From positions 1-62,314 of the forward strand of contig QHSL01000090.1 of assembly GCA_003220435.1 (NCBI GenBank): 62,314 nucleotides of DNA. Reading direction: 5' to 3'. The stretch is from Candidatus Rokuibacteriota bacterium. Its GTDB lineage: Bacteria > Methylomirabilota > Methylomirabilia > Rokubacteriales > CSP1-6. This document shows positions 1 through 62,314 of this stretch, piece by piece (the first letter of the stretch is position 1; each line of letters begins with the position of its first letter). The translations under genes and the position numbers were made by a program. The notes beneath the pieces are model-generated. The model was not told the DNA's origin. It saw only the letters and a program-made list of their open reading frames with translations, and did no database searches.

Positions 1-2
1 AG

Positions 3-1499
3 GCGAGGCTCCGTGAGCGGGTGACGGCGGCCGAGCAGCAGTATCGTGGGATCTTCGAGAACGCGGTCGAGGGCATCTTCCGTACGACGAGCGACGGACG
101 GTTCCTCCTCGTGAACCCGGCCATGGCCAGGATCTACGGCTACGCCTCACCGGAAGAAATGAAGACGCTGGTCACGAACATTCCGGAACAAACGTATGCG
201 AACCCGGAGGACCGGCACGAGCTTCTGAGGCTCCTGGATCGGCAACCCGTCGTGTCCCGTTTCGAGTCCCGGGCCCGTCGAAAGGATGGCAGCGAGATCT
301 GGGTGTCGCAGAGTCTGCGCGCGATTCGCGACGAGGCCGGCGGCCTCTTACACTATGAAGGCAATCTGGAAGAGATTACCGAGCGGAAGCGCGCGGAGGA
401 GGGGCTCCGGCAGAGCGAGAAGCTCGCCGCGCTGAGCTCACTCGTCGCCGGCGTCGCGCACGAGTTGAACAATCCGCTCGCGGTGATTCTCGGTCACAGT
501 ACCTTGCTGACACAGAGTCACGCGCCTGGTCTGGAGGAGCGGGGCAAGAAGATCCTCCACGCCGCCGAGCGCTGCGCGCGTCTGGTGAAGAATTTCCTCG
601 CCCTGGCTCGCCAGCACCCACCCGAGCGGCAACAGGTGTCGCTGAACGAGATCGTCCGGGAGACCGTCGAGCTCGTCGCCTACGGGCTGCGCGTGGATGG
701 CGTCGTCCTCGCGCTGAACCTCGCGTCCGAGCTGCCGCCGCTGTGGGCCGACCCTCACCAGCTCCAGCAGGTCGTCCTGAACTTGCTCACGAATGCGCAC
801 CATGCGCTCCGCGTGAAGCCCTCGGAGCGCCACATCACGGTGCGGACCTGGTCGGGGCCGGGTGGCCGGACGATCGGTTTCAGCGTCACCGACTCGGGTC
901 CGGGTATTCCGCCGGCCGTCCGGAACCGACTCTTCGAGCCGTTTTTCACGACGAAGCCGGTCGGCCAGGGCACGGGTCTCGGCCTCTCGCTCTGCCGGGG
1001 GATCGTCGAGTCACACGGCGGTGTCATCGCCGTCGATAACGTTCCGAAGGGCGGCGCGCTGTTCACCGTCGAACTCCCGGTAATCGAGGCGCCGGCCGTG
1101 CCCACGACGGCGGCCGCCGTGGACAGACCGATTCCCGGTCTACGAATCCTGGTCGTCGACGACGAAGAGGAAGTCGCCGGGATCCTCGTGGAGATCCTGG
1201 CGACCGACGGTCATCGCACCGACGTCGCCGCGAACGGCGCCATCGCGCTTCGCCGACTCGGCGAGGGCAGCCCCGACGTCATTTTCAGTGATGTCCGCAT
1301 GCCGGAGCTCGACGGCCCCGGCCTGTACCAGGCTCTCAAGGCGACCAACCATCCGCTGTGTGATCGCTTCGTATTCATCACCGGGGACGTGATCAGCGCG
1401 GAGACGCGCGAGTTCCTGGAGCGTACACAACGACCGGCGCTGGCGAAGCCGTTCATGGCTGCCGAAGTGCGTCACGTCCTTCGTCGAGTGCTCGGCTAG
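3..1499 (+). CDS. PAS-domain hybrid sensor histidine kinase with receiver (5' end outside window)
   Basis: Cytoplasmic two-component hybrid kinase. The frame is open to the window edge and the first visible start, GTG at base 21, lies inside a helical linker, so the real start is probably upstream. Counting from that GTG, a PAS domain spans about 5-120 and ends in ITERKRAEEGL. The HisKA domain has its phosphoacceptor His near 147 (GVAHELNNPLAVI). The ATPase domain follows (N box QQVVLNLLTNAHHAL, G1 TDSGPGIP, G2 GQGTGLGLSL). The receiver domain (about 375-492) has an acidic DD pair, the acceptor Asp near 424 (FSDVRMPELDG) and a conserved Lys in LAKPF. No membrane segment is visible. The domain architecture is secure. 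The signal and downstream partner are unknown, and no separate response regulator lies next to it. Confidence 0.93.
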   Translation, partial: ARLRERVTAAEQQYRGIFENAVEGIFRTTSDGRFLLVNPAMARIYGYASPEEMKTLVTNIPEQTYANPEDRHELLRLLDRQPVVSRFESRARRKDGSEIWVSQSLRAIRDEAGGLLHYEGNLEEITERKRAEEGLRQSEKLAALSSLVAGVAHELNNPLAVILGHSTLLTQSHAPGLEERGKKILHAAERCARLVKNFLALARQHPPERQQVSLNEIVRETVELVAYGLRVDGVVLALNLASELPPLWADPHQLQQVVLNLLTNAHHALRVKPSERHITVRTWSGPGGRTIGFSVTDSGPGIPPAVRNRLFEPFFTTKPVGQGTGLGLSLCRGIVESHGGVIAVDNVPKGGALFTVELPVIEAPAVPTTAAAVDRPIPGLRILVVDDEEEVAGILVEILATDGHRTDVAANGAIALRRLGEGSPDVIFSDVRMPELDGPGLYQALKATNHPLCDRFVFITGDVISAETREFLERTQRPALAKPFMAAEVRHVLRRVLG

Positions 1500-1511
1500 T
1501 TCTCCTCCTCG

Positions 1512-2441
1512 TCAAAACACCGCCAGCGGATTCGCCGGCGAGCCCGTGCCCCCGGTCACCGGCAGCGGCGACACGACCAGCATGAAGTCGTCCCGCCCTT
1601 CCTCGGCACAGGCGCGCGCCAGCGGCTCGAGGAGCGCGTTGTCCACCAGCGCCACGCCGTAGGCAAAGAGCGCCGCGTGGACCGCCCAGGGAATGTCGTA
1701 GCCGACCGGCAGGTGGTCGAGCATGTCCCACACCAGCACGCTGACGTCGTGGTCGCGCAGGAACGGCAGGCAGGAGACGTGCAATCCCGGGCGCTGCAGC
1801 GGCGGTCCGAACGGACGGCCGTAGGGTCTCTCGGGGTCCTGCGTCTGCCACGCCTCGCGCCCGGAGTAGACACAGATCGCGTCGCCGGGCTCGAGCCGGA
1901 TACCGCGCTTGACGAGGATGTCGTCGAGCTCCCATCCGTGCACGGGCCGCTCGTGCGTCACGCAGGGCACGCCGCGGTGTCGCGGGACGTCGAGCATCAC
2001 GCCGCGCGTGATGATGCCGTCGGCCCAGTGCTCGACCGAGCCGAACCGGGCGCCGTCGAACGTGATCTCTTTCTTGGGATCACGCCCGTTCCACATCGCC
2101 TCCTCGTCCCATGTGTGGCAGAGGGCGTCGATGTGGGTCGAGGCGACGCCGTGGTAGTAGATGCCGTAGTAATCCGCGGCGAACCCGCCCTTGCCGCGCG
2201 GGTGTGTCCGCATGAAGTGATGCGCCGGCAACGCGTTGCTGGGTCCCGGCTCCTTGGGGAACGGCCGGCTCAGCGAGATGCTGCGCCCGCTGCGCACCAG
2301 CCGGGCGGCGGCGGCGCGCTTGGCCGGCGTGACGAGATTGAGGGCGCCGACCTGATCGTCCTTGCCCCAGCGCCCCCAGTTACGGCGCTGGCGGATCCAG
2401 CCGAGGACTTCCTGCTCCGAGGGTAGCGGACGTTCGGGCAT
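1512..2441 (-). CDS. cyclase family protein (kynurenine formamidase-like metal hydrolase)
   Basis: 309-residue member of the cyclase / kynurenine formamidase-like family (PF04199), metal-dependent hydrolases acting on amide or cyclic substrates. The metal signature is visible in the middle as HGVASTHIDALCH, a variant of the family H-x-G-T-H-x-D-x3-H motif. A second conserved block with GDAICVYSGRE follows. I chose ATG 2441 because GGAGG sits six bases upstream. An in-frame start at 2510 would only add residues encoded by the palindromic repeat. The gene is divergent from the SrkA-like kinase, with repeat copy 1 between them. The fold and metal site are well supported. The substrate is not predictable, since relatives act on formylkynurenine, isatin or other amides. 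Confidence 0.88.
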   Translation of the reverse strand: MPERPLPSEQEVLGWIRQRRNWGRWGKDDQVGALNLVTPAKRAAAARLVRSGRSISLSRPFPKEPGPSNALPAHHFMRTHPRGKGGFAADYYGIYYHGVASTHIDALCHTWDEEAMWNGRDPKKEITFDGARFGSVEHWADGIITRGVMLDVPRHRGVPCVTHERPVHGWELDDILVKRGIRLEPGDAICVYSGREAWQTQDPERPYGRPFGPPLQRPGLHVSCLPFLRDHDVSVLVWDMLDHLPVGYDIPWAVHAALFAYGVALVDNALLEPLARACAEEGRDDFMLVVSPLPVTGGTGSPANPLAVF

Positions 2442-2461
2442 CGTGGCCTCCGTTGATAGCG

Positions 2462-2506
2462 GCGCCTCGGCCGGCGGGGCCCCAGCCCCGCGACGGCCTG
2501 CGGCGC
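2462..2506 (-). repeat. 45-bp palindromic repeat, copy 1
   Basis: Three-step palindrome with outer arms GCGCC/GGCGC, middle arms GGCCG/CGGCC and inner arms GCGGGGC/GCCCCGC around a TGGG loop. In sense orientation it sits about 20 bases upstream of the cyclase gene on the minus strand, immediately before that gene's Shine-Dalgarno sequence. The conserved 3' flank is altered here: ATC replaces the ATG seen in most copies. Confidence 0.9.
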
Positions 2507-2538
2507 CCACTGCTGATGATTGTTTGCCGACGGCGCGC

Positions 2539-2544
2539 TATGGT
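2539..2544 (+). promoter_or_regulatory. -10 hexamer TATGGT, possible leaderless start
   Basis: TATGGT ends seven bases before GTG 2552, which is in frame with the SrkA-like kinase. If this is the -10 box, transcription starts at that GTG and the mRNA is leaderless. The ATG inside the hexamer (2540) is the alternative start. No clear -35 box is seen. Confidence 0.45.
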
Positions 2545-3508
2545 ATCAGGCGTGACCGGCAAGCCCGTGGCGTCGTTTTTCGCTCTGACCCCCGACCGGG
2601 TCCTCGACGCGGTCGAGGTCGGAGGCCTCCGGTGCACCGGCCGCTGCCTGCCGCTGCGCGCCTTCGAGAACCGCGTCTACGAGGTCGAGCTGGAGGACGA
2701 GCGGCGGCTCGTGGTGAAGTTCTACCGCCCCGGTCGCTGGTCGCGCGCGACGATCCTCGACGAGCACGCGTTCCTCGCCGATCTGGTCGCCGCCGAGGTC
2801 CCGGCGGTCGCGCCGATCGACCTGGGCAACGGCGGGACGCTGAGCGAGATCGAAGGGATCTTCTACGCGGCGTTTCCGAAGGTGCGCGGGCGATCGCTCG
2901 ACGAGCTTGGCGCCGAGGATCGCCGCCGCATCGGTCGCACCATCGGCCGGATGCATGCGGTCGGCGCCGCGAGCACCGCGCCCAACCGCGGGCGGCTCGA
3001 CGAGAGGCGCTACATCGTGGAGCCGCTCGACGTCCTGATGCAGGGTCGGTTCATTCCCGAGGGGCTGGCGCCGCGCTACCGGGACGTGGCCCTGCGCATC
3101 GCCGACGCCATCGCCAAGCCGCTGGCCGCGGCGCGAGTGCAGCGGATCCACGGCGACCTGCACTGGGGCAACATCCTCTGGACGCCCGACCCGCTGCTCG
3201 TCGACTTCGACGACTGCGCGGTCGGCCCACCGGTCCAGGACGTGTGGCTCCTGGCGCGTGGCAACTCCGAGGAAGCACGCAAGCTTCGGGAGGAACTCCT
3301 GGAGGGCTACCAGCTCTTCCGCGAGTTCGACCGCTCGACGCTCGCCCTCTGCGAGCCGCTGCGCGCGATGCGGATCATCCACATGTCCGGCTGGATCGCC
3401 CGGCGCTGGGACGATCCGTCTTTTCCCCCCGCCTTCCCGATGTTCCGCAACCACAACTACTGGAACCAGGAGTACGAGGAGCTCGTCCAGATCGCCGAGA
3501 CGCTCTAG
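2540..3508 (+). CDS. srkA: SrkA/RdoA (YihE)-like stress response kinase
   Basis: About 322 residues, the usual length of the SrkA (YihE/RdoA) Ser/Thr kinase family, which has an APH-like fold and in E. coli protects cells against stress-induced death. Matching blocks run through the whole protein: ENRVYEVELEDERRLVVKFY with the ATP-binding Lys near the N-terminus, HGDLHWGNILW as catalytic loop with Asp and Asn, LLVDFDDCAVGPPVQD as metal-binding segment, and LRAMRIIHMSGWIARRW near the end. The start is ambiguous. ATG 2540 overlaps a possible -10 hexamer and GTG 2552 would give a leaderless message. The upstream in-frame extension to 2453 is repeat-derived and unlikely to be translated. The stop codon shares CTAG with the convergent lipoprotein gene. 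Confidence 0.87.
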   Translation: MVSGVTGKPVASFFALTPDRVLDAVEVGGLRCTGRCLPLRAFENRVYEVELEDERRLVVKFYRPGRWSRATILDEHAFLADLVAAEVPAVAPIDLGNGGTLSEIEGIFYAAFPKVRGRSLDELGAEDRRRIGRTIGRMHAVGAASTAPNRGRLDERRYIVEPLDVLMQGRFIPEGLAPRYRDVALRIADAIAKPLAAARVQRIHGDLHWGNILWTPDPLLVDFDDCAVGPPVQDVWLLARGNSEEARKLREELLEGYQLFREFDRSTLALCEPLRAMRIIHMSGWIARRWDDPSFPPAFPMFRNHNYWNQEYEELVQIAETL

Positions 3509-4137
3509 TCGAACCGGAACGAGCGCACGACGGCGTCCAGCGCATCCAGGCCGGCGTCGCCGTCCTCGGGGATACCGACGTGCGCGAGCATGACCACGTG
3601 CCGTCGCCCCGTCAGCATGAGCGCGCGAACTCTTAGGGGCCCGCCGAGAAAAGCCTGCCGGCTGCGAATATTCAAGGACAGCGCCGGATTTGGACCGTAC
3701 TGGTTGAGATCTGCGGATTCCAGCAGGAAACTCTTCGACTGCGCTCCGAGACCCCCAGAAAATTCCTTCCTCGCGAAGTCGATCAGCATTTCTCGTTCCG
3801 CGCGAGAGATCTCCGCCTCGCGGGGGAGGCGAACGCCATCCGGGTTGGGCGCGGTCATGGCGAAGATTCCCGCCCCCTGTGATGACACCAGGGCGGCGTC
3901 GATGTATTTCCACGCCCCTTTGAGACGCTCACGCACCCGACCTGGGTCGTGGGTCAATCGCAGGGCAAGGCTGAAGTATGCGAAGGCTTCGAGGTCGTCC
4001 GCCGCGGCCCCTCGCCACGCGTTCGGGACGCGGAACGAGTAGGCATGATCGCGATGCTGGTACACGTCTCCGCGGTACTCGCCCTGGGGAAGCGACGCGC
4101 AGCCGGCCAGCGCGACGAGCGCGACGGCCACCCTCAC
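3505..4137 (-). CDS. putative lipoprotein of unknown function
   Basis: 210-residue protein with a lipoprotein signal: a short hydrophobic N-terminus ending in the lipobox LAGC followed by ASLPQG, so it should be exported and lipid-anchored. I chose GTG 4137 because it places the signal peptide correctly. A second GTG at 4131 would also work. The remainder looks globular, with charged helices in the middle (about 60-120) and a C-terminal LDAVVRSFRFD, and I recognise no family. The stop overlaps the stop of srkA in a shared CTAG. It follows the MurC-like ligase on the same strand at 50 bases and could be cotranscribed with it. Confidence 0.7.
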   Translation of the reverse strand: MRVAVALVALAGCASLPQGEYRGDVYQHRDHAYSFRVPNAWRGAAADDLEAFAYFSLALRLTHDPGRVRERLKGAWKYIDAALVSSQGAGIFAMTAPNPDGVRLPREAEISRAEREMLIDFARKEFSGGLGAQSKSFLLESADLNQYGPNPALSLNIRSRQAFLGGPLRVRALMLTGRRHVVMLAHVGIPEDGDAGLDALDAVVRSFRFD

Positions 4138-4187
4138 TGAGGTGGTGTGCGTCCGTGCAGAGCCAGTCAAGAGTCCGCGATGGCGGC

Positions 4188-5555
4188 TTACAGCGCGTGG
4201 AAGACGGCGCGGGCGAGGCGGGGCAGATCGGGGTCGCGCGCGCCCATGATGAGCACGGTGTCGCCGGGCCGCGCCTCGCGCACGATCCACTGGCGCGCGG
4301 CCGCGTGGTCGCCGGCGAAGCCGCAGCGCAGCGCGGCGGGCAGATCGTCCGCCAGCGCGCGGCCCGAGATGTCCTTGGCCACGGTGCCGCCCGCGTAGAA
4401 GATCTCGCCGTAGGCGAAGCGATCCTGAGACCGGAGCAGCGTCGGGATCAGCGCCTTGAGCTCGGAGCGCAGGAAGCGCGCCGGACCGAACCCATGCGGC
4501 TGAAAGAGCGCGACGACGCGCGCGGCGCCGGCCTGGGCGGTGGTGATGGCGGCGCGGAGCTTCTCGCCGTTGTGTGCATAGTCGTCGACCACCCGGATGC
4601 CGCTCGCGGTGGTCCCGACCACCTCGAAGCGACGCGCGACGCCGGGGAAGCGCGCCAGCAAGAGCTCCACGGTCGACGTGGCCACGCCGAGCTCGAACGC
4701 CACCAGCGCTGCGGCGGTCGCGTTCTCGAGGTTGTGGAGGCCGGGCTGCGGGACGTCGAGGGTCAGGTCGTGGCCGAGATAGCGGAGCACGCCGCTCGCG
4801 CGGTGCGGACCCACGCTCACGATCCTCAGCCGCGCATCGGCCCTTGGCGATGTGCCATAGGTCGCTGCCTTGAACCGGCGTCCGAGCGCCAGCGCCTCGG
4901 GGCACTCCTCGTTGATGACGAGCCGGCTGCAGTTCTTGGCGAACGCCGAGAACTGGTGGCGCAGCCCGTGCACCTCGTCGTGGTCGCGGCTGATGTTGTG
5001 CACGAGACCGATCTCGGGGCGATAGCCCACCAGCGTGCCGTCGGACTCGCACGCCTCGGCGACGGCGGGGCCCTCGGCGGGACCGGCGACGAAGAACCCG
5101 CCCGCGCCCTCGCCCACCAGCGCGGCGCCCCCCAGCACGGTGGCCGGCACGCTCGCCTCGCGCAGGAGCCAGCCCAGCAGGCCGACGATCGTGCTCTTGC
5201 CGCTTGTGCCGGCGATCGCGATCCCCGGCGTGGCGCAGTTGACGACCTCGGCGAGGAGCTGCGGGCGCGGCACGCAATCGATTCCCAGCGCGCGGGCCGC
5301 CCGCATCTCGGGGGTGTCGGCCTCGACGGCTGCGGAATACACGAAGCGATTGATCGCCGCCGTGACGGCCGAGCCGTCGTGCGGCCCGAGCTCGATGCCG
5401 AGCCTTCGAAGCGGCGCGGCGACTTCTTCCTTCTTGCCCTGGTCGAAAGCCCGATCGGAGCCCTGAACCGCGTGGCCCCGCGAGCGCATGAGACAGGCGA
5501 GCGGGCCCATACCGGCGCCCGCTATGCCTGAGAAGTGATACCGGAGAAGGGTCAA
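4188..5555 (-). CDS. Mur ligase family protein, divergent MurC/Mpl type
   Basis: 455-residue Mur ligase. The N-terminal Rossmann segment YHFSGIAGAGMGPLACLM corresponds to the UDP-MurNAc-binding domain of MurC and Mpl. The ATP loop GTSGKST (about 117-123) and the VHNISRDHDEVHG block belong to the central domain. The third-domain motif is VVDDYAHNGEKLRAAI. Canonical MurC carries GTHGKTTT and DDYGHHPTE, so both signatures deviate and the protein may be a divergent MurC, an Mpl-like recycling ligase or a ligase with another acceptor. The start is TTG at 5555, overlapping the TGA of the upstream membrane-protein gene, which indicates translational coupling. murB is 53 kb away in this window, not adjacent. 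Confidence 0.82.
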   Translation of the reverse strand: MTLLRYHFSGIAGAGMGPLACLMRSRGHAVQGSDRAFDQGKKEEVAAPLRRLGIELGPHDGSAVTAAINRFVYSAAVEADTPEMRAARALGIDCVPRPQLLAEVVNCATPGIAIAGTSGKSTIVGLLGWLLREASVPATVLGGAALVGEGAGGFFVAGPAEGPAVAEACESDGTLVGYRPEIGLVHNISRDHDEVHGLRHQFSAFAKNCSRLVINEECPEALALGRRFKAATYGTSPRADARLRIVSVGPHRASGVLRYLGHDLTLDVPQPGLHNLENATAAALVAFELGVATSTVELLLARFPGVARRFEVVGTTASGIRVVDDYAHNGEKLRAAITTAQAGAARVVALFQPHGFGPARFLRSELKALIPTLLRSQDRFAYGEIFYAGGTVAKDISGRALADDLPAALRCGFAGDHAAARQWIVREARPGDTVLIMGARDPDLPRLARAVFHAL

Positions 5556-6763
5556 ACGCTGACCTGCTTGCGTGGGTCGAAGTGCATCATCGTCTCGGCG
5601 TCGCGCGTCTCCGTCACCTCCCGCAGGCTCCGGAACGGGAGGTTGAAGACCGGCCGCGAGGCGGTCAGGATCATGGCGAAGTTCAGCGCCGCCCCCAGCA
5701 GGTGAATGACCGGCAGCGCCAGCAGCTCGAGCGCCTCATCGCTCTTCCCGTGGAGCCAGTCGATGTCGTGCTTGACGCCGTCCATCGCGAGCCGCCACCA
5801 CGCCGCCGACGGAAGGCCATTCGTGTGCACCACCTCGGGCTCCACCAGGGGCCGCCGCGCGATGAGGGCCAGCAGGGGCGGGGTGCCGTACTGACCGAAG
5901 AAGAACCACGTGAGGCCGCGGACGCCGAGCCAAGCGCCCACGGCGGCCACGATCACGATCACGTTGTCGTTGGCGATCCACGGCATGGTTACTTCTACCA
6001 AACCACGGTACAGGAATGTGACCTCGAAGAATATTGCGAAGGTCTCGATGAAGATGATCTGGGCCAGGAACCGGTTGTCCCGCTTGCGGACCGCATCGAC
6101 CAGCGCCTGCAGACAGGCGAAGCTCGCGAGCGTCAGCGCCAGCACCAGCAGGTAGAGGATCGGGGCCGTGAGCCACGAGACCTCGTCGGCCCCGGCCAGG
6201 TCGGCCACCAGCACGGCGACCCGCGGGTGCAGGGTGTAGGCGAACACGGCCGCCTCGAGCGCACACCAGAAGATCAGCGCCACGAAGGCGAGCCACGGCA
6301 CGCCCGGCCGGAAATAGGCCCGGACCAGCATGCTGGACATAGCGAACGGCGCGCCCACCACGTCCCGGACGAACCCGACCACGAGCCGCACGGCGAGCCG
6401 GGTGAGGCTCAGGATCCAACCCGTGAGTACGAGGGCGACGCGCAGTATCCCGACCCAATACATCCACACCATGATCGCGGCGTCCCACCACGCCAGGAGA
6501 AACAGCGAGGCGAAGCGCGCGCGGCCGGTGCGGAACGGCAGCGTGTAGACGCCCAACCCCGTGCACCAGATGGCGACGATGCCCAGCAGCACGGGGAACA
6601 GGAGAAACGCGTACTTCACCGCGGCCACCCAGCTTGGCTGAGGGTCGAGAAAAAAGGCCAGCAGCATCTGCTGCAAAGCAGGAACCCAGGCGATCGGGGT
6701 AGCGATCAGCTCCGCGAGCCCGCGCCACGCCTCGGGCAATCTGGCGATGATCCGATCAATCAT
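5552..6763 (-). CDS. polytopic membrane protein of unknown function
   Basis: 403-residue integral membrane protein with about seven hydrophobic segments, for example YAFLLFPVLLGIVAIW, WLAFVALIFWCALEAAVF, APILYLLVLALTLASF and VIVIVAAVGAWLGV. The cytoplasmic C-terminus ends in DPRKQVSV. I do not recognise the family. ATG 6763 has GGAGG nine bases upstream. Its stop overlaps the TTG start of the MurC-like ligase, so the two are probably made together, which hints at an envelope role. Upstream, repeat copy 2 is followed by ATG and an eight-codon open frame whose TGA overlaps this gene's ATG, a possible leader peptide. Confidence 0.78.
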   Translation of the reverse strand: MIDRIIARLPEAWRGLAELIATPIAWVPALQQMLLAFFLDPQPSWVAAVKYAFLLFPVLLGIVAIWCTGLGVYTLPFRTGRARFASLFLLAWWDAAIMVWMYWVGILRVALVLTGWILSLTRLAVRLVVGFVRDVVGAPFAMSSMLVRAYFRPGVPWLAFVALIFWCALEAAVFAYTLHPRVAVLVADLAGADEVSWLTAPILYLLVLALTLASFACLQALVDAVRKRDNRFLAQIIFIETFAIFFEVTFLYRGLVEVTMPWIANDNVIVIVAAVGAWLGVRGLTWFFFGQYGTPPLLALIARRPLVEPEVVHTNGLPSAAWWRLAMDGVKHDIDWLHGKSDEALELLALPVIHLLGAALNFAMILTASRPVFNLPFRSLREVTETRDAETMMHFDPRKQVSV

Positions 6764-6790
6764 CTGAATCCTCCATGATGATTCATAGCC

Positions 6791-6835
6791 GCGCCTCGGC
6801 CGGCGGGGCCCCAGCCCCGCGACGGCCTGCGGCGC
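6791..6835 (-). repeat. 45-bp palindromic repeat, copy 2
   Basis: Perfect copy of the three-step palindrome in sense orientation to the downstream membrane-protein gene on the minus strand. It is followed by the conserved GGCTATGAA flank. The flank ATG opens the short frame MNHHGGFR, which ends on a TGA overlapping the real start at 6763. Confidence 0.92.
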
Positions 6836-6876
6836 GCACTACGTGCTCGTGCCGTCAAGCGACTGCGTGGCCCTGA

Positions 6877-7707
6877 CTACGGGCCCTGGCCCGGGCGAGG
6901 CGGCCGAAGGGCGTCCGCGTAGCCGACCGCGCTCACCGGGGCCGGCGTGCTGATGCTCCGTTCCGGTCGTGCCGAGAGCGCGCGCTCGAGCGCCTGACGC
7001 TCGGCCCATCCCGAGCGGGATGAGCTCGCCACCGTCAGGGTGATCCCCGGATCGATCGCGTTCGTGCTCACGGGGACCACCGCGTTGCTCGTGCCTCGGG
7101 CGCGCGGTATCAGGTCCGCTCGCCCGATCCGCCGCAGGATTCTCGAGACGTAACGGCGCGTCTCGGGAAATGGCGGGACGCCCCGGTAGACCAGGACCGC
7201 CTGCTCGCCCGCGTTGTACGCCGCGAGCACCAACGGCAGATCGCCGCGATATCGATCCATGAGGCGGCGCAGGTGCCTGACGCCGCCCTCGATGTTCTCG
7301 TACGGATCGAAGCTGTCTGAGACCTTCAGGCTCGAGGCCGTGCCCGGCATGAGCTGCATCAAGCCCTGCGCGCCGCGCCGCGAGACAGCCCGCGGGTTGA
7401 ACTCGGACTCCGCCTCGACGATCGCCGCCACCAGGATCGGCGGAATGTCGTAGCGGACCGCCACATCCCTGATGTGCGCTTCGATCTCGACGATCTCGGC
7501 GATCGTGACCTCGGCGCTCGATTCCTCGATCGTCTCCCGCGCCATCCTCAGGATGTCGCTGTCCGGCCGCGCCATGACCGGTCGCGCCGTGAGATACGCT
7601 GGAACGATCACCAGCAAAAGCACCCCGAGTCCGAGCGCGTGCCGCACGAGCGGCGAGAGCGCGTCTCGCTCGGTGAAGCCTTGGCTCGGTGCTCCCATTT
7701 CGCTCAC
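6877..7707 (-). CDS. membrane-anchored lytic transglycosylase (SLT family)
   Basis: 276-residue peptidoglycan lytic transglycosylase. After a short cytoplasmic tail, one hydrophobic segment (HALGLGVLLLVIVPAYL, about 25-45) acts as anchor or uncleaved signal. The SLT domain follows at about 85-200. It has the catalytic Glu in VEAESEFNPRAVS, then GAQGLMQLMPGTA and VLAAYNAGEQAV, all hallmark motifs. The C-terminal 70 residues are low-complexity. I chose GTG 7707 because GGAGG lies eight bases upstream. The longer frame starting at 7872 would run across the promoter region. A sigma-54-type promoter lies 75 bases upstream, so expression is probably activator-dependent. Confidence 0.92.
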   Translation of the reverse strand: MSEMGAPSQGFTERDALSPLVRHALGLGVLLLVIVPAYLTARPVMARPDSDILRMARETIEESSAEVTIAEIVEIEAHIRDVAVRYDIPPILVAAIVEAESEFNPRAVSRRGAQGLMQLMPGTASSLKVSDSFDPYENIEGGVRHLRRLMDRYRGDLPLVLAAYNAGEQAVLVYRGVPPFPETRRYVSRILRRIGRADLIPRARGTSNAVVPVSTNAIDPGITLTVASSSRSGWAERQALERALSARPERSISTPAPVSAVGYADALRPPRPGQGP

Positions 7708-7780
7708 GACTTTTTCCTCCGGGTTTGAGACCTGGCAGACAGTGCTCGGGGTGGACTCGACCGCAGCACCCCCCTGAGAA

Positions 7781-7796
7781 CGCAACGCCGGTGCCA
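7781..7796 (-). promoter_or_regulatory. sigma-54 (-24/-12) promoter for the lytic transglycosylase
   Basis: On the minus strand the sequence reads TGGCACC-GGCG-TTGCG, matching the sigma-54 consensus TGGCACG-N4-TTGCW with the invariant GG and GC separated by exactly ten bases. The expected transcript would begin near 7770, giving a 5' UTR of about 60 bases before GTG 7707. Sigma-54 promoters need an enhancer-binding activator, which is not encoded in this window. Confidence 0.7.
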
Positions 7797-7800
7797 GGCT

Positions 7801-7816
7801 CTGGAAGATCATCCAG
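7801..7816. promoter_or_regulatory. dyad CTGGA-N6-TCCAG next to the sigma-54 promoter
   Basis: Five-base arms separated by six bases, lying just upstream of the -24 element on the minus strand. It could be a regulator site, but arms this short can occur by chance. Confidence 0.3.
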
Positions 7817-7825
7817 GCGTTATTT

Positions 7826-7841
7826 TTCATATGGTTATGAA
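7826..7841. promoter_or_regulatory. AT-rich perfect dyad TTCATA-TGGT-TATGAA
   Basis: Perfect six-base inverted repeat with a four-base centre inside an AT-rich patch that stands out in this GC-rich DNA. It lies roughly 60-70 bases upstream of the predicted sigma-54 transcript start, a possible position for an activator or accessory site. Confidence 0.4.
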
Positions 7842-7933
7842 CCAACACAGCCTCCGGGCCAGTGACGCGCAATGTCGGCCCTCCGACACGCGCGTGTCAT
7901 CCGGTCCCAGATGATTTTCGCTCACCGCGGCCC

Positions 7934-8281
7934 TCAGGCGCGGTCACGCACCTTTCCGCGGAAGCTCCTCGGTGGCGCAGGGTTCGTCTTCGGCGTTCCT
8001 GCGAAGGTCCCCCAGGACTTGAGCCCGAGGTTCGCGCACTCGATGAAGCAATCCAGCGCGGTGGAGGTCTCCGCCATGCTCTTCGGTCTCGCGAGCTCGA
8101 CGGCGGCGTCGTTGCCGTTGAAGACGGCGTTTGTCGCGCCGAGAGCGCTCGACGCCGCGTGGGCCTTGAAGCTGCTGATCCAGGCCTGGTCCGGCTGTCG
8201 GTTCACTCTGAAGCGGACGACGACTCGACTGTCCGAGCGACGCTCGTCGAACGCGGGCTCACCGATGCGCTGGATCAGCAT
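7934..8281 (-). CDS. small protein of unknown function
   Basis: 115-residue open frame with protein-like composition, including an amphipathic centre (FKAHAASSALGATNAVF, then ALDCFIECANLGLK). It starts at ATG 8281 with GGAG five bases upstream. A plus-strand frame at 7872-8300 covers the same DNA but reads as Ser/Arg-rich shadow sequence with no clear ribosome site. I do not recognise a family. It lies upstream of the sigma-54 promoter of the transglycosylase gene on the same strand. Confidence 0.5.
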   Translation of the reverse strand: MLIQRIGEPAFDERRSDSRVVVRFRVNRQPDQAWISSFKAHAASSALGATNAVFNGNDAAVELARPKSMAETSTALDCFIECANLGLKSWGTFAGTPKTNPAPPRSFRGKVRDRA

Positions 8282-8361
8282 GACGACTCCGTGGCGATGA
8301 ATTGCTACAAGAGCCAGGCACCGCGCCTGAAACGAGGATCCTCACTGGTACGAAGCGGACG

Positions 8362-8377
8362 CCTACCGGGTGGTAGG
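8362..8377. repeat. short dyad CCTACC-GGGT-GGTAGG
   Basis: Perfect six-base arms around a four-base centre, about 115 bases upstream of the dehydrogenase start. It could be an operator or a small hairpin. No other copy was seen. Confidence 0.3.
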
Positions 8378-8492
8378 AGACAACGACGAGGTACCGGGTA
8401 TCCAAGCACATCCCTGCGTGTGTGTCCAGGGGGCCTTTCCTGGTAGGCTAGGGCCTCGATTTTCCCGGGACGAAGCGCACGGAGGTGTCTGG

Positions 8493-9548
8493 ATGAAGCA
8501 TCGCATCGCCGCAATCCCCGGCGACGGAATCGGCAAGGAAGTCGTGCCCGAGGGCATGCGCGTTCTCGACGCCGCCGGGCGTCGCTTCGGGTTCGAGATC
8601 GAGTGGACGACCTTCGACTGGAGCTGCGAGCGCTACGCGCAGACCGGGCGGATGATGCCCGAGGACGGCCTCGACCAGCTGAGGCGGTTCGACGGGATCT
8701 TCCTCGGCGCCGTGGGCTTCCCCGGCGTGCCGGACCACGTTTCGCTCTGGGGGCTGTTGATCCCGATCCGGCGGGGCTTCCGCCAGTACGTGAACCTGCG
8801 TCCGGTGCGCCTGCTCAGGGGCGTCAAGTCGCCGCTCGCCGGGCGCGGGCCCGACGACATCGACATGCTGATCGTGCGCGAGAACAACGAGGGCGAGTAT
8901 TCGGAGATCGGCGGGCGGCTCTACCGGGGCACGCCGGAAGAGCTCGCCGTCCAGCAGTCGGTCTTCACGCGCACGGGCTGCGACCGGATCATGCGTTACG
9001 CGTTCGAGCTGGCGATGAAGCGGCCGCGACGGCACGTGACGTCGGCGACGAAGTCGAACGGGATCATCCACAGCATGCCGTACTGGGACGAGCGCTTCGC
9101 CGCGGTCGCGAAGGACTACCCGGACGTCAAGACCGCGCAGTTCCACATCGACATCCTGACCGCCCACTTCGTGCAGCACCCCGACTGGTTCGACGTCGTC
9201 GTCGGCTCGAACCTCTTCGGCGACATCCTCTCCGATCTCGGCCCCGCCATCGCCGGCTCCATCGGGCTGGCGCCGGGCGGCAACATCAATCCGGAGCGCG
9301 AGTACCCGTCGATGTTCGAGCCGGTGCACGGTTCGGCCCCGGACATCGCCGGCAAGGCGATCGCGAACCCGGTCGCCCAGATCTGGACGGGCGCGATGAT
9401 GCTGGAGCACCTCGGCCACGCCGACGCGGCGCGCGCGGTCGTCGCGGCGATCGAGCGCGTGGTGGCGGAGGGGAAGACGGTCACCCGCGATCTCGGTGGC
9501 CGGGCGACGACCGGCGAAGTCGGTCAGGCGATCGCCGCGCTGCTCTAG
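8493..9548 (+). CDS. tartrate/D-malate-type beta-decarboxylating dehydrogenase
   Basis: 351-residue NAD-dependent beta-decarboxylating dehydrogenase of the isopropylmalate/isocitrate family, most like tartrate dehydrogenase/decarboxylase or D-malate dehydrogenase (TtuC, DmlA). Visible motifs are IAAIPGDGIGKEVVPEG at the N-terminus, the substrate loop VNLRPVRLL, MLIVRENNEGEYSEIGGR, and the Mg-binding VVGSNLFGDILSDLGP. The NAD loop EPVHGSAPDIAGK comes before the C-terminus. ATG 8493 has GGAGG eight bases upstream, and longer in-frame starts lack one. It would act in the cytoplasm on a hydroxy-dicarboxylic acid, giving CO2 and NADH. Isopropylmalate dehydrogenase is less likely, as no leu genes are near. 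An AcpH-like gene follows ten bases downstream. Confidence 0.9.
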   Translation: MKHRIAAIPGDGIGKEVVPEGMRVLDAAGRRFGFEIEWTTFDWSCERYAQTGRMMPEDGLDQLRRFDGIFLGAVGFPGVPDHVSLWGLLIPIRRGFRQYVNLRPVRLLRGVKSPLAGRGPDDIDMLIVRENNEGEYSEIGGRLYRGTPEELAVQQSVFTRTGCDRIMRYAFELAMKRPRRHVTSATKSNGIIHSMPYWDERFAAVAKDYPDVKTAQFHIDILTAHFVQHPDWFDVVVGSNLFGDILSDLGPAIAGSIGLAPGGNINPEREYPSMFEPVHGSAPDIAGKAIANPVAQIWTGAMMLEHLGHADAARAVVAAIERVVAEGKTVTRDLGGRATTGEVGQAIAALL

Positions 9549-9558
9549 CGAGCCCCGC

Positions 9559-10212
9559 ATGAACTTCTTCGGGCACGCCGTCCTGGCGGTCCGCCACTGC
9601 GCCGATCCCGCCTTCGTGCTGGGCGCGATGCTGCCGGACTTCGCCACGATGATCCGGGCGCGCCCGCCGTTGACCGAGCACGCCGCGATCGACTTGGGCA
9701 TGCGATTTCACTGGCGAACCGACGACGCCTTCCACCGGTCGGGGGCGTTCGGCAACCACACCCACGAGGCAGTCACGTGGCTGTCGGCGCGCGGCGTGCG
9801 GAGCGGCAGCGCGCTCGCGGCGGCGCACGTCGGCGTCGAGATCCTGCTCGACGCCGCACTGGCTCACGACGCGCCCGGGCAGCAAGCCTATCTGGCCGCG
9901 CTCAACGGCGCCGCGCCCGGCGAGCTCGGGCGCCATGTGGCGTGGGCGTCCGACGAGCAGATCATGCGATTCGATCGTCTGCGGGAGCGGCTGCTCGAGC
10001 GCGGCCCGATCGTGAGCGACATCGCACCGGAAGTCGTGGCGGAACGTCTGCGGCGGGCCCTCGCCGACCGTCCCCGGCTCGCGCTGGACGCCGCGGCGGA
10101 GCTAGCCGTCCGCGATTGGGTCAGCGTGGCGCGCGCTCAGATCTCGGACTGCGCGGTCCCGCTGATTGAAGAGCTCACCACACAGCTTGCCGTCCTCGCG
10201 CGACCTAACTAA
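9559..10212 (+). CDS. AcpH-like (ACP phosphodiesterase family) protein
   Basis: 217-residue protein whose N-terminus (MNFFGHAVLAVR, then FVLGAMLPDFATMI and IDLGMRFHWRTDDAFH) follows the pattern of acyl-carrier-protein phosphodiesterase AcpH (PF04336). That family starts MNFLAHL, continues with a GN-LLGDF-like segment and then a His/Asp-rich HR-ID-FTD block. AcpH hydrolyses the phosphopantetheine arm from ACP. The resemblance is clear over the first 75 residues and weak beyond, so this may be a divergent relative with another substrate. The start lies ten bases after the dehydrogenase stop, so the two are probably cotranscribed. A fold-back element follows the gene. Confidence 0.6.
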   Translation: MNFFGHAVLAVRHCADPAFVLGAMLPDFATMIRARPPLTEHAAIDLGMRFHWRTDDAFHRSGAFGNHTHEAVTWLSARGVRSGSALAAAHVGVEILLDAALAHDAPGQQAYLAALNGAAPGELGRHVAWASDEQIMRFDRLRERLLERGPIVSDIAPEVVAERLRRALADRPRLALDAAAELAVRDWVSVARAQISDCAVPLIEELTTQLAVLARPN

Positions 10213-10229
10213 TCGTCGCGGAACCTACC

Positions 10230-10306
10230 GACCGCTCAAAAAAGTCCAGATGCAAGGCGGCGCAGCCGAGGGCGCCAACGCAGCAGATGGGCTTTTTTCA
10301 GCGGTC
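10230..10306. repeat. 77-bp fold-back element between convergent genes; probable bidirectional terminator
   Basis: The ends form an imperfect 18-bp inverted repeat: GACCGCT-C-AAAAAAG at the left, complementary to CTTTTTT-C-AGCGGTC at the right (16 of 18 positions match). An inner hairpin has GGCGC/GCGCC arms. Transcription from either side would meet a hairpin ending in a run of T, so it should terminate both converging genes. The right arm supplies the last two codons and the TGA of the thiolase gene. Its A/T tracts at the ends and GC-rich core resemble REP/MITE-like repeats. No second copy was seen in this window. Confidence 0.75.
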
Positions 10307-11461
10307 ATTAGCCAGAACGAGCGTGCCGGCGGCCGAGAGCATCCCGCCCATCCCGTTCACCAGCGAGAGCTTCGTATTCGGGACCTGCCGCGCGCCGCAC
10401 TCGCCCCGGAGCTGCCGTGTGGCCTCGATGATCGGGAAGATCCCGTACATGCCGCTGTGCGTGTACGAGAGCCCGCCGCCGTTGGTATTGATGGGGAGCT
10501 TGCCGCCGGGGGTCGAGCGCCCCTCCGCGAAGAAGTGCACGCCCTCGCCGCGCTTGGCAAGGCCCAGCGCCTCCAGCATGAGGGGCGGGCCCGAGGTGAA
10601 GGCGTCGTAGAGCATGATGTGGTTGAAGTCCGTGGCCTTGACCCCCGCCATCGCGAACGCCTTCTCGCCGGATCGACGCGTGGCCTCGCTGAACGTGAGG
10701 TCACGCATCTGCGTCAGCATGACGTGCTCGCTGCCCTCGCCGGCGCCGCGCACGTAGACCGGCCGCTTGGCGCAGTCCTTCGCGCGGTCGGCGCGCGTCA
10801 GGACCACGGCGCCGCCGGCGTCGGTGACGAGGCAGATGTTGAGGATGTTGAACGGCCAGACGACCGGGCGCGAGTCGAGCACGTCCTTCACGGTCAGCGG
10901 ATCGCGATTGCGCGCCTTCGGGTTGAGCGCCGCCCACTTGCGCGTGGAGACGGCGACCTGCGCCCACTGCTCGAGCGTGGTGCCGTGCTCGTGCATGTGA
11001 CGCGTGGTGATGAGACCGAAGTAGGTTGGCGCCCCGCCGAAGCCGTAGGGGAACTCGAACTGGCCGGGCAGCGCGGTGTCGCGCCGGGGCGAGACGCCGA
11101 CGCCCGAGCGCCCGGACTCGCCGTGGCTGACCACCGCAACGTCGCAGAGGCCGTGGTGGAGCGCCAGCACCGCGTGGCCGACCATGATGATGAACGAGCA
11201 GCCGCCGACGGTCGTGCCGTCGACATAGCGCGGAACCACGCCGATCGCCTCGCCGATCGTCGCCGGCGAGTGCTGGCCCGCGGTGAAGATGCCGTCGACC
11301 TCGGACACCTTGAGCCCGGCGTCGCGCACGGCGTTGGTGATCGCCTCGACGTGCAGGCTGAGCTGGCTCTTGCCGGGCAGGGTACCGATCTCGTCGCTCT
11401 CGTCCACGCCGACGATGCAGACGGAGTTGCTGAGCTCGCGCAGCTTCGCCAGGTCGCTCAT
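10298..11461 (-). CDS. thiolase family protein (lipid-transfer/SCP-x type acyltransferase)
   Basis: 387-residue member of the thiolase superfamily resembling the non-specific lipid-transfer/SCP-x thiolase branch rather than classical acetyl-CoA acetyltransferase. It shows the conserved core IGEAIGVVPRYVDGTTVGGCSFIIMVGHA segment by segment, with VGGCSF at the position of the nucleophile loop. Other motifs are CLVTDAGGAVVLTRAD, FNHIMLYDAFTSGPPLMLEALG and the C-terminal NTNGGGLSYTHSGMYG with its His. ATG 11461 has GGGGGAGG upstream and overlaps the stop of the DUF35 gene (ATGA). Such thiolase/DUF35 pairs act together in acyl-CoA side-chain breakdown, as in sterol degradation. The last two codons and stop come from the fold-back element. 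Confidence 0.88.
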   Translation of the reverse strand: MSDLAKLRELSNSVCIVGVDESDEIGTLPGKSQLSLHVEAITNAVRDAGLKVSEVDGIFTAGQHSPATIGEAIGVVPRYVDGTTVGGCSFIIMVGHAVLALHHGLCDVAVVSHGESGRSGVGVSPRRDTALPGQFEFPYGFGGAPTYFGLITTRHMHEHGTTLEQWAQVAVSTRKWAALNPKARNRDPLTVKDVLDSRPVVWPFNILNICLVTDAGGAVVLTRADRAKDCAKRPVYVRGAGEGSEHVMLTQMRDLTFSEATRRSGEKAFAMAGVKATDFNHIMLYDAFTSGPPLMLEALGLAKRGEGVHFFAEGRSTPGGKLPINTNGGGLSYTHSGMYGIFPIIEATRQLRGECGARQVPNTKLSLVNGMGGMLSAAGTLVLANDR

Positions 11462-11886
11462 CGCGCACCTCCCCCGACGGGCCGGAACATCGGGAGGCTG
11501 ACCTGGTCCGTCAGCTTCTCGAAGCAGACCTCGACCGGCATGTCGCAGCGGATCTGCTTCGGGTCCGGTGCGATGCCGACCAGGTTGGTCAGGATGCGCG
11601 GGCCTTCTTCGAGCTCGATCATCGCCAGCACCACCGGCGTTTTCACCTTGAACGCCTTGTTCAGGATCTGGTGGGCGATCTCGAAGGAGAAGAGCTTGCC
11701 GCGCCCGGTGGCCTGCACCCAGCCGATGTCGCGCGAGGCGCAGAACGGGCACGCGACGCGCGGGTACATGAACGGCTTCCCGCACGCGCGGCACTTGGGG
11801 ATCATGAGCCTGCCGTCCCGCGCGCCTTCCCAGTAGGGCCGGCACTCGGGCGTGATCGGAGTCGGGAGCGGGCGTTCGAGGTCCAT
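11458..11886 (-). CDS. DUF35 zinc-ribbon/OB-fold protein, thiolase partner
   Basis: 142-residue DUF35 (ChsH2-like, DUF35_N plus OB-fold) protein. The N-terminal rubredoxin-like zinc ribbon has two CxxC pairs (CRACGKP and CPFC, about 34-53). The rest forms an OB-fold with FSFEIAHQILNKAF and VVLAMIELEEGPRI. Proteins of this family bind a thiolase or a MaoC-like hydratase and may carry or gate acyl-CoA. Here the gene is translationally coupled to the thiolase downstream by an ATGA overlap, so the two very probably form a complex. A TAGAAT hexamer ends eight bases before the ATG, consistent with a leaderless transcript. Confidence 0.9.
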   Translation of the reverse strand: MDLERPLPTPITPECRPYWEGARDGRLMIPKCRACGKPFMYPRVACPFCASRDIGWVQATGRGKLFSFEIAHQILNKAFKVKTPVVLAMIELEEGPRILTNLVGIAPDPKQIRCDMPVEVCFEKLTDQVSLPMFRPVGGGAR

Positions 11887-11894
11887 GGGCGAGG

Positions 11895-11900
11895 ATTCTA
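11895..11900 (-). promoter_or_regulatory. -10 hexamer TAGAAT for the DUF35/thiolase operon
   Basis: On the minus strand TAGAAT ends eight bases before ATG 11886, so the transcript should begin at or next to the start codon. There is no Shine-Dalgarno sequence in the gap and no clear -35. Confidence 0.5.
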
Positions 11901-11913
11901 ACGCAAGCTGAGG

Positions 11914-11919
11914 TAAAGT
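11914..11919 (+). promoter_or_regulatory. -10 hexamer TAAAGT for the M24-fold gene
   Basis: TAAAGT lies 20 bases before ATG 11940. Between them is GAGGAG, a normal Shine-Dalgarno sequence, so this gene has a short leader. It is divergent from the DUF35 promoter. Confidence 0.35.
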
Positions 11920-11939
11920 ACCGCCCCGAGGAGACCGCC

Positions 11940-13247
11940 ATGGCCCGGAAGCAGGACGCGCCCAGGGCTCGCCCGGTGACCGCCGACGACGTGGATCCCC
12001 GCCATCGCTGGGACCGGCCGCTGCAGGCGCCCGGTCACACGCAAGTCGACTTCGAGGAGCGCGTGGATTTCCATCGCCTCCACGCCTATCGTCTCGGCCG
12101 CGCGCGCCAGGCCCTGGCGCGCTCGGGCCTCGGCGCGCTCCTCGTGTTCGACCAGTACAACATCCGCTATCTCTCCGGCACCGTCATCGGCGAGTGGGCG
12201 CGCGACAAGCTCACGCGATGGTGCCTGCTGACCGGCAACGGCGAGCCGTGGGTGTGGGATTTCGGCTCCGCCGCGCGTCACCATCGCCTCTACACGCCGC
12301 AGATCCCGGTCCGGCAGTCGCTGGCGGGCATGGTCGGCATGCGCGGCGCTGTCTCGCCGAAGGCCGGGCTCTTCGGCAAGGCGGCGCAGGAGATTCGCGA
12401 CATCCTGCGCGCCGAGGGCGTGGCCGGGATGCCGCTCGGGATCGATCTCGTGGAGCCGCCGTTCCTCTTTGCATTGCAAGAGCTCGGCATCGAGGTGCGC
12501 GACGGCCAGCAGGTGATGCTGGAAGCGCGGATGCTGAAGAGCCAGGACGAGCTGACGCTCCTCAACATGGCGGCGGCGATGGTGGACGGCGTCTATCAGG
12601 ACATCTTCGAGGCGCTCAAGCCGGGTGCCCGCGAGAACGAGATCGTTGCGCTCGCCACCAAGCGCCTCTACGAGATGGGCTCCGACTGCGTGGAGGCGAT
12701 CAACGCGATCTCCGGGGAGCGATGCAGCCCGCACCCGCACAACTTCACGGATCGGATCATTCGCCCCGGGGACCAGGCGTTCTTCGACATCATCATGTCG
12801 TTCGTCGGCTACCGCACGTGCTACTACCGCACCTTCGGCGTGGGCCGCGCCACCAAGCCGCAGATCGTCGCGTACAAGAAGGCGCGCGAGTGGATGGACG
12901 AGGCGATCGCCCTCATCAAGCCCGGCGTGGCCACCGACAAGATCGCTCGCGCGTTCCCCAAGGCGCAGGAGATCGGCTTCGACAGCGAGATGGCGGCATT
13001 CGGGCTCAACTTCTGCCACGGCATCGGTCTGGGGCTCCACGAACGCCCGATCATCAGCCGGCTCAACTCCTTCGACGATCCGATGGAGCTGCAGGCCGGG
13101 ATGATGTTCGCGGTGGAGACGTACTGCCCGGCCACCGACGGCGTCTCGGCGGCGCGCATCGAGGAGGAAGTGATCGTGACGCCGAGCGGCGCCCAGATCA
13201 TCACGCTCTTCCCGGCCGACGAGCTTCCGGTCGCGAACCGCTACTAG
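11940..13247 (+). CDS. M24 (Xaa-Pro peptidase-like, pita-bread fold) protein with altered metal site
   Basis: 435-residue protein with creatinase-type N-terminal domain (about 50-210) and C-terminal pita-bread domain (about 215-430) typical of Xaa-Pro dipeptidases and creatinases. Visible active-site blocks are the first Asp in FFDIIMSFVGY, the catalytic His in FCHGIGLGLHERP, and metal-binding Glu in AVETYCP and in ARIEEEV. The second metal-binding Asp, expected eleven residues after the first, is replaced by Cys (RTCYYRTF instead of the usual SDITRTF). Activity may therefore be altered or not peptidolytic. The gene has a good ribosome site, GAGGAG, and is followed 16 bases later by an alpha/beta hydrolase gene. 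Confidence 0.85.
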   Translation: MARKQDAPRARPVTADDVDPRHRWDRPLQAPGHTQVDFEERVDFHRLHAYRLGRARQALARSGLGALLVFDQYNIRYLSGTVIGEWARDKLTRWCLLTGNGEPWVWDFGSAARHHRLYTPQIPVRQSLAGMVGMRGAVSPKAGLFGKAAQEIRDILRAEGVAGMPLGIDLVEPPFLFALQELGIEVRDGQQVMLEARMLKSQDELTLLNMAAAMVDGVYQDIFEALKPGARENEIVALATKRLYEMGSDCVEAINAISGERCSPHPHNFTDRIIRPGDQAFFDIIMSFVGYRTCYYRTFGVGRATKPQIVAYKKAREWMDEAIALIKPGVATDKIARAFPKAQEIGFDSEMAAFGLNFCHGIGLGLHERPIISRLNSFDDPMELQAGMMFAVETYCPATDGVSAARIEEEVIVTPSGAQIITLFPADELPVANRY

Positions 13248-13263
13248 ACCCCGAGGCGCCGAC

Positions 13264-14034
13264 ATGGCCAAGGCTAGGCTCAACGGAATCGAAATCGACT
13301 ACGACGTGACCGGGCGCGGGCGCGCCGTGATCCTCTCGCACGGTTACGGCGCCACGCGGCGCATGTGGAACGGCCAGCACGGGGCGCTGGGCGACCGTTA
13401 CCGGCTCATCACCTGGGACATGCGCGGCCACGGCCAGACGGAGAGCCTCCCGGATCCGGCGCAGTACTCCCTGGCGCTGACGGTCGCCGACATCCGCGCG
13501 CTGCTGGGGTCGCTCGGCGTGAGCCGGGCCGTCGTCGGCGGCCTCTCGCTCGGCGGCTACGTGTCGCTCGCATTCTACCTGGCGCACCCAGAGATGGTTG
13601 AGGCGCTGGTCATCTGCGACTCCGGCCCCGGCTTTCGCAACGCCGAGGCCCGCGCGGCGTGGAACCAGCGCGCCCACGAGCGCGCCGCCGCGCTGGAGGC
13701 GCGCGGGCTCGAGGCGATGGGCGGGCGAAGCGCCGAGGTGCGCCAGGCGCTCACGCATCACCGGAGCGCCCAGGGGCTCGCGCACGCGGCGCGCGGGATG
13801 CTCGCCCAGGTCGACGGCCTCGTGATCGACGGGCTCGCGGCGATCCGCGTGCCCACGCTGATCATCGTGGGTGACCGCGACGAGCCGTTCGTGGGGGCCT
13901 GCGAGTACATGGCGAAGAAGATTCCGAATGCGAGGCTCGAGGTGATCGCGGGCGCCGGCCACTCGTCGAATCTCGATCAGCCCGCGGCGTTCGATCGAGT
14001 GCTGCTGAGCTTCCTGGACTCGCTCCCGGCGTAA
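13264..14034 (+). CDS. alpha/beta hydrolase
   Basis: 256-residue alpha/beta-hydrolase-fold enzyme. The oxyanion-hole segment SHGYGATRRMW lies near the N-terminus. The nucleophile elbow GGLSLGGY has its Ser near 98. The acid is probably the Asp in VGDRDEPFV, and the catalytic His is in AGAGHSSNLDQP near the end. Similarity is to the haloperoxidase / 3-oxoadipate enol-lactonase-like group. It follows the M24-fold gene closely on the same strand, suggesting joint expression. The catalytic triad is clear, but the substrate (ester, lactone or C-C bond) is not. Confidence 0.87.
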   Translation: MAKARLNGIEIDYDVTGRGRAVILSHGYGATRRMWNGQHGALGDRYRLITWDMRGHGQTESLPDPAQYSLALTVADIRALLGSLGVSRAVVGGLSLGGYVSLAFYLAHPEMVEALVICDSGPGFRNAEARAAWNQRAHERAAALEARGLEAMGGRSAEVRQALTHHRSAQGLAHAARGMLAQVDGLVIDGLAAIRVPTLIIVGDRDEPFVGACEYMAKKIPNARLEVIAGAGHSSNLDQPAAFDRVLLSFLDSLPA

Positions 14035-14043
14035 GCCGCTGGC

Positions 14044-15234
14044 TTAGCCTCTCGGCAGCCCGAGCACCCGCTCGCCGATGATGTTGCGCTGGATCTCGCT
14101 CGTTCCCGCCGAAATGGTGTACTGACGCGCGGCGAGCACGCGGTTGAACCAGCGCGGCGCGTCCGGCACCGTCGCGGAGGCCTGGTTCACGAGCACGTGC
14201 ATGCCGAGGAGCTCACCGGCGGCGTCCGCGATCCTCACACCCAGTTCGGAGCCGCTGAGCTTCAGGATCGACCCCTCAGGCCCTGGCGGCTCACCGCGCA
14301 GCTGCCGCGTGAGGCTGCGCAGCCGCGTGAGCTTGAGCGCCTCCGAATCGATCGTGAGCTGGGCCAGCCGCTGGCGTATCCACGGGTGCTCCCACGCCGG
14401 CCGCCCGTCGATCGGCACCCGGCGCGCCAGGGCGATCAGCCGCGCGATCTGCGCGGTGTGACTGCGGCCGCCGGCCGAGTGGCGCTCGTACATCAGCGTG
14501 GTCGTGGAGACCTTCCAGCCCTGGTTGACCGGCCCGAGGAGATTCGCCTTGGGCACGACGACGTCGGTGAAGAAGACCTCGTTGAAGTGGTGATGGCCGG
14601 TCATCAGGACGAGCGGCCGCACGGTGATGCCCGGCGTCGACATGGGTACCAGCAGGCAGCTGATGCCCTGGTGCTTGGGCACGTCGGGATTCGTGCGCAC
14701 CAGCAAGATGATCCAGTGGGCGAAATGCGCACCCGACGTCCACACCTTCTGGCCGTCGACGACGAAATGGTCGCCGCGGTCGACCGCGCGCGTGCGGAGG
14801 CTCGCCAGATCGGAGCCGGCGCCCGGCTCGGAGAACCCCTGGGCCCAGATCTCGTGGCCGCTGAGGATCGCGGGGAGATGGCGACGCTTCTGCTCGTCGG
14901 TTCCCCAGTGGATGAGGGTCGGGCCCACCAGGCTCAGGCCCATGTTGCCGGGAAGCACCGGCGCGCGCGCCGCCGCGTACTCCTCGTCCCAGATGACTCG
15001 CTCGATCAGGCCGACGCCGCGGCCACCGTATTCCTTGGGCCACGTGACCCCGACCCAGCCCGCGGCGTGCATGGTCTTCTGCCAGCGGCAGCGGCGCTCG
15101 AACGTCTCGCGGTCGGACGCGACGCGGTCGTCGGCGGCGTCATCGATACAGAGAGCGGGCGGGAGGTTTGCGGCGAGCCAACCGCGGAACTCCTTGCGAA
15201 AGGCCTCGTGCTCGGCGGCGAACTCGAAGTCCAT
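14044..15234 (-). CDS. acyl-CoA dehydrogenase
   Basis: 396-residue FAD-dependent acyl-CoA dehydrogenase, full length for the family. The N-terminal helical domain includes GWVGVTWPKEYGGRG. The FAD/substrate-binding middle domain has WAQGFSEPGAGSDLASLRTRA and VDGQKVWTSGA. The C-terminal four-helix domain ends in QYTISAGTSEIQRNIIGERVLG, the usual flavin-contacting motif. It dehydrogenates an acyl-CoA at C2-C3 and passes electrons to an electron-transfer flavoprotein. The Glu that serves as base varies among relatives and I could not assign it. It is convergent with the alpha/beta hydrolase gene, with nine bases between their stop codons. Confidence 0.94.
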   Translation of the reverse strand: MDFEFAAEHEAFRKEFRGWLAANLPPALCIDDAADDRVASDRETFERRCRWQKTMHAAGWVGVTWPKEYGGRGVGLIERVIWDEEYAAARAPVLPGNMGLSLVGPTLIHWGTDEQKRRHLPAILSGHEIWAQGFSEPGAGSDLASLRTRAVDRGDHFVVDGQKVWTSGAHFAHWIILLVRTNPDVPKHQGISCLLVPMSTPGITVRPLVLMTGHHHFNEVFFTDVVVPKANLLGPVNQGWKVSTTTLMYERHSAGGRSHTAQIARLIALARRVPIDGRPAWEHPWIRQRLAQLTIDSEALKLTRLRSLTRQLRGEPPGPEGSILKLSGSELGVRIADAAGELLGMHVLVNQASATVPDAPRWFNRVLAARQYTISAGTSEIQRNIIGERVLGLPRG

Positions 15235-15247
15235 GGCGAGCGAGCCG

Positions 15248-15277
15248 AGGCTAGTCGGCGCGCCCGGGCGGTGTCAA
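15248..15277 (-). promoter_or_regulatory. sigma-70-type promoter for the acyl-CoA dehydrogenase
   Basis: On the minus strand TTGACA (15277-15272) and TAGCCT (15253-15248) are separated by 18 bases. The -10 hexamer is 13 bases before the ATG at 15234. Confidence 0.55.
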
Positions 15278-15292
15278 GAAGGTCCGCCTGCC

Positions 15293-15583
15293 TCAGGCGA
15301 CATGGCGTCGCCGGGCCTTCGGTCCTCCCTTTGACCACGTGGTCGGCCGCTCTCCGCCGTGTGCGCCCCGCGGCTGGCCGCCGAGGTTGAGGATAGCGTC
15401 GACGTCCTTGCAGCCAAGAACTCGCGCGATCACCTTCCACCCTTCTCCGGCTCGGCGCATGGCGAGGATCTCGCTCGCGGACTTTGCATGGCTCGGGTCG
15501 GGTTGATTTGCCTCGAGCGCGAGCAGAATCGAGATCTCGTTGAAGTCCAACCACTTGACCTGGCTCTGCGAGGTCCGCCCCAT
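15293..15583 (-). CDS. small basic protein of unknown function
   Basis: 96-residue protein starting at ATG 15583 with AAGGAGG nine bases upstream, which is why the longer start at 15622 was not used. The N-terminal half (WLDFNEISILLALEANQ, then SASEILAMRRAGEGWKVIA) looks folded and helical. The C-terminal 35 residues are Gly/Arg/Lys-rich and basic (ending GPKARRRHVA), which could bind nucleic acid. I recognise no family. It precedes the acyl-CoA dehydrogenase on the same strand, but that gene has its own promoter. Confidence 0.62.
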   Translation of the reverse strand: MGRTSQSQVKWLDFNEISILLALEANQPDPSHAKSASEILAMRRAGEGWKVIARVLGCKDVDAILNLGGQPRGAHGGERPTTWSKGGPKARRRHVA

Positions 15584-15847
15584 CGCAGTCCCTCCTTGAC
15601 GAGGCCGCCGTGCACCCGTCATGTCACACGTAGGCTGTCAGCGGTTGACTGCAAGGAGTATACCTGCGATGCAACGCCAGTGTAGACAACGTCTTGCGCA
15701 CCCGAGGTGCCGAGACCGTCAGCCCGATGACAGTCCATGTGTAGGTTCCGTGTCGCCACCGTCGCTATGGCAATCCCCAGGATCTCGCCCGGATGATCAA
15801 GCGCCAGCTCGATCCGGCGCGCGGCGTGGCAGAAGCCCGATCGCGTC

Positions 15848-16354
15848 GTGGCCGCGCTGGATCTACGGCGCGGGCAGGTGGTCGGAGAGATCGGCTCGGG
15901 ACCTGGCTACTTCACGTTGCGGCTCGCGCGGGCCGTGGGTCCGTCGGGGCATGTCTACGCGGTGGATCCCGAGCCCGGCGTGCTGGAGGCGCTGCGCGCA
16001 CGGCTTGTCCGGGCGCGCGTCCGCAACGTCACGCCCGTCCTGGCGCTCGGCCGCGATCCGGTCTTGCCCCCCGGAACGTGCGATCTCGCGTTGATCGTGA
16101 ACGCGTATCACCACTTCGACGACGGCCCGGCGCTCCTGCGTCGCGTCACCCGCGCGCTCACCGCGAGCGGGCGCGTGGTGAGCATCGACTGGGACGACCG
16201 CGAGACACCGGTGGGCCCGCCGCTGGGCCGCCGCGTGCCGCTCGAGCGGTTCCTGCGCGACGCGGGGCGCGCCGGTTTGTGGCGCGTCAGCGAGCATCGC
16301 TTCTTGCCGCACCATATTTTCTCGAGCTCGGGCGAAAGAAATCGTCGCGCGTGA
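15848..16354 (+). CDS. class I SAM-dependent methyltransferase, 5' end damaged or unresolved
   Basis: 168 residues from GTG 15848, with a Rossmann methyltransferase core. The SAM-binding motif I is VVGEIGSGPGYFTLRLA, the acidic residue after strand 2 is in VYAVDPEPG, and LALIVNAYHHFDD corresponds to motif IV. Convincing protein sequence continues upstream of the GTG in the same frame (WQKPDRVVAALDL, the usual lead-in of this family) to about 15797. No start codon precedes it, and TGA at 15794 interrupts a frame that would otherwise begin at ATG 15767. The gene may be a pseudogene or contain a sequencing error, or use a short start. Its stop codon forms the loop of a hairpin. Confidence 0.65.
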   Translation: MAALDLRRGQVVGEIGSGPGYFTLRLARAVGPSGHVYAVDPEPGVLEALRARLVRARVRNVTPVLALGRDPVLPPGTCDLALIVNAYHHFDDGPALLRRVTRALTASGRVVSIDWDDRETPVGPPLGRRVPLERFLRDAGRAGLWRVSEHRFLPHHIFSSSGERNRRA

Positions 16355-16371
16355 CGCGCTGATTCGATTTC
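16338..16371 (+). terminator. hairpin centred on the methyltransferase stop codon
   Basis: Outer arms GAAATCG/CGATTTC and inner arms GCGCG/CGCGC enclose the stop codon TGA, which is the inner loop. There is no T run, so intrinsic termination is uncertain. A role in message end stability is equally possible. Confidence 0.4.
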
Positions 16372-16538
16372 CTCTTGAATGTTCGCGAGCGAGAGTGTTA
16401 GAGTCCGCCAGATCCCAGAAGTAAGGAGAGCGTGCCGATTCGGTAATGCATTTGTTGCTTCTGCGCTCGCTGCTCCGGGAAATGATCGCGGACCTCGCGG
16501 GGCCGTCGTCCGCTGGGGACGAGACGAAGCAGGAAGGC

Positions 16539-17177
16539 ATGACACGGTATCTGATCGTCGTTGCACGGACGGAGCCCGCGGTCTACGAGCATCTCCGCAA
16601 TCGACACGTCGCGGATCCCAAGGTCAAGGTAGTCCTCGACCGTCGCGGCGCCCGGGACGCCGACCTGATGGACGGCCCACCGCCCGTCGAGCGTCGCCGC
16701 CGCCGCTCCTCGCTGATGACCGGCGCCTCGCACGAGCTGGTCGCCGTCACGCGCGAGGACACTGTCGAAGCTTCGAGCCCTAACCCGCAACCCCTCGCCC
16801 CGTACGAGGAGGCACCACGCCAGATGAGTCAGATCGAGACGATCGACGACGCGCAGCGGGTCACCCGGTGGCTCGCCGAGAGTCAGTACCAGCTGAGTCA
16901 CACGATCCCGTCGCTGATCGAGGATCGCGAAAGCCTGCGCCGTTCGCTGGAAGCGCGGGAGCAAGAGTGCCGAGAGCTCGGCGGCGAGATCGGCGAGCTT
17001 CGCCGGACGCTGGGCGCGCTCCAGAGCGAGCTCGACGCCTTGCGCGGCGAGCGCGCGACGGTCGCGCAGGCCTTCGGCGGTGTGGTGGATCTGCTGGGAC
17101 AGCTTCACCAGCCGCTGAACGACATCGCGCGTCGTCTGCAGACGGCGCAGCCGGCGGTCGGGACGCACCAGGGGTAG
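16539..17177 (+). CDS. coiled-coil protein of unknown function
   Basis: 212 residues from ATG 16539, chosen because AGGAAGG precedes it; the open frame extends to 16446 without a ribosome site. The N-terminal block (MTRYLIVVARTEPAVYEHLR, then VKVVLDRRGARD) looks like a small alpha/beta domain. A disordered basic and Pro-rich stretch follows (ERRRRRSS, about 55-100). The C-terminal half (about 115-195) is a long charged coiled coil (SLIEDRESLRRSLEAREQE, then heptads to GVVDLLGQLHQPLNDIARR). I recognise no named family. It is monocistronic, with a NYN-domain gene downstream behind its own promoter. Confidence 0.68.
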   Translation: MTRYLIVVARTEPAVYEHLRNRHVADPKVKVVLDRRGARDADLMDGPPPVERRRRRSSLMTGASHELVAVTREDTVEASSPNPQPLAPYEEAPRQMSQIETIDDAQRVTRWLAESQYQLSHTIPSLIEDRESLRRSLEAREQECRELGGEIGELRRTLGALQSELDALRGERATVAQAFGGVVDLLGQLHQPLNDIARRLQTAQPAVGTHQG

Positions 17178-17228
17178 CCGCAGGCCGCGCGCCGGCTCGG
17201 GCGCGGAGGCGATCGCCGAGATCCGGGT

Positions 17229-17253
17229 GGCCTGGCCCACCGTGGGCCAGGCC
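17229..17253. promoter_or_regulatory. 25-bp perfect palindrome (11-3-11) upstream of the NYN gene
   Basis: Arms GGCCTGGCCCA and TGGGCCAGGCC around CCG. It lies three bases before the TATGAT hexamer, so a protein bound here would cover the promoter spacer. It could instead be a terminator hairpin of the upstream gene, but no T run follows. Confidence 0.5.
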
Positions 17254-17255
17254 CG

Positions 17256-17261
17256 TATGAT
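17256..17261 (+). promoter_or_regulatory. -10 hexamer TATGAT, leaderless NYN gene
   Basis: TATGAT ends six bases before ATG 17268. There is no room for a ribosome-binding site, so the message is probably leaderless. Confidence 0.5.
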
Positions 17262-17267
17262 GCACGC

Positions 17268-18329
17268 ATGGAACGAACGACCGCCAGGCGCGGACGGCGC
17301 CCCGCCGCCGTAAAGACGAGCGCTCCCGCGGACCCCGGACTCGGCACCGCCGCCGAGGCGCCCGAGCGCGCGTTCGCGGCTCGCCGGCCGCGGCCCGCGC
17401 CGGAGCCGCCGCCGCCCGCGAACCGGCACGCGATCTTCTTCGACGTCGAGAACACCAGCAACCCGGGGCGCATCAGTCGCGTGCTCGAGCGGCTCGCCAT
17501 CGACCGCCGCGACCGCCGCACCGAATTCTTCGCCATCGGCAACTGGCGGGTCATCGGTGCGGAGACGGCGCGCTTGCTGGCCCGTCACGGTGCCCAGCTG
17601 GTTCACAGCGCGCCGTCCACCGGCGTGCGCGACTGGAGCGATCTCCGTATCGCGGTGAGCGCGGGCGTGTGGCTCGCGGTCGCGCGCCCCGGCGACGTGC
17701 TGGAGGTCGTGTCGGACGACCGCGCGTTCGACGCCGTGGGCGACGTGGCGGCCGCGCTGGGAATCGCCTTTCACCGCCTGACCTCGCGCGCGATCGGGGA
17801 GGCGTCGGAACCCGCGCCGACTCACGGTGGGTCGGGGGGCGACCGGCGCCGGCGCCGCGGAGGGCGTGGCCGGCGCGGAAGGTCGGCGCCCGTTACGGAC
17901 ATTGCGCCCTGGCGGCCCGAGCCTCCGCGTCCGGAGTCGTCGCCGGCTCCCGACCCGGGTGAGGCGCACACCGCGCCGCACGACGAGCTCGTGCTCGTCG
18001 TCCGCGAGCTGGCCGACCGCTCGCCCAACGGCGCCGTCCTCATCGACAACGTAGCCCGGACGCTCAAGGCGCGCGGGTTCAGTCGCCCGCCGGGCTCGCC
18101 CCGGCTCGTCACACGGCTCCGTCGCATCAAGGAGCTGTCGGTGAGCCCGACCGGCATGATCTCGCTGGCGCAGCCGGCGGCGCCGGTCGACGTCGCGCCC
18201 GTGCCGCCCATACCAATCGACGAGACGAGCGTGGCCGCGCCCGCGCCGGCGGGTCGTCGTCGGAGATCGCGACGGGGAGGACGGCGTCGGCGGCGCCCGC
18301 GCGCGGCGAGCAGCGCCGAGGGACGCTAG
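17268..18329 (+). CDS. NYN-domain (PIN-like) nuclease with LOTUS-like C-terminal domain and RGG-rich linkers
   Basis: 353 residues with a LabA-like NYN nuclease domain at about 52-175. Its acidic residues are visible in HAIFFDVENTSNPG, RDWSDLRIAV and EVVSDDRAFD, consistent with the divalent-metal site of PIN/NYN RNases. A disordered linker with an RG-rich run (RRRRRGGRGRRGR, about 195-207) follows. A compact segment at about 240-302 (LVLVVRELADRSPNG, VARTLKARGF, LVTRLRRIKELSV) fits the winged-helix OST-HTH/LOTUS-like domain that accompanies NYN in bacteria. The tail is again Arg-rich. An RNA-binding or RNA-cleaving role is inferred. The stop codon shares CTAG with the convergent thioesterase gene. 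Confidence 0.82.
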   Translation: MERTTARRGRRPAAVKTSAPADPGLGTAAEAPERAFAARRPRPAPEPPPPANRHAIFFDVENTSNPGRISRVLERLAIDRRDRRTEFFAIGNWRVIGAETARLLARHGAQLVHSAPSTGVRDWSDLRIAVSAGVWLAVARPGDVLEVVSDDRAFDAVGDVAAALGIAFHRLTSRAIGEASEPAPTHGGSGGDRRRRRGGRGRRGRSAPVTDIAPWRPEPPRPESSPAPDPGEAHTAPHDELVLVVRELADRSPNGAVLIDNVARTLKARGFSRPPGSPRLVTRLRRIKELSVSPTGMISLAQPAAPVDVAPVPPIPIDETSVAAPAPAGRRRRSRRGGRRRRRPRAASSAEGR

Positions 18330-19204
18330 CCGACCAGGATCGCCTTGGCCTTGTCGCGGATCGCGTCGGGCAGCGGCGTGGGCCGCCGCGCATCCATGTC
18401 GAGGTGCACACCGAGCTGCTCGAGCGTCGCCACGCGCTCGCCGGTGCGCTCGTTCGTCATCACGTGGAACAGGCGCATCGAGGAGTTGCCCACGTGGAGG
18501 AGCGCCGAGCGCACGCACGCGACGTCCCCCGGACGGAGCGCGCCGAAGAACTCGAGTTGGAACTCGAACGTCGAGAAGCCACGGCGCTCGGTCCGCATGT
18601 AGCCGGGCGTCATGCCGAAGACTGCGGTCGCCTGGACGTTGGCCGCTGAGAAGCGGTGGACGTAGTGCATGAGCCCGACCCGGCCGACGACGTCCACCTC
18701 TTCCGGGCGCACCGTGTCGCGTGAGCTGTCGCGGAACCCCTCGAGTCCGCGCGGTCGCGGCCGCTGCTCGCGCGGTGGCGCGTCCCACTGGACGCGCCGG
18801 CCCTCGGCGGCGTGGCGCTGCGCCGCGGTGAACGGGCGGGCGGCGCCATGCCGCGCTTCGGCATGGCGAACGCGCTGCTCGACCGTGGTGCAGACCTCGC
18901 CCGTCTCGGAGTTGAAGACCTTGTGGCCCAGCAGGAGCGCGTCGCGCTCGACCGCCACGACGCCGCTGGTGATGTGCATCACGTCGCCGACGCGCAGCTC
19001 GCGGAGGTACCGCACGTAGCAGTCGGCGGTCACGAAGGCGCGGCCCCGGCGCCGGGCGTAGCCGAGGCCGAAATCGAGGACGTCCAGGAGCCCGAGCACC
19101 GCGTCGCCGAGGCGAGCGAAATAGAACGCGACGGTGAGGTGGTCGTTGTGGTCCACCTCCCAGCGATTCACCATGCCGCGGTACGTCTCGAGCCAGCCGC
19201 TCAC
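18326..19204 (-). CDS. double-hotdog acyl-CoA thioesterase
   Basis: 292 residues containing two hotdog domains in tandem. The first (about 10-125) has RWEVDHNDHLTVAFYFARLGDA, the Asp-containing helix of 4HBT thioesterases, and RYLRELRVGDVMHI. The second (about 170-290) has VDVVGRVGLMHYVHRFSAA and FEFQLEFFGALRPGDVACV. Hotdog enzymes of this kind hydrolyse acyl-CoA thioesters such as carnitinyl-CoA or hydroxybenzoyl-CoA. I chose GTG 19204 because AAGGAGG lies six bases upstream; the frame otherwise runs to 19252. It is convergent with the NYN gene. Confidence 0.83.
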   Translation of the reverse strand: MSGWLETYRGMVNRWEVDHNDHLTVAFYFARLGDAVLGLLDVLDFGLGYARRRGRAFVTADCYVRYLRELRVGDVMHITSGVVAVERDALLLGHKVFNSETGEVCTTVEQRVRHAEARHGAARPFTAAQRHAAEGRRVQWDAPPREQRPRPRGLEGFRDSSRDTVRPEEVDVVGRVGLMHYVHRFSAANVQATAVFGMTPGYMRTERRGFSTFEFQLEFFGALRPGDVACVRSALLHVGNSSMRLFHVMTNERTGERVATLEQLGVHLDMDARRPTPLPDAIRDKAKAILVG

Positions 19205-19321
19205 GGAGTCCTCCTTCGTGATCCAGTCCGAATCGATCGCCCAAGCGTACACGAGTTCGAGTACTTAGACGACAGAGGCCTACCACACCGCGTTCGGGGG
19301 TCGGATGTTAAGCTGAGATAA

Positions 19322-19342
19322 CGGGGCAGGATCGACGCCCCG
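19322..19342 (+). other. short hairpin in the leader of the MASE1 sensor gene
   Basis: CGGGGC and GCCCCG pair across nine bases, and further short complementary segments follow up to the AGGAG ribosome site at 19380. The leader is probably structured, but it matches no riboswitch I know. Confidence 0.3.
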
Positions 19343-19385
19343 GGCCGCAGGGGCTCGGCAACGGACTTCGGGTCGTGGATAGGAG

Positions 19386-20921
19386 ATGCCCTCACGTAAG
19401 GCCGTGGTGTTCTGGCAGCTGGTTCCCCTGACGATCGCCTATTTCGTGGCCGGAAAGTTCGGCCTCAGCCTGGCGTTCGTCAACGCCAGCTCGTCGGCGG
19501 TGTGGCCGCCCACCGGGATCGCGTTCGCGGCGTTCCTCCTGCTGGGGCACCGCGTGTGGCCCGCCGTGCTGGTCGGGGCGTTCCTGGTGAACATCACGAC
19601 GGCCGGCTCGGTTGCCACGTCGGTCGGCATCGCGGCCGGCAACACCCTGGAAGGGTTTCTCGGCGCGTACCTCGTCAGGCGGTTCGCGAACGGACGGCGG
19701 GTCTTCGAGCGGTCGCGCGACGTCTTCAAGTTCACCCTGCTGGCCGCCTTGCTGAGCACGGCGGTGAGCGCGACGGTCGGGGTGACCACGCTGTCGCTTG
19801 GCGGGTACGCCGAGTGGTCCGACTACGGCTCGATCTGGTTCACGTGGTGGCTGGGCGATGTGGTCGGCGATCTGGTCGTGGCCCCGATGCTGGTGCTCTG
19901 GAGCGCCCGCCGCCGCCTGCGGCTGAGCCGCGGCCACGTCATCGAGGCCGCCTGCCTGCTGGGAGTTCTGGCCGCGATCACCGTCGGCGTGTTCGGCGGG
20001 CTCATCGGCCAGCCGCTCACCTTCCTCTGCGCGCTGCCCCTGCTGTGGGCGGCGTTCCGCTTCGGCCCGCGGGACACGGCGACCGCGATCGCGTTGCTCT
20101 CGACGATCGCGATCTGGGGCACCGTGCGCGGGCGCGGTCCGTTCGCCGACCAGCCGCCGAGCGAGTCGCTGCTGCTGCTGCAGGCCTTCCTGGGGACGAT
20201 GGCGATCACGAGCATCCTGATCGCGGCCGTCGTCGCCGAGCGCAAGCGGGACGAGGCGGAGCTGGCCTATCTCGCGTCGATCGTGGAGTCCTCGGACGAC
20301 GCGATCGTGAGCAAGACGCTCGATGGCGTCATCACGAGCTGGAACGGGGGCGCCCAGCGTCTCTACGGCCATTCGGCCACCGAAGCGGTCGGTCAGCCGG
20401 TCTCCATGCTCATCCCGCCCGACCGCCCGAACGAGCTGATCCGGGTCCTGGCGAGGCTCAAGCGGGGTGAGCACGTCGAGCCGTACGAGACCGTGCGCGT
20501 GCGGAAGGACGGCAGCCGCGTCCAGGTCTCCATCACCGTTTCGCCGGTGCGTGACGCTCTCGGCACGATCATCGCGGCGTCGGCGATCGGGCGCGACATC
20601 ACGGAGGACAAGCGCGCGGAGGAGGCGCTCCGCGAGGCGACGGCGCTGCGCTCGGTGGCAAGCCTGGCCGTGGCCGCGGCTCACGAGATCAACAACCCGC
20701 TCACGGTCGTCTCGGGCGAGGTCCAGCTGCTCGCCCGGGAGGGCGGGGGCGCCCGTTGGGAGACCCGTATCGCCGCGATGGCCGAGGCGCTCGACCGGAT
20801 CCACGAGGTCGTCGCGCGGATGAGCCGGATCACCCGCCTCGAGCAGGCCGAGCACCTGAAGAACATGCCCGAGATGCTCGACCTCCGGAAATCGAGCGGC
20901 GACCCCGACGGTCCCGGCTAG
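19386..20921 (+). CDS. MASE1-PAS-HisKA membrane sensor lacking an ATPase domain
   Basis: 511-residue membrane sensor. Residues 1-290 form a MASE1 domain with about eight hydrophobic helices and the typical [20 protein letters not shown] near the N-terminus. A PAS domain follows (about 295-415, [17 protein letters not shown], ending in [14 protein letters not shown]). A HisKA dimerisation helix carries the H-box [16 protein letters not shown]. The protein stops about 70 residues later without any HATPase_c domain. It could therefore be phosphorylated only by a partner kinase, or act by dimerisation. AGGAG precedes the ATG. It ends in a CTAG shared with the convergent aldo/keto reductase. Confidence 0.88.
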
Positions 20922-21901
20922 ATATGTACGCCCTTCATCTGCGCTTCCGGATACCGCGTGCCGGACGCGGCGCCCGCTGGAATCGCCGCCGCGATGCGCT
21001 CCGAGTCACGCGCGTCGAGACGGACCCCTAGCGCCTGCACGTTCTCCTCGAGCCGCTCGCGCCGCTTGGTGCCCGGGATCGGGACGATGTCCTGCCCCAG
21101 CGCCAGGAGCCAGGCGAGCGCCAGCTGGGCCGGCGTGCAGCCCTTCTCCTTTGCGATCGTCTCGATTCGCTTCACGAGCTCGAGGTTCTTCGCGAAGTTG
21201 GCCTCCTGGAAGCGCGGATGATCGCGCCGCCGGTCGTCCGCCGGGATGTCGACGAGGCTCTGGACCTTCCCGGAGAGCCAGCTGCGCCCGAGCGGCGAGT
21301 ACGCGACGAACGAGATCCCGAGCTCGCGCAGCGTGGGCAGCGTCGCCTCCGCCTCGACGCGGTAGAGGAGCGAGTACTCGCTCTGCACCACGCTGAGCGG
21401 GTGGACGCCGTGCGCGCGGCGAACGGTCGCGGGCGCCGCTTCGCAGAGCCCGATGTAGCGGACCTTCCCGCGCTCGATCAGCCGCTTCATCGCGCCGACG
21501 GTGTCCTCGATGGGCACCGTCGGGTCCACGCGGTGCTGGTAGTAGAGGTCGATGACGTCCACCCCCAGCCGCTTGAGGCTCGCGTCGCACGCCTCGACGA
21601 CGTACTCGGGCCGGCCGTTGACCGAGGCGCGTCCTTCAGGCGTCCGCACCTGGCCGAACTTCGTGGTGACCACTACCTGGTTCCGCCGCCCGCGAATCGC
21701 ACGCCCGAGGAGCTCCTCGTTGTGGCCGAAGCCGTACATGTCCGAGGAATCGAGGAAATTGACGCCCAGGTCCAGGGCGCGGTGGACGACCTCGATGGAT
21801 TGCGCGTCGTCGCCCTTGCCGTACGTGCCCGACATCGACATGCAGCCGAGCCCGATGGCCGGCACCGAGAGCGAGCTGTGGCCGAGCGTGCGGTATTCCA
21901 T
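20918..21901 (-). CDS. aldo/keto reductase
   Basis: 327-residue NADPH-dependent aldo/keto reductase of the YajO/Tas-like type. The (beta/alpha)8 signature is clear: [13 protein letters not shown] at the N-terminus and the catalytic tetrad in [17 protein letters not shown] (Asp, Tyr), VVTTKFGQ (Lys) and LYYQHRVDP (His). The C-terminal nucleotide-binding [16 protein letters not shown] is also present. ATG 21901 has AAGGAGA upstream. The frame continues far beyond (to 24319) only as a GC-driven shadow of the gene on the other strand. It reduces an aldehyde or ketone in the cytoplasm; the substrate is unknown. Confidence 0.94.
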
Positions 21902-21975
21902 GGTGTCTCCTTGGGTTGAAGCCCTGCGGGATTCTACAACACCCCCCGTATCCGGCCCCGGCTGGCCCGACTTGC

Positions 21976-21981
21976 TACAAT
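21976..21981 (+). promoter_or_regulatory. extended -10 TGC-TACAAT, leaderless GAF gene
   Basis: TACAAT, preceded by TG as in extended -10 promoters, ends seven bases before ATG 21989, placing the transcript start at the first codon. Confidence 0.55.
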
Positions 21982-21988
21982 AGCTGCC

Positions 21989-24433
21989 ATGTTCAACACG
22001 TGGCAGAGTCTCGCGGCACGGTCGGCCGACATCCAGACGCTCACCGGCAACCCCTCCTCGTTCCCGTTCAAGACCGAGCTGAGCCTGGCCCCGCTGTTCG
22101 ACTTCTGGGCCAAGAAGTACGACGACGACAGCTCGGCCAAGGGCGCGTTCATCCGGACGGTGCGCGAGCAGGTCAAGCAGGTGCCCGAGCTCATCGGCCC
22201 GATCAGCGACCTCGGCGTGATCAACCGCCATCGCCCTCTGATGGACGTGCTCATGTCCGGCATTTTCCCGCCGGCCTTCTTCGAGCAGGAGTTCTCGGCC
22301 GTCCTGATCCCGTTCATGCTGAAGAGCTTCTACGCCACGCCGCCCTTCGATCGGCTCCTGCGCGCCGAGGACGGCACGCTGCGCGGGCGCGTGAACCTCG
22401 ACGCGCAGATGATGGGCGCCATGCGCCTGTTCTTCGCCTACACGCTGGTGCTGGAGCGCGTCTACGGGATCCACCTCGACGTGGACTATCCGCTGATCCT
22501 CACCGTGCCCGACCCCGACACCGGGCTCGACCGTCACTTCAAGATGGAGTTCGACTGGCGATTCGTGGAGGTCGAGACGGTCGGCCCCGTGCCGACGCTC
22601 AGCGACGACATGCGGCAGCGCCTGCGGGGCAATCTCCTCGACCCCGAGCGCTTCCGTGAGATCTTGCCGCCCGACTCGTTCGTGTTCCGCGGCTTCACGA
22701 TCTTCAAGGCCATCGAGGTCACGGACCAGGAAGTGCTGTCGTCGCTCGAGCGCGATCTGATCGACAAAGAGTCGATCGTCTCCCACACGCGCTTCAAGGC
22801 GCTCCAGGACAAGCTGCGGGTGCTCTTCCGGCGGCCCGAGCTGCGCTTCGGGCTGGCCGCGCTCGACGGTAACCAGGTGCTCGTCCTCAACTACGGCGCC
22901 GAGTGCGAGCACGCGTGCATCTTCGCCGACTCCCGGCACCACAGCGTCGAGGAGTTCCGCGGGTCCGTCTACGAGCGTGCGGTGACGCAAAAAAGCCCGC
23001 TGATCGTCGAGGATCTGGCCCAGATGCCCGGCCGGACGCCGGCCGACGACGAGATCATGGAGTGGGGGCTCCGCAACATCATCGTGGCGCCCCTCTACTA
23101 CCAGGATCGGGTGATCGGCACGCTCGAGCTCGGCTCGCCGAAGCCCGGTGATCTCGACTGGACGCATCTGCCGAAGCTTCACCAGATCCTCCCGCTCTTC
23201 TCGATGGCCGTGCAGCGCAGCATGGAAGAGCTGAACTCCCGCGTGCAGGCCTTCATCAAGGAGAAGTGCACGGCGATCCATCCGGTGGTGGAGTGGCGCT
23301 TCCGCAAGGCGGTCCTCAAGGGGATCGAGCAGTGGGCGGAAGGCGTCGAAGACACGTCGCTCGAGCTGGAGCCGATCGTGTTCGAGAAGATCTATCCGCT
23401 GTACGCGCTGTCCGACATCCGCGGCTCCTCGACGCAGCGGAGCCTCGCGATCCAGGCCGATCTGCTGACGCAGCTGCGGCTGGCCCGGGACGTCGTCCGC
23501 TGGGCGCACGACGCGCGGCCGCTGCCCGGGCTCCACGAGCTGCTGTACCGCATCGACAAGCACACCGGGAAGATCCAGACGAACCTCAACTCGGGCGACG
23601 AGGTGTCGATCATCACGTTCCTCCGGTCCGATGTTGAAGCGCTGTTCGACCATCTCCAGACGTTCGGCCCCGGCGTGCGCGAGCGGGTGGAGGCCTACCG
23701 GGCCGCGCTCGATCCGCGCATCGGCACCGTGTACGACCGCCGCCGGCTGTTCGAGGAGAGCGTGACCCGGATCGCCGACGGGATCTCGTCCTATCTGGAC
23801 CTCGAGGAGCAGACGGCCCAGACGATGTTCCCGCACTACTTCGAGAAACAGAAGACGGACGGCGTCGATCACCAGATCTATGTCGGCGGCTCGCTGCTCG
23901 AGGACGGGCGCTTCGATCCCCTCTACCTCAAGAGTCTGCGGCTCTGGCAGCTGATGGTGATCTGCGGCATCGCGCTCCGGGTCAATCGTCTCAAGGAGAA
24001 GCTGCCGGTTCCGCTCGAGGTGACTCATCTCGTGCTCGTCCAGCACAGCCCGCTGTCGATCCGGTTCCGCTTCGACGAGAAGCGGTTCGACGTCGACGGC
24101 GCGTACGACATCCGCTACGAGATCGTCAAGAAGCGGATCGACAAGGCCGTGATCAAGGGGACCGAGGAGCGCGTGACCCAGCCCGGGAAGATCGCCATCG
24201 TCTACTCGCATCCCGGCGAGGCCTACGAGTACCGGGCCTACCTCGAATACCTGTCCTCGCTCGGCTACGTGAACGGCGAGGTCGAGGACGTCGAGCTCGA
24301 AGAGCTGCAGGGCGTGCACGGCCTCCGCGCGCTGAGGGCCGCGATCGACCTGCGCAACCCGAAGATCGAAAAGCGCGTGGCGCTCAGCGACCTCCAGGCG
24401 GCGACGGGCGGGGCGGCCTCCTCCCGCAACTGA
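21989..24433 (+). CDS. 814-residue GAF-domain protein
   Basis: Large soluble protein with no membrane segment. The N-terminal 230 residues are helical. The segment [18 protein letters not shown] and following [14 protein letters not shown] lead into a GAF-like domain at about 275-420 ([37 protein letters not shown]). The C-terminal 390 residues are alpha/beta and helical, with [17 protein letters not shown] as a recognisable block. The layout resembles large GAF-domain proteins known from Bacteroidetes, where the function is also unknown. It stands alone between an aldo/keto reductase and a CoA transferase, both transcribed toward other partners. The start is supported by an extended -10 hexamer seven bases upstream. 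Confidence 0.82.
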
Positions 24434-24454
24434 ACGCGTCCCGCCCCGCCGCGC

Positions 24455-25744
24455 TCAGCGACGCGGCGCGAGCCGATCGCGCGTCACACCCTCCGCCAGC
24501 AGCGTCTCCACCTCGGCGCTCGAAAATCCCAGCTCCCCGAGGATCGCGCGCGTCGCCGAGCCGAACGCTGGCGTCGCCTCCGCCGGGACGAACCCGCCGC
24601 CGTCCAGCGACACCGGCGGCGCCAGCACCCGCACGCGCCCGAGGGAGGGGTGCGCCAGGTCGTGGAGCATGCCGTTGGCGAGCGGCTGCTCGTCGTCCAG
24701 GAGTTCGAGCGGCAGCTTGACCGCCGCGGCGGGAATGCCGCCGGCGTCGAAGATCGGCTGCCACTCGGCGGCGGTGCGGCCGGCCACGGCCGCCTCGACG
24801 CGGGCCCGAAGCTCCGCGTAGTGCTTCAGCTCGGCCGTCCGATCCGCAATCGGCCGCTCGAGCGCCTCGTCGGTGAGTCCGAGGGCCTTGATGAACGCAC
24901 GCCGGAGCGACAGACTGCCGCACGCGACCGCGATGGCGGCATCGCGCGTCGCGTAGGTGCGGTAGTAGATGTTGGTCATCGCCGGCGTGCGGATCGTTGG
25001 AGTGAGCGTCGCCTGCTCGGCGTACGGCCGTCCGGCGGCGCGGAGCTCCGCGAGCCGGGCGCGGAGCCCGTCGTGGACGGGCCCGTCGGCGGACTCTATA
25101 CGGACCATGGAGTTGTTCTGCAGCAGGAGCGCCGCCATCAGCAGCGACACGTCCACTTCGCCGCCGCGCCCGGTGGTCGCCCGCCGCAGCAGCGCGGACG
25201 CGATGCCGAACGAGAGCAGCATCGCGCACATATAGTCGACCGCCGGGTTCTCGCCGCCCGTGGGCACGCCGTCCTGGATTCGTCCGCTCGCCGCCATCAG
25301 GCCGCTGCGCGCCTGCACGACCAGGTCCATCCCGGCGAGTCGCGCGGCGGGCCCCCGCCGGCCGAAGGCGCTGACGTTGCCGACCACGAGCCGCGGATAA
25401 CGCGGCGCCAGGGTGGTCCAGTCGAGGCCGAGCTCGGCCGCCAGGCCGGGCCGGAAGTTGGTGAGCACGACGTCGGCGCGGCCCACGAGGCGCTCGACGA
25501 TCCGCGCGGCGGAGGGATGGTGCAGGTCGAGTGGCAGCGAGCGCTTGCCGCGGTTGCGCGACACGAAGTGGCGCGTTTCGCCGGGCGCCAGCGGCGCCAG
25601 CAGGCGCACCGGGTCACCCTCGACCGACTCCACCTTGACGACGTTGGCGCCGCCCTCGGAGAGGACCTGGGCGCAGAAGGGGACCGCGATGAACTGGCCG
25701 AACTCGACGACCTCGATGCCGGCGAACGGGCGGGCGTTGTCCAT
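24455..25744 (-). CDS. family III CoA transferase (CaiB/BaiF)
   Basis: 429-residue class III acyl-CoA transferase. The N-terminal Rossmann part has GIEVVEFGQFIAVPFCAQVLS and ANVVKVESVEGDPVRLL. It continues with SRNRGKRSLPLDLHHPSA and VLTNFRPGLAAELGLDW. The catalytic Asp is in GMDLVVQARSGLMAASG. The middle block ENPAVDYMCAMLLSFGIASAL is typical. It would move CoA between carboxylic acids; relatives use carnitine, bile acids, formate/oxalate or benzylsuccinate, and nothing here picks one. TAGGCT ends eight bases before ATG 25744, a leaderless arrangement. Confidence 0.93.
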   Translation of the reverse strand: MDNARPFAGIEVVEFGQFIAVPFCAQVLSEGGANVVKVESVEGDPVRLLAPLAPGETRHFVSRNRGKRSLPLDLHHPSAARIVERLVGRADVVLTNFRPGLAAELGLDWTTLAPRYPRLVVGNVSAFGRRGPAARLAGMDLVVQARSGLMAASGRIQDGVPTGGENPAVDYMCAMLLSFGIASALLRRATTGRGGEVDVSLLMAALLLQNNSMVRIESADGPVHDGLRARLAELRAAGRPYAEQATLTPTIRTPAMTNIYYRTYATRDAAIAVACGSLSLRRAFIKALGLTDEALERPIADRTAELKHYAELRARVEAAVAGRTAAEWQPIFDAGGIPAAAVKLPLELLDDEQPLANGMLHDLAHPSLGRVRVLAPPVSLDGGGFVPAEATPAFGSATRAILGELGFSSAEVETLLAEGVTRDRLAPRR

Positions 25745-25752
25745 GGCGCGCT

Positions 25753-25758
25753 AGCCTA
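25753..25758 (-). promoter_or_regulatory. -10 hexamer TAGGCT for the CoA transferase
   Basis: On the minus strand TAGGCT ends eight bases before ATG 25744, with no Shine-Dalgarno sequence between. Confidence 0.45.
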
Positions 25759-25793
25759 GCGGTGAATGGGCCGAGTGCCAAGCGTGGTGGTGC

Positions 25794-25838
25794 GCGCCGC
25801 AGGCCGTCGCGGGGCTGGGGTCCCGCCGGCCGAGGCGC
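25794..25838 (+). repeat. 45-bp palindromic repeat, copy 3
   Basis: One substitution in the inner arm (GTCCCGC for GCCCCGC), which still pairs in RNA as G-U. It is in sense orientation to the HAD gene. The conserved flank places GAGG seven bases before ATG 25843, so the element appears to provide both ribosome site and start codon. Confidence 0.9.
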
Positions 25839-25842
25839 GGCG

Positions 25843-26490
25843 ATGAAATATGATCGTCCGGGGATGAGCGCCATCGCGGCGGTGGTCTTCGACATCGGCG
25901 GGGTCGTGCAGGGCTCGCCCCTGCACGCGATCGCCCGCTATGAGCGCGACCACGGCATCGCCCCCAACGCGATCAACCGCGTGGTCGTCGCGGCCGGCGA
26001 GGGAGGCGCCTGGGCGCGGCTCGAGCGGGGCGAACTGACGGTCGAGGCGTTTTACACGCCGTTCGAGGCCGACTGCCAGGCACTCGGCATCGCCGTGGAC
26101 GGCGCCGCCCTCATGGCGCGCATCGCCGAGGCGGGCGTCGTGCGGCCGCGGATGCTCGAGGCGATCCAACGCATCCGCGCGCGGGGTCTCCGGGCGGCGG
26201 CCCTCACCAACAACTGGGTGGGCGCCGGACCGCCGAGAACCTCCCTCCGTGAGCAGTTCGACGTGTTCGTGGAGTCCGCAGTCGTCGGCCTCCGCAAACC
26301 CGATCCGCGGATCTACGAGCTCGTGTGCCGCGAGCTCGGCGTGGCCCCCGCCCGCGTCGCGTTCCTGGACGACATCGGGCGCAACCTCAAGCCGGCCCGC
26401 GCGCTCGGGATGGCGACGATCAAGGTCGACGATCCCGACGCGGCGCTTCGCGAGCTCGGCGCGCTGCTCGGGTTCGACCTGATCACCTGA
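25843..26490 (+). CDS. HAD-superfamily hydrolase
   Basis: 215-residue haloacid-dehalogenase-like hydrolase with helical cap (C1 type). Motif I is VVFDIGGVV with the nucleophile Asp. Motif II is ALTNNW, motif III the Lys in VGLRKPDPRIYE, and motif IV FLDDIGRNLKPARALG. Motif I lacks the second Asp of phosphatase members (DIG rather than DxD), as in the epoxide-hydrolase N-terminal/ACAD10-type and dehalogenase-like groups, so a phosphatase role is uncertain. ATG 25843 is preferred because GAGG from the repeat flank is seven bases upstream. ATG 25864 is the alternative and would remove the first seven residues. Confidence 0.86.
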   Translation: MKYDRPGMSAIAAVVFDIGGVVQGSPLHAIARYERDHGIAPNAINRVVVAAGEGGAWARLERGELTVEAFYTPFEADCQALGIAVDGAALMARIAEAGVVRPRMLEAIQRIRARGLRAAALTNNWVGAGPPRTSLREQFDVFVESAVVGLRKPDPRIYELVCRELGVAPARVAFLDDIGRNLKPARALGMATIKVDDPDAALRELGALLGFDLIT

Positions 26491-26501
26491 CGGCGCCGGA
26501 C

Positions 26502-27605
26502 CTACGCGCGTCGGGCGCGCTCGATCTCATCGGGGGTGTAGCGGAACGCCCGGAAGATCCAGTTGTTGAGGCCGGGTGCTCCGGGCTCCTGGGAGAAGTA
26601 GGGGCTCACGTACTCCCACACGACGTCGCCCTCGCGCGTCACCTCGAAGATCCGGCCGTGGCAGCCTTCGCAGATCAGCGTGTTTCCGTTCGGGAGCCGC
26701 TGCGCGCCCGAGATGTAGGGGCTGAAGAACTCGAAGAGCGACTGATCGGTGTACTGCCACACGATGGCGCTCGTGCGCGGGTCCACCTCGATCACGCGCG
26801 AGAACGTCGCCGGATGATCGCGACGGTGAGTCCCGTTGTCGAAGATAAGGAGATTGCCGCCGGGCAGCGGGCGCGGATCGTGCTGCTGGGCGAGCGGCGG
26901 GCTGCCCAGCGTCCAGATGATCTTGCCGGTGACGCGCTCGATCATGACGACCGTCGAGATGTTGCGGAAGCTGACCACGATGTTTCCGTCGGCCGTCTCG
27001 GCGACGGTGTTGCCGTGGGTCCACTCCGCGCGGCGGTCCTGCGGCGTGACGGGATAGGCCTCGGGATCGAGATGCTCCCAGCTCCGCCACTCCCACACGA
27101 CCTCGCCCCTGGTCGTCGTTTCCAATAAATAGTCGGCGTAGATCACGTCGCCGTCGACCTCGGTGCCCGGCAGGCCGCCGCGGACCCGCGCGGCCACCGC
27201 GGGGGGCAGCGGGCGCAGACACAACAGGAGCACGTTCCCGTTGCGGAGCCGCCGGGCGTCGTGATGGTGGTCCGGATGCTTCACTTCCCAGACGACGCGC
27301 CCGTGCCAGTCCACCTCGAGCACCGCGCCGCCCTTGAAGCGCGGCCACGCCTCGAACCGCGCCAGGTCTTGAGGCACTTTGCCGCCGTAGAAGAGGTGCC
27401 CGTTGTCGAGCACGTATCCGTAGAGGCCGGGCCGGTACGGCATGCGCCACGTGTGGGCGACCTCGCCCGCCGTGTCCAGCAGGTACACGGTGCCGTCACC
27501 CAGCATCGGCGCGAAGAGCGTGTAGCCCGCCTCGGCGCGCGCCGGATCGTGGGCGATGAGCCCGGTCCGCGAACGCCTGACCTTCTGCGGGTCGACGGGC
27601 GTCAT
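26502..27605 (-). CDS. arylsulfotransferase-like beta-propeller protein
   Basis: 367-residue protein made of repeated propeller blades rich in Trp and Asp (VYLLDTAGEVAHTWRMP, LEVDWHGRVVWEVKHPDHHH, TTRGEVVWEWRSWEH, VIEVDPRTSAIVWQY, FEVTREGDVVWEY). This is the pattern of the arylsulfotransferase ASST/PQQ-like propeller family. His pairs (HHHDARRL, WTHGN, QQHDPRPL) occupy the positions used for catalysis in ASST. There is no signal peptide, unlike periplasmic ASST, so a cytoplasmic or non-enzymatic role is possible. The family is well supported and the activity is not. Confidence 0.78.
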   Translation of the reverse strand: MTPVDPQKVRRSRTGLIAHDPARAEAGYTLFAPMLGDGTVYLLDTAGEVAHTWRMPYRPGLYGYVLDNGHLFYGGKVPQDLARFEAWPRFKGGAVLEVDWHGRVVWEVKHPDHHHDARRLRNGNVLLLCLRPLPPAVAARVRGGLPGTEVDGDVIYADYLLETTTRGEVVWEWRSWEHLDPEAYPVTPQDRRAEWTHGNTVAETADGNIVVSFRNISTVVMIERVTGKIIWTLGSPPLAQQHDPRPLPGGNLLIFDNGTHRRDHPATFSRVIEVDPRTSAIVWQYTDQSLFEFFSPYISGAQRLPNGNTLICEGCHGRIFEVTREGDVVWEYVSPYFSQEPGAPGLNNWIFRAFRYTPDEIERARRA

Positions 27606-27705
27606 GCCGCGGCGGGCGCTAGAAGCTCAGGCGGACCGGCGCGCGCGAGCAGCGGCGCGCCGATCGAGATGACGCCCTTGCTTGTCCGGCCGGCGGAGTA
27701 CCGGA

Positions 27706-28107
27706 TCATTTGCCGCGCAACGCGAACTTCAGGGGGACTTCGACCCAGCTCTCGACCGCTTTGCGCCCCTCGCGCGCCGGCGAAAACCGCCAGCGCGTGA
27801 CCGCTTCGACCGCCGCGTCGTCGAGGGTCCGGGCGCCCGACGAGGTCCGGACCGCGATCTCGACAGCGCGGCCGTTCACGCCGACGAGCACGCCCAGGAC
27901 GACCACGCCCTCGAGGCCCTGCTCGCGGGCGGCCGTCGGGTAGGACGGTAGCGGCGTCTCCCGGTACGCGGCGGGCACGAACGGCTGGGACGTCGGTAAT
28001 GCCGGCGCCTTGATTTCGATCGGTGAGAGTTGAATCACGTCACCGGGCTGGGCGCCCGGCGCGTCCGCCGCGATGCCAAGCAGAAGGAGCACGAGGAAGA
28101 TCGTCAA
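27706..28107 (-). CDS. secreted TonB C-terminal domain protein
   Basis: 133 residues: a signal peptide (MTIFLVLLLLGIAADAPGAQ), a short spacer and one TonB C-terminal domain (about 50-130) with YPTAAREQGLEGVVVLGVLV, DDAAVEAVTRWRFSPA and a conserved final strand. It lacks the Pro-rich arm and permanent membrane anchor of true TonB, so it is more likely a periplasmic TonB-box-like adaptor than an energy transducer. It is divergent from the PQQ dehydrogenase gene. Its promoter (TTGTCA-17-TAGGAT) overlaps that gene's -35 box. Confidence 0.82.
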   Translation of the reverse strand: MTIFLVLLLLGIAADAPGAQPGDVIQLSPIEIKAPALPTSQPFVPAAYRETPLPSYPTAAREQGLEGVVVLGVLVGVNGRAVEIAVRTSSGARTLDDAAVEAVTRWRFSPAREGRKAVESWVEVPLKFALRGK

Positions 28108-28128
28108 CAGGACCCTCGTCGGGCGAGC

Positions 28129-28157
28129 ATCCTACACAGGCCGCCGACGCTTGACAA
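28129..28157 (-). promoter_or_regulatory. sigma-70-type promoter for the TonB-domain gene
   Basis: Minus-strand TTGTCA (28157-28152) and TAGGAT (28134-28129) are separated by exactly 17 bases. The -35 overlaps the -35 of the divergent promoter by five bases. Confidence 0.6.
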
Positions 28158-28180
28158 GGTCCGGCGGCCGGACGTATCGT
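28151..28180 (+). promoter_or_regulatory. sigma-70-type promoter for the PQQ dehydrogenase/cytochrome operon
   Basis: TTGACA at 28151-28156 and TATCGT at 28175-28180 with an 18-base spacer. The -10 box lies inside the 25-bp palindrome at 28164-28188. Confidence 0.55.
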
Positions 28181-28188
28181 CCGGCCGC
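28164..28188. promoter_or_regulatory. 25-bp perfect palindrome (11-3-11), probable operator
   Basis: Arms GCGGCCGGACG and CGTCCGGCCGC around TAT. It covers the end of the spacer and the -10 box of the plus-strand promoter and is adjacent to the divergent one, the classical position of a repressor site. No regulator gene is nearby. Confidence 0.55.
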
Positions 28189-28247
28189 GACGTAACATCC
28201 GCGCGGAGCGGAGCGTTTCGACCCGATCCCTCAAAGAGGAGGCCCCA

Positions 28248-29450
28248 ATGCGCATCACTCTGACCTCGACCTCCGTCGTGGTCCTTCTGGCCGCTGTCCT
28301 CGCGCTCGCCCCGCTTGTGCAGGCTCAGACGCCGCCGCCGACCTGGAAGCAGGGCCAGCCCGCGTCGATGGCGGATTCGACGCTGGCGCCCATTGCGCAG
28401 CCGCCGGCGCCCAAGGCGCCCGGCGAGATCCCGGTCGACAAGATCAAGGTCCCGCCCGGCTTCAAGGTCTCGCTGTGGGCCCACGGAATCAACAACGCGC
28501 GGATGATGACCTGGGGCGACAAGGGGACGCTGTTCGTGTCGAGCCGCGTCGCCGGCAACGTCTACGCCATCCTGGACAAGGGCGCCACACGCGAGGTGAA
28601 CGTGATCGCCAAGGGCCTCAACCTGCCCAACGGTGTGGCGTTCAAGAACGGCACGCTCTACATCGCCGAGATCCATCGGATCACCAAGATGGTAGGGATC
28701 GAGGACAAGCTCGACAGTCCGCCGGCGATGGAGGTCGTCTATGACATCCTGCCGCGCGACCTGCCGCACGGCTGGAAGTACCTGGCCTTCGGCCCGGACG
28801 GCAAGCTCTACTTCAACATCGGCGCGCCGTGCAACATCTGCATCCCGCCGGACACGCACGCCAACATCTCGCGCATCAATCCCGACGGCACGGGCTTCGA
28901 GTATTGGGCGTACGGCGTTCGCAACAGCGTGGGCTTCGACTGGCACCCGGTGACGAAGGAGCTCTACTTCACTACCCACGGCCGCGACTGGCTCGGCGAC
29001 GATGTACCGAGCGATCGTTTCGATACCGCGCCGCGGAAGGGGCTGCACTTCGGCTTCCCCTACTGCCACCAGGGGGACATCCTCGACCCCGAGCACGGCA
29101 AGGGACGCAGCTGCGCCGAGTTCGCGCCGCCGCTCATCAAGACGGGGCCGCACGTTGCCGGCAACGGCGTGCAGTTCTACACCGGCTCGATGTTCCCGGC
29201 CGAGTATCAGAACCGCGCGTTCCTGGCGCAGCGGGGTTCCTGGAACCGGTCGCAGAAGGTCGGATTCCGGGTGATGATGGTCACGCTCCGGACCGGTGAC
29301 GTGCCCAAGTACGAGGTGTTCGCCGAGGGTTGGAAGCAGGGCGAGGACATCTGGGGCCGGCCGGTCTACACGCAGATAATGAAGGACGGCTCGCTCCTGA
29401 TCGCCGACGACTACGCGGGCGCGATCTACCGCGTCACCTACCAGCGCTGA
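28248..29450 (+). CDS. periplasmic PQQ-dependent sugar dehydrogenase (sorbosone/glucose dehydrogenase-like)
   Basis: 400 residues with a signal peptide (hydrophobic to about 22, then VQAQ) and a six-bladed propeller of the soluble glucose/L-sorbosone dehydrogenase family. Conserved blocks include KVPPGFKVSLWAHGINNAR, LPNGVAFKNGTLYIAE, KLYFNIGAPCNIC, YAYGVRNSVGFDWHP as WAYGVRNSVGFDW, FTTHGRDWLGDD and IADDYAGAIYRVTY at the end. The enzyme oxidises a sugar or aldehyde with PQQ and passes electrons to a cytochrome; a two-heme cytochrome c gene overlaps its stop. Its promoter carries a 25-bp palindrome. The cofactor is inferred from the family. Confidence 0.88.
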   Translation: MRITLTSTSVVVLLAAVLALAPLVQAQTPPPTWKQGQPASMADSTLAPIAQPPAPKAPGEIPVDKIKVPPGFKVSLWAHGINNARMMTWGDKGTLFVSSRVAGNVYAILDKGATREVNVIAKGLNLPNGVAFKNGTLYIAEIHRITKMVGIEDKLDSPPAMEVVYDILPRDLPHGWKYLAFGPDGKLYFNIGAPCNICIPPDTHANISRINPDGTGFEYWAYGVRNSVGFDWHPVTKELYFTTHGRDWLGDDVPSDRFDTAPRKGLHFGFPYCHQGDILDPEHGKGRSCAEFAPPLIKTGPHVAGNGVQFYTGSMFPAEYQNRAFLAQRGSWNRSQKVGFRVMMVTLRTGDVPKYEVFAEGWKQGEDIWGRPVYTQIMKDGSLLIADDYAGAIYRVTYQR

Positions 29451-30052
29451 GACGCCTCTTCGCATTCGCCGGCGCCTCGGTCGTCGCCGCCGTTCTGGCG
29501 GCAACGGCCGGGACGCCGGCGCGCGCGGCCGATCTCGAAGCCGGCCGGCGCAAGGCCGAGCCGTGCAAGAGCTGCCACGGCGCCGACGGCAACGCGACCA
29601 TCCCCGGGACGCCGTCGATCGCTGGCCAGCCGTCGATCTTCACCCACTGGCAGCTCATCAAGTTCCGCGACGGGCGCCGCAAGGATCCTCAGATGTCCCC
29701 CTTCGCGGCCAACTTGAGCGACTCCGACATGGCGGACCTGGCGGCTTACTACGCGGCGCAGCGGCCACTGCTGCGTCCGGCCGCCACCGATCCTGCGAAG
29801 GTGGCCGCCGGCCGGGAGCTCGCCCGGCAGCATCTCTGCGTGTCCTGCCATCGCCCCGGCCTCACCGGCCACGAACAGGTGCCGCGTCTGGCGGGCCAGG
29901 ACCTGACCTATCTGGTCAAGCTGCTCCGGGGCTTCAAGGCTCAGACTGCGGGTGACCTCGACGGCACGATGACGACCGCGGCCCAGCCCTTGAGCGAGGC
30001 GGACATCGAGAACCTCTCGCATTTCATGGCGACTCTGCCCCCGGCGCCATAG
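29447..30052 (+). CDS. diheme cytochrome c
   Basis: About 201 residues with two c-type heme sites, CKSCHG and CVSCHR, each in its own cytochrome c domain of the cytochrome c4/c553 type. Axial Met candidates are in KDPQMSPFAANL and DGTMTTAAQPL. A signal peptide (RRLFAFAGASVVAAVLAATA, cleaved after ARA) sends it to the periplasm. No ATG or GTG precedes the signal. I place the start at CTG 29447, which overlaps the TGA of the dehydrogenase gene; TTG 29330, within that gene, is the other option. Coupled translation and context make it the electron acceptor of the PQQ dehydrogenase. Confidence 0.8.
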   Translation: MRRLFAFAGASVVAAVLAATAGTPARAADLEAGRRKAEPCKSCHGADGNATIPGTPSIAGQPSIFTHWQLIKFRDGRRKDPQMSPFAANLSDSDMADLAAYYAAQRPLLRPAATDPAKVAAGRELARQHLCVSCHRPGLTGHEQVPRLAGQDLTYLVKLLRGFKAQTAGDLDGTMTTAAQPLSEADIENLSHFMATLPPAP

Positions 30053-30123
30053 CGGCAATTGGCTTCCCGCCGCGGCCCTCAATGGCTCTTCCCCACGACG
30101 CCGACACCGTGTACACAAGGGGC

Positions 30124-32151
30124 ATGAAAGTCGAACACCCGAGCGTCTGCCCTCTCGATTGCCCTGACACCTGCAGCCTGACCGTTACCGTCGAGGACGA
30201 GCGGATCGTCTCGATCCGGGGCTCACGGGCGAACCCGTACACGGCGGGCGTTCTGTGCGCGAAGGTTCCGGAGGCGTATCCCGGCTTCGTGCACGGTGAG
30301 GGGCGGCTGAAGACGCCGCTCCGCCGCGTGGGCGCGAAAGGCGAGGGGCGCTTCGAGCGTATCTCGTGGGCGCAGGCGCTCGACATCGTCCACGAGCGCT
30401 TCACCGACGTCATGGCCGCGCACGGCCCGCAGGCGATCCTGCCGCTCAACTACGCCGGGCCGCACGGGATGCTGGCCGGCGGCTCGATGGATCTGCGCTT
30501 CTTCCACCGGCTCGGCGCGAGCCTGCTCGACCGCCGGCCGCTCTGCGGCGGCATCCGCACCGAGGCCTGGGTCGGGACATTCGGCCCGGTGCCCGGGATC
30601 AAGCCGGAGCAGGCCGAGCACGCGAGGCTGATCATCGCGTGGGGCAGCAACGTGACCTGGTCGAACCTCCACTTCGTGCCGATCATCAACCGCGCGCGGC
30701 GCGCCGGCGCCAAGCTGGTCATCGTCGACACGCGGCGCACGAAGATCGCCGAGCAGGCCGACCTCCACATCGCGCTGCGTCCCGGCACGGACGTGGTGCT
30801 GGCCTGGGCGATGGCCGCCGAGCTCGAGCGGCAGGGCGGGCTCGACCGGGCGTTCATCGAGCGCCACGTGCAGGGCTTCGACGAGTACATGGCGCTCGCG
30901 CGCCGCTTCACACCGGCCGACGCCGCGCGGATTTGCGGCGTCGACGAGCGCGACGTGCGGGAGCTCGCCGACTGGTACCGCACGCTCTCGCCGGCGGTGA
31001 TCACCGTCGGCAACGGGCTCGAGCGCAACCGCAACGGCGGCAGCGGTATCCGCGCGGTCTTCGCGCTGCCCGCCCTCGCCGGGAAGTTCGGCGTGGTCGG
31101 CGGCGGCCTCATCAACGGCGCCTCGTTCGCGTTCCCCAAGACGCCGCAGCGCCTGGCGCGCCCCGACTTCGTTCCCAAGGGAACGCGCACGCTCAACATC
31201 ATCGACGTCGGCCGGCATCTCACCGACGGGGCGCTGGCGCCGCCGCTCAAGGCGCTGTTCATCTACAACCACAACCCGCTGGTCGTGCATCCCGATCAGA
31301 ACCGGCTGCGCCGCGGCCTGGCGCGCGAGGACCTCTTCGTGGTCGGCGCCGACGTCGTGATGACCGACAGCCTCGCGTACGCGGACGTCGTGCTGCCGGC
31401 GTGCAGCCACTTCGAGCACCCGGATCTGTTCGCGGCGTACGGCACCCACTGGCTCCAGCGGGCCGCGCCGGTCATTCCGCCGCAGGGCGAGGCGCTGCCC
31501 AACACCGAGATCTTCCGCCGCCTCGCGGCGCGCTTCGGCTTCACCGACCCCGCATTCCGCGCGAGCGACGCCGAGCTGATGGACGACGCGCTCGATGGCG
31601 GCGACGTTCGGATGGGCGGCAAGCGGCCGAGCGCGATCCCGCTCGACCACGCGACGCCCATGATGGTGGGCGGCGAGGACGCGATGCTGTTTCAGAACGT
31701 CTTCCCGAAGACCGCGTCGGGCAAGGTCGAGCTGGCGTCGTCGTACCTCGAAGGTAAATACGGCGCGCGGCTGCCGCGCTGGAAGGAGCTGAGGTCCTCC
31801 TATCCCCTGACGCTGATCTCGCCCGCCTCCGACCAGCGCATCACCTCGACCTTCGGCGGGCTGCACGTGGGCGACGGGCCGCCGCCGCTCGAGATGCACC
31901 CCGCCGACGCCCGCGCGCGGGGCCTGCGCGACGGCGCGCGGGTGAGGGTGTGGAACGATCTCGGAGAGGTCCGGCTGCCGCTGCGCATCACCCAGGTGAT
32001 CCCGCGCGGCGTCGTCTGCTCGCTCAAGGGCGCGTGGATGGCGACGACCGACAACGGCCAGACCGTCTCCGCGCTGTGCCCGGCCGATCACGCCGACATC
32101 TCCGAGGGCGCGTGCTACAACGACGCGCGCGTCGAGGTGGCCGCGCTCTAG
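30124..32151 (+). CDS. molybdopterin oxidoreductase with [4Fe-4S] site
   Basis: 675-residue DMSO-reductase-family oxidoreductase. The N-terminal cluster ligands are in VCPLDCPDTCSLTV and GVLCAKV. Next come LCGGIRTEAWVG near the molybdenum site, IIAWGSNVTWSN, VIVDTRRTKIAEQADLHIAL and GNGLERNRNGGSGIRA. The C-terminal cap domain has MHPADARARGLRDG. ATG 30124 has AAGGGG upstream; the frame begins earlier at 30082 but those residues look non-coding. There is no twin-arginine signal, so it is cytoplasmic. No partner iron-sulfur or membrane subunit is adjacent. The substrate is unknown, and a formate-dehydrogenase-like role is not supported by any nearby gene. Confidence 0.92.
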   Translation: MKVEHPSVCPLDCPDTCSLTVTVEDERIVSIRGSRANPYTAGVLCAKVPEAYPGFVHGEGRLKTPLRRVGAKGEGRFERISWAQALDIVHERFTDVMAAHGPQAILPLNYAGPHGMLAGGSMDLRFFHRLGASLLDRRPLCGGIRTEAWVGTFGPVPGIKPEQAEHARLIIAWGSNVTWSNLHFVPIINRARRAGAKLVIVDTRRTKIAEQADLHIALRPGTDVVLAWAMAAELERQGGLDRAFIERHVQGFDEYMALARRFTPADAARICGVDERDVRELADWYRTLSPAVITVGNGLERNRNGGSGIRAVFALPALAGKFGVVGGGLINGASFAFPKTPQRLARPDFVPKGTRTLNIIDVGRHLTDGALAPPLKALFIYNHNPLVVHPDQNRLRRGLAREDLFVVGADVVMTDSLAYADVVLPACSHFEHPDLFAAYGTHWLQRAAPVIPPQGEALPNTEIFRRLAARFGFTDPAFRASDAELMDDALDGGDVRMGGKRPSAIPLDHATPMMVGGEDAMLFQNVFPKTASGKVELASSYLEGKYGARLPRWKELRSSYPLTLISPASDQRITSTFGGLHVGDGPPPLEMHPADARARGLRDGARVRVWNDLGEVRLPLRITQVIPRGVVCSLKGAWMATTDNGQTVSALCPADHADISEGACYNDARVEVAAL

Positions 32152-32157
32152 TAGTGC

Positions 32158-32202
32158 GCGCTGCAAGCCGTCGCGGGGCTGGGGCCCCGCCGGCCGAGGC
32201 GC
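32158..32202 (+). repeat. 45-bp palindromic repeat, copy 4
   Basis: Two substitutions in the 5' half (GCGCT, AAGCCG). In sense orientation, 20 bases upstream of the hypothetical gene at 32223. The conserved flank ATG at 32207 opens a different frame, and the real gene has its own AAGGAGAGG ribosome site. Confidence 0.88.
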
Positions 32203-32222
32203 GCCTATGAAAAGGAGAGGAC

Positions 32223-32804
32223 ATGACGCCACCGGTCGATCCCAACGCCGTGCTGATGACCGGCGAGAACTCGTTCATCCGCCTGAGCCACGACGGCGGC
32301 AAGACCCAGTCGGACCGCTTCAGCCACTGGCGCGTGCTCTGGTGTCCAAGCGGCGCCGGCCACGTGCTGTTCGCCCAGAGCGAGCTCAGCTCCGGCCAGG
32401 CGCGCGTCTACAGCGACAATCCCGCGGTGGCGCGGTGGCTCCAGCGCACGATCGAGACGCTGCTGTTCCCCGCGTTCGCCGACACGAACCTGCCGGTGAT
32501 CGCCGCCGAGTTCGGCCGCGCCGGTGACCCACGCTCTACCGCGGTGGAAACGGTCGTCTCGGGCGCCGATCGGATCCGGCTCACCTGGTTCGATTGCATC
32601 GAGCCGTTCGTGCTCCACGCCCCGCCCGGCTTCAACCAGCGGCCGATCGGCGTGTTCAGCACGTTCTTCCCGGCGCGCTCGGCGCAGGTCGAGTGGAACG
32701 GCCGCTTCGCGACCGGCCAGCCGTGGGCGGAAGTGCGCGGCGACCGTCAGGCCTCCAGCGCCTGCCTGGCGTGGTCGGAGACGTGGGTGAAGCCGCGAGG
32801 GTAG
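32223..32804 (+). CDS. protein of unknown function
   Basis: 193-residue soluble protein starting at ATG 32223 behind a strong AGGAGAGG. It is rich in aromatic residues arranged as beta strands (FSHWRVLWCPSGAGHVLFAQ, RLTWFDCIEPFVLHAPPGF, GVFSTFFPARSAQVEWNG), suggesting a beta-sandwich or jelly-roll domain. The C-terminus ends SSACLAWSETWVKPRG. I do not recognise the family. It follows the molybdopterin oxidoreductase by 71 bases, with repeat copy 4 between them. Confidence 0.72.
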   Translation: MTPPVDPNAVLMTGENSFIRLSHDGGKTQSDRFSHWRVLWCPSGAGHVLFAQSELSSGQARVYSDNPAVARWLQRTIETLLFPAFADTNLPVIAAEFGRAGDPRSTAVETVVSGADRIRLTWFDCIEPFVLHAPPGFNQRPIGVFSTFFPARSAQVEWNGRFATGQPWAEVRGDRQASSACLAWSETWVKPRG

Positions 32805-32826
32805 GGGACCTCCAGGGCCCGCCCTG

Positions 32827-33321
32827 GTGACGTCGTCAAGAGAGTCGACGGCCGATTGGCGGGACGTGCCTCATTTCGGGTCGCGCCCGGGGGGACGGCG
32901 TTCGCTCGTCAGGCCGAGCGCCTACGCGTTCCTTCAACAGCGTGACGGTCGCCTGGCGGTCGTGCGAGCGATCGACGGAATCTTTCTCCCGGGCGGCGGA
33001 ATCGACGACGGTGAAACGCCCGAGGAGGCGGTCGCGCGGGAAGCGCTCGAGGAGTGTGGCCTGGTGGTTCGTGTCGGTGCGTGCGTGAGCCGGGCCGTGC
33101 AATTCGTCGTGACGGCTGACGGCATCACCGTGGAGAAGCGATGCGCCTTCTTCGCCGCCCGGATCGAGCGCGCCAATCGCGCCGGAATGCTGCCGGGACA
33201 CGAAACGCTGTGGCTCGGCCCGGCGAGCGCCGCTCTCGCCCTCAAACACGAGAGCCAGATGTGGGCGGTGCGGGACTGGATGAAAATACGCCGGGCGCCT
33301 CGGCGGGGCGGGCTATCGTAG
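32827..33321 (+). CDS. Nudix hydrolase
   Basis: 164 residues with a complete Nudix box at about 62-84: GGIDDGETPEEAVAREALEE followed by CGL, giving the pattern G-x5-E-x7-R-E-x2-E-E-x-G with Cys before the final Gly. The fold continues through VTADGITVEKRCAFFAARI. Nudix enzymes hydrolyse nucleoside diphosphates linked to another moiety; the specificity is not visible. GTG 32827 is a weak start without a good ribosome site, and a GTG further in (before PHFGSRPGG) is an alternative. It precedes the small gene at 33326. Confidence 0.86.
   Translation: MTSSRESTADWRDVPHFGSRPGGRRSLVRPSAYAFLQQRDGRLAVVRAIDGIFLPGGGIDDGETPEEAVAREALEECGLVVRVGACVSRAVQFVVTADGITVEKRCAFFAARIERANRAGMLPGHETLWLGPASAALALKHESQMWAVRDWMKIRRAPRRGGLS
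33314..33319 (+). promoter_or_regulatory. -10 hexamer TATCGT for the 117-residue protein
   Basis: TATCGT lies in the last codons of the Nudix gene and ends six bases before ATG 33326, so this gene may have its own leaderless transcript. Confidence 0.4.
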
Positions 33322-33325
33322 GTGA

Positions 33326-33679
33326 ATGGCGCCCGCGAGCCGGATTCGGATCATCGCGTGCCCGCCCGGCGAAGCGCCGCTCGCGGTGCGCCTGGCGTGG
33401 GTCGGCCTCGAGCTTCCCGTCACGCCCACCAGTCGCAAGCTCGCGATGACTTCCGGCGTCTTCTCCGGCCCACGCGGCGTGTGGCAGGCCCTCGGCGCCT
33501 TGGTGCTCGGCCGCTACGGCGTGCGGACCGGTTACGCCGTGATCGCGCGGGACGCGGTCAATCTACTCCAGGCCAGAGACCCGCTCGCCGCCGCGTGGTG
33601 GCGCGAGCACTGCGGGCACCTGCTCGACGGCAAGCGCTTGTTCCTCTTCCCGACCGCGAGCTGCGAAGAGCGCCCCTGA
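33326..33679 (+). CDS. small protein of unknown function
   Basis: 117 residues beginning with a beta strand (RIRIIACPPGEAPLAVRLAWVG), then a Pro/Ser-rich turn (LPVTPTSRKLAMTSGVFSG) and a helical half ending in GHLLDGKRLFLFPTASCEERP. Two Cys lie in the C-terminal part. I recognise no family. It starts five bases after the Nudix stop and is convergent with the propeller gene three bases downstream. Confidence 0.6.
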   Translation: MAPASRIRIIACPPGEAPLAVRLAWVGLELPVTPTSRKLAMTSGVFSGPRGVWQALGALVLGRYGVRTGYAVIARDAVNLLQARDPLAAAWWREHCGHLLDGKRLFLFPTASCEERP

Positions 33680-33682
33680 CGC

Positions 33683-34846
33683 CTACTTGTCGGCGGTGCG
33701 GATCGCCGCCGGGCCTCCCTTGACCGCGAGGCGCACCCCGGTGTCCCGCAGCGTGCCCCCGTCCAGGCTGAATATCTGAATCTCCTTCTCCACCATGTTC
33801 CCGACGAAAATGTACTTGCCGTCCGGGGAAAAGGCCGCGCCCTGCGACCAGTGGCCGATGGGGGCCTCGGCCATGCGCGAGAGGTCCATGCCGCTCAGGC
33901 GGAGGAGCACGAGCTTGCCGGCGTCGTTGAAGAACGGCGAGTCCTTCGGCTTGTTGCTACCGTTCATGACGACCACCGCGACGACCGAGCCGTCGGGCGA
34001 GAGCTTGATGCCTTCGGGCGTCTGGCCGACCGTGATGGTGCTCACGACACGCGGTGGCTTCGCCCTGAGGTCGATGAGGCTCACGGTGTCGGCGTCGCCG
34101 CCGCCCCGACCGATGTTGGCGACGGCCGCGAACGCGCCGTTAGACGCGATGTCGATCCCGTAAGGCCGGAGGCCGGCGGAGATGTCGCGCTTGGTGTATT
34201 CCACCTTCGTCCCGTCGATCGAGAGCACGGAAATGCGATCATCGCCGTCGCGCGTGACGAGCGCCAGCTTGCCGTCGGGCGAGATCGCGGCGTGGCTCGT
34301 GCCTGATTTTTCGTCTGCGACGGTCACCTTGCCGGTGGGCGTTACCGTTTTGCCCTGGATCGTGAAGATCGACACCGTGCCCTCGGCGCGGTTCGCCACG
34401 AGCGCGAGCGTGCCCTGACGGTTGATCGAGACGCCGGCCGGCGCCTTGCCGGTCTCGAGCGTGGCGATGATGCGCGGCGGATTCACCTTGAGATCGACCA
34501 CCGACATCGTGTTGTTGGGAATCCGCTTGGTCGGATCGGCCGGATCGAGCTTCTCGTTGGCCGTGACGAGCGCCAGCGACTCGTCGGGTGCCACCGCGAC
34601 GCTGAACGGCGGCCCGACCACGCTGCCGGGCACCTCGAGCTCGGCAACCACCTTCGGCGGCCACGCCTTGATGTCGATGACCGTCAGCGTGTCGGCCGGT
34701 GGGCTCTTCACCACCGTCGCGGCGCCGTTCACGAGCGTGACCTTGTTGTCGTTGGTCGACAGGAGCAGCTGACCCTGTGCCACCACTGGGACGAGCGCGA
34801 GCGCCCCGAGCAGGACGACGACGATGGTGAGCCGCAGCGGGTTCAT
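33683..34846 (-). CDS. exported YncE-like seven-bladed beta-propeller protein
   Basis: 387 residues with a signal peptide (LRLTIVVVLLGALALVPVVAQ) and seven propeller blades of the YVTN/YncE type. The repeats read like DTLTVIDIKAWPPKVVAEL, NTMSVVDLKVNPPRIIATL, GTVSIFTIQGKTV and DTVSLIDLRAKPPRVVSTI. Each is followed by a strand with ALVTxE or AAVAN. YncE-like proteins bind ligands or DNA in the periplasm; no enzymatic residues are evident. AGGAGG is six bases before ATG 34846. It is divergent from the MBL hydrolase gene. Confidence 0.86.
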   Translation of the reverse strand: MNPLRLTIVVVLLGALALVPVVAQGQLLLSTNDNKVTLVNGAATVVKSPPADTLTVIDIKAWPPKVVAELEVPGSVVGPPFSVAVAPDESLALVTANEKLDPADPTKRIPNNTMSVVDLKVNPPRIIATLETGKAPAGVSINRQGTLALVANRAEGTVSIFTIQGKTVTPTGKVTVADEKSGTSHAAISPDGKLALVTRDGDDRISVLSIDGTKVEYTKRDISAGLRPYGIDIASNGAFAAVANIGRGGGDADTVSLIDLRAKPPRVVSTITVGQTPEGIKLSPDGSVVAVVVMNGSNKPKDSPFFNDAGKLVLLRLSGMDLSRMAEAPIGHWSQGAAFSPDGKYIFVGNMVEKEIQIFSLDGGTLRDTGVRLAVKGGPAAIRTADK

Positions 34847-34910
34847 AGAGCCTCCTGAGGTTTCTGGAATGCGGCGCCTAGAAGATCAGGTTCCATCGGC
34901 GCACGCAAGG

Positions 34911-34916
34911 TACACT
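34911..34916 (+). promoter_or_regulatory. -10 hexamer TACACT, leaderless MBL gene
   Basis: TACACT ends seven bases before ATG 34924. No Shine-Dalgarno sequence fits in the gap. Confidence 0.5.
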
Positions 34917-34923
34917 GCTGCGC

Positions 34924-35943
34924 ATGACTCTCGACCATCCGTGGACCACTGCGCCCGCCCCGGCCGACGTCGTGACCCTCGCCCCCGGCATCGGCTGGCT
35001 GCGCATGCCGCTGCCGTTCCAGCTCAACCACATCAACCTGTGGCTTCTCGACGACGGCGCCGGCTGGACCATCGTGGACACGGGCGTGGGCCTCGACGAC
35101 ACCCGCGCGGCGTGGGAACGACTGTTCGCCATGCACCTCGGCGGCCGCCCGGTGACGCGCGTCCTCGTCACGCACTTCCATCCCGACCACATCGGCAACG
35201 CCAGCTGGCTCGCGACGCGCTGGCAGACCGAGGTGTGGTGCACCCAGGCCGAGTGGCTTTACGCGCAGCTCGCCTGGCGCAGCCGCGGCGGGGCCGACGG
35301 CGTGTCGCGCCAGGCCCACTATCGGCGCCACGGCTGCGGCGCCGACGCGTTGGCTCAACTTGAGCGGAGGGGTAATCACTATCCCGGGCTCGTGCCCGAG
35401 GTGCCGGCCGCGTTCCATCGCATTCGCGAAGGCGACGTGCTGACGATCGGCGGACGCACGTTCGAGGTGTTCACGGTGGGCGGCCACGCGCCCGAGCACG
35501 CGTGCCTGTGGGACCGCGCCGGCGGCGTCCTGATCTCCGGCGATCAGGTGCTCCCCAAGATCACGACCAATGTCTCCATCTCGCCCGAGCAGCCAACCGC
35601 GAATCCGCTCCGGCTCTACCTCGACTCGCTCCGCCGCTTCGAGCCGATGGCGCCGGACACGCTGGTGCTCCCGTCGCATGGGCTGCCGTTCCGCGGCCTC
35701 CACGCGAGGCTGGGGCAGCTGCGCGACCATCACGCGGCGCGCCTGGGTGAAGCGCTCGACGCGCTCGTGGAGCCGCGCAGCGCCGCGGAGCTGGTGCCGG
35801 TGCTGTTTCGGCGCGAGCTCGACAGCCACCAGCTGACCTTTGCGCTGGGCGAGGCGCTGTCGCACCTGCGTTATCTCGAGGATGAAGGACGGGCGGTGCG
35901 CGCCGTCGATTCTGACGGCGTGCACCGGTTCAGCAAGGCCTGA
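34924..35943 (+). CDS. metallo-beta-lactamase-fold hydrolase
   Basis: 339-residue MBL-fold enzyme with the two-metal signature THFHPDHIGNA (about 82-92), the second His ligand in VGGHAPEHACLWD, the bridging Asp in LISGDQVLPKITTN and the last His in LPSHGLPFRGLH. A winged-helix-like C-terminal region (about 265-335, HHAARLGEALDAL, LGEALSHLRYL) resembles that of LACTB2-type MBL proteins. A thioesterase, lactonase or nuclease activity is possible. A -10 hexamer seven bases upstream supports the start. Confidence 0.9.
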   Translation: MTLDHPWTTAPAPADVVTLAPGIGWLRMPLPFQLNHINLWLLDDGAGWTIVDTGVGLDDTRAAWERLFAMHLGGRPVTRVLVTHFHPDHIGNASWLATRWQTEVWCTQAEWLYAQLAWRSRGGADGVSRQAHYRRHGCGADALAQLERRGNHYPGLVPEVPAAFHRIREGDVLTIGGRTFEVFTVGGHAPEHACLWDRAGGVLISGDQVLPKITTNVSISPEQPTANPLRLYLDSLRRFEPMAPDTLVLPSHGLPFRGLHARLGQLRDHHAARLGEALDALVEPRSAAELVPVLFRRELDSHQLTFALGEALSHLRYLEDEGRAVRAVDSDGVHRFSKA

Positions 35944-36047
35944 CCCCACTGGCGGACCGCCGTGCAGCCCGCGGCCGGGCGTCGGGACGAGCCCGCCGGC
36001 CAGGGCGTTTCCGATCGTACGCATTGACGACCGCGTGAGGTCGTAGC

Positions 36048-36053
36048 TAGCAT
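36048..36053 (+). promoter_or_regulatory. -10 hexamer TAGCAT, leaderless Uma2 gene
   Basis: TAGCAT ends six bases before GTG 36060, leaving no room for a ribosome site. Confidence 0.45.
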
Positions 36054-36059
36054 CGAACC

Positions 36060-36638
36060 GTGGCCACCTATCCGATCCGCAATCGGCATTGGACCCGCAA
36101 GGAGTACGACCAGCTGATCAAGATCGGGTTCTTCTACGAGGACGAGCCTATCGAGTTACTCGGGGGACAACTCATCGTTGCCGAGCCGAAGGGGAGCCCG
36201 CATTCCACTGCCATCGCTCTGACCGTTGAAGCGCTGCGCGTGGCCTTCGGCCCTGGGTGGCTCGTCCGGGTCCAGGACCCGGTGGCGCTCGACGACGAGT
36301 CCGAGCCGGAGCCGGATGTCGTGGTGGTGCCTGGCCGACCGCGAGACTATCTTTCCGAGCACCCCGCGCGCCCGGCTGTCCTTGTCGAGATCGCCGAGTC
36401 GAGCCTTGCTTTCGACCGCGGCCACAAGGGCAGCCTGTACGCGCGTGCCGGCGTCGCCGACTACTGGATTGTGAATCTGGTGGACGAAGTGCTCGAGGTC
36501 TACCGCCAGCCCGCGCTGGATCGGTCGGCGGAGTTCGGTTGGCGCTACCTCGACGTCCAGGCTCTTCGCCCGGGCGCCACCGTCTCGCCGCTCGCGCGGC
36601 CCGATGTCACCGTCGCCGTGGCCGATCTCTTGCCGTAG
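36060..36638 (+). CDS. Uma2-family (DUF820) PD-(D/E)XK endonuclease-like protein
   Basis: 192 residues with the Uma2/DUF820 layout. It has WTRKEYDQLIKIGFFYEDEP, then IELLGGQLIVAEP with its Glu, and PHSTAIALTVEAL. The nuclease core follows as EPEPDVVVVPG (Asp), VLVEIAESSLAFDRGHKG (Glu and Lys) and YARAGVADYWIVNL. Uma2 proteins occur in many copies in cyanobacteria and environmental bacteria, and their biological target is unknown. The start is GTG 36060, supported by a -10 hexamer six bases upstream. A possible degenerate copy of the 45-bp palindrome lies 60 bases upstream. Confidence 0.9.
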   Translation: MATYPIRNRHWTRKEYDQLIKIGFFYEDEPIELLGGQLIVAEPKGSPHSTAIALTVEALRVAFGPGWLVRVQDPVALDDESEPEPDVVVVPGRPRDYLSEHPARPAVLVEIAESSLAFDRGHKGSLYARAGVADYWIVNLVDEVLEVYRQPALDRSAEFGWRYLDVQALRPGATVSPLARPDVTVAVADLLP

Positions 36639-36663
36639 CCCGCATCGCCACGCCGGTCGTACG

Positions 36664-38262
36664 CTACTCGTACCCTAACGCGCGGTCGCGCTCTGCAAGG
36701 GTGGAGTCACGCCGCGCCGCCAGGCCGTAGCCGCCGGCCCCCGGCGTCCTCACCAGCACCACGTCACCGCGCTTGAGCACATGCTGGCGGCGGTTGTCGA
36801 TCGAGACGCCGTTGATCTGCACGTCGCCCAGCCCGCCGTCGGCGCCGCCGGCAAAGCCCGGCGCCGGGAACTTCGTGCGCTCGGCCATGAACGAGGCGAT
36901 GATCGGCGCGTCGGACTCGCACTCGAACTCGATCTCTTGACCGAGTCCGCCGCGAAACCGACCCGCGCCGCCCGACCCCGGCCGTAGTCGCTTGTGACGG
37001 AAGAAGAACGGGCTGTTGCGCTCGGCCACCTCGACCGGCGTGGAGGAGATATTGCTCGGCCACGAGAGCACGCTCTCGCCGTCCTTGGACGGGGTGGCGC
37101 CCATGCCACCATTGAAGAAGAAAATGTTGGTGTAGGGCTTGCCGTCGCCGCGGAGCCCCGTCTGCTGCACCGCCCAGAGCGGTGAGCCGGCGCCGGCCAT
37201 GACGCGGTCCGGGATCACCTGGTGGAGCGCCCCGAACAGCAGCACCGGGACGTAGTGGCCGGTGACCGCACGGCTCACCACGGCCGCCGGGAAGCGCGGG
37301 TTCAGGATGCATCCCTCCGGTGCCTTGACCGTGAGCGGACGGTACATGCCCTCGTTGTTGGACAGGCCGGGCAGGAGCGCGCACTTGAGCGCGTACGCGG
37401 ACATCGCATAGGTGTAGGCGAGCACGCAGTTGATCGCGCGCGGCTGCTGGGGCGAGGTGCCGGTGAAGTCGGCGGTGATCTCGTCGCCGGCGATCGTGAG
37501 CGCCACCCGGTAGTCGAGCGGCTCGTCCACGCCGTCCGTTCGCATCGCGTAGCGGTACGTCCCGTCGGGCACCTGGCGAATGGCTGCGCGCATCGCGCCC
37601 TCGGCGCGCGCGAACAGCTCGTCGCCGAGCTCCACCAGCGAATCGAGGCGCCCGTCGTCCAGCAACGCGAGCAGCCGCTTCTCCATGAGCTCGTTGGCGC
37701 CGACCTGCGCCCAGATGTCGCCCACGGTCTGGTCGGGGGTGCGCACGTTGGCGCGGATCACCTCGATCAGCGTCGCGTCGGTGCGTCCCTCGCGCACGAG
37801 CTTCATCAGCGGAATGTGCAGCCCCTCCTCGAACACCTCGCGCGCCTCGATGGCCCGCAGCCGCCCGCCGATGTCCGGCATGTGCGAGGTCGTGGCCGAG
37901 AAGGCCACCAGGCGCCCGGCGCGGAAGATCGGCTTGAGCACGCTGACGTCGCTCATGTGGCCCGTGCCCATCCACGCGTCGTTGGTGATGAGGACGTCGC
38001 CGGGGCGCATCGCGTCGGCGCCCATCGCGCGCAGGAAGTGGCGCACGGTGGCGGGCAGGGTGCCGATGAACGAGGGGATGCTGCCGGTGTTCTGGGCCAG
38101 CGAATAGCCGCGCGCGTCGGTCAGCATACAGGCGAAGTCGTTCGCCTCGTTCGAGAGCGTCGAGAACGACGTACGGACGATCGCCTTCGCCGCCTCGTCC
38201 ACGATCGAGATCAGCCGCGTCCAGAACACCTCGAGCGAGACCGCGTCGAACCGCGTCGTCAT
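36664..38262 (-). CDS. hydantoinase B / oxoprolinase-type subunit
   Basis: 532-residue HyuB-family (hydantoinase B/5-oxoprolinase) protein of normal length. Characteristic blocks are FDAVSLEVFWTRLISIVDEA, TSFSTLSNEANDFACML, AQNTGSIPSFIGTLP, LITNDAWMGTGHMSDVSVLK, TSHMPDIGGR, ADFTGTSPQQPRAINC and LRPGSGGAGRFRGGLGQEIE. With HyuA it would catalyse ATP-dependent hydrolysis of a cyclic amide such as a hydantoin or oxoproline, or a related carboxylase-type reaction. Its ATG overlaps the stop of the GNAT gene (ATGA), which in turn overlaps hyuA, so all three are translated together. Confidence 0.93.
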   Translation of the reverse strand: MTTRFDAVSLEVFWTRLISIVDEAAKAIVRTSFSTLSNEANDFACMLTDARGYSLAQNTGSIPSFIGTLPATVRHFLRAMGADAMRPGDVLITNDAWMGTGHMSDVSVLKPIFRAGRLVAFSATTSHMPDIGGRLRAIEAREVFEEGLHIPLMKLVREGRTDATLIEVIRANVRTPDQTVGDIWAQVGANELMEKRLLALLDDGRLDSLVELGDELFARAEGAMRAAIRQVPDGTYRYAMRTDGVDEPLDYRVALTIAGDEITADFTGTSPQQPRAINCVLAYTYAMSAYALKCALLPGLSNNEGMYRPLTVKAPEGCILNPRFPAAVVSRAVTGHYVPVLLFGALHQVIPDRVMAGAGSPLWAVQQTGLRGDGKPYTNIFFFNGGMGATPSKDGESVLSWPSNISSTPVEVAERNSPFFFRHKRLRPGSGGAGRFRGGLGQEIEFECESDAPIIASFMAERTKFPAPGFAGGADGGLGDVQINGVSIDNRRQHVLKRGDVVLVRTPGAGGYGLAARRDSTLAERDRALGYE

Positions 38263-38801
38263 GCCGTCTCCTTCACGCGCGCGTAGCACCAGGAGTCGCG
38301 CGGCAAGGCGCTGACATTGGGATGAAACGACCAGCCCCGCAGCCGCCCCTCGCGTTCCATGCCGGCTTTCTCGAGCACACGCGCGGAGGCGCCGTTGTCG
38401 ACGTCGCATACGGCCCACACACGATGGATCTCGGGCTGTCCCAGCGCCCAGGCGATCACCGCCCGCACCGCCTCGGTCATGATGCCGCGCCCCCAGTGCT
38501 CGCGGCCCAGCGCGTAGCCCAGCTCGACGCGATGGCCCTGAGGTCGGGCGTCGATCACGCCGAGGAGACGATCGTCCTCGCGCCGTGTGATGAGCCACGT
38601 GTACGGCCCCTCGGCGGCCCAGTTCGCGACGCAGCGCCGGAGGAAGTCGCGCGACTGCGCGACGTGTTGGTGCGGCCGGAAGCTGAGGTAGCGTGTCACC
38701 TCGGGATCGCGCGCGTAGGTGGCGAAGACCTCCTCGGCGTCCTCCAGGTCGGGGGCCCGCAGGCGAAGGTGCTCAGTCTCGAGGATTGGCGGCGGCTTCA
38801 T
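38259..38801 (-). CDS. GNAT acetyltransferase (RimJ/RimL type) inside the hydantoinase operon
   Basis: 180-residue N-acetyltransferase. It shows TEHLRLRAPDLEDAEEVFA, the acetyl-CoA-binding GYALGREHWGRGIMTEAVRAV (a variant of the Q/R-x2-G-x-G/A motif) and the closing NGASARVLEKAGMEREGRLRG. RimJ/RimL-like enzymes acetylate protein N-termini or small amines. It lies between hyuA and hyuB with four-base ATGA overlaps on both sides, an unusual position that suggests a function linked to the amino product of the hydantoinase. That link is inference. Confidence 0.9.
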   Translation of the reverse strand: MKPPPILETEHLRLRAPDLEDAEEVFATYARDPEVTRYLSFRPHQHVAQSRDFLRRCVANWAAEGPYTWLITRREDDRLLGVIDARPQGHRVELGYALGREHWGRGIMTEAVRAVIAWALGQPEIHRVWAVCDVDNGASARVLEKAGMEREGRLRGWSFHPNVSALPRDSWCYARVKETA

Positions 38802-40957
38802 GGAGACAGCGTTACGACCAGGTTCCCGGTCGGCGCCACCCGGAACGTGGCGCCAGGATCGACCACGAGCGTCGAGCCCTCTTCCTCGATCACCGCCGGT
38901 CCGGCGAAGGTATCGCCGACGGCGAGGCGCACGCGGTCGAACACGGTCGTCTCGACGAACCCACCCGCGTTGGGGAAATAGGCCGGCCGCCGGCCCTTGA
39001 CCGCGGTCCCGGCCTCGCCGCGCGCGCGTGCCTGTAACACGACCTCGCTGCCGGCGACCGGCGCGCGCACGGCCACCCGGACGTTGATGAACTCCACTGG
39101 CACGTCGGGCGGCGTGAGGGAGAACTTCTCACGGTATGCGCTCTCGAACGCCGCCGTCAGCGCCCGGCGCGTCGCGTTTCCGTCGCGGCCGTCGTAGGGT
39201 CCGTCGGGCAGCGCCACCACGAGATCGAAGCCCTGGCCCAGGAACCGTCCGTCGGCGAGCCGTTGAAACCTCGCGGTCTCCAGCTTGAGACCGGTGTCGG
39301 CCATGACGGCGCGCGCTTCGTCTTCGAGCGCGCGAAACGCGGACTCGAGCGCCGCCGGGTCACCGCGATCGAGCCTGACCCCGACGGTGGCGACGCGGTC
39401 CACGCGCGCCGGCGCCACCAGCAGACCCAGCGCGGAGGCGACGCCGGCCGACGGCGGGCAGATCACCTCGCGCACGCCGAGCTTTCGGGCGACGTGGCAG
39501 GCGTGGACGGGCCCGGCGCCGCCGGTGCACAGCAGCGCCGCGTCGCGCGGGTCGCGGCCGCGCTCGGCGACGTGCACCCGGGCGGCGCTGGCCATGGACT
39601 CGTTGACGACGTCGTGGATGCCCCACGCCACGTCGATGAGCGGCAGCTTGACCTTGTCCGCGAGCCGGGCTATCGCGGCTTTCGCCGCCGCGACGTCGAT
39701 CGCGATGGTGCCGCCCGCGAAGTACTCCGGGTTCAAGTAGCCGAGCAGCAAATCGGCGTCGGTGACGGTCGGCTCCGAGCCGCCGAGGCCGTAGCACGCC
39801 GGGCCCGGCAGCGAGCCGGCGCTGCGCGGGCCGACTTTCAGGAGCCCGATCTCGTCGAGCTGCGCGATGGACCCGCCGCCGGCGCCGATCTCGATCAGCT
39901 CAATGGTCGAGATGCGCATGGGCAGGCCGCTGCCCTCGATGAACCGCTTCTGGCGAGCGGCCTCGAAGCTGTAGGCCGTGAGCGGCTCGCCGCCGACGAC
40001 CAACGAGAGCTTGGCGGTGGTGCCGCCCATGTCGAAGGCGAGCAGCTCGCCGCCGCGGTCCTCGATTTCTAGGCGCGCCTCGGCCGGCGCGGCCCCAGCC
40101 CCGCGACGGCCTGCGGCGCGCACATCGCGCCCGAAGAACGCGGCGGCGATGGCACACGCCGCGGGCCCCGACTCGAGCATTTGCACGGGCGTCCGCTGCG
40201 CCTCGGCCACGTGGGTCAGGCCGCCGCTCGAGAGCATCAGCAGCAGCGGCGCCGGGATCCGCCGCTCGGCGAGCTGGCGCGCCATGCGCCCGAGATATTG
40301 ATGCGCCAGCGGCTTGATGTAGGCGTTCGCCACCGTGGTCGACGCGCGCTCGAACTCGCGGATCTCCGGAGCCACCTCGTGCGAGGCGCTCGTGTAGAGC
40401 TCCGGGTAGCGCTCGGTGATCAGGCGCAGGGCCTCGCTCTCATGGCGCGGATTCGCGTAGGCGTGCAGGAACACCACGGCGACCGAGCTCACGCCGCTCG
40501 CCACGAGCCGCTCGACGCAGTCGAGGAGCTCGGCGCGATCGAGAGCCTGGCGCACGCTCCCGTCGGCCTTCACGCGCTCGTCGACCTCGAGCCGCAGATT
40601 GCGCGGCACCAGGGGCTCGGGCTTGGCGATGTTGAGATCGTAGAGCTCGAACTTCCGCTCGCGGCCGATCTCGAGTGTGTCGGCGAACCCGGCGGTCGTG
40701 ACGAGGCCGGTGACGGCGCCCTTGCGCTCGATCAGCGCGTTGGTGAACAGCGTGGTCGCGTGCACGACGCGGGTGAAGTGCCGCGGCTCGAGCCGCGCCT
40801 CGCCCAGCACCGCCACGGTGCCCTCGACCACCGCGCGCACCGGATCGTCGTGGGTCGTGAGCACCTTGCGGCTCCACTGGCGTCCGGTGTCGTGGTCGTA
40901 GACCACGATGTCGGTGAAGGTGCCGCCGATGTCGATGCCGAGCGCGTAGCTGGGCAC
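38798..40957 (-). CDS. hydantoinase A / oxoprolinase-type subunit carrying a translated palindromic repeat
   Basis: 719-residue HyuA-family protein. The ASKHA ATPase blocks are visible: ALGIDIGGTFTDIVVYDHD at the N-terminus, HATTLFTNALIERKGA, LLMLSSGGLTHVAEAQ, LLAFDMGGTTAKLSLVVGG and GAGGGSIAQLDEIG. The C-terminal part has GPAVIEEEGSTLVVDPG. At about residues 279-296, between FFGRD and the LLAFDMGG strand, lies an Ala/Gly/Arg insert ([17 protein letters not shown]) encoded by repeat copy 5, which keeps the reading frame. I chose GTG 40957, which begins VPSYALGIDIGG. The upstream extension to 41056 overlaps another gene. Confidence 0.92.
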   Translation of the reverse strand: MPSYALGIDIGGTFTDIVVYDHDTGRQWSRKVLTTHDDPVRAVVEGTVAVLGEARLEPRHFTRVVHATTLFTNALIERKGAVTGLVTTAGFADTLEIGRERKFELYDLNIAKPEPLVPRNLRLEVDERVKADGSVRQALDRAELLDCVERLVASGVSSVAVVFLHAYANPRHESEALRLITERYPELYTSASHEVAPEIREFERASTTVANAYIKPLAHQYLGRMARQLAERRIPAPLLLMLSSGGLTHVAEAQRTPVQMLESGPAACAIAAAFFGRDVRAAGRRGAGAAPAEARLEIEDRGGELLAFDMGGTTAKLSLVVGGEPLTAYSFEAARQKRFIEGSGLPMRISTIELIEIGAGGGSIAQLDEIGLLKVGPRSAGSLPGPACYGLGGSEPTVTDADLLLGYLNPEYFAGGTIAIDVAAAKAAIARLADKVKLPLIDVAWGIHDVVNESMASAARVHVAERGRDPRDAALLCTGGAGPVHACHVARKLGVREVICPPSAGVASALGLLVAPARVDRVATVGVRLDRGDPAALESAFRALEDEARAVMADTGLKLETARFQRLADGRFLGQGFDLVVALPDGPYDGRDGNATRRALTAAFESAYREKFSLTPPDVPVEFINVRVAVRAPVAGSEVVLQARARGEAGTAVKGRRPAYFPNAGGFVETTVFDRVRLAVGDTFAGPAVIEEEGSTLVVDPGATFRVAPTGNLVVTLSP
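40075..40119 (-). repeat. 45-bp palindromic repeat, copy 5, inside hyuA
   Basis: One substitution in the inner arm (GCCGCGC for GCCCCGC). It lies within the hyuA coding sequence in the same orientation as the gene. The 45-base core equals 15 codons and reads without a stop, adding an Ala/Gly/Arg-rich peptide. Its 3' flank is the usual one, but the ATG is changed to TAG out of frame. Confidence 0.9.
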
Positions 40958-40964
40958 GGCGGAG

Positions 40965-41240
40965 CTAGGCGCGTCCGGTGAGCCCGGCGAGAAGCCGGCG
41001 GAGATGCGGCGTGGACCGGAGCGCCTTGCGGAGTCGGCGCACCTCGTCGGCGTCAATGATCAGCGCCGAGCGTTGGAATCGCCCGCGCTTCGTGTACGCG
41101 CAGAAGCGGATCTCGTACGTGCCGATGGCCTGGCCGCTGGTGAACTTGAGCAGCTGGATCGTGGGACGATGGTACGGGGTCTCGATCTGCGCTTCCTCCT
41201 CGATGATCCCGCTGCCCCAGTGGAGCGAGAACGTCTTCAT
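40965..41240 (-). CDS. small protein of unknown function, first gene of the hydantoinase operon
   Basis: 91-residue protein starting at ATG 41240 with GGGAGGG eight bases upstream. It looks like one compact beta-rich domain (FSLHWGSGIIEEEAQIETPY, IQLLKFTSGQAIGTYEIRFCAYT) followed by a basic helix (DEVRRLRKALRSTPHLRRL). I recognise no family. A sigma-70-type promoter precedes it and hyuA follows seven bases after its stop, so it heads the operon and may influence it. Confidence 0.72.
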   Translation of the reverse strand: MKTFSLHWGSGIIEEEAQIETPYHRPTIQLLKFTSGQAIGTYEIRFCAYTKRGRFQRSALIIDADEVRRLRKALRSTPHLRRLLAGLTGRA

Positions 41241-41263
41241 GCGCGCTGCCCTCCCCCAGAGCG

Positions 41264-41292
41264 ACCCTATGCGGTGGGCGGACGTGCGTCAA
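41264..41292 (-). promoter_or_regulatory. sigma-70-type promoter for the hydantoinase operon
   Basis: Minus-strand TTGACG (41292-41287) and TAGGGT (41269-41264) are separated by 17 bases, 24 bases before ATG 41240. Confidence 0.6.
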
Positions 41293-41313
41293 GAGCAGGC
41301 GCCCTTACAGACG

Positions 41314-41342
41314 TTGACCCGGTGCCACCTTGGGCCTAAGGT
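41314..41342 (+). promoter_or_regulatory. sigma-70-type promoter for the SDR operon, leaderless
   Basis: TTGACC (41314-41319) and TAAGGT (41337-41342) with a 17-base spacer. The -10 box ends eight bases before ATG 41351, so the transcript should begin at or next to the start codon. Confidence 0.6.
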
Positions 41343-41350
41343 GGGTGCCT

Positions 41351-42190
41351 ATGCCGCTCTCGATGAAGCTCGAGAACCGGATCGCGCTCGTGACCGGTGG
41401 AGGATCGGGGCTGGGCCGCGCGATCTCGCTGCTGTTCGCCGAAGAGGGCGCGCACGTGGTCGTCAACGACGTGCGCCGCGAGGCGGCCGAAGCGACGGTG
41501 GCGCAGATGAAGGGCCCGGCGGGAGGGCGCGCGATCCAGGCGGACGTCGCCGACGTGGCTCAGGTGAAATCGATGTTCGCCGCGGTCGAGCGCGAGCTCG
41601 GCGGGCTCGACGTGCTCGTGAACAACGCGGGCATCGCCGCGGCCCCCGGGGACGATCGGCTGCGGATCGGCCAGAAGGCCGAGACGCGGCTGATGGAGAT
41701 CATCAGCGGTCAGGACGCCCAGACCCATCTCGACGTCACCCAGAACCTCTCCGACGAATCGTGGCGACGGATGCTGGCCGTGCACCTCGACGGCACGTTC
41801 TTCTGCACGCGCGAGGCGCTCAAGCTGATGAGCCGGAAGAACCGCGGCGCGATCATCAACCTCTCGAGCGTCGCCGCCCTGATGGGGCTCGAGGTGGCGC
41901 CGCACTACAGCGCCGCGAAGGGCGCGATCCTCGCCTTTACGCGCGCAGTCGCTCGGGACGCCGCGTCGCGCGGGATCCGCGTGAACGCGATTTGCCCGGG
42001 CTACATCGACACGCCCATGACCGAGCCGATGTCGGCGCTGATCAAGAAGTCGGTGACCGCCCGAACGCCGCTCGGCCGCACCGGCACCCCGAACGAGGTC
42101 GCGGCGACCGCGCTCTTCCTCGCCTCGGACGACAGCTCGTTCTACACGGGGCAGTGGCTGTCGCCGAACGGGGGCCTCTTCATCGGCTGA
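41351..42190 (+). CDS. short-chain dehydrogenase/reductase
   Basis: 279-residue SDR with the cofactor motif ALVTGGGSGLGRAISLLF (TGxxxGxG), the NNAG motif in DVLVNNAGIAAAPG, catalytic Ser in NLSSVAALMG and the YxxxK pair in HYSAAKGAIL. The substrate loop is NAICPGYIDTPMTEPM. Between NNAG and the Ser strand there is an unusually long stretch (about 100-140, RIGQKAETRLMEIISGQDAQ), longer than the common SDR loop. ATG 41351 is supported by a promoter whose -10 box is eight bases away. It heads an operon with a hydrolase and an LLM oxidoreductase, suggesting a degradation pathway of unknown substrate. Confidence 0.91.
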   Translation: MPLSMKLENRIALVTGGGSGLGRAISLLFAEEGAHVVVNDVRREAAEATVAQMKGPAGGRAIQADVADVAQVKSMFAAVERELGGLDVLVNNAGIAAAPGDDRLRIGQKAETRLMEIISGQDAQTHLDVTQNLSDESWRRMLAVHLDGTFFCTREALKLMSRKNRGAIINLSSVAALMGLEVAPHYSAAKGAILAFTRAVARDAASRGIRVNAICPGYIDTPMTEPMSALIKKSVTARTPLGRTGTPNEVAATALFLASDDSSFYTGQWLSPNGGLFIG

Positions 42191-42191
42191 G

Positions 42192-42980
42192 ATGCCGGCG
42201 CTTCGTGAGCTCTCGGTCCGAGGTACGCCGATCCACATGCTCCAGGACGGGACGGGCTCTCCGCTCCTGTTCCTGCACGGCGCCGGCGGCGGCGGGCGCT
42301 GGCTCGATTTCCAGGCCCTCCTGGCCAAAGACTTCACCGTGTACTCCCCGAGCCATCCCGGCCACGGCGGCTCGCCGGCCGCGGAGTGGATCGAGCACAT
42401 CTCGGACCTGGCGTTTCACTACCTCGATCTGCTCGACGCGCTCGGGCTCGCGCGCGCGCACCTGGTCGGCGCCTCGCTCGGCGGCTGGATCGCCGCCGAG
42501 ATTGCCACGATGGCCTCGCATCGCCTCGCCTCGCTCGTGCTGATCGACCCGGTCGGGATCCGCATGGACGGCTGGATCTATCCGTTCCTGTTCGCGATGG
42601 ACATCCCCGAGATCGTCACGACGGTCTTCCACAATCCGATGGCCGCGCTCGCCCTGGCGCCGCCCGATCAGTCGGCCGAGACGCTGGCGCTCCAGTACCG
42701 CCAGGGCACGGCGATCGCGCGGGTCGCCTGGAACCCGCACCTCTACGATCCGCTCCTGCGGCGCCGGCTCGGGCGCGTCACGGCGCCCACGCTCGTCTGC
42801 TGGGGCGCGCACGACAAGCTCGCGCCGCTGGCGCCGTGCGGCGAGACGTGGGCCAGGGAGGTCCCGGGCGCGCGGCTGCGCGTGTTCGCCGACTCCGGCC
42901 ACGTGCCGCACCTGGAGGAGCCCGACGCGGTGGCGGCGGCGGTGAGAGAGTTCTGCCAGCTCCACGGAGGGCTCGCGTGA
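42192..42980 (+). CDS. alpha/beta hydrolase in the SDR-LLM operon
   Basis: 262-residue alpha/beta hydrolase. LFLHGAGGGGRWLDFQ forms the oxyanion region, the nucleophile Ser is in LVGASLGGWIAAE (near 97), the acid is probably the Asp of GAHDKLAPLAP, and the catalytic His is in ADSGHVPHLEEPD. The group includes C-C bond hydrolases and lactonases. It starts one base after the SDR stop and its TGA overlaps the GTG of the next gene, so the three are translated as a unit. Confidence 0.88.
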   Translation: MPALRELSVRGTPIHMLQDGTGSPLLFLHGAGGGGRWLDFQALLAKDFTVYSPSHPGHGGSPAAEWIEHISDLAFHYLDLLDALGLARAHLVGASLGGWIAAEIATMASHRLASLVLIDPVGIRMDGWIYPFLFAMDIPEIVTTVFHNPMAALALAPPDQSAETLALQYRQGTAIARVAWNPHLYDPLLRRRLGRVTAPTLVCWGAHDKLAPLAPCGETWAREVPGARLRVFADSGHVPHLEEPDAVAAAVREFCQLHGGLA

Positions 42981-44122
42981 AGTTCTACTACTTCCACCTG
43001 ATGCCGTACATCATCGACCACGACGCGCCCTCGTCGTGGGTGACGCTCTCGAACCGTCACTACGATCCGGCAGTCGGCCACAGGCTCTACAACCAGTACC
43101 TCGACCAGCTCGAAGAGGCCGAGCGCCTCGGCTGGGACGGGCTCTGCGTCAACGAGCACCACCAGAACTGCTACGGCACGATGCCGAGCCCCAACGTGAT
43201 GGCGGCGATGCTCGTGCGCCGGACGTCCCGGGCGAAGATCGCGATCCTCGGCAACGGGCTGCCGCTGCGCGAGAACCCGCTGCGCATCGCCGAGGAGATC
43301 GCGATGCTCGACGTCACCTCGGGCGGCCGTATCATCTCGGGCTTCGTCCGCGGCATCAGCGCGGAGTATTTCTCGACCGCCGTCAACCCGACCCATTCGC
43401 GCGAGCGCTTCTACGAGGCCGCCGAGCTGATCTTGAGATCGTGGACGGAAGAGGGGCCGTTCCCGTTCGACGGCCGGTACTATCGCTACCCCTACGTGAA
43501 CCCGTGGCCGCGGCCGCTCCAGAAGCCGCACCCGCCCGTCTGGTGCCCGTCGCAGGGCTCGAGCGAGACGGTGGAGTGGGCGGCCAAGCGGCGGTTCCCG
43601 TACCTGATGGTCTTCACGCCGATCAAGCGCATCGCCCAGATCTACGGCGAGTATCGCGAGGCGTGCGAGCGCAACGGCTACAAGGCCAGCCGCTATCAGC
43701 TCACCGTCAACGTGCCGATCGTGGTCGCCGAGAACGACGCCAAGGCGCGGGCGCTCGCCGAGAAGCACGTCATGTGGGTGTTCAACGTGGGGCTCCGCAT
43801 GCACCCGCCCTTCTGGCGGCCGCCCGGCTACATGACGGAGGCCTCGCTCCGGCGCCTGCTCGCGAACCCGCCCAAGCCGCCCAGCGAGCTCGGCTTCGAG
43901 GAGGCGGACCGCGAGGGCTACCTGATCTACGGCAGCCCGGCGACGGTCCGCGACAAGCTGCGGGTCTTCTCCGACGAGCTGAAGGCCGGGATTCTCTGCT
44001 CGGGGATGACCGGCCCCAGCCACGAGCAGACGCTCGAGATGATGCAGCTCTTCGCTGAAGAGGTGATGCCGCACTTCCGCGACGACGCGCGCATCGACGA
44101 GACGGCCGGCGTCGGCCGGTAG
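42977..44122 (+). CDS. LLM-class flavin-dependent monooxygenase
   Basis: 381-residue luciferase-like (bacterial luciferase/alkanal monooxygenase family) oxidoreductase. It has LEEAERLGWDGLCVNEHHQN, a block shared with long-chain and nitrilotriacetate-type monooxygenases, then ILGNGLPLRENPLRIAEEIAMLD. GGRIISGFVRG, PPVWCPSQGSSETVEWAA and YGSPATVRDKLRVFSDE follow. Such enzymes use reduced FMN or F420 with O2 and need a separate reductase, not seen here. GTG 42977 overlaps the hydrolase stop, with GGAGGG upstream. Confidence 0.9.
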   Translation: MKFYYFHLMPYIIDHDAPSSWVTLSNRHYDPAVGHRLYNQYLDQLEEAERLGWDGLCVNEHHQNCYGTMPSPNVMAAMLVRRTSRAKIAILGNGLPLRENPLRIAEEIAMLDVTSGGRIISGFVRGISAEYFSTAVNPTHSRERFYEAAELILRSWTEEGPFPFDGRYYRYPYVNPWPRPLQKPHPPVWCPSQGSSETVEWAAKRRFPYLMVFTPIKRIAQIYGEYREACERNGYKASRYQLTVNVPIVVAENDAKARALAEKHVMWVFNVGLRMHPPFWRPPGYMTEASLRRLLANPPKPPSELGFEEADREGYLIYGSPATVRDKLRVFSDELKAGILCSGMTGPSHEQTLEMMQLFAEEVMPHFRDDARIDETAGVGR

Positions 44123-44170
44123 ACGCCCATTGACGCCGGCGGAGATCTCGCGACCCGTCTTCGCGACCTA

Positions 44171-45169
44171 TTGCGGGAGACGCTCCGGGAGCCGGCTCTG
44201 GATTTCGCCGAGCGCCCGAGTCGCATCAGCGGCGGCTTCGACACCCGGATCTTCGCGTTTCGTCTGAGCGGCGCGCCGCCAGCCTTTGCTGGCTCGCTGA
44301 TCCTCCGGCTGCTCGATCGCCACCACGATCCCGCGCGGGCCATGCGCGAGCGGGCCACGCAAAACGCGCTGGTCGAGCTCGGCTACCCGGCGCCGGGCGT
44401 CCTGTTCGCCGGCATCGACGCGGCGCCACTCGGCGGAGCCTTCCTGATCATGGAGCGGCTCGCCGGGAAACCGCTGCCAGAGGTCCGGCTGCTCGGCATG
44501 GCGCGGGTCGTCGCCGACCTTCAGGCGCGTCTTCACGATCTCGACGCGGACGCCTTCCTGCGAAGGCTGGCGCGCGACGACCTGGCGCCGCAGAGCTTCA
44601 CCTTCGACGCGCATCTCGAGCAGCTCGCCAACCGCGTCGAGCGCTTCTCGCTCGCCGGGCTCGCGCCGGGCATCGAGTGGCTGCGTCAGCGTCAGCCGAC
44701 TCCGGGCGGAAGGGGCGCCGTCTGCCACGGCGATTTTCACCCCTACAACATCCTGATGGCGGCGGATCGGGTCACCGGAGTGCTCGACTGGCCTCACGCG
44801 GTCGTCGCCGATCCCGAGTTCGACGTGGCCACGACGCTGGTCATCCTCAAGCTCGTGCCGATGGAGGTGTCGGATCTCTCGGCGCCGTTCCGTTGGCTGG
44901 CGAATGCCGCGCGCCCGCTGCTGGTCGCGGCCTATCTGCGCGGCTATCGACACCGCCGCGAGCTCGACCGTGGGAAGGTCGCGTACTACGAGGCGGCCGC
45001 GTGCATGAAGGTCCTCGTCAGAGCCGGAGAGCTCCGCCTGGCCCCCACCGCCGCGGGCGCACCGAACGCCCTCTTTGCGTCGACGTTCACGGAGCGGGCC
45101 CTCGGCCACTTCCGCGGGCTGACGGGGATCACGCCCGTCCTTCCGGCCGCGACCCCGTCAGTGGCCTAG
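44171..45169 (+). CDS. aminoglycoside phosphotransferase-family kinase
   Basis: 332 residues from TTG 44171 with an APH-type kinase fold. The nucleotide-binding Lys is replaced by Arg in SLILRLLD, near FLIMERLAG in the hinge region. The catalytic loop is VCHGDFHPYNILM (Asp, Asn) and the metal Asp is in GVLDWPHAVVADPEFD. Related proteins phosphorylate small molecules such as choline, homoserine or fructosamine. Plausible sequence (GGDLATRLRD) continues upstream of the TTG to the preceding stop, where only ATT 44129 could start it, so the true start is uncertain. It overlaps the convergent TPR gene by 12 bases. Confidence 0.83.
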   Translation: MRETLREPALDFAERPSRISGGFDTRIFAFRLSGAPPAFAGSLILRLLDRHHDPARAMRERATQNALVELGYPAPGVLFAGIDAAPLGGAFLIMERLAGKPLPEVRLLGMARVVADLQARLHDLDADAFLRRLARDDLAPQSFTFDAHLEQLANRVERFSLAGLAPGIEWLRQRQPTPGGRGAVCHGDFHPYNILMAADRVTGVLDWPHAVVADPEFDVATTLVILKLVPMEVSDLSAPFRWLANAARPLLVAAYLRGYRHRRELDRGKVAYYEAAACMKVLVRAGELRLAPTAAGAPNALFASTFTERALGHFRGLTGITPVLPAATPSVA

Positions 45170-46861
45170 GCTGGGCTGAACCTGAAGGGCCTCTCTGAGC
45201 AGCGCTTGCGCTTCCTCGGGCTTGCCGATCTGCGCGAGCTCGGCGCCGCGCCGCCGGAGGGCCTGGCCGAGGTTGGTCCGGAGGCGAGGAACATCGGGCG
45301 AGACCTGGAAGGCGCGGCGAAGGAGCGGGAGCGCTTCCTCGTATCGTCCCTGTTTGCCGTAGAGCTCTCCCAGATTCACCAGCGCCTCCCTGAGACGGGG
45401 ATCTTGGCGGAGCGCCCCTTGATACTCCCTCTCGGCCTCATCGAGCCGCCCCTGTATCTGGAGCACGCCACCGAGGTTGTTGCGGGTCATCGCGCGCTCC
45501 CGAAGCGCGAGCGAGCGCCGGAACGCTTGCTCGGCGTCACCCGCCTGGCCCCGGGACGTGAGGGTCAGCGCCAGGTTGTTGAGGCAGATCGCGCACTGCG
45601 GATCCATCTCCACCGCCCAGCTCCACAACGTCTCCGAGTCCCGCCACCCGCCGGCCTGTATCCAGGTGGCGGAGCCGAGCCCGAGCAGGACCAGCCCCGC
45701 TCCCGCCAGACTGATTTGCCCGATGAGGGGGCGAAGCGTGCCGCGCGCGGCCGCCTGGAACACCCAGGCGAGGCCGGCTCCGGCCAGTACCGCGAAGCCC
45801 AGGCCGGACAGGTAGCTGTAGCGGTCATGGGCAAGCTGGTTGCCAGAGTGCAGCGGCCCGACCAGCGGCAGCAGCATGACGGCGGAGTACGCCCACGCGG
45901 CGAGCCCGGCCGGCCAGTAGCGTCGGAAGGCCAACAGGAACCCGGTGACCACCGCCAGGGCGATGATGGGGAGCAGGAAGCGCCACGCCAGCGGGTCGAC
46001 GCGAGCGGGGAGCTCGTAGAGCGGCGACAATCCCGTCGGCCAGAGCCACTTCCACGGGTAGAACAGGATGCCATAGGCCGTCATGGCCAGTCTGGCCGCC
46101 GGCCCGTACTGCGCGTAGTCGGTGAACAAACCGCCCTTCTTGACGGCGATGATGGCGATGACGCTTCCGATCATCGAAACCGCGAAGTAGGGCAGCTTCT
46201 CCATGACGAGGTGTCGCCACCCCACGCCCACCACCCGCCGGAGCGGGTAGGCGTCGAGAATGAGCAGGGCCACCGGCAGCGGCGCCACCTGGGCCTTGCA
46301 GAGGAAGGCCGCTCCGAAGGCTGCGATCGAGGCCAGCCGCCAGCCGCGCCGGGCAGTCGCATCGAGCGATCCGAGGTAGGTCAGCACCGCCAGCAAGAAG
46401 AACAGGCCGCATAGCACGTCCCGGCGCTCGGTGACCCACGCCACGGACTCGACGCGGAGCGGATGGATGCCGAAGACGAGACCGGCGAACCCCGCGCTCC
46501 ACAGCAGCGAGAGGCCTGTCGAGATGCCGGCGGCGATCAGGAGTCGGCGAGCCACGAAGTAGACGAGGACGGTGTTCGTCGCGTGCAGCAGCATGTTGCC
46601 CAGGTGGTACCCCCACGGGTTCATTCCACCGAGCGCATAGTTGAGGCCCAGCGACATCCAGGTGAGCGGGATGTAGTGGCCCATCAGCGTCGTGGTCCAC
46701 ATCCAGCGGAGCTGGGCCCAGCCGAGCCCCCGGAAGCTCGGGTTGCCGAGGAAGTTGATGTCGTCATCCCAGTTGAGGAACTGTCCCGCGAGCGCGGGCA
46801 GGAAGGCGACGAAGGCGACGACGAAGAGCAGGCAGGGGAGAGCGCGTTGCAGGATCTTCAT
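45158..46861 (-). CDS. membrane protein with C-terminal TPR repeats (TMTC/O-mannosyltransferase-like)
   Basis: 567 residues. The N-terminal 400 carry about ten hydrophobic segments. They include a conserved loop FLNWDDDINFLGNPSFRG after the first helix, then WGYHLGNMLLHATNTVLVY, FGIHPLRVESVAWVTERRDV and GNQLAHDRYSYLSGLGF. This DD loop and layout are those of GT-C glycosyltransferase-like TMTC/TPR proteins. The C-terminal 150 residues form TPR repeats (CLNNLALTLTSRGQAGDAEQ, REALVNLGELYGKQGRYEE). A lipid-linked mannosyl transfer to proteins is possible. ATG 46861 overlaps the stop of the LLM gene by one base. Confidence 0.85.
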   Translation of the reverse strand: MKILQRALPCLLFVVAFVAFLPALAGQFLNWDDDINFLGNPSFRGLGWAQLRWMWTTTLMGHYIPLTWMSLGLNYALGGMNPWGYHLGNMLLHATNTVLVYFVARRLLIAAGISTGLSLLWSAGFAGLVFGIHPLRVESVAWVTERRDVLCGLFFLLAVLTYLGSLDATARRGWRLASIAAFGAAFLCKAQVAPLPVALLILDAYPLRRVVGVGWRHLVMEKLPYFAVSMIGSVIAIIAVKKGGLFTDYAQYGPAARLAMTAYGILFYPWKWLWPTGLSPLYELPARVDPLAWRFLLPIIALAVVTGFLLAFRRYWPAGLAAWAYSAVMLLPLVGPLHSGNQLAHDRYSYLSGLGFAVLAGAGLAWVFQAAARGTLRPLIGQISLAGAGLVLLGLGSATWIQAGGWRDSETLWSWAVEMDPQCAICLNNLALTLTSRGQAGDAEQAFRRSLALRERAMTRNNLGGVLQIQGRLDEAEREYQGALRQDPRLREALVNLGELYGKQGRYEEALPLLRRAFQVSPDVPRLRTNLGQALRRRGAELAQIGKPEEAQALLREALQVQPSLGH

Positions 46862-47769
46862 CAGCGCGCCAGCTGTGGGCGCACCTTCTCGGCCAGCAGC
46901 TCGATGGTCTCGAGGATCGTCGGGAACGTCGAGTACGAAATCTCCAGCGCGACGTGACCGCAACCGAGCGCCTCGAACCCGCGCAGCTCCTCGGCGATCT
47001 GCGCCGGTGAGCCGTTGAGCGTGTGGCGTCCGCGGATGAGCCCCATGTCCACGGCGGCCTTGTGGACGCCGTCGATCAGGATCGGAATGCGAAGCGAGAA
47101 GAACGGCGACCCCTCGCGCCCGGCGTCCTTCCAGTAACGGCGAACCGTGTCGGCGCCCTGACGGAACGTCTCCTGGTTCATGCCGCTGGCGTGCCAGCCG
47201 TCGCCAAGCCGCGCGACCCGCCGGAACGCGCCGTCGCTGCTCCCGCCGACGTAGAGCGGTGGGCACGGCTTCTGCAGCGGCAGTGGCGAGAAGACGACGT
47301 CCTGCAGGCGGTGGCGCTTCGTGTGGATCTTGGGATGCTCCTGCGTCCATAACGTACGTAGCAGCTCGAGCGCCTCGTCGCTCCGGCTCGCGCGCTCCTT
47401 GAACGGCACGCCGAGCGCGTCGAACTCGCCCTCCAGCCAGCCGATCGCCGCGCCCACGATCAGTCGGCCGCCGGACAGGACGTCGACGCTGGCCAGCAGC
47501 TTCGCGACGGGGACCGGCGAGCGATAGGGAAGGATGACGACGCTCGTGCCCAGCGCGATCCGGCTCGTCACGCCGGCGAGCCACGGCAGCACGGCCAGCG
47601 GATCGAGCATGTGCTCGCGGTAGATGACGTTGGCCTGCTCCGGCACGATCACGTGATCGGTGACCCAGACCGAGTCGAGACCGCGGTCCTCGGCGCGGCG
47701 CACGACCTCGAGCATCCGTCCGATCTCGATCGGACGACCGTAGTGCGGCAAGCAGATGCCAACCTTCAT
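46861..47769 (-). CDS. LLM-class (F420-type) flavin-dependent oxidoreductase
   Basis: 302 residues with the signature of F420-dependent luciferase-like oxidoreductases. It starts MKVGICLPHYGRPIEIGRML and continues with RAEDRGLDSVWVTDHVIVPE, RIALGTSVVILPYRSPVPVA and DVLSGGRLIVGAAIGWLEGEF. PPLYVGGSSDGAFRRVARLG and GSPAQIAEELRGFEALG follow. Similar proteins oxidise or reduce xenobiotics and lipids. GGAGGACAGCC precedes ATG 47769, which is why the longer frame was not used. The TPR membrane-protein gene is coupled downstream. Confidence 0.9.
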   Translation of the reverse strand: MKVGICLPHYGRPIEIGRMLEVVRRAEDRGLDSVWVTDHVIVPEQANVIYREHMLDPLAVLPWLAGVTSRIALGTSVVILPYRSPVPVAKLLASVDVLSGGRLIVGAAIGWLEGEFDALGVPFKERASRSDEALELLRTLWTQEHPKIHTKRHRLQDVVFSPLPLQKPCPPLYVGGSSDGAFRRVARLGDGWHASGMNQETFRQGADTVRRYWKDAGREGSPFFSLRIPILIDGVHKAAVDMGLIRGRHTLNGSPAQIAEELRGFEALGCGHVALEISYSTFPTILETIELLAEKVRPQLAR

Positions 47770-47819
47770 GGCTGTCCTCCCTGTGCGAGCGTGACGATTT
47801 CCGTAGACGGCCGGCAGGG

Positions 47820-47825
47820 TATACT
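47820..47825 (+). promoter_or_regulatory. -10 hexamer TATACT of the peptide-type transporter operon
   Basis: A strong -10 hexamer 42 bases before ATG 47868. The leader contains GGAGGAG as ribosome site. No good -35 is seen. Confidence 0.45.
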
Positions 47826-47867
47826 CGTTCGCGCCTCGCGGCAACATTCCACCCTTCGGAGGAGACG

Positions 47868-49421
47868 ATGGCGAGCAACGCGTCGCGACGAGAGTTTCTC
47901 CTGATGTGCGCGGTAGCCTCGGGCGCGCCGCTGGCGAGCCTCGATCCCCGGCCGGCGGGCGCCGCCGACGTTCCCAAGAAGGGCGGCACGCTCCGGGTCG
48001 GCTTCTACATCGAGGCGGCGACCATGGACCCCCACCTGTCGGGGAGCAAGATCGACCGGCAGGTCTACCACAACATCTACGAGCCCCTCGTCACGCTCGA
48101 CGTCAAGCTCGGCATCAAGCCCGGCCTGGCCGAGTCGTGGCAGCAGCCCGATGCGAAGACGCTGATCTTCAAGCTCCGCCGAGGCGTGAAGTTCCACGAC
48201 GGGACCGACTTCAACGCCGAGGCCGCGCGCTTCAACTTCAACCGGATGAAGACCGAGCCGAAGTCCGTCCGCAAGGGCGAGGTCGCCAGCATCGACTCGG
48301 TCGACGTGGTCGACGCCTACACGATCAAGCTGAACCTCAAGCGGCCGGATGCGGCCCTGCTGGCCACGCTGACCGATCGCGCCGGCATGATGGTCTCGCC
48401 CAAGGTCGTGCAGGAGCGCGGCGCCGAGCTCGAGCGCAACGCCAAGGGCGCGGGCACCGGCCCGTTCGAGTTCGTCGAGTGGGTGAAGGACGATCACCTC
48501 CTGATCAAGCGCAACGAGAGCTACTGGAGCAAGCAGGGCGGCCCGTACCTGGACCGGGTGCGCTACCGCCCGATCCCGGACGACACCGTGAAGCTCCAGA
48601 GTCTCCAGACCGGCGAGATCGATGTGATGGACTACGTGCAGCCGCGCGACGTGGCGGCGGTCAAGGCGGACCGGAACGTGGTGGTGGTGGACGTGCCCTC
48701 GCTGGCCGATTTTGCCTACCAGCTGAACCACACGCGGACGCCGTTCAACACCAAGGCGCTGCGGCAGGCGGTGGCCTACGCGCTGGACCTGGAGCAGATC
48801 GTGAAGGGCGTGTGGCTCAACGTCGGCGTGCCGGCCAACGGTCCGATCCCGCCGACGAGCTGGGCGTATGACCGGTCGATCGCGCCGATCAGGCGCGACC
48901 TGGCGCGGTCGAAGGCCAAGCTGGGCGAGGGCGGGCAGCCCAACGGCTTCTCGTTCACGCTGACGACCAACAACATTCCGATCAACGTACAGGAGGCCGA
49001 GGTGATCCAGGCCCAGCTGCGCGAGGCCTCCATCTCGATGAAGATCAAGCTGGTCGACTCCGCCACGCTGCTCTCCGACGGCAACACCAGGAACTTCGAG
49101 ATGATCAGCTACCAGTGGAGCGGCCGGCCGGATCCGGACGGCAACACCTACCAGTTCTACCGGACCACCCCGGGCTCGTCGCTCAACTGGTCCGGCATCT
49201 CGAATCCGCAGATCGACGCGCTGCTGGACCGGACCCGCGAGGTGTCCAACCAGGCCGAGCGCAAGAAGCTCTTCAGCGATCTGACGAAGATCCTCCAGGA
49301 AGAGCTGCCGATGGTGTTCATCGTCCATCCCATCGAGCCCAAGGCCTTCAGCCCGAAGGTCCGCGGCTACGAGCCGATCCCCGACGGGATGATGCGGTTC
49401 AGGGACGTGTGGCTCCAGTGA
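47868..49421 (+). CDS. ABC transporter substrate-binding protein (peptide/nickel family)
   Basis: 517-residue family 5 extracellular solute-binding protein (DppA/OppA/NikA type). A twin-arginine signal (SRREFLLMCAVASGAPL) directs folded export. Mature blocks include GGTLRVGFYIEAATMDPHLSG, IYEPLVTLD, GLAESWQQPDAKTLIFKLRRG as separate segments, GVKFHDGTDFNAEAARFNFNR, GTGPFEFVEWVKDDHL and FNTKALRQAVAYALD. The specificity cannot be read from sequence; peptides, opines, glycosides and metal chelates are all used by the family. Two permease genes follow on the same strand. Confidence 0.95.
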   Translation: MASNASRREFLLMCAVASGAPLASLDPRPAGAADVPKKGGTLRVGFYIEAATMDPHLSGSKIDRQVYHNIYEPLVTLDVKLGIKPGLAESWQQPDAKTLIFKLRRGVKFHDGTDFNAEAARFNFNRMKTEPKSVRKGEVASIDSVDVVDAYTIKLNLKRPDAALLATLTDRAGMMVSPKVVQERGAELERNAKGAGTGPFEFVEWVKDDHLLIKRNESYWSKQGGPYLDRVRYRPIPDDTVKLQSLQTGEIDVMDYVQPRDVAAVKADRNVVVVDVPSLADFAYQLNHTRTPFNTKALRQAVAYALDLEQIVKGVWLNVGVPANGPIPPTSWAYDRSIAPIRRDLARSKAKLGEGGQPNGFSFTLTTNNIPINVQEAEVIQAQLREASISMKIKLVDSATLLSDGNTRNFEMISYQWSGRPDPDGNTYQFYRTTPGSSLNWSGISNPQIDALLDRTREVSNQAERKKLFSDLTKILQEELPMVFIVHPIEPKAFSPKVRGYEPIPDGMMRFRDVWLQ

Positions 49422-49448
49422 GGCGCGGCTGACCGACCCCCGCGCGTG

Positions 49449-50393
49449 ATGGGCCGTCTCGTCCTGCGCCGACTCGGCGCCACCGTCCCGGTGCTGATCC
49501 TCGTCACGGCCGGGGTGTTCGCGCTGCTCCATCTCACGCCCGGCGATCCGATCGACGTGATGATGGCCGAGTCCGTCGACGCCACCGTGAAGGAGAATCT
49601 CCGGCGCGAGCTCGGGCTCGACCGACCCCTGTACGTCCAGTACGCGGCGTGGATGGGACGGCTGCTGCGGGGCGACCTCGGCCGCTCGATCCGCAACGGC
49701 GAGCCCGTCATCGAGAGCGTGAGCCGGCGCCTGCGTCCGAGCCTCGAGCTGGCGCTGCTCGCGATGACCGTCTCGCTGGTGATCGCCGTTCCCGTCGGGC
49801 TCCTCTGCGCGGTGCGCCGCAACACCCCGATCGACCGCGCCGGCGCGACGTTCGCGGTCTTCGGGATCTGCATGCCGAACTTTCTGCTGGCGCTGCTCCT
49901 GATCTTCTTCTTCGGCGTGACGCTGCGCTGGCTGCCGGTCTCCGGGTACACGGATCCGCTGGCCGAAGGGTGGAACGGCCTGCGCTCTTTGGTGCTGCCG
50001 GCCGTGACGCTGGGGCTCGCGCTGGCCGCAGTGGTGACGCGAACGCTGCGCTCGAGCGTGCTGGAGGCGCTCACCGAAGACTACGTACGCACCGCGCGCG
50101 CCAAGGGGCTCTCGGAGTGGCGGGTCATCCGGGCCCACGTTCTGAAAAACGCGCTGATCCCGGTCGTCACCGTGCTCGGGCTCCAGCTCGGGACGCTGAT
50201 CGGCGGCGCCGTGATCACGGAATACGTCTTCGCGCTGCCCGGCGTGGGGCGATTGGTGGTCGACGCGGTCTTCGCGCGCGACTACCCGCTGGTGCAGGGC
50301 GTTGTGCTGCTGATCGCCGTCGGGTTCATCCTGAGCAACCTGGTCGTCGACGTGCTCTATGGCTGGATCGATCCCCGGATCCGATCTCGCTGA
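49449..50393 (+). CDS. ABC transporter permease (DppB type)
   Basis: 314-residue inner-membrane permease with six hydrophobic segments: an N-terminal VLRRLGATVPVLILVTAGVF helix and the DppB-type loop HLTPGDPIDVMM. The EAA-type cytoplasmic motif lies in YVRTARAKGLSEWRVIRAHV, contacting the ATPase. It belongs with the binding protein 27 bases upstream and the DppC-type permease ten bases downstream. ATG 49449 directly follows an in-frame GTG at 49446. Confidence 0.94.
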   Translation: MGRLVLRRLGATVPVLILVTAGVFALLHLTPGDPIDVMMAESVDATVKENLRRELGLDRPLYVQYAAWMGRLLRGDLGRSIRNGEPVIESVSRRLRPSLELALLAMTVSLVIAVPVGLLCAVRRNTPIDRAGATFAVFGICMPNFLLALLLIFFFGVTLRWLPVSGYTDPLAEGWNGLRSLVLPAVTLGLALAAVVTRTLRSSVLEALTEDYVRTARAKGLSEWRVIRAHVLKNALIPVVTVLGLQLGTLIGGAVITEYVFALPGVGRLVVDAVFARDYPLVQGVVLLIAVGFILSNLVVDVLYGWIDPRIRSR

Positions 50394-50403
50394 GCGGCCC
50401 GCG

Positions 50404-51273
50404 ATGCACCGGGCCGAGGCGATCGCGCCGCCGCGAGACCGGCGGTGGGCCCTCCTGCGACGCGCCGCCCGCGCCCGGTTGGCGCCGTTCGGCGCGACGG
50501 TCGTGCTGCTGGCCGTGATGGTCGCGCTGGCGGCTCCGCTCCTGGCGCCCTACGATCCGCTCGCGCAGAACCTCGGCAACACCCTGGCGCGACCGGGCCG
50601 CGCCAATCTCCTGGGCACCGACAACGTGGGTCGCGACGTGCTCTCGCGCGTGATCTGGGGCACGCGGGTCTCCCTGGTGGCGGGCCTGGTGGCGGTCGCG
50701 ATCGCAGTGGTCGTCGGGAGCCTGCTCGGGATCGTGGCCGGATACTGCGGCGGGCGCGTCGACGGGCTCGTGATGCGGCTGATGGACGCGGTCCTCTCGT
50801 TTCCTCCGCTGGTGCTCGCGCTGGCGCTGGGCGCGGTGCTCGGCGCCGGCCTCACCGGGGTGCTGATCGCGCTCGGCGTCGTCTACACGCCGACGTTCGC
50901 GCGGCTGATGCGCGGCCAGGTGCTCACGATCAGCGCGCGCGACTACGTCGAGGCGGCGCGTGCGCTGGGGGCGCCGGGCTGGCGCGTCGCCTGGCGCCAC
51001 GTGGTGCCGAACGCCGCCAACCCGATCATCGTGCAGGCGTCGCTGAGCGTCGCGTTCGCGATCCTCGCCGAGGCCTCGCTGTCCTTCCTGGGTCTCGGCA
51101 TCCAGCCCCCGCAGGCGTCCTGGGGCAGCATGATCAACGCGGGCCGCGGCTACCTGCAGCAGGCGCCCTGGATCGTCTTCGGGCCGGGCGCCGCCCTGTT
51201 CGTGACGGTGGTGGGATTGAACTTCGTGGGCGATGCGGTGCGCGACGCGCTCGATCCGCGGACGCGCGCGTGA
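50404..51273 (+). CDS. ABC transporter permease (DppC type)
   Basis: 289-residue permease of the DppC/OppC type. It has a basic N-terminus, a first helix FGATVVLLAVMVALAAPLLA followed by the typical YDPLAQNLGN segment, and GTDNVGRDVLSRVIWGTRVS. The EAA motif is YVEAARALGAPGWRVAWRHV, then [20 protein letters not shown] and the end NFVGDAVRDALDP. The operon ends here: the next gene is on the other strand and no ATP-binding subunits follow, so they must be supplied from elsewhere. Confidence 0.95.
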   Translation: MHRAEAIAPPRDRRWALLRRAARARLAPFGATVVLLAVMVALAAPLLAPYDPLAQNLGNTLARPGRANLLGTDNVGRDVLSRVIWGTRVSLVAGLVAVAIAVVVGSLLGIVAGYCGGRVDGLVMRLMDAVLSFPPLVLALALGAVLGAGLTGVLIALGVVYTPTFARLMRGQVLTISARDYVEAARALGAPGWRVAWRHVVPNAANPIIVQASLSVAFAILAEASLSFLGLGIQPPQASWGSMINAGRGYLQQAPWIVFGPGAALFVTVVGLNFVGDAVRDALDPRTRA

Positions 51274-51283
51274 TCCCGCGTCG

Positions 51284-51781
51284 CTACCGTACCTGCGAGA
51301 GCACGAACGGCGCCACGCTCGGCGCCTCCGCGTGCTTCTCGACGCAGCGCCACGTCATCCGGGTCTTCGCGTAGCCGACGCGCGGCAGGACTTCCTGCGC
51401 GCTCAGCGTGATGCCCCAGAGGATCGTGCCGAGCGCGATGATGTGCGCGAGCCCCATCCGGCTTCGCCAGGACGCGCGCGCGCCCCACAGGCCCGCTACC
51501 GTGACGATCGTGACGGCGACCAGGTAGAGGATCAGCGGCTTCTCGCACGCGTGCGCGTACGGCCATTGAGTCAGCGCGGCGCCGCTCAGGAAGCCGAGCA
51601 TCACCCGCGCCCAGACGCCGGCGGGGCGCAGGGGCGGTCGCGACCTCACGCGGGAGAACGGCTGCACGCCGGTGACGTGTTCGCGCTCCGCCACGTAGGA
51701 GCGGTCGAACGGCCTCAGCTTCTTCAAAAGCTGGTCAACGACTACGGCTTCCTGGCGGTCGTCCCTGCCTGTCCTGGCCAA
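51284..51781 (-). CDS. small membrane protein of unknown function
   Basis: 165 residues starting at TTG 51781, chosen because GGAGG stands seven bases upstream. After a charged N-terminal 60 residues there are about three hydrophobic segments (GVWARVMLGFLSGAALTQW, LILYLVAVTIVTVAGLWGA, MGLAHIIALGTILWGITLSA) and a short tail with Cys and His. I recognise no family. It is convergent with the transporter operon, ten bases apart. Confidence 0.6.
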   Translation of the reverse strand: MARTGRDDRQEAVVVDQLLKKLRPFDRSYVAEREHVTGVQPFSRVRSRPPLRPAGVWARVMLGFLSGAALTQWPYAHACEKPLILYLVAVTIVTVAGLWGARASWRSRMGLAHIIALGTILWGITLSAQEVLPRVGYAKTRMTWRCVEKHAEAPSVAPFVLSQVR

Positions 51782-51992
51782 CTCGGCACCTCCGAACGCT
51801 GCGGTCCGATATGCGGCCGCCCGTCGCGGGCGTCAAGCCGTCAGAGACGCAAAGCGGTTGCCAATCGAGATGTGCGAGTTCTCGCGGCCTTCAACGGGGT
51901 CGGGGCCGAGCCCGGGCTGCCACAGTGGCACGCATCCGTCGCTCACGTGCCGCCGGGTTCGCAACCTCTCGCGCGCAGGGCTGGAGAGGTGG

Positions 51993-54287
51993 TCAGCGTC
52001 CGAGCAGCGCGAACAGCCGCGCGGGGGTGACCGGGACCTCGCGGATCACTACACCGAGGTCAGCGAGGGCGTCTTCCACGGCGTTCGCGATCGCCGCGGC
52101 GCCGGGAATAGCGCCGCTCTCGCCGACGCCTTTGATGCCGAGCGGATTGATCGTGGAGGGATGCTCGTCGAGTACCACCGGCAGGGGCGGGAGCTGGTCC
52201 GCCTTCGGGATCGCGTAGTCCATCAAGCTGCCCGTCAGCAGCTGGCCCGACGCGTCGTAGACCACCTCCTCCATGAGCCCGGCGCCAATGCCCTGCACGG
52301 CGCCGCCCTGAAGCTGGGCCTCGACGATCGTCGGATTGATCGCGCGTCCCGGGTCGTGAACGATCGAGTAGGCGAGCAGGCGGACCTGGCACGTCTCGAC
52401 GTCCACCTCGACCGCGGCGGCGTGGGTGCCGAACGCCCAGGTGACGGTATCGGGATAGAAGTACGTGCACGCGTTCAGCCCCGGCTCGCCCGTCGGCTTG
52501 AGCGCCTTCGACTTCACGGCGGCGTGAGCGACGCGGCCGAGGCTCACCGCGCGGTCCGGCATCCCGACGACGTGGACGCGGCTCTGCTCGATGCGCACGT
52601 CTGCGGGCGCGCACTCGAGCATCTCGGCGGCGACCCGCGCGGCGCGCTCGCGCACCTCGCGCGCGGTCTGGGCCACGGCGGGGCCGGAGTTGGCCGCGAC
52701 GCGGCTGCCGCCGGTGCCCATGCCGTACGGGAACTGCGCGGTATCGCCCGCGGAGACGATGACGTCCTCCCAGGCGGCCCCGAGCTCCGCGGCCGCGATC
52801 TGCGCGAGCGTCGTCGCGTGGCCCTGGCCCTGCCCGGTCACGCCGACGTAGACGTAGACCTTGCCGCTCGGGTCGACGCGCACCGTCGCGCCCTCGTAAG
52901 GGCCGAGCCCGGTGCCTTGCGCGTAGCAGGCGAGGCCCACGCCGATGCGGCGCGCGGAGGAGACCTGCGACTTCTGTCGCCGGCGCCACTCCTCGTAGGG
53001 CAAGAGCGCCAGCGCTCGCTCGAACGCGGCGGGGAAATCGCCGGGATCGTAGGAGACGGCGACGCCATCCTTGTACGTCAGGCCCGGCCGGTAGGGCATG
53101 TCGCCGGGCCGGATGAAGTTTCGCCGCCGCAGCTCGGCCGGGTCGAGCCCGAGCCGGCGCGCGCCGATGTCCATGAGGCGCTCCATCACGAACACGGCCT
53201 CGGGCCGGCCCGCCGCGCGATACGCGGCGTTCAGCGCCTTGGTGGTGACCACGCTGGTGCCCGTGTTCCGGTAGTGCGGGACCCGGTACGGCCCGGGCAT
53301 GTGGTTGACGGTGTTCGCGGTGAGCCCGTCGCCCTGGATCGGGTATGCGCCCACGTCGGCCAGGAACGTCGCGTCGATTGCGATGATGGTCCCGTCGCGT
53401 GTGAACCCGATGCGCGCGTCGTGGTTCTGTTCTCGGTCTTGACCCATCGTCGCGAGGTTCTCTCGCCGGCTTTCGACCCATTTCACCGGTCGCCCGAGGC
53501 GCAGCGCCGCGGCCGCGACGAGGATCTCCTCGGGATAGATCGGGCCCTTCGGTCCGAACCCGCCGCCGACGTCGGGAACGACGACGCGAACGCTCTCGAC
53601 CGGCAGCGTGAGCGCCGCGGCGACCGCGTCGCGCAGCGTGTACGGGCTCTGCGTGGACGACGAGACCACGAGCGCGCCGGACTCGCGGTCTCGGTACGCG
53701 AACGCGCCGCGCGTCTCGATCGGCGCCGCACTCAAGCGCGGGTGGCGGAGCTTCTCGTGGACGACGAGATGTGCGCCGGTCATCGCCGCCTCGGCGTCCC
53801 CGACCGCGCCCTTCGCGACGATCGCGATGTTGTCCGACCAGCCGTCGTGGAGCCGGGTCGCCGAGCCGAGCGCCGACTCGGCCGTCGCCAGTGCCGGCAG
53901 CCGCTGGTAGTCGACGGTCACTGCCTCGAGCCCGTCGGCGAGCGCGTACGGGCTCTCGGCCACCACGACGGCGACGGCCTCGCCGACGAAGCGGACGACC
54001 CCGCGCGCCAGCACCGGCTGACTCCACGGCCGGCCCTTCTGGCTGCCGCCGTACGCGGTCGGCATGTGCGGCGCGATCCCGTCGAGATCCGCCGCGCTCC
54101 AGGCGGCCACGACTCCGGGCGCCTTGCGTGCGCGGTCGAGCCCGACCTTGACGATGCGCGCGTGAGCTTCGGCGCTCCGCACGACGCCGAGATGCAGCAA
54201 GCCGTCGCGCGTGAGGTCGTCGACGAAGCGTCCGCCGCCGGAGAGTAGTCGCTGGTCTTCTTTGCGTCGCGGAGACGTCCCAATCAT
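51993..54287 (-). CDS. xanthine dehydrogenase/CO dehydrogenase-family molybdopterin-binding subunit
   Basis: 764-residue large subunit of the molybdenum hydroxylase family. The N-terminal hammerhead domain has RRKEDQRLLSGGGRFVDDLT. It continues with GGGFGPKGPIYPEEILVAAA, ALNAAYRAAGRPEAVFVMER, GVTGQGQGHATTLAQIAAAE and TGGSRVAANSGPAVA. The active-site Glu is in IKGVGESGAIPGAAAIANAV. The loop AYRAAGRPEA differs from the AYRCSFR of true CO dehydrogenase, so it is a general aldehyde/purine-type hydroxylase. The small iron-sulfur and FAD subunits are not adjacent. TAGATT seven bases before ATG 54287 supports the start. Confidence 0.94.
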   Translation of the reverse strand: MIGTSPRRKEDQRLLSGGGRFVDDLTRDGLLHLGVVRSAEAHARIVKVGLDRARKAPGVVAAWSAADLDGIAPHMPTAYGGSQKGRPWSQPVLARGVVRFVGEAVAVVVAESPYALADGLEAVTVDYQRLPALATAESALGSATRLHDGWSDNIAIVAKGAVGDAEAAMTGAHLVVHEKLRHPRLSAAPIETRGAFAYRDRESGALVVSSSTQSPYTLRDAVAAALTLPVESVRVVVPDVGGGFGPKGPIYPEEILVAAAALRLGRPVKWVESRRENLATMGQDREQNHDARIGFTRDGTIIAIDATFLADVGAYPIQGDGLTANTVNHMPGPYRVPHYRNTGTSVVTTKALNAAYRAAGRPEAVFVMERLMDIGARRLGLDPAELRRRNFIRPGDMPYRPGLTYKDGVAVSYDPGDFPAAFERALALLPYEEWRRRQKSQVSSARRIGVGLACYAQGTGLGPYEGATVRVDPSGKVYVYVGVTGQGQGHATTLAQIAAAELGAAWEDVIVSAGDTAQFPYGMGTGGSRVAANSGPAVAQTAREVRERAARVAAEMLECAPADVRIEQSRVHVVGMPDRAVSLGRVAHAAVKSKALKPTGEPGLNACTYFYPDTVTWAFGTHAAAVEVDVETCQVRLLAYSIVHDPGRAINPTIVEAQLQGGAVQGIGAGLMEEVVYDASGQLLTGSLMDYAIPKADQLPPLPVVLDEHPSTINPLGIKGVGESGAIPGAAAIANAVEDALADLGVVIREVPVTPARLFALLGR

Positions 54288-54294
54288 GTGGGGG

Positions 54295-54300
54295 AATCTA
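54295..54300 (-). promoter_or_regulatory. -10 hexamer TAGATT, leaderless molybdopterin subunit gene
   Basis: On the minus strand TAGATT ends seven bases before ATG 54287. The gap is a C-run without a Shine-Dalgarno sequence. Confidence 0.5.
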
Positions 54301-54351
54301 CCACGGGCCGAGCGGTCGCCCTCGGCTAGAGTGTGGGTCGGGAGGGCTGCC

Positions 54352-55890
54352 ATGGAGGCATACGCCGCGCGCGGGAAGCTTGTAAAGACCCTGCTGCTGG
54401 GAAACCTTCTCGGAGCGCTCCTGACCTGGTTCTACTTCACATTTATTGACTACTCGGCCACCGCCGGGCCGGCGCAAACGCTGGGACTCGACGTCCTCTA
54501 TTTCATCGTCGGCTTCTCGCTGATCAGCGGCGTCGGTGTCGCCTGGGGCATCAGGTGGGCGCGGCCCCTGCGCGATCGCGGGACGGCCGCCGGCGTCGAT
54601 CCGGCGGTCGTCCGCCGCCGCGCGATCCTGCTCCCGTTCGTCTACACCGCGATCACGCTCTGCGGATGGGTGCTGGCCGGGATCATCTGGGGCGTCCTCC
54701 AACCCATCCTGTTCGGGTTCTTCTCGCCGGCGCGGTCGCTGCGCGCGATGTTCGGCATCACGGGCATCGCGGGCACGGTGACGGCCGCGTTCATCTTCTT
54801 CTCCATCGAGCACCAGTGGCGCCGCGTGCTCCCCGCGTTCTTCCCCGCCGGCGACCTGAGCGCGGTGCCGGGCGTTCTCCGGCTGCGGGTCCGCACGCGG
54901 CTCCTCGTGATCTTCCTGATCCTGAGCGTCGTCCCGCTCTCGCTCCTGGGCGTGCTGTCCTACACGCGGGCCTCGGCGCTTCTCGGCGCGGCACCGGCCG
55001 TGGCGCCGAGGATCGTCGAGAACATGCTGATGTTCATCGTCTTCATCGTCGCCGTCGGTACGCTCACGGCAATCGGGCTCTCGGGCTTCGTCGCCAGCAG
55101 CGTCGCCGGGCCGCTGCACGGGCTTCAGGGCGCGATGCGGGCGGTGGAGCAGGGGCACCTCGACGCGAGCTGCGCGGTCGTGACCAACGATGAACTCGGC
55201 GCGGTGACGGAGGGCTTCAACCGGATGGTCCAGGGGCTCCGGGAGCGCGAGTTCCTGAAGGAGACGTTCGGCAAGTACGTCAGCCCCGAGATCCGCGACG
55301 AGATCCTGGCCGGCCGGATCTCGCTCGAGGGCCAGGCGCAGGAGGTCACGATCCTCTTCGCGGACCTGCGCGACTTCACGCCGTGGGTGGAGGGCACGGC
55401 GCCCCGCGAGGTGGTGCACGACCTCAACGCGTATTTCACGGAGATGGACGGCGCGATCCGGGAGCACCGCGGGCTCGTGGTCCAGTTCATCGGCGACGAG
55501 ATCGAGGCCGTGTTCGGCGCGCCCGTGACATACGCCGCCCACGCCGAGATGGCCGTGCGCGCGGCGCTCGAGATGCGCGGGCGGCTGGCGGCGTGGAACG
55601 CCGAGCGCACCCGCGCCGGCAAGAGCCCGCTTCGCCACGGCATCGGCATCCACACCGGGCGTGTGCTCGCCGGCAACATCGGGAGCTCCGAGCGGCACGC
55701 GTACGCGCTCGTCGGCGATCCGGTCAACCTCGCGTCGCGGATCCAGGGACTCACGAAAGAATTTGGGTCCGACATTCTGGTCAGTGGAGATACTCGCCGA
55801 CACCTCAACGGGGCCTTCCAACTGGAGGAGCTGCCGTTGGTGCGCGTCAAGGGGAAGTCGCTCGAGGTTTCGGTGTACCGGATCGCGTAG
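54352..55890 (+). CDS. membrane adenylate/guanylate cyclase (class III) with HAMP domain
   Basis: 512 residues. The N-terminal 290 contain about six hydrophobic helices. A HAMP-like segment follows (about 255-320, VAGPLHGLQGAMRAVEQGHL, DELGAVTEGFNRMVQGLRE). The class III cyclase domain (about 340-510) has metal-binding Asp in ILFADLRDFTPW, the dimer-site FIGDEIEAVFGAP, RHGIGIHTGRVLAGNIGS and YALVGDPVNLASRIQGLT. The product is probably cAMP; the base-selecting residues were not assigned. GGGAGGG is seven bases before ATG 54352. It is divergent from the molybdopterin subunit gene. Confidence 0.93.
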   Translation: MEAYAARGKLVKTLLLGNLLGALLTWFYFTFIDYSATAGPAQTLGLDVLYFIVGFSLISGVGVAWGIRWARPLRDRGTAAGVDPAVVRRRAILLPFVYTAITLCGWVLAGIIWGVLQPILFGFFSPARSLRAMFGITGIAGTVTAAFIFFSIEHQWRRVLPAFFPAGDLSAVPGVLRLRVRTRLLVIFLILSVVPLSLLGVLSYTRASALLGAAPAVAPRIVENMLMFIVFIVAVGTLTAIGLSGFVASSVAGPLHGLQGAMRAVEQGHLDASCAVVTNDELGAVTEGFNRMVQGLREREFLKETFGKYVSPEIRDEILAGRISLEGQAQEVTILFADLRDFTPWVEGTAPREVVHDLNAYFTEMDGAIREHRGLVVQFIGDEIEAVFGAPVTYAAHAEMAVRAALEMRGRLAAWNAERTRAGKSPLRHGIGIHTGRVLAGNIGSSERHAYALVGDPVNLASRIQGLTKEFGSDILVSGDTRRHLNGAFQLEELPLVRVKGKSLEVSVYRIA

Positions 55891-55921
55891 GGGCGGCGGC
55901 GGGCCGAGGCACCCGGAGCAG

Positions 55922-56935
55922 CTATGAGCGTAATCGGTCCTCCGAGAAGGTGTACGTCGTACCTACTGCGGACTGGCTGACTGCTTCACCAAAGGCGTTG
56001 GCCAGAGCGTGCAACGCACGCCAGCCGGTGCAATGCCCTGTGATGATGTGGCCGATGTTGAACGGCCTCAAGCCGTCCACCGTCTCCGGGATATTGCGTT
56101 CCATGACGCCCCCGAGGTGCAGTCCTCCCATCACGGTATGGATCGGGGTGCCCGGAAAGAGGGCCCTGACGTGTGTGCACACATTGACAATCCCTGAGTG
56201 GGAGCAGGTGCTGAACACGATCAGACCCAGGCCGCGAACCTTCGCCACGAGCAGGCGCTCGTCCAGCAGTAGGGGATCTGGTTCCCAGGGCGCCTGGGGG
56301 TTCTTTCGACAGAAGTGGTCGTCGCGGCCCTTCTCGAACGAGGTGACCCGAGGAATCTCCCCGCTGTAGTAGAAGTGGCCGTCGAGCAGCAGACGTTCAT
56401 CCGGGCTGTTGACGACGGTCGCCCCGTGCCGGTCCAGTTCCGGTGGGAGAGGAACGTTCGCCACCGGGACAATCTTGCCGCCGCCCAGGCGGACGGCGCG
56501 CTCATTGAACATTCCGGGATTCACGTGGACGGTCACGCGCCCACCCTGCGCGATGATCCGGTCGATCGTCACCGGGAGTGCGGCCATGTGATCCCAGTGC
56601 CCATGGGTGACGGCAATCGCCTCGACTTCGCCCAGCCGTATCCCGAGAGCCCGGCAGTTACGGATGAAGATGGCGCCTTCTGGCCCCGTGTCGAACAACA
56701 GCGTGTGGCGCTTGCCGCCGACATTCGAGACCAGCCTCAAGCCAAACCCGAGATTCGCGCAAAGCAGCGCCTCGCCGGAGATTACGCTGGCTCCTCCGAG
56801 GACGACGTTGCTGAATTCCGATACGGCGAACGGAGTCTTGCTGACGTAGTTATCGCTGACATCATCGGTCAGCACGGCGACGTTCAAGGAATCCAGCGTC
56901 TCGAGGCCGTCTGCGAGCGCCCTGCCTTCGGTCAT
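55922..56935 (-). CDS. metallo-beta-lactamase-fold hydrolase (dihydropteroate/RFA-P synthase-like)
   Basis: 337-residue MBL-fold protein of the group annotated as dihydropterin-type or beta-RFA-P synthase-like. It has NVAVLTDDVSDNY at the N-terminus, LLFDTGPEG, the metal motif AVTHGHWDHMAAL, FSTCSHSGIVNV, MGGLHLGG and the final HIITGHCTGWRALHALA with two further His. The ATG at 56935 is preceded by GAGGCGGTG. It is last before the REC-PilZ gene on the same strand but separated from it by 66 bases. The biochemical role is uncertain. Confidence 0.88.
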   Translation of the reverse strand: MTEGRALADGLETLDSLNVAVLTDDVSDNYVSKTPFAVSEFSNVVLGGASVISGEALLCANLGFGLRLVSNVGGKRHTLLFDTGPEGAIFIRNCRALGIRLGEVEAIAVTHGHWDHMAALPVTIDRIIAQGGRVTVHVNPGMFNERAVRLGGGKIVPVANVPLPPELDRHGATVVNSPDERLLLDGHFYYSGEIPRVTSFEKGRDDHFCRKNPQAPWEPDPLLLDERLLVAKVRGLGLIVFSTCSHSGIVNVCTHVRALFPGTPIHTVMGGLHLGGVMERNIPETVDGLRPFNIGHIITGHCTGWRALHALANAFGEAVSQSAVGTTYTFSEDRLRS

Positions 56936-57001
56936 TGCACCGCCTCGCCGAGGGAGTCGTCGATGCGCCAGAGAATCGGCCGAAGGATGTGTCCGGTCAA
57001 G

Positions 57002-57697
57002 CTAGCGGAGGAGGCGGGAGACGAGAGAATTGAGGCGGGCGACTTCGTGGTCGAGGAGGTCGAGGAACCAGAAGGCGGCGCTCTCGGGGTCGGAGCGGAC
57101 CACGAGGGCGACGACGTTCATCGGCGCGCCGCCGTCCGGCGGCGTGAAGCCGAGCTTCACCCCCTGCCCCGCGCGCATGCGCCGGCTCACGCGCGCCCGC
57201 ATCCCCGTCGACGAGAGCTCGGTGCAGGTGCCCTCGCGCACCTCTTGGCCGCCGTCGATCCGGACCGGCAGCTTGACGGCGGCGCGCGGCGCGGGCCGGC
57301 GCTCCACCACGCGCTCGTCGCCCGTCGGCCGCCGCGCGAGCGCGAAGGGACGGAGATAGGCGAGAACCTGGCCCAGCCGCTCGAGCGTGACCGGCTTGCG
57401 GATGAAGTCGAGGGCGCCCAGCTTGAGACACGCGCGCGCCTCGTTCTCGGTCGCGACGCCGGAGACGACGACGATTGGCACCTCCGACTCTCTGACGGTC
57501 GGCTGGCTCAGGAACTCGACGCCGCTCATGCCCGGCAGCCGGACGTCGAGCATGATCACGTCCGGCCGCGCTTCGGCGAGCGCCGACAGCGCGGCTTCAG
57601 CGCTGCCCACGACGAACGGCTGATAGCCGAGCTCGCCGATGAAGTCGCGGAAGATCTCGGAGAGCCGCTCGTCGTCCTCAACGATCAGGACCCGCAC
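57002..57697 (-). CDS. response regulator with REC and PilZ-like domains
   Basis: 231 residues. The receiver domain (1-120) has VRVLIVEDDERLSEIF, phosphoacceptor Asp in DVIMLDVRLPGMSGVEFL, a Ser/Thr switch in PIVVVSGVATENE and Lys in ALDFIRKPVTLERLG. A PilZ-like domain follows (about 138-230) with the c-di-GMP-type signature RRPAPRAAVKLPVRI and, further on, STGMRARVSRRMRAGQGVKL. It therefore may integrate phosphorylation with c-di-GMP binding. GTG 57697 has GGAGG upstream. The gene overlaps the end of murB by 13 bases. The matching kinase is not known. Confidence 0.87.
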   Translation of the reverse strand: MRVLIVEDDERLSEIFRDFIGELGYQPFVVGSAEAALSALAEARPDVIMLDVRLPGMSGVEFLSQPTVRESEVPIVVVSGVATENEARACLKLGALDFIRKPVTLERLGQVLAYLRPFALARRPTGDERVVERRPAPRAAVKLPVRIDGGQEVREGTCTELSSTGMRARVSRRMRAGQGVKLGFTPPDGGAPMNVVALVVRSDPESAAFWFLDLLDHEVARLNSLVSRLLR

Positions 57698-58764
57698 CGC
57701 GCTCCTCCGCCCTCGGCGCTCCAGAAGATCGGCTCGGGAGTGAGCCGCACCCCGAAGCGCTCGCGCACCGCCGCCTGCACCTGGCGCGAGAACGCGACGA
57801 CGTCGCTGGCGCGCGCTCCGTCGTGGGCGACGATCGCGAGCGTGTGGCGGGTGGAGAGACCGACCGGCCCCGCGCTCTGGCCCCGCGTGAACCCGGCGCG
57901 CTCGATCAGCCACGCCGCCGAGAGCTTGACGCGGCCGTCGGCCTGGGGCCAGCGCGGCATCGCGGCGTCGCCCGCACGCGCCTGCACGACGGCGGCCTCC
58001 GCGGCGGCGATGACGGGGTTGGTGAAGAACGAGCCGCAGCTCCGGCGGTTTTCGTCGCGGGGATCGAGCACCATCGACTTCGATTGGCGGATCGCGAGCA
58101 CGCTATCGCGCACGTCGGCGAGCGACGGCTTCGCGATGCCGCGCGCGGCCAGGTGCTTCTCCACGTCCGCGTAGCGAACGGCCGGCGTCCCGCCGGGCCG
58201 CAACCGGTAGCGCACCGAGAGCACCACGTAACGCCCGGGCTCGCCGCTCCGGAACCGGCTGTCGCGGTAGCCGAAGCCGCACTCGCGATTGCCGAACGTG
58301 ACGGTGCGGCCGGTCGTGGTGTCGAGGGCGCGCACGCTCGTGACCGTGTCGCTGACTTCCTGGCCGTAGGCGCCGACGTTCTGCATCGGCGTGGCGCCGA
58401 CCAGGCCCGGGATGCCGCTGAGGCACTCGAGCCCCGCCCAGCCGCGCTCGACGCTCCGACGCACCAGTTCGTCCCAGGGCTCGCCGGCCGCCGCGGTCAG
58501 CTCGATCGCGCCGTCGACCTCGCGCGTCTCCGTCCCGCGCAGCGCGATCTTCACCACGAGGCCGTCCACCCCTTCGTCGGCGACCAGAAGGTTCGAGCCG
58601 CCTCCGAGCACCCGGAAGACGAGGCTCCGGGCCCGGGCCCAGGCGGCGGCGGCGAGCACCGCCGCCTCGTCACGCGCCTCCGCGAAATAGCGGGCCGGCC
58701 CGCCCACGCCGAGCGTGCAGTGGTCGGCCAGGGGGACGTTCTCGCTGACCGTCATCTTGTTCAT
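57685..58764 (-). CDS. murB: UDP-N-acetylenolpyruvoylglucosamine reductase
   Basis: 359-residue MurB, the FAD enzyme that reduces UDP-GlcNAc-enolpyruvate to UDP-MurNAc in peptidoglycan synthesis. FAD-binding blocks are LADHCTLGVGGPARYFAEA and RVLGGGSNLLVADEG. Others are IPGLVGATPMQNVGAYGQEV, FGNRECGFGYRDSRFR and the catalytic Ser region RRSCGSFFTNPV. SAAWLIERAGF and the C-terminal LTPEPIFW also match. The YRDSRF loop marks it as E. coli-like type I. ATG 58764 lies just after repeat copy 6, whose flank offers GAGG seven bases upstream. It overlaps the REC-PilZ gene downstream. Confidence 0.95.
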   Translation of the reverse strand: MNKMTVSENVPLADHCTLGVGGPARYFAEARDEAAVLAAAAWARARSLVFRVLGGGSNLLVADEGVDGLVVKIALRGTETREVDGAIELTAAAGEPWDELVRRSVERGWAGLECLSGIPGLVGATPMQNVGAYGQEVSDTVTSVRALDTTTGRTVTFGNRECGFGYRDSRFRSGEPGRYVVLSVRYRLRPGGTPAVRYADVEKHLAARGIAKPSLADVRDSVLAIRQSKSMVLDPRDENRRSCGSFFTNPVIAAAEAAVVQARAGDAAMPRWPQADGRVKLSAAWLIERAGFTRGQSAGPVGLSTRHTLAIVAHDGARASDVVAFSRQVQAAVRERFGVRLTPEPIFWSAEGGGARCGS

Positions 58765-58768
58765 AGCC

Positions 58769-58813
58769 GCGCCTCGGCCGGCGGGGCCCCAGCCCCGCGA
58801 CGGCCTGCGGCGC
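58769..58813 (-). repeat. 45-bp palindromic repeat, copy 6
   Basis: Perfect copy in sense orientation. The conserved flank ATG is the murB start at 58764, and the repeat's own GAGG is at ribosome-site distance, so the whole translation initiation region appears to derive from the element. Confidence 0.93.
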
Positions 58814-58837
58814 GCACCTCTTGTTCAGCATAGCGCG

Positions 58838-59127
58838 TCACATGCCGCGTTCCATCCTCGGATCAAGCGCGTCGCGGAGCCAGTCCCCGACCAGGTTGAT
58901 CCCCCGCACGAGCCGCAGGATGGCGACGCCCGGGAACAGCGCTAGCCACCAGCCGGTCGTGATGTAGTTGCGTCCCTCGTCGAGCATCGCGCCCTAGCTC
59001 GGCGCCGGCGGCGGAATGCCGAGCCCGAGGAAGCTGAGCGAGGCCTCGGCGATGATCGTGCGCGCCACCGAGAAGGTCGCCACGACGGTGACCGGCGGCA
59101 GCACGTTGGGAAAGATGTGTCGCCCGT
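58838..59127 (-). pseudogene. remnant of a DppC-type ABC permease
   Basis: Minus-strand translation gives the last ~95 residues of a DppC-type permease: [19 protein letters not shown], then [20 protein letters not shown], an in-frame TAG where homologues have Trp, then GAMLDEGRNYITTGWW and NLVGDWLRDALDPRME, ending at TGA 58838. The start, first helices and EAA loop are missing and the MFS gene abuts the break. It is close to, but not identical with, the intact DppC gene at 50404-51273. Confidence 0.85.
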
Positions 59128-59129
59128 TG

Positions 59130-60377
59130 TCAGCGCGCGGCCGCACGCCGACGCGCCGCGTACTCGAGGAGCCGGAAGAGCGCCAGCCCGAGAATCGTCG
59201 CGGCCATCACGACGGCCGCGAAGAGGACCGGGGCGGCCGCGCTGCCGGAGACGTCGCGCACGACGCCCGCGGCCGACTGGATCGCGGCCATCATGACGTA
59301 GAACACGGTGTAGTAGATGCCGAAGCTCGTCGCCAGCTGCGCGGGCGCCACGGCTCTCGGCAGGAGGGTCATGATACCGCCGGGCGGCGCGCCGATGGCG
59401 AGACCAACCAGGCAGAACGCCAGCAGCGAATGGTCGAGGACCGGCAGCAGCGTCATGACGCTCGCCGCGACCACGGAGCCGGCGACGATGACGAGGTTCG
59501 GCCGGCCGAGACGGTCGGTGAGCAGCCCCCCGAGAGGTACCGAGACCATCGTGAGCAAGATCGCCGCGCTCACGATGTAGCCGGCGTCGGCGAGCGAGAC
59601 CCCACGCGCCATCAGCAGGCCGGGGCCGAACGCGATGACGGCCACCAGGCTCGCATTGAAGCAGCCCCACGCGAAGCCGGCGCTCGTGCCGAGCGCGATC
59701 TCCCACGCGGAGGGGCGCGAGCGGTCCTCGACCGGCGCGGCGCGGCCATCCGGCCGACGCGGCGGATCGCGATACGCGAACGCGATCAGCACGAGCCCGA
59801 GCGCGGCCACGGCCGCCGTCGCCAGGATCGCCGTCCGCCACGAGGTACGAGTGGCCAGGACGCCGAGCGTGGCGGCGGCGAGGCCCAGGCCCACGGGCCA
59901 GCTCGTGAGCATGATGGCCATCGCGGTCGACATCTCGCCGCCCGCGAACCAGTCGGCGACCATCTTGGCGAGCAGGACGTTCATCAGCACAGCCCCGATG
60001 CCGGCGACCAATCGTCCGGCCAGGGCGGGGGCATAGCCGTGCGCGGCGGCTGTGATGACGCCGCCGGCGACCATGAGCGCGAGGCTCCCGCCCACCGTCC
60101 GGCGCTCGCCGAGACGCTGGCCGAGAATTCCCGCCGGCAGCGCCAGGAAGGCGCCGGGGAGCATGTAGAGACCGAGGAGCGAGCCGAGCTGCGTCCAGCT
60201 GAGCCCCAGGTCGGTCACGAGCAGCGGGCCCACCGAGGCGATCGCTTGGAACTGGTAGCCCATCGACGTGCGCGTCACGAACACGATCGCCAGCACAACC
60301 CAGCGGTTGGTGAGTGCTGCGGGCCGTCGCGGGGCTGGGGCCCCGCCGGCCGAGGCGCGGCTGTGAGAATCGGTCAT
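59130..60377 (-). CDS. MFS transporter with repeat-encoded N-terminus
   Basis: 415-residue major facilitator with about twelve hydrophobic segments. The first helix ([18 protein letters not shown]) is preceded by [19 protein letters not shown], encoded by repeat copy 7. The loop 2-3 motif is [17 protein letters not shown], and loop 8-9 has [14 protein letters not shown]. No start codon exists between the repeat and the first helix, and TATGAT lies eight bases before ATG 60377, so the repeat must be translated. The family includes nitrate/nitrite- and oxalate-type carriers; the substrate is unknown. It is divergent from the binding-protein gene downstream. Confidence 0.9.
60314..60358 (+). repeat. 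45-bp palindromic repeat, copy 7
   Basis: Two or three substitutions in the 5' half (GTGCT, GGGCCG). It lies about 105 bases upstream of the plus-strand binding-protein gene in sense orientation, and antisense within the first codons of the divergent MFS gene, which it helps encode. Confidence 0.9.
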
Positions 60378-60385
60378 GTGGCGGA

Positions 60386-60391
60386 ATCATA
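60386..60391 (-). promoter_or_regulatory. -10 hexamer TATGAT, leaderless MFS gene
   Basis: On the minus strand TATGAT ends eight bases before ATG 60377. This spacing fixes the MFS start upstream of repeat copy 7. Confidence 0.5.
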
Positions 60392-60418
60392 GCGGACGAC
60401 GGAGGACCGGCGGTCGAC

Positions 60419-60447
60419 TTGATCCGCCACGGCAGTCGGCATAGAGT
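60419..60447 (+). promoter_or_regulatory. sigma-70-type promoter for the second binding-protein gene
   Basis: TTGATC (60419-60424) and TAGAGT (60442-60447) with a 17-base spacer. GGGAGGA follows as ribosome site before ATG 60465. Repeat copy 7 is upstream of this promoter. Confidence 0.6.
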
Positions 60448-60464
60448 CCCGCCGGGAGGACAGT

Positions 60465-62108
60465 ATGGCGTCCATCGTGAGTCGTCGCGATCTGCTAAAG
60501 CTCGGAGGGATGTCGGTCGCCGCCCACGCCGCGCCGGCGCTGTTGGAGCGTAGCGTCGCGGAGGCGCAGACGCCGAAGCGCGGCGGAGTGTTCCGGGTCC
60601 GCGGCGAGGACGCCACCACCGGCTTCGATCCCCATCTCTTCGCGAACCATCACCGGATCTCCACGAACCTCTCGTTCACGCACAGCCGGCTGGTGAAGGT
60701 GAAGGCCGGCCCGTCGGTGGCGCCGGGCACGCTGCCGATCGAGGGAGACCTGGCGGAGTCGTGGACGCAGCCCAATGACCGGACGTACGTCTTCAAGCTC
60801 CGGAAGGGCGTCCGATGGCACCCGAAGCCTCCGGTGAACGGTCGCGAGCTGACCGCGGATGACGTGAAGTACACGTACGAGCGCTTTCTCGCGATCAAGG
60901 GGAATCCGAACCGGTCGGCGCTCGGCCACGTCGAGAAGATCGAGGCGCTCGATCGCTACGCCGTGCGCTTCACGCTCGGCGAGCCCTTCGGCTGGTTCCT
61001 CGACTACCTGGCGAACACCGTGATGTGGATCGTGCCGCGCGAGGCGGTGGAGCAGTTCGGGGATCTCAAGCGCGCCGAGGCATGCATCGGGACCGGCCCA
61101 TGGATGCTCGAGCGCTACGATCCCAACGTGCGACTCATCTTCGTCCGGAACCCGAACTACTTCCTGCCCGGCTTGCCCTATGCGGACGGGGTCGAGGTGA
61201 CCGTCGACGAGGATCCGTCCTCCCGGCTCTCCGCCTGGATCGCCGGCAAGTACGACTTCGCCCCCGAGTACGGCCAGTGCGTGCGGCGGCTCGACCTGGA
61301 CGTCGCCAAGGGCCGGAAGCCCGGCCTCAAGACGCAGGAGTTCGTCGTGCTCTTCGGCGGTATCACCATGATGAAGCTCGACCGTGAGCCGTTCCGGGAC
61401 ATCAGGGTTCGCCGCGCCTTGGCCCAGACCTCCAACTGGAAGGAGATCCTCGAGTCCAACGCGTGGTCTCTCGGGCACGGCGTTCCGAATCCGACGGTTC
61501 CGGCCGCGCTGAAGGAGTGGTCCATCCCGATCGACCAGCTCACGCCGGACGGGAGGCGGCTCTACGACCGGAACGTTCCGGAGGCCAAGCGGCTCCTGGC
61601 GCAGGCCGGCTTTCCGTCGGGGCTCAAGCTGCCGGTCGAGGCGACGCTCGGCTGGAGCCCCGACTACGTCGACCAGATCCAGGTGGTCATGCGCAACTGG
61701 AAGGACGCTGGTATCGACACCGAGCTCCGGGGCAAGGAGTTCGGCGCGTTCATGGCGAGCGTGATTTACGGCAAGTTCGAGAAGCTGGCGCACAGCCTCC
61801 GCGGCGGGAGCCCGATTCCGGACATCACGCTCTACAACGGCCACGTTCCAGGCGAGGCCCTGAACTCCTCCGGCGTCGACGATCCCAAGCTGACCGACAT
61901 GATCCGCCTGCAGCGCCGCACGCTCGACGTCGCCAAGCGCCGCGAGATCGTCTACGACATCCAGCGCTACCTGGCCGAGCAGGTCTACTACCACTACGAT
62001 CCCTCGGTGCTGACCGTCGCCGCCTGGGAACCCTATGTGAAGAACTTCTCCCCGAACCTCGGCCACGACTACGGCGGACGCCTGATGGCCGCCTGGCTCG
62101 ACCGCTGA
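60465..62108 (+). CDS. ABC transporter substrate-binding protein (peptide family), second copy
   Basis: 547-residue family 5 solute-binding protein with a twin-arginine signal (VSRRDLLKLGGMSVAAHAA). Mature blocks include KRGGVFRVRGEDATTGFDP, GDLAESWTQPNDRTYVFKLR, GVRWHPKPPVNGRELTADDV, IGTGPWMLERYDPNVR, RDIRVRRALAQTSNWKEIL and a C-terminal YLAEQVYYHYDPS. It differs clearly from the protein at 47868 and so probably binds another ligand. No permease follows within the window; the degraded permease at 58838 could be a relic of its former transporter. The promoter is well formed. Confidence 0.94.
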   Translation: MASIVSRRDLLKLGGMSVAAHAAPALLERSVAEAQTPKRGGVFRVRGEDATTGFDPHLFANHHRISTNLSFTHSRLVKVKAGPSVAPGTLPIEGDLAESWTQPNDRTYVFKLRKGVRWHPKPPVNGRELTADDVKYTYERFLAIKGNPNRSALGHVEKIEALDRYAVRFTLGEPFGWFLDYLANTVMWIVPREAVEQFGDLKRAEACIGTGPWMLERYDPNVRLIFVRNPNYFLPGLPYADGVEVTVDEDPSSRLSAWIAGKYDFAPEYGQCVRRLDLDVAKGRKPGLKTQEFVVLFGGITMMKLDREPFRDIRVRRALAQTSNWKEILESNAWSLGHGVPNPTVPAALKEWSIPIDQLTPDGRRLYDRNVPEAKRLLAQAGFPSGLKLPVEATLGWSPDYVDQIQVVMRNWKDAGIDTELRGKEFGAFMASVIYGKFEKLAHSLRGGSPIPDITLYNGHVPGEALNSSGVDDPKLTDMIRLQRRTLDVAKRREIVYDIQRYLAEQVYYHYDPSVLTVAAWEPYVKNFSPNLGHDYGGRLMAAWLDR

Positions 62109-62117
62109 CCATTCCGG

Positions 62118-62286
62118 CGGTCGTGGGTTCGACGGCGAGGGCGTGACAGAGTCGAGACGACCACGCGCCACGCGTCCGCATGCCGTTTGCGGCTGGGCTC
62201 CATCCCGGCGCGACGACGTCCGTCGCCGCTACCAGGGAACGGGTCCCTTCGACCCTGTCACGCCCGCACCGTCGAACCCACGACCG
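62118..62286. repeat. 38-bp inverted repeat flanking a 93-bp spacer
   Basis: The left arm (62118-62155) and right arm (62249-62286) are complementary over 38 bases with three mismatches. The outer 18 bases, starting CGGTCGTGGGTTCGACGG, match perfectly. The spacer contains a smaller hairpin (AGGGA/TCCCT). It begins nine bases after the binding-protein stop. It could be a long termination or processing hairpin, or a small non-autonomous mobile element; no target duplication is obvious. Confidence 0.75.
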
Positions 62287-62314
62287 GTTCTCCGCAGCGT
62301 GGCTCACTCCTGAG

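Follow-up and report, generated by a model that had tools for sequence, protein, structure and literature searches.

An in-frame palindromic repeat in hyuA belongs to a 5′-leader repeat family of Rokubacteria

Results

A palindromic repeat is inserted in frame in hyuA

The extra segment in the hyuA gene of this soil Rokubacteria genome is very probably one copy of a family of non-autonomous, imperfect palindromes of ~63 bp, which was inserted in frame and is tolerated by the enzyme. We analyzed the gene within a stretch of 62,314 nt (the window). hyuA encodes the hydantoinase/oxoprolinase subunit A of 719 aa including the insert (38798..40957, minus strand; Pfam Hydant_A_N, Hydantoinase_A and Hydant_A_C), and its likely start at 40957 was set by orthologue alignment and the gene model. 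As the first-pass annotation had stated, the gene is coupled to those for a GNAT acetyltransferase (38259..38801, minus strand) and HyuB (36664..38262, minus strand; Pfam Hydantoinase_B) by successive 4-nt ATGA overlaps at the hyuA/GNAT and GNAT/hyuB junctions.

The repeat core (copy 5, 40077-40118) was found inside the intact hyuA ORF where that annotation had placed it, with 1 mismatch to the consensus. We compared HyuA with orthologues from 99 related genomes. At the DNA level, the alignment delimits an inserted unit of 63 nt or 21 codons (40064..40126, minus strand), preceded by CGC and followed by GAG in the coding direction, which is missing from G007, G005, G002, G006 and ~15 further orthologues. 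Thus, the core is as originally described and in frame, but the unit is 63 nt rather than the proposed 45 nt or 15 codons. Scripted deletion of the 63 nt left an intact frame, SGPAACAIAAAFFGR-EDRGGELLAFDMGG, as in the orthologues. The ~20 close orthologues (70-90% identity), including the four named above from the same genus, read FFGR-(E/A)DSGG-LLAFDMGGTTAK without the insert; the 21-residue repeat insert occurs in this genome only, in agreement with the suggestion that relatives carry a short loop here. In addition, the hyuA copy departs from the consensus by substitutions of its own, one of which alters the in-element stop from CTA TRA to CTA GAA (G in place of T). As the unit length of 63 nt is divisible by three and the stop is lost by the T-to-G change, the insert would be read through as 21 extra residues.

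Comparison of hyuA with the closest orthologue gives a dN/dS of 0.13 for the gene and 0.12 for the 140 codons around the insert, values that resemble those of pairs without the insert. These ratios point to purifying selection still acting on the gene, which is intact downstream of the insert as initially noted. In an AlphaFold2 model of HyuA, residues 278-302 between the helix 264-275 and the strand 305-310 showed pLDDT <50, while the model is of moderate quality (18 aligned sequences, mean pLDDT 76.7) and the segment 328-355 is also poorly modelled. Given this low pLDDT, the model predicts a disordered linker for the insert, a loop that joins the helix to the ATPase strand. In the sequence alignment, solved relatives, for example 7hk5, have only a short stretch at this site. 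The orthologue alignment and the model agree with the earlier assignment of the insert to a loop between the helix and the LLAFDMGGTTAK strand. We infer that the insert is translated and harmless.

Two further features of this region were observed. HyuA carries a G268C substitution in the nearly invariant GPAAG motif, ~10 residues before the insert (window 40064-40200). In another genus, the HyuA of G055 (L047, G055:C241) has a different 20-aa insert in the same loop, which was rejected as a repeat copy as its DNA is single-copy sequence. Since G055 carries this unrelated insert, the loop seems to tolerate insertions generally.

The repeat family is abundant in the genome and folds into a hairpin

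The assembly (5.4 Mb, 147 contigs) contains 137 copies with ≤3 mismatches to a 29-nt core, while the reversed control pattern gave 0 matches in the whole assembly. Seven copies lie in the window at the same threshold; 100 dinucleotide shuffles of the window yielded 0 copies, and a search of the window against Rfam found no family match. Read in sense, the element has the sequence G[TCA][AG]GTGCGCGCCGCAGGCCGTCGCGGGGCTGGGGCCCCGCCGGCCGAGGCGCGGCTATRAA, an imperfect palindrome whose fold is a long hairpin with imperfect pairing. A compensatory change from C-G to A-T is present in the stem in other genera, with 28 double-compensatory sequences at one pair. A strand asymmetry of G-U pairs was set aside, being dominated by a few polymorphic positions. 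The repeat also occurs in tandem arrays of 2-4 units with a spacing of 60-65 nt. One leader (L117, G000:C142:41657-41897) has four head-to-tail units with an exact 60-nt period.

The number of copies per genome ranges from 14 to 137 within the genus. Elsewhere in the family the repeat occurs sporadically, and other members of the class almost entirely lack it. A named genome collection holds at least 98 stretches with the repeat, and all titles among the matches listed are Rokubacteria. All occurrences found so far point to a family confined to Rokubacteria and close relatives.

Copies are placed in 5′ leaders in the sense orientation

We examined the genomic context of 107 of the 137 copies. 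Between unidirectional gene pairs, 50 copies are sense and 9 antisense in this genome (p about 5e-8), and 98 copies from other Rokubacteria gave 52 sense versus 10 antisense (p about 5e-8); these orientation counts rest on gene models made in this analysis. Leader copies typically lie 12-20 nt from the start of the downstream gene and immediately precede the Shine-Dalgarno (SD) sequence, with a median distance to the start of 16.5 nt in unidirectional pairs. Convergent gaps are depleted: they hold 5 of 85 intergenic copies, while 13 of the window's 58 gaps are convergent (p 0.005). The family is a 5′-leader element, mainly sense-oriented.

The other copies in the window are placed as follows. 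Copies 1 (core 2464..2505, minus strand) and 2 (6793..6834, minus strand) lie in the 5′ leaders of the genes at 1512-2441 and 5552-6763, and copies 3 (25795..25836, plus strand) and 6 (58771..58812, minus strand) immediately 5′ of those at 25843-26490 and 57685-58764, all in sense. Copy 4 (32159..32200, plus strand), also in sense, is situated after the stop of 30082-32151 and before the start of 32223-32804, and copy 7 (60315..60356, plus strand) separates divergent genes, close to where 59130-60377 starts.

The downstream genes are functionally unrelated, encoding for example L20, TPP enzymes and a 6PGD-like dehydrogenase. One copy (L106, G000:C110:44620-44648) is located immediately 5′ of rplT for ribosomal protein L20; it is present in G003 and absent in G007 and G008, and AR40 (L246) has one at the orthologous junction. 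At another locus (L094, G000:C71), two opposed copies flank the region where a TPP-enzyme-like gene starts.

Copies within coding sequences are rare

Only two of ~198 copies examined, those in hyuA and glnE, are clearly mid-gene. As ~94% of the window is coding sequence, this represents a very strong depletion. The glnE copy (L093; Pfam GlnE), the only other clear mid-gene case among the 107 extracted, is read in the same reading frame as the HyuA insert. The sister species G003 carries the same insert in frame in a protein of 94% identity. In G005, G002, G006, G007 and G008, whole-segment matches to glnE are of empty-site length, and G006 and G007 were aligned in detail. A formyltransferase gene (L105) has an in-frame copy near its N-terminus, and several copies form C-terminal tails terminated by the element's own stop codon. 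Many apparent intragenic copies were rejected as mis-set starts or C-terminal tails.

Copies differ in presence among congeners

Congeners have empty or decayed sites for most of the 15 copies tested, and the 63-nt unit was recovered independently at the hyuA, glnE, L078 and L106 junctions. We infer from presence and absence alone that the repeat is mobile. About 8 sites look common to other species, a count made difficult by cross-matching of tandem arrays; as these sites are apparently shared, some copies are older. At the orthologous site L199 (G003:C117), only the two ends of the element are kept and the hairpin is deleted, a decay by palindrome loss. The junction of L234 (AR28) and L082 (this genome) is occupied in two species and empty in G003 and G007, by recurrent insertion or loss.

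No signal of target-site duplication was detected in 81 single copies. A CGA repeat is seen at hyuA, but this did not generalize to other copies and was rejected as a duplication. The Y1/RAYT transposase (PF01797) was found 0 times in this genome and all 8 congeners, while 23 of 59 relatives were positive, all outside the genus. Y1/RAYT, reverse transcriptase and IS110 were each rejected as movers, with 0 found in this genome.

Discussion

Our results are consistent with a model in which each copy would be inserted whole, as 63 nt in the clearest cases, and would leave the target site unduplicated. Copies would be retained nearly exclusively in 5′ leaders, oriented in sense and just 5′ of the SD sequence of the downstream gene. 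One copy would have landed in the hyuA coding sequence, where its translation may add 21 residues in a flexible loop, which the enzyme tolerates. More broadly, the family may represent undescribed mobile 63-nt palindromes of Rokubacteria that insert in sense ahead of the SD sequence, free of target-site duplication and RAYT, occasionally translated and frame-neutral in length because the unit is 63 nt; we give this wider proposal a little less than an even chance.

The repeat might instead be mainly a functional RNA hairpin of 5′ leaders that controls translation or mRNA stability at operon junctions, with the hyuA copy being a stray. The strong sense bias, the position just before the SD sequence and its repetition in other Rokubacteria argue for such a role, as do the depletion of convergent gaps and the compensatory stem change in other genera, although the latter could also keep a DNA hairpin for transposition. 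However, the downstream genes share no function and most sites are empty in the sister species. We regard this role as a serious alternative, though less likely than not. It is also conceivable, though rather unlikely, that insertion directly recognizes SD-like GGAG/GAGG sequences, so that copies in leaders and both of those in coding sequence would follow one target rule. The mid-gene copies adjoin AAGGAG in glnE and GAGGAC in hyuA, and 70% of the copies in leaders have a GGAG/GAGG-type motif on their 3′ side. In contrast, only 27% of copies that are not 5′ of a predicted start have the motif (background 11%), several of these being missed starts, and strict GGAG targeting is unsupported away from gene starts.

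So far, a single MAG contains the hyuA copy, which raises the possibility of an assembly or binning artefact. This is very improbable, given an exact, in-frame insertion with substitutions of its own versus the consensus and an analogous glnE insertion in two separate assemblies. Insertion of a family member into hyuA remains our preferred reading. As a translated palindrome, the hyuA insert would be a fresh example of a recognized phenomenon. It would also widen the host range of such palindromes to Rokubacteria, in a case where the states before and after insertion can be cleanly compared. The less expected part is the family itself, which is gene-start-facing, sense-oriented and RAYT-less, the reverse of classical REPs in its placement at gene starts and on the sense strand. 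The reversed placement and the lack of RAYT make two questions testable, namely what moves RAYT-less REP-like elements and whether hairpins ahead of ribosome-binding sites affect expression.

Comparison with known repeat systems

In-frame intragenic GTAG and CGTC REPs were already reported in a survey across 8 phyla (PMC3733652), and the present family resembles them as high-copy small palindromes with occasional in-frame intragenic copies. Known REPs lie close to gene 3′ ends, often in convergent gaps (PMC3733652), whereas our copies are found at 5′ gene ends, in sense, with convergent gaps depleted. CGTC REPs are without a known dedicated transposase and are defined by an unpaired CGTC tag, a stem of 8-9 bp whose first pairs are A-T and a 4-5 nt loop (PMC3733652). 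The present repeat has a nearly invariant CGTC before its central hairpin and likewise no known transposase, but the CG of CGTC is paired and the stem is 7 bp starting with G-C, with a 4-nt loop, which places it outside this definition. In RAYT-associated GTAG REPs, the corresponding tag is GTAG; the 5′ end here is G[TCA][AG]G, of which GTAG is one form among several, and this genome has no Y1/RAYT. The family also differs from MITEs of DDE transposons by its lack of target-site duplication in the 81 single copies. Mycobacterial interspersed repetitive units (MIRU), reported by Supply in 1997, are short units at operon junctions in the direction of the genes, sometimes in tandem; they would differ from the present repeat in palindromicity and taxon.

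The first-pass annotation likened the hyuA insert to the translated palindromic elements of Rickettsia. RPEs (Ogata 2000, 2002) are short palindromes found in frame within unrelated housekeeping genes, and close to half of those first described in R. conorii were in ORFs (PMC10969869). RPEs are ~150 bp in contrast to the 63-bp unit here, ORF insertion is not frequent in the present family, ~1% of copies being mid-gene and most facing gene starts, and the host is a Rokubacteria genome. The likeness holds for an in-frame insert in a different host lineage, but it is qualified by the exceptional status of mid-gene copies and by in-frame palindromes being known well beyond Rickettsia (PMC3733652). 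In hyuA and glnE, as with RPEs, the repeat is inserted in frame in a conserved protein whose orthologues are without it, the frame is kept and a peptide is encoded. Judged by the description of RPEs, the hyuA insert appears to work like an RPE insertion, a likeness of mode.
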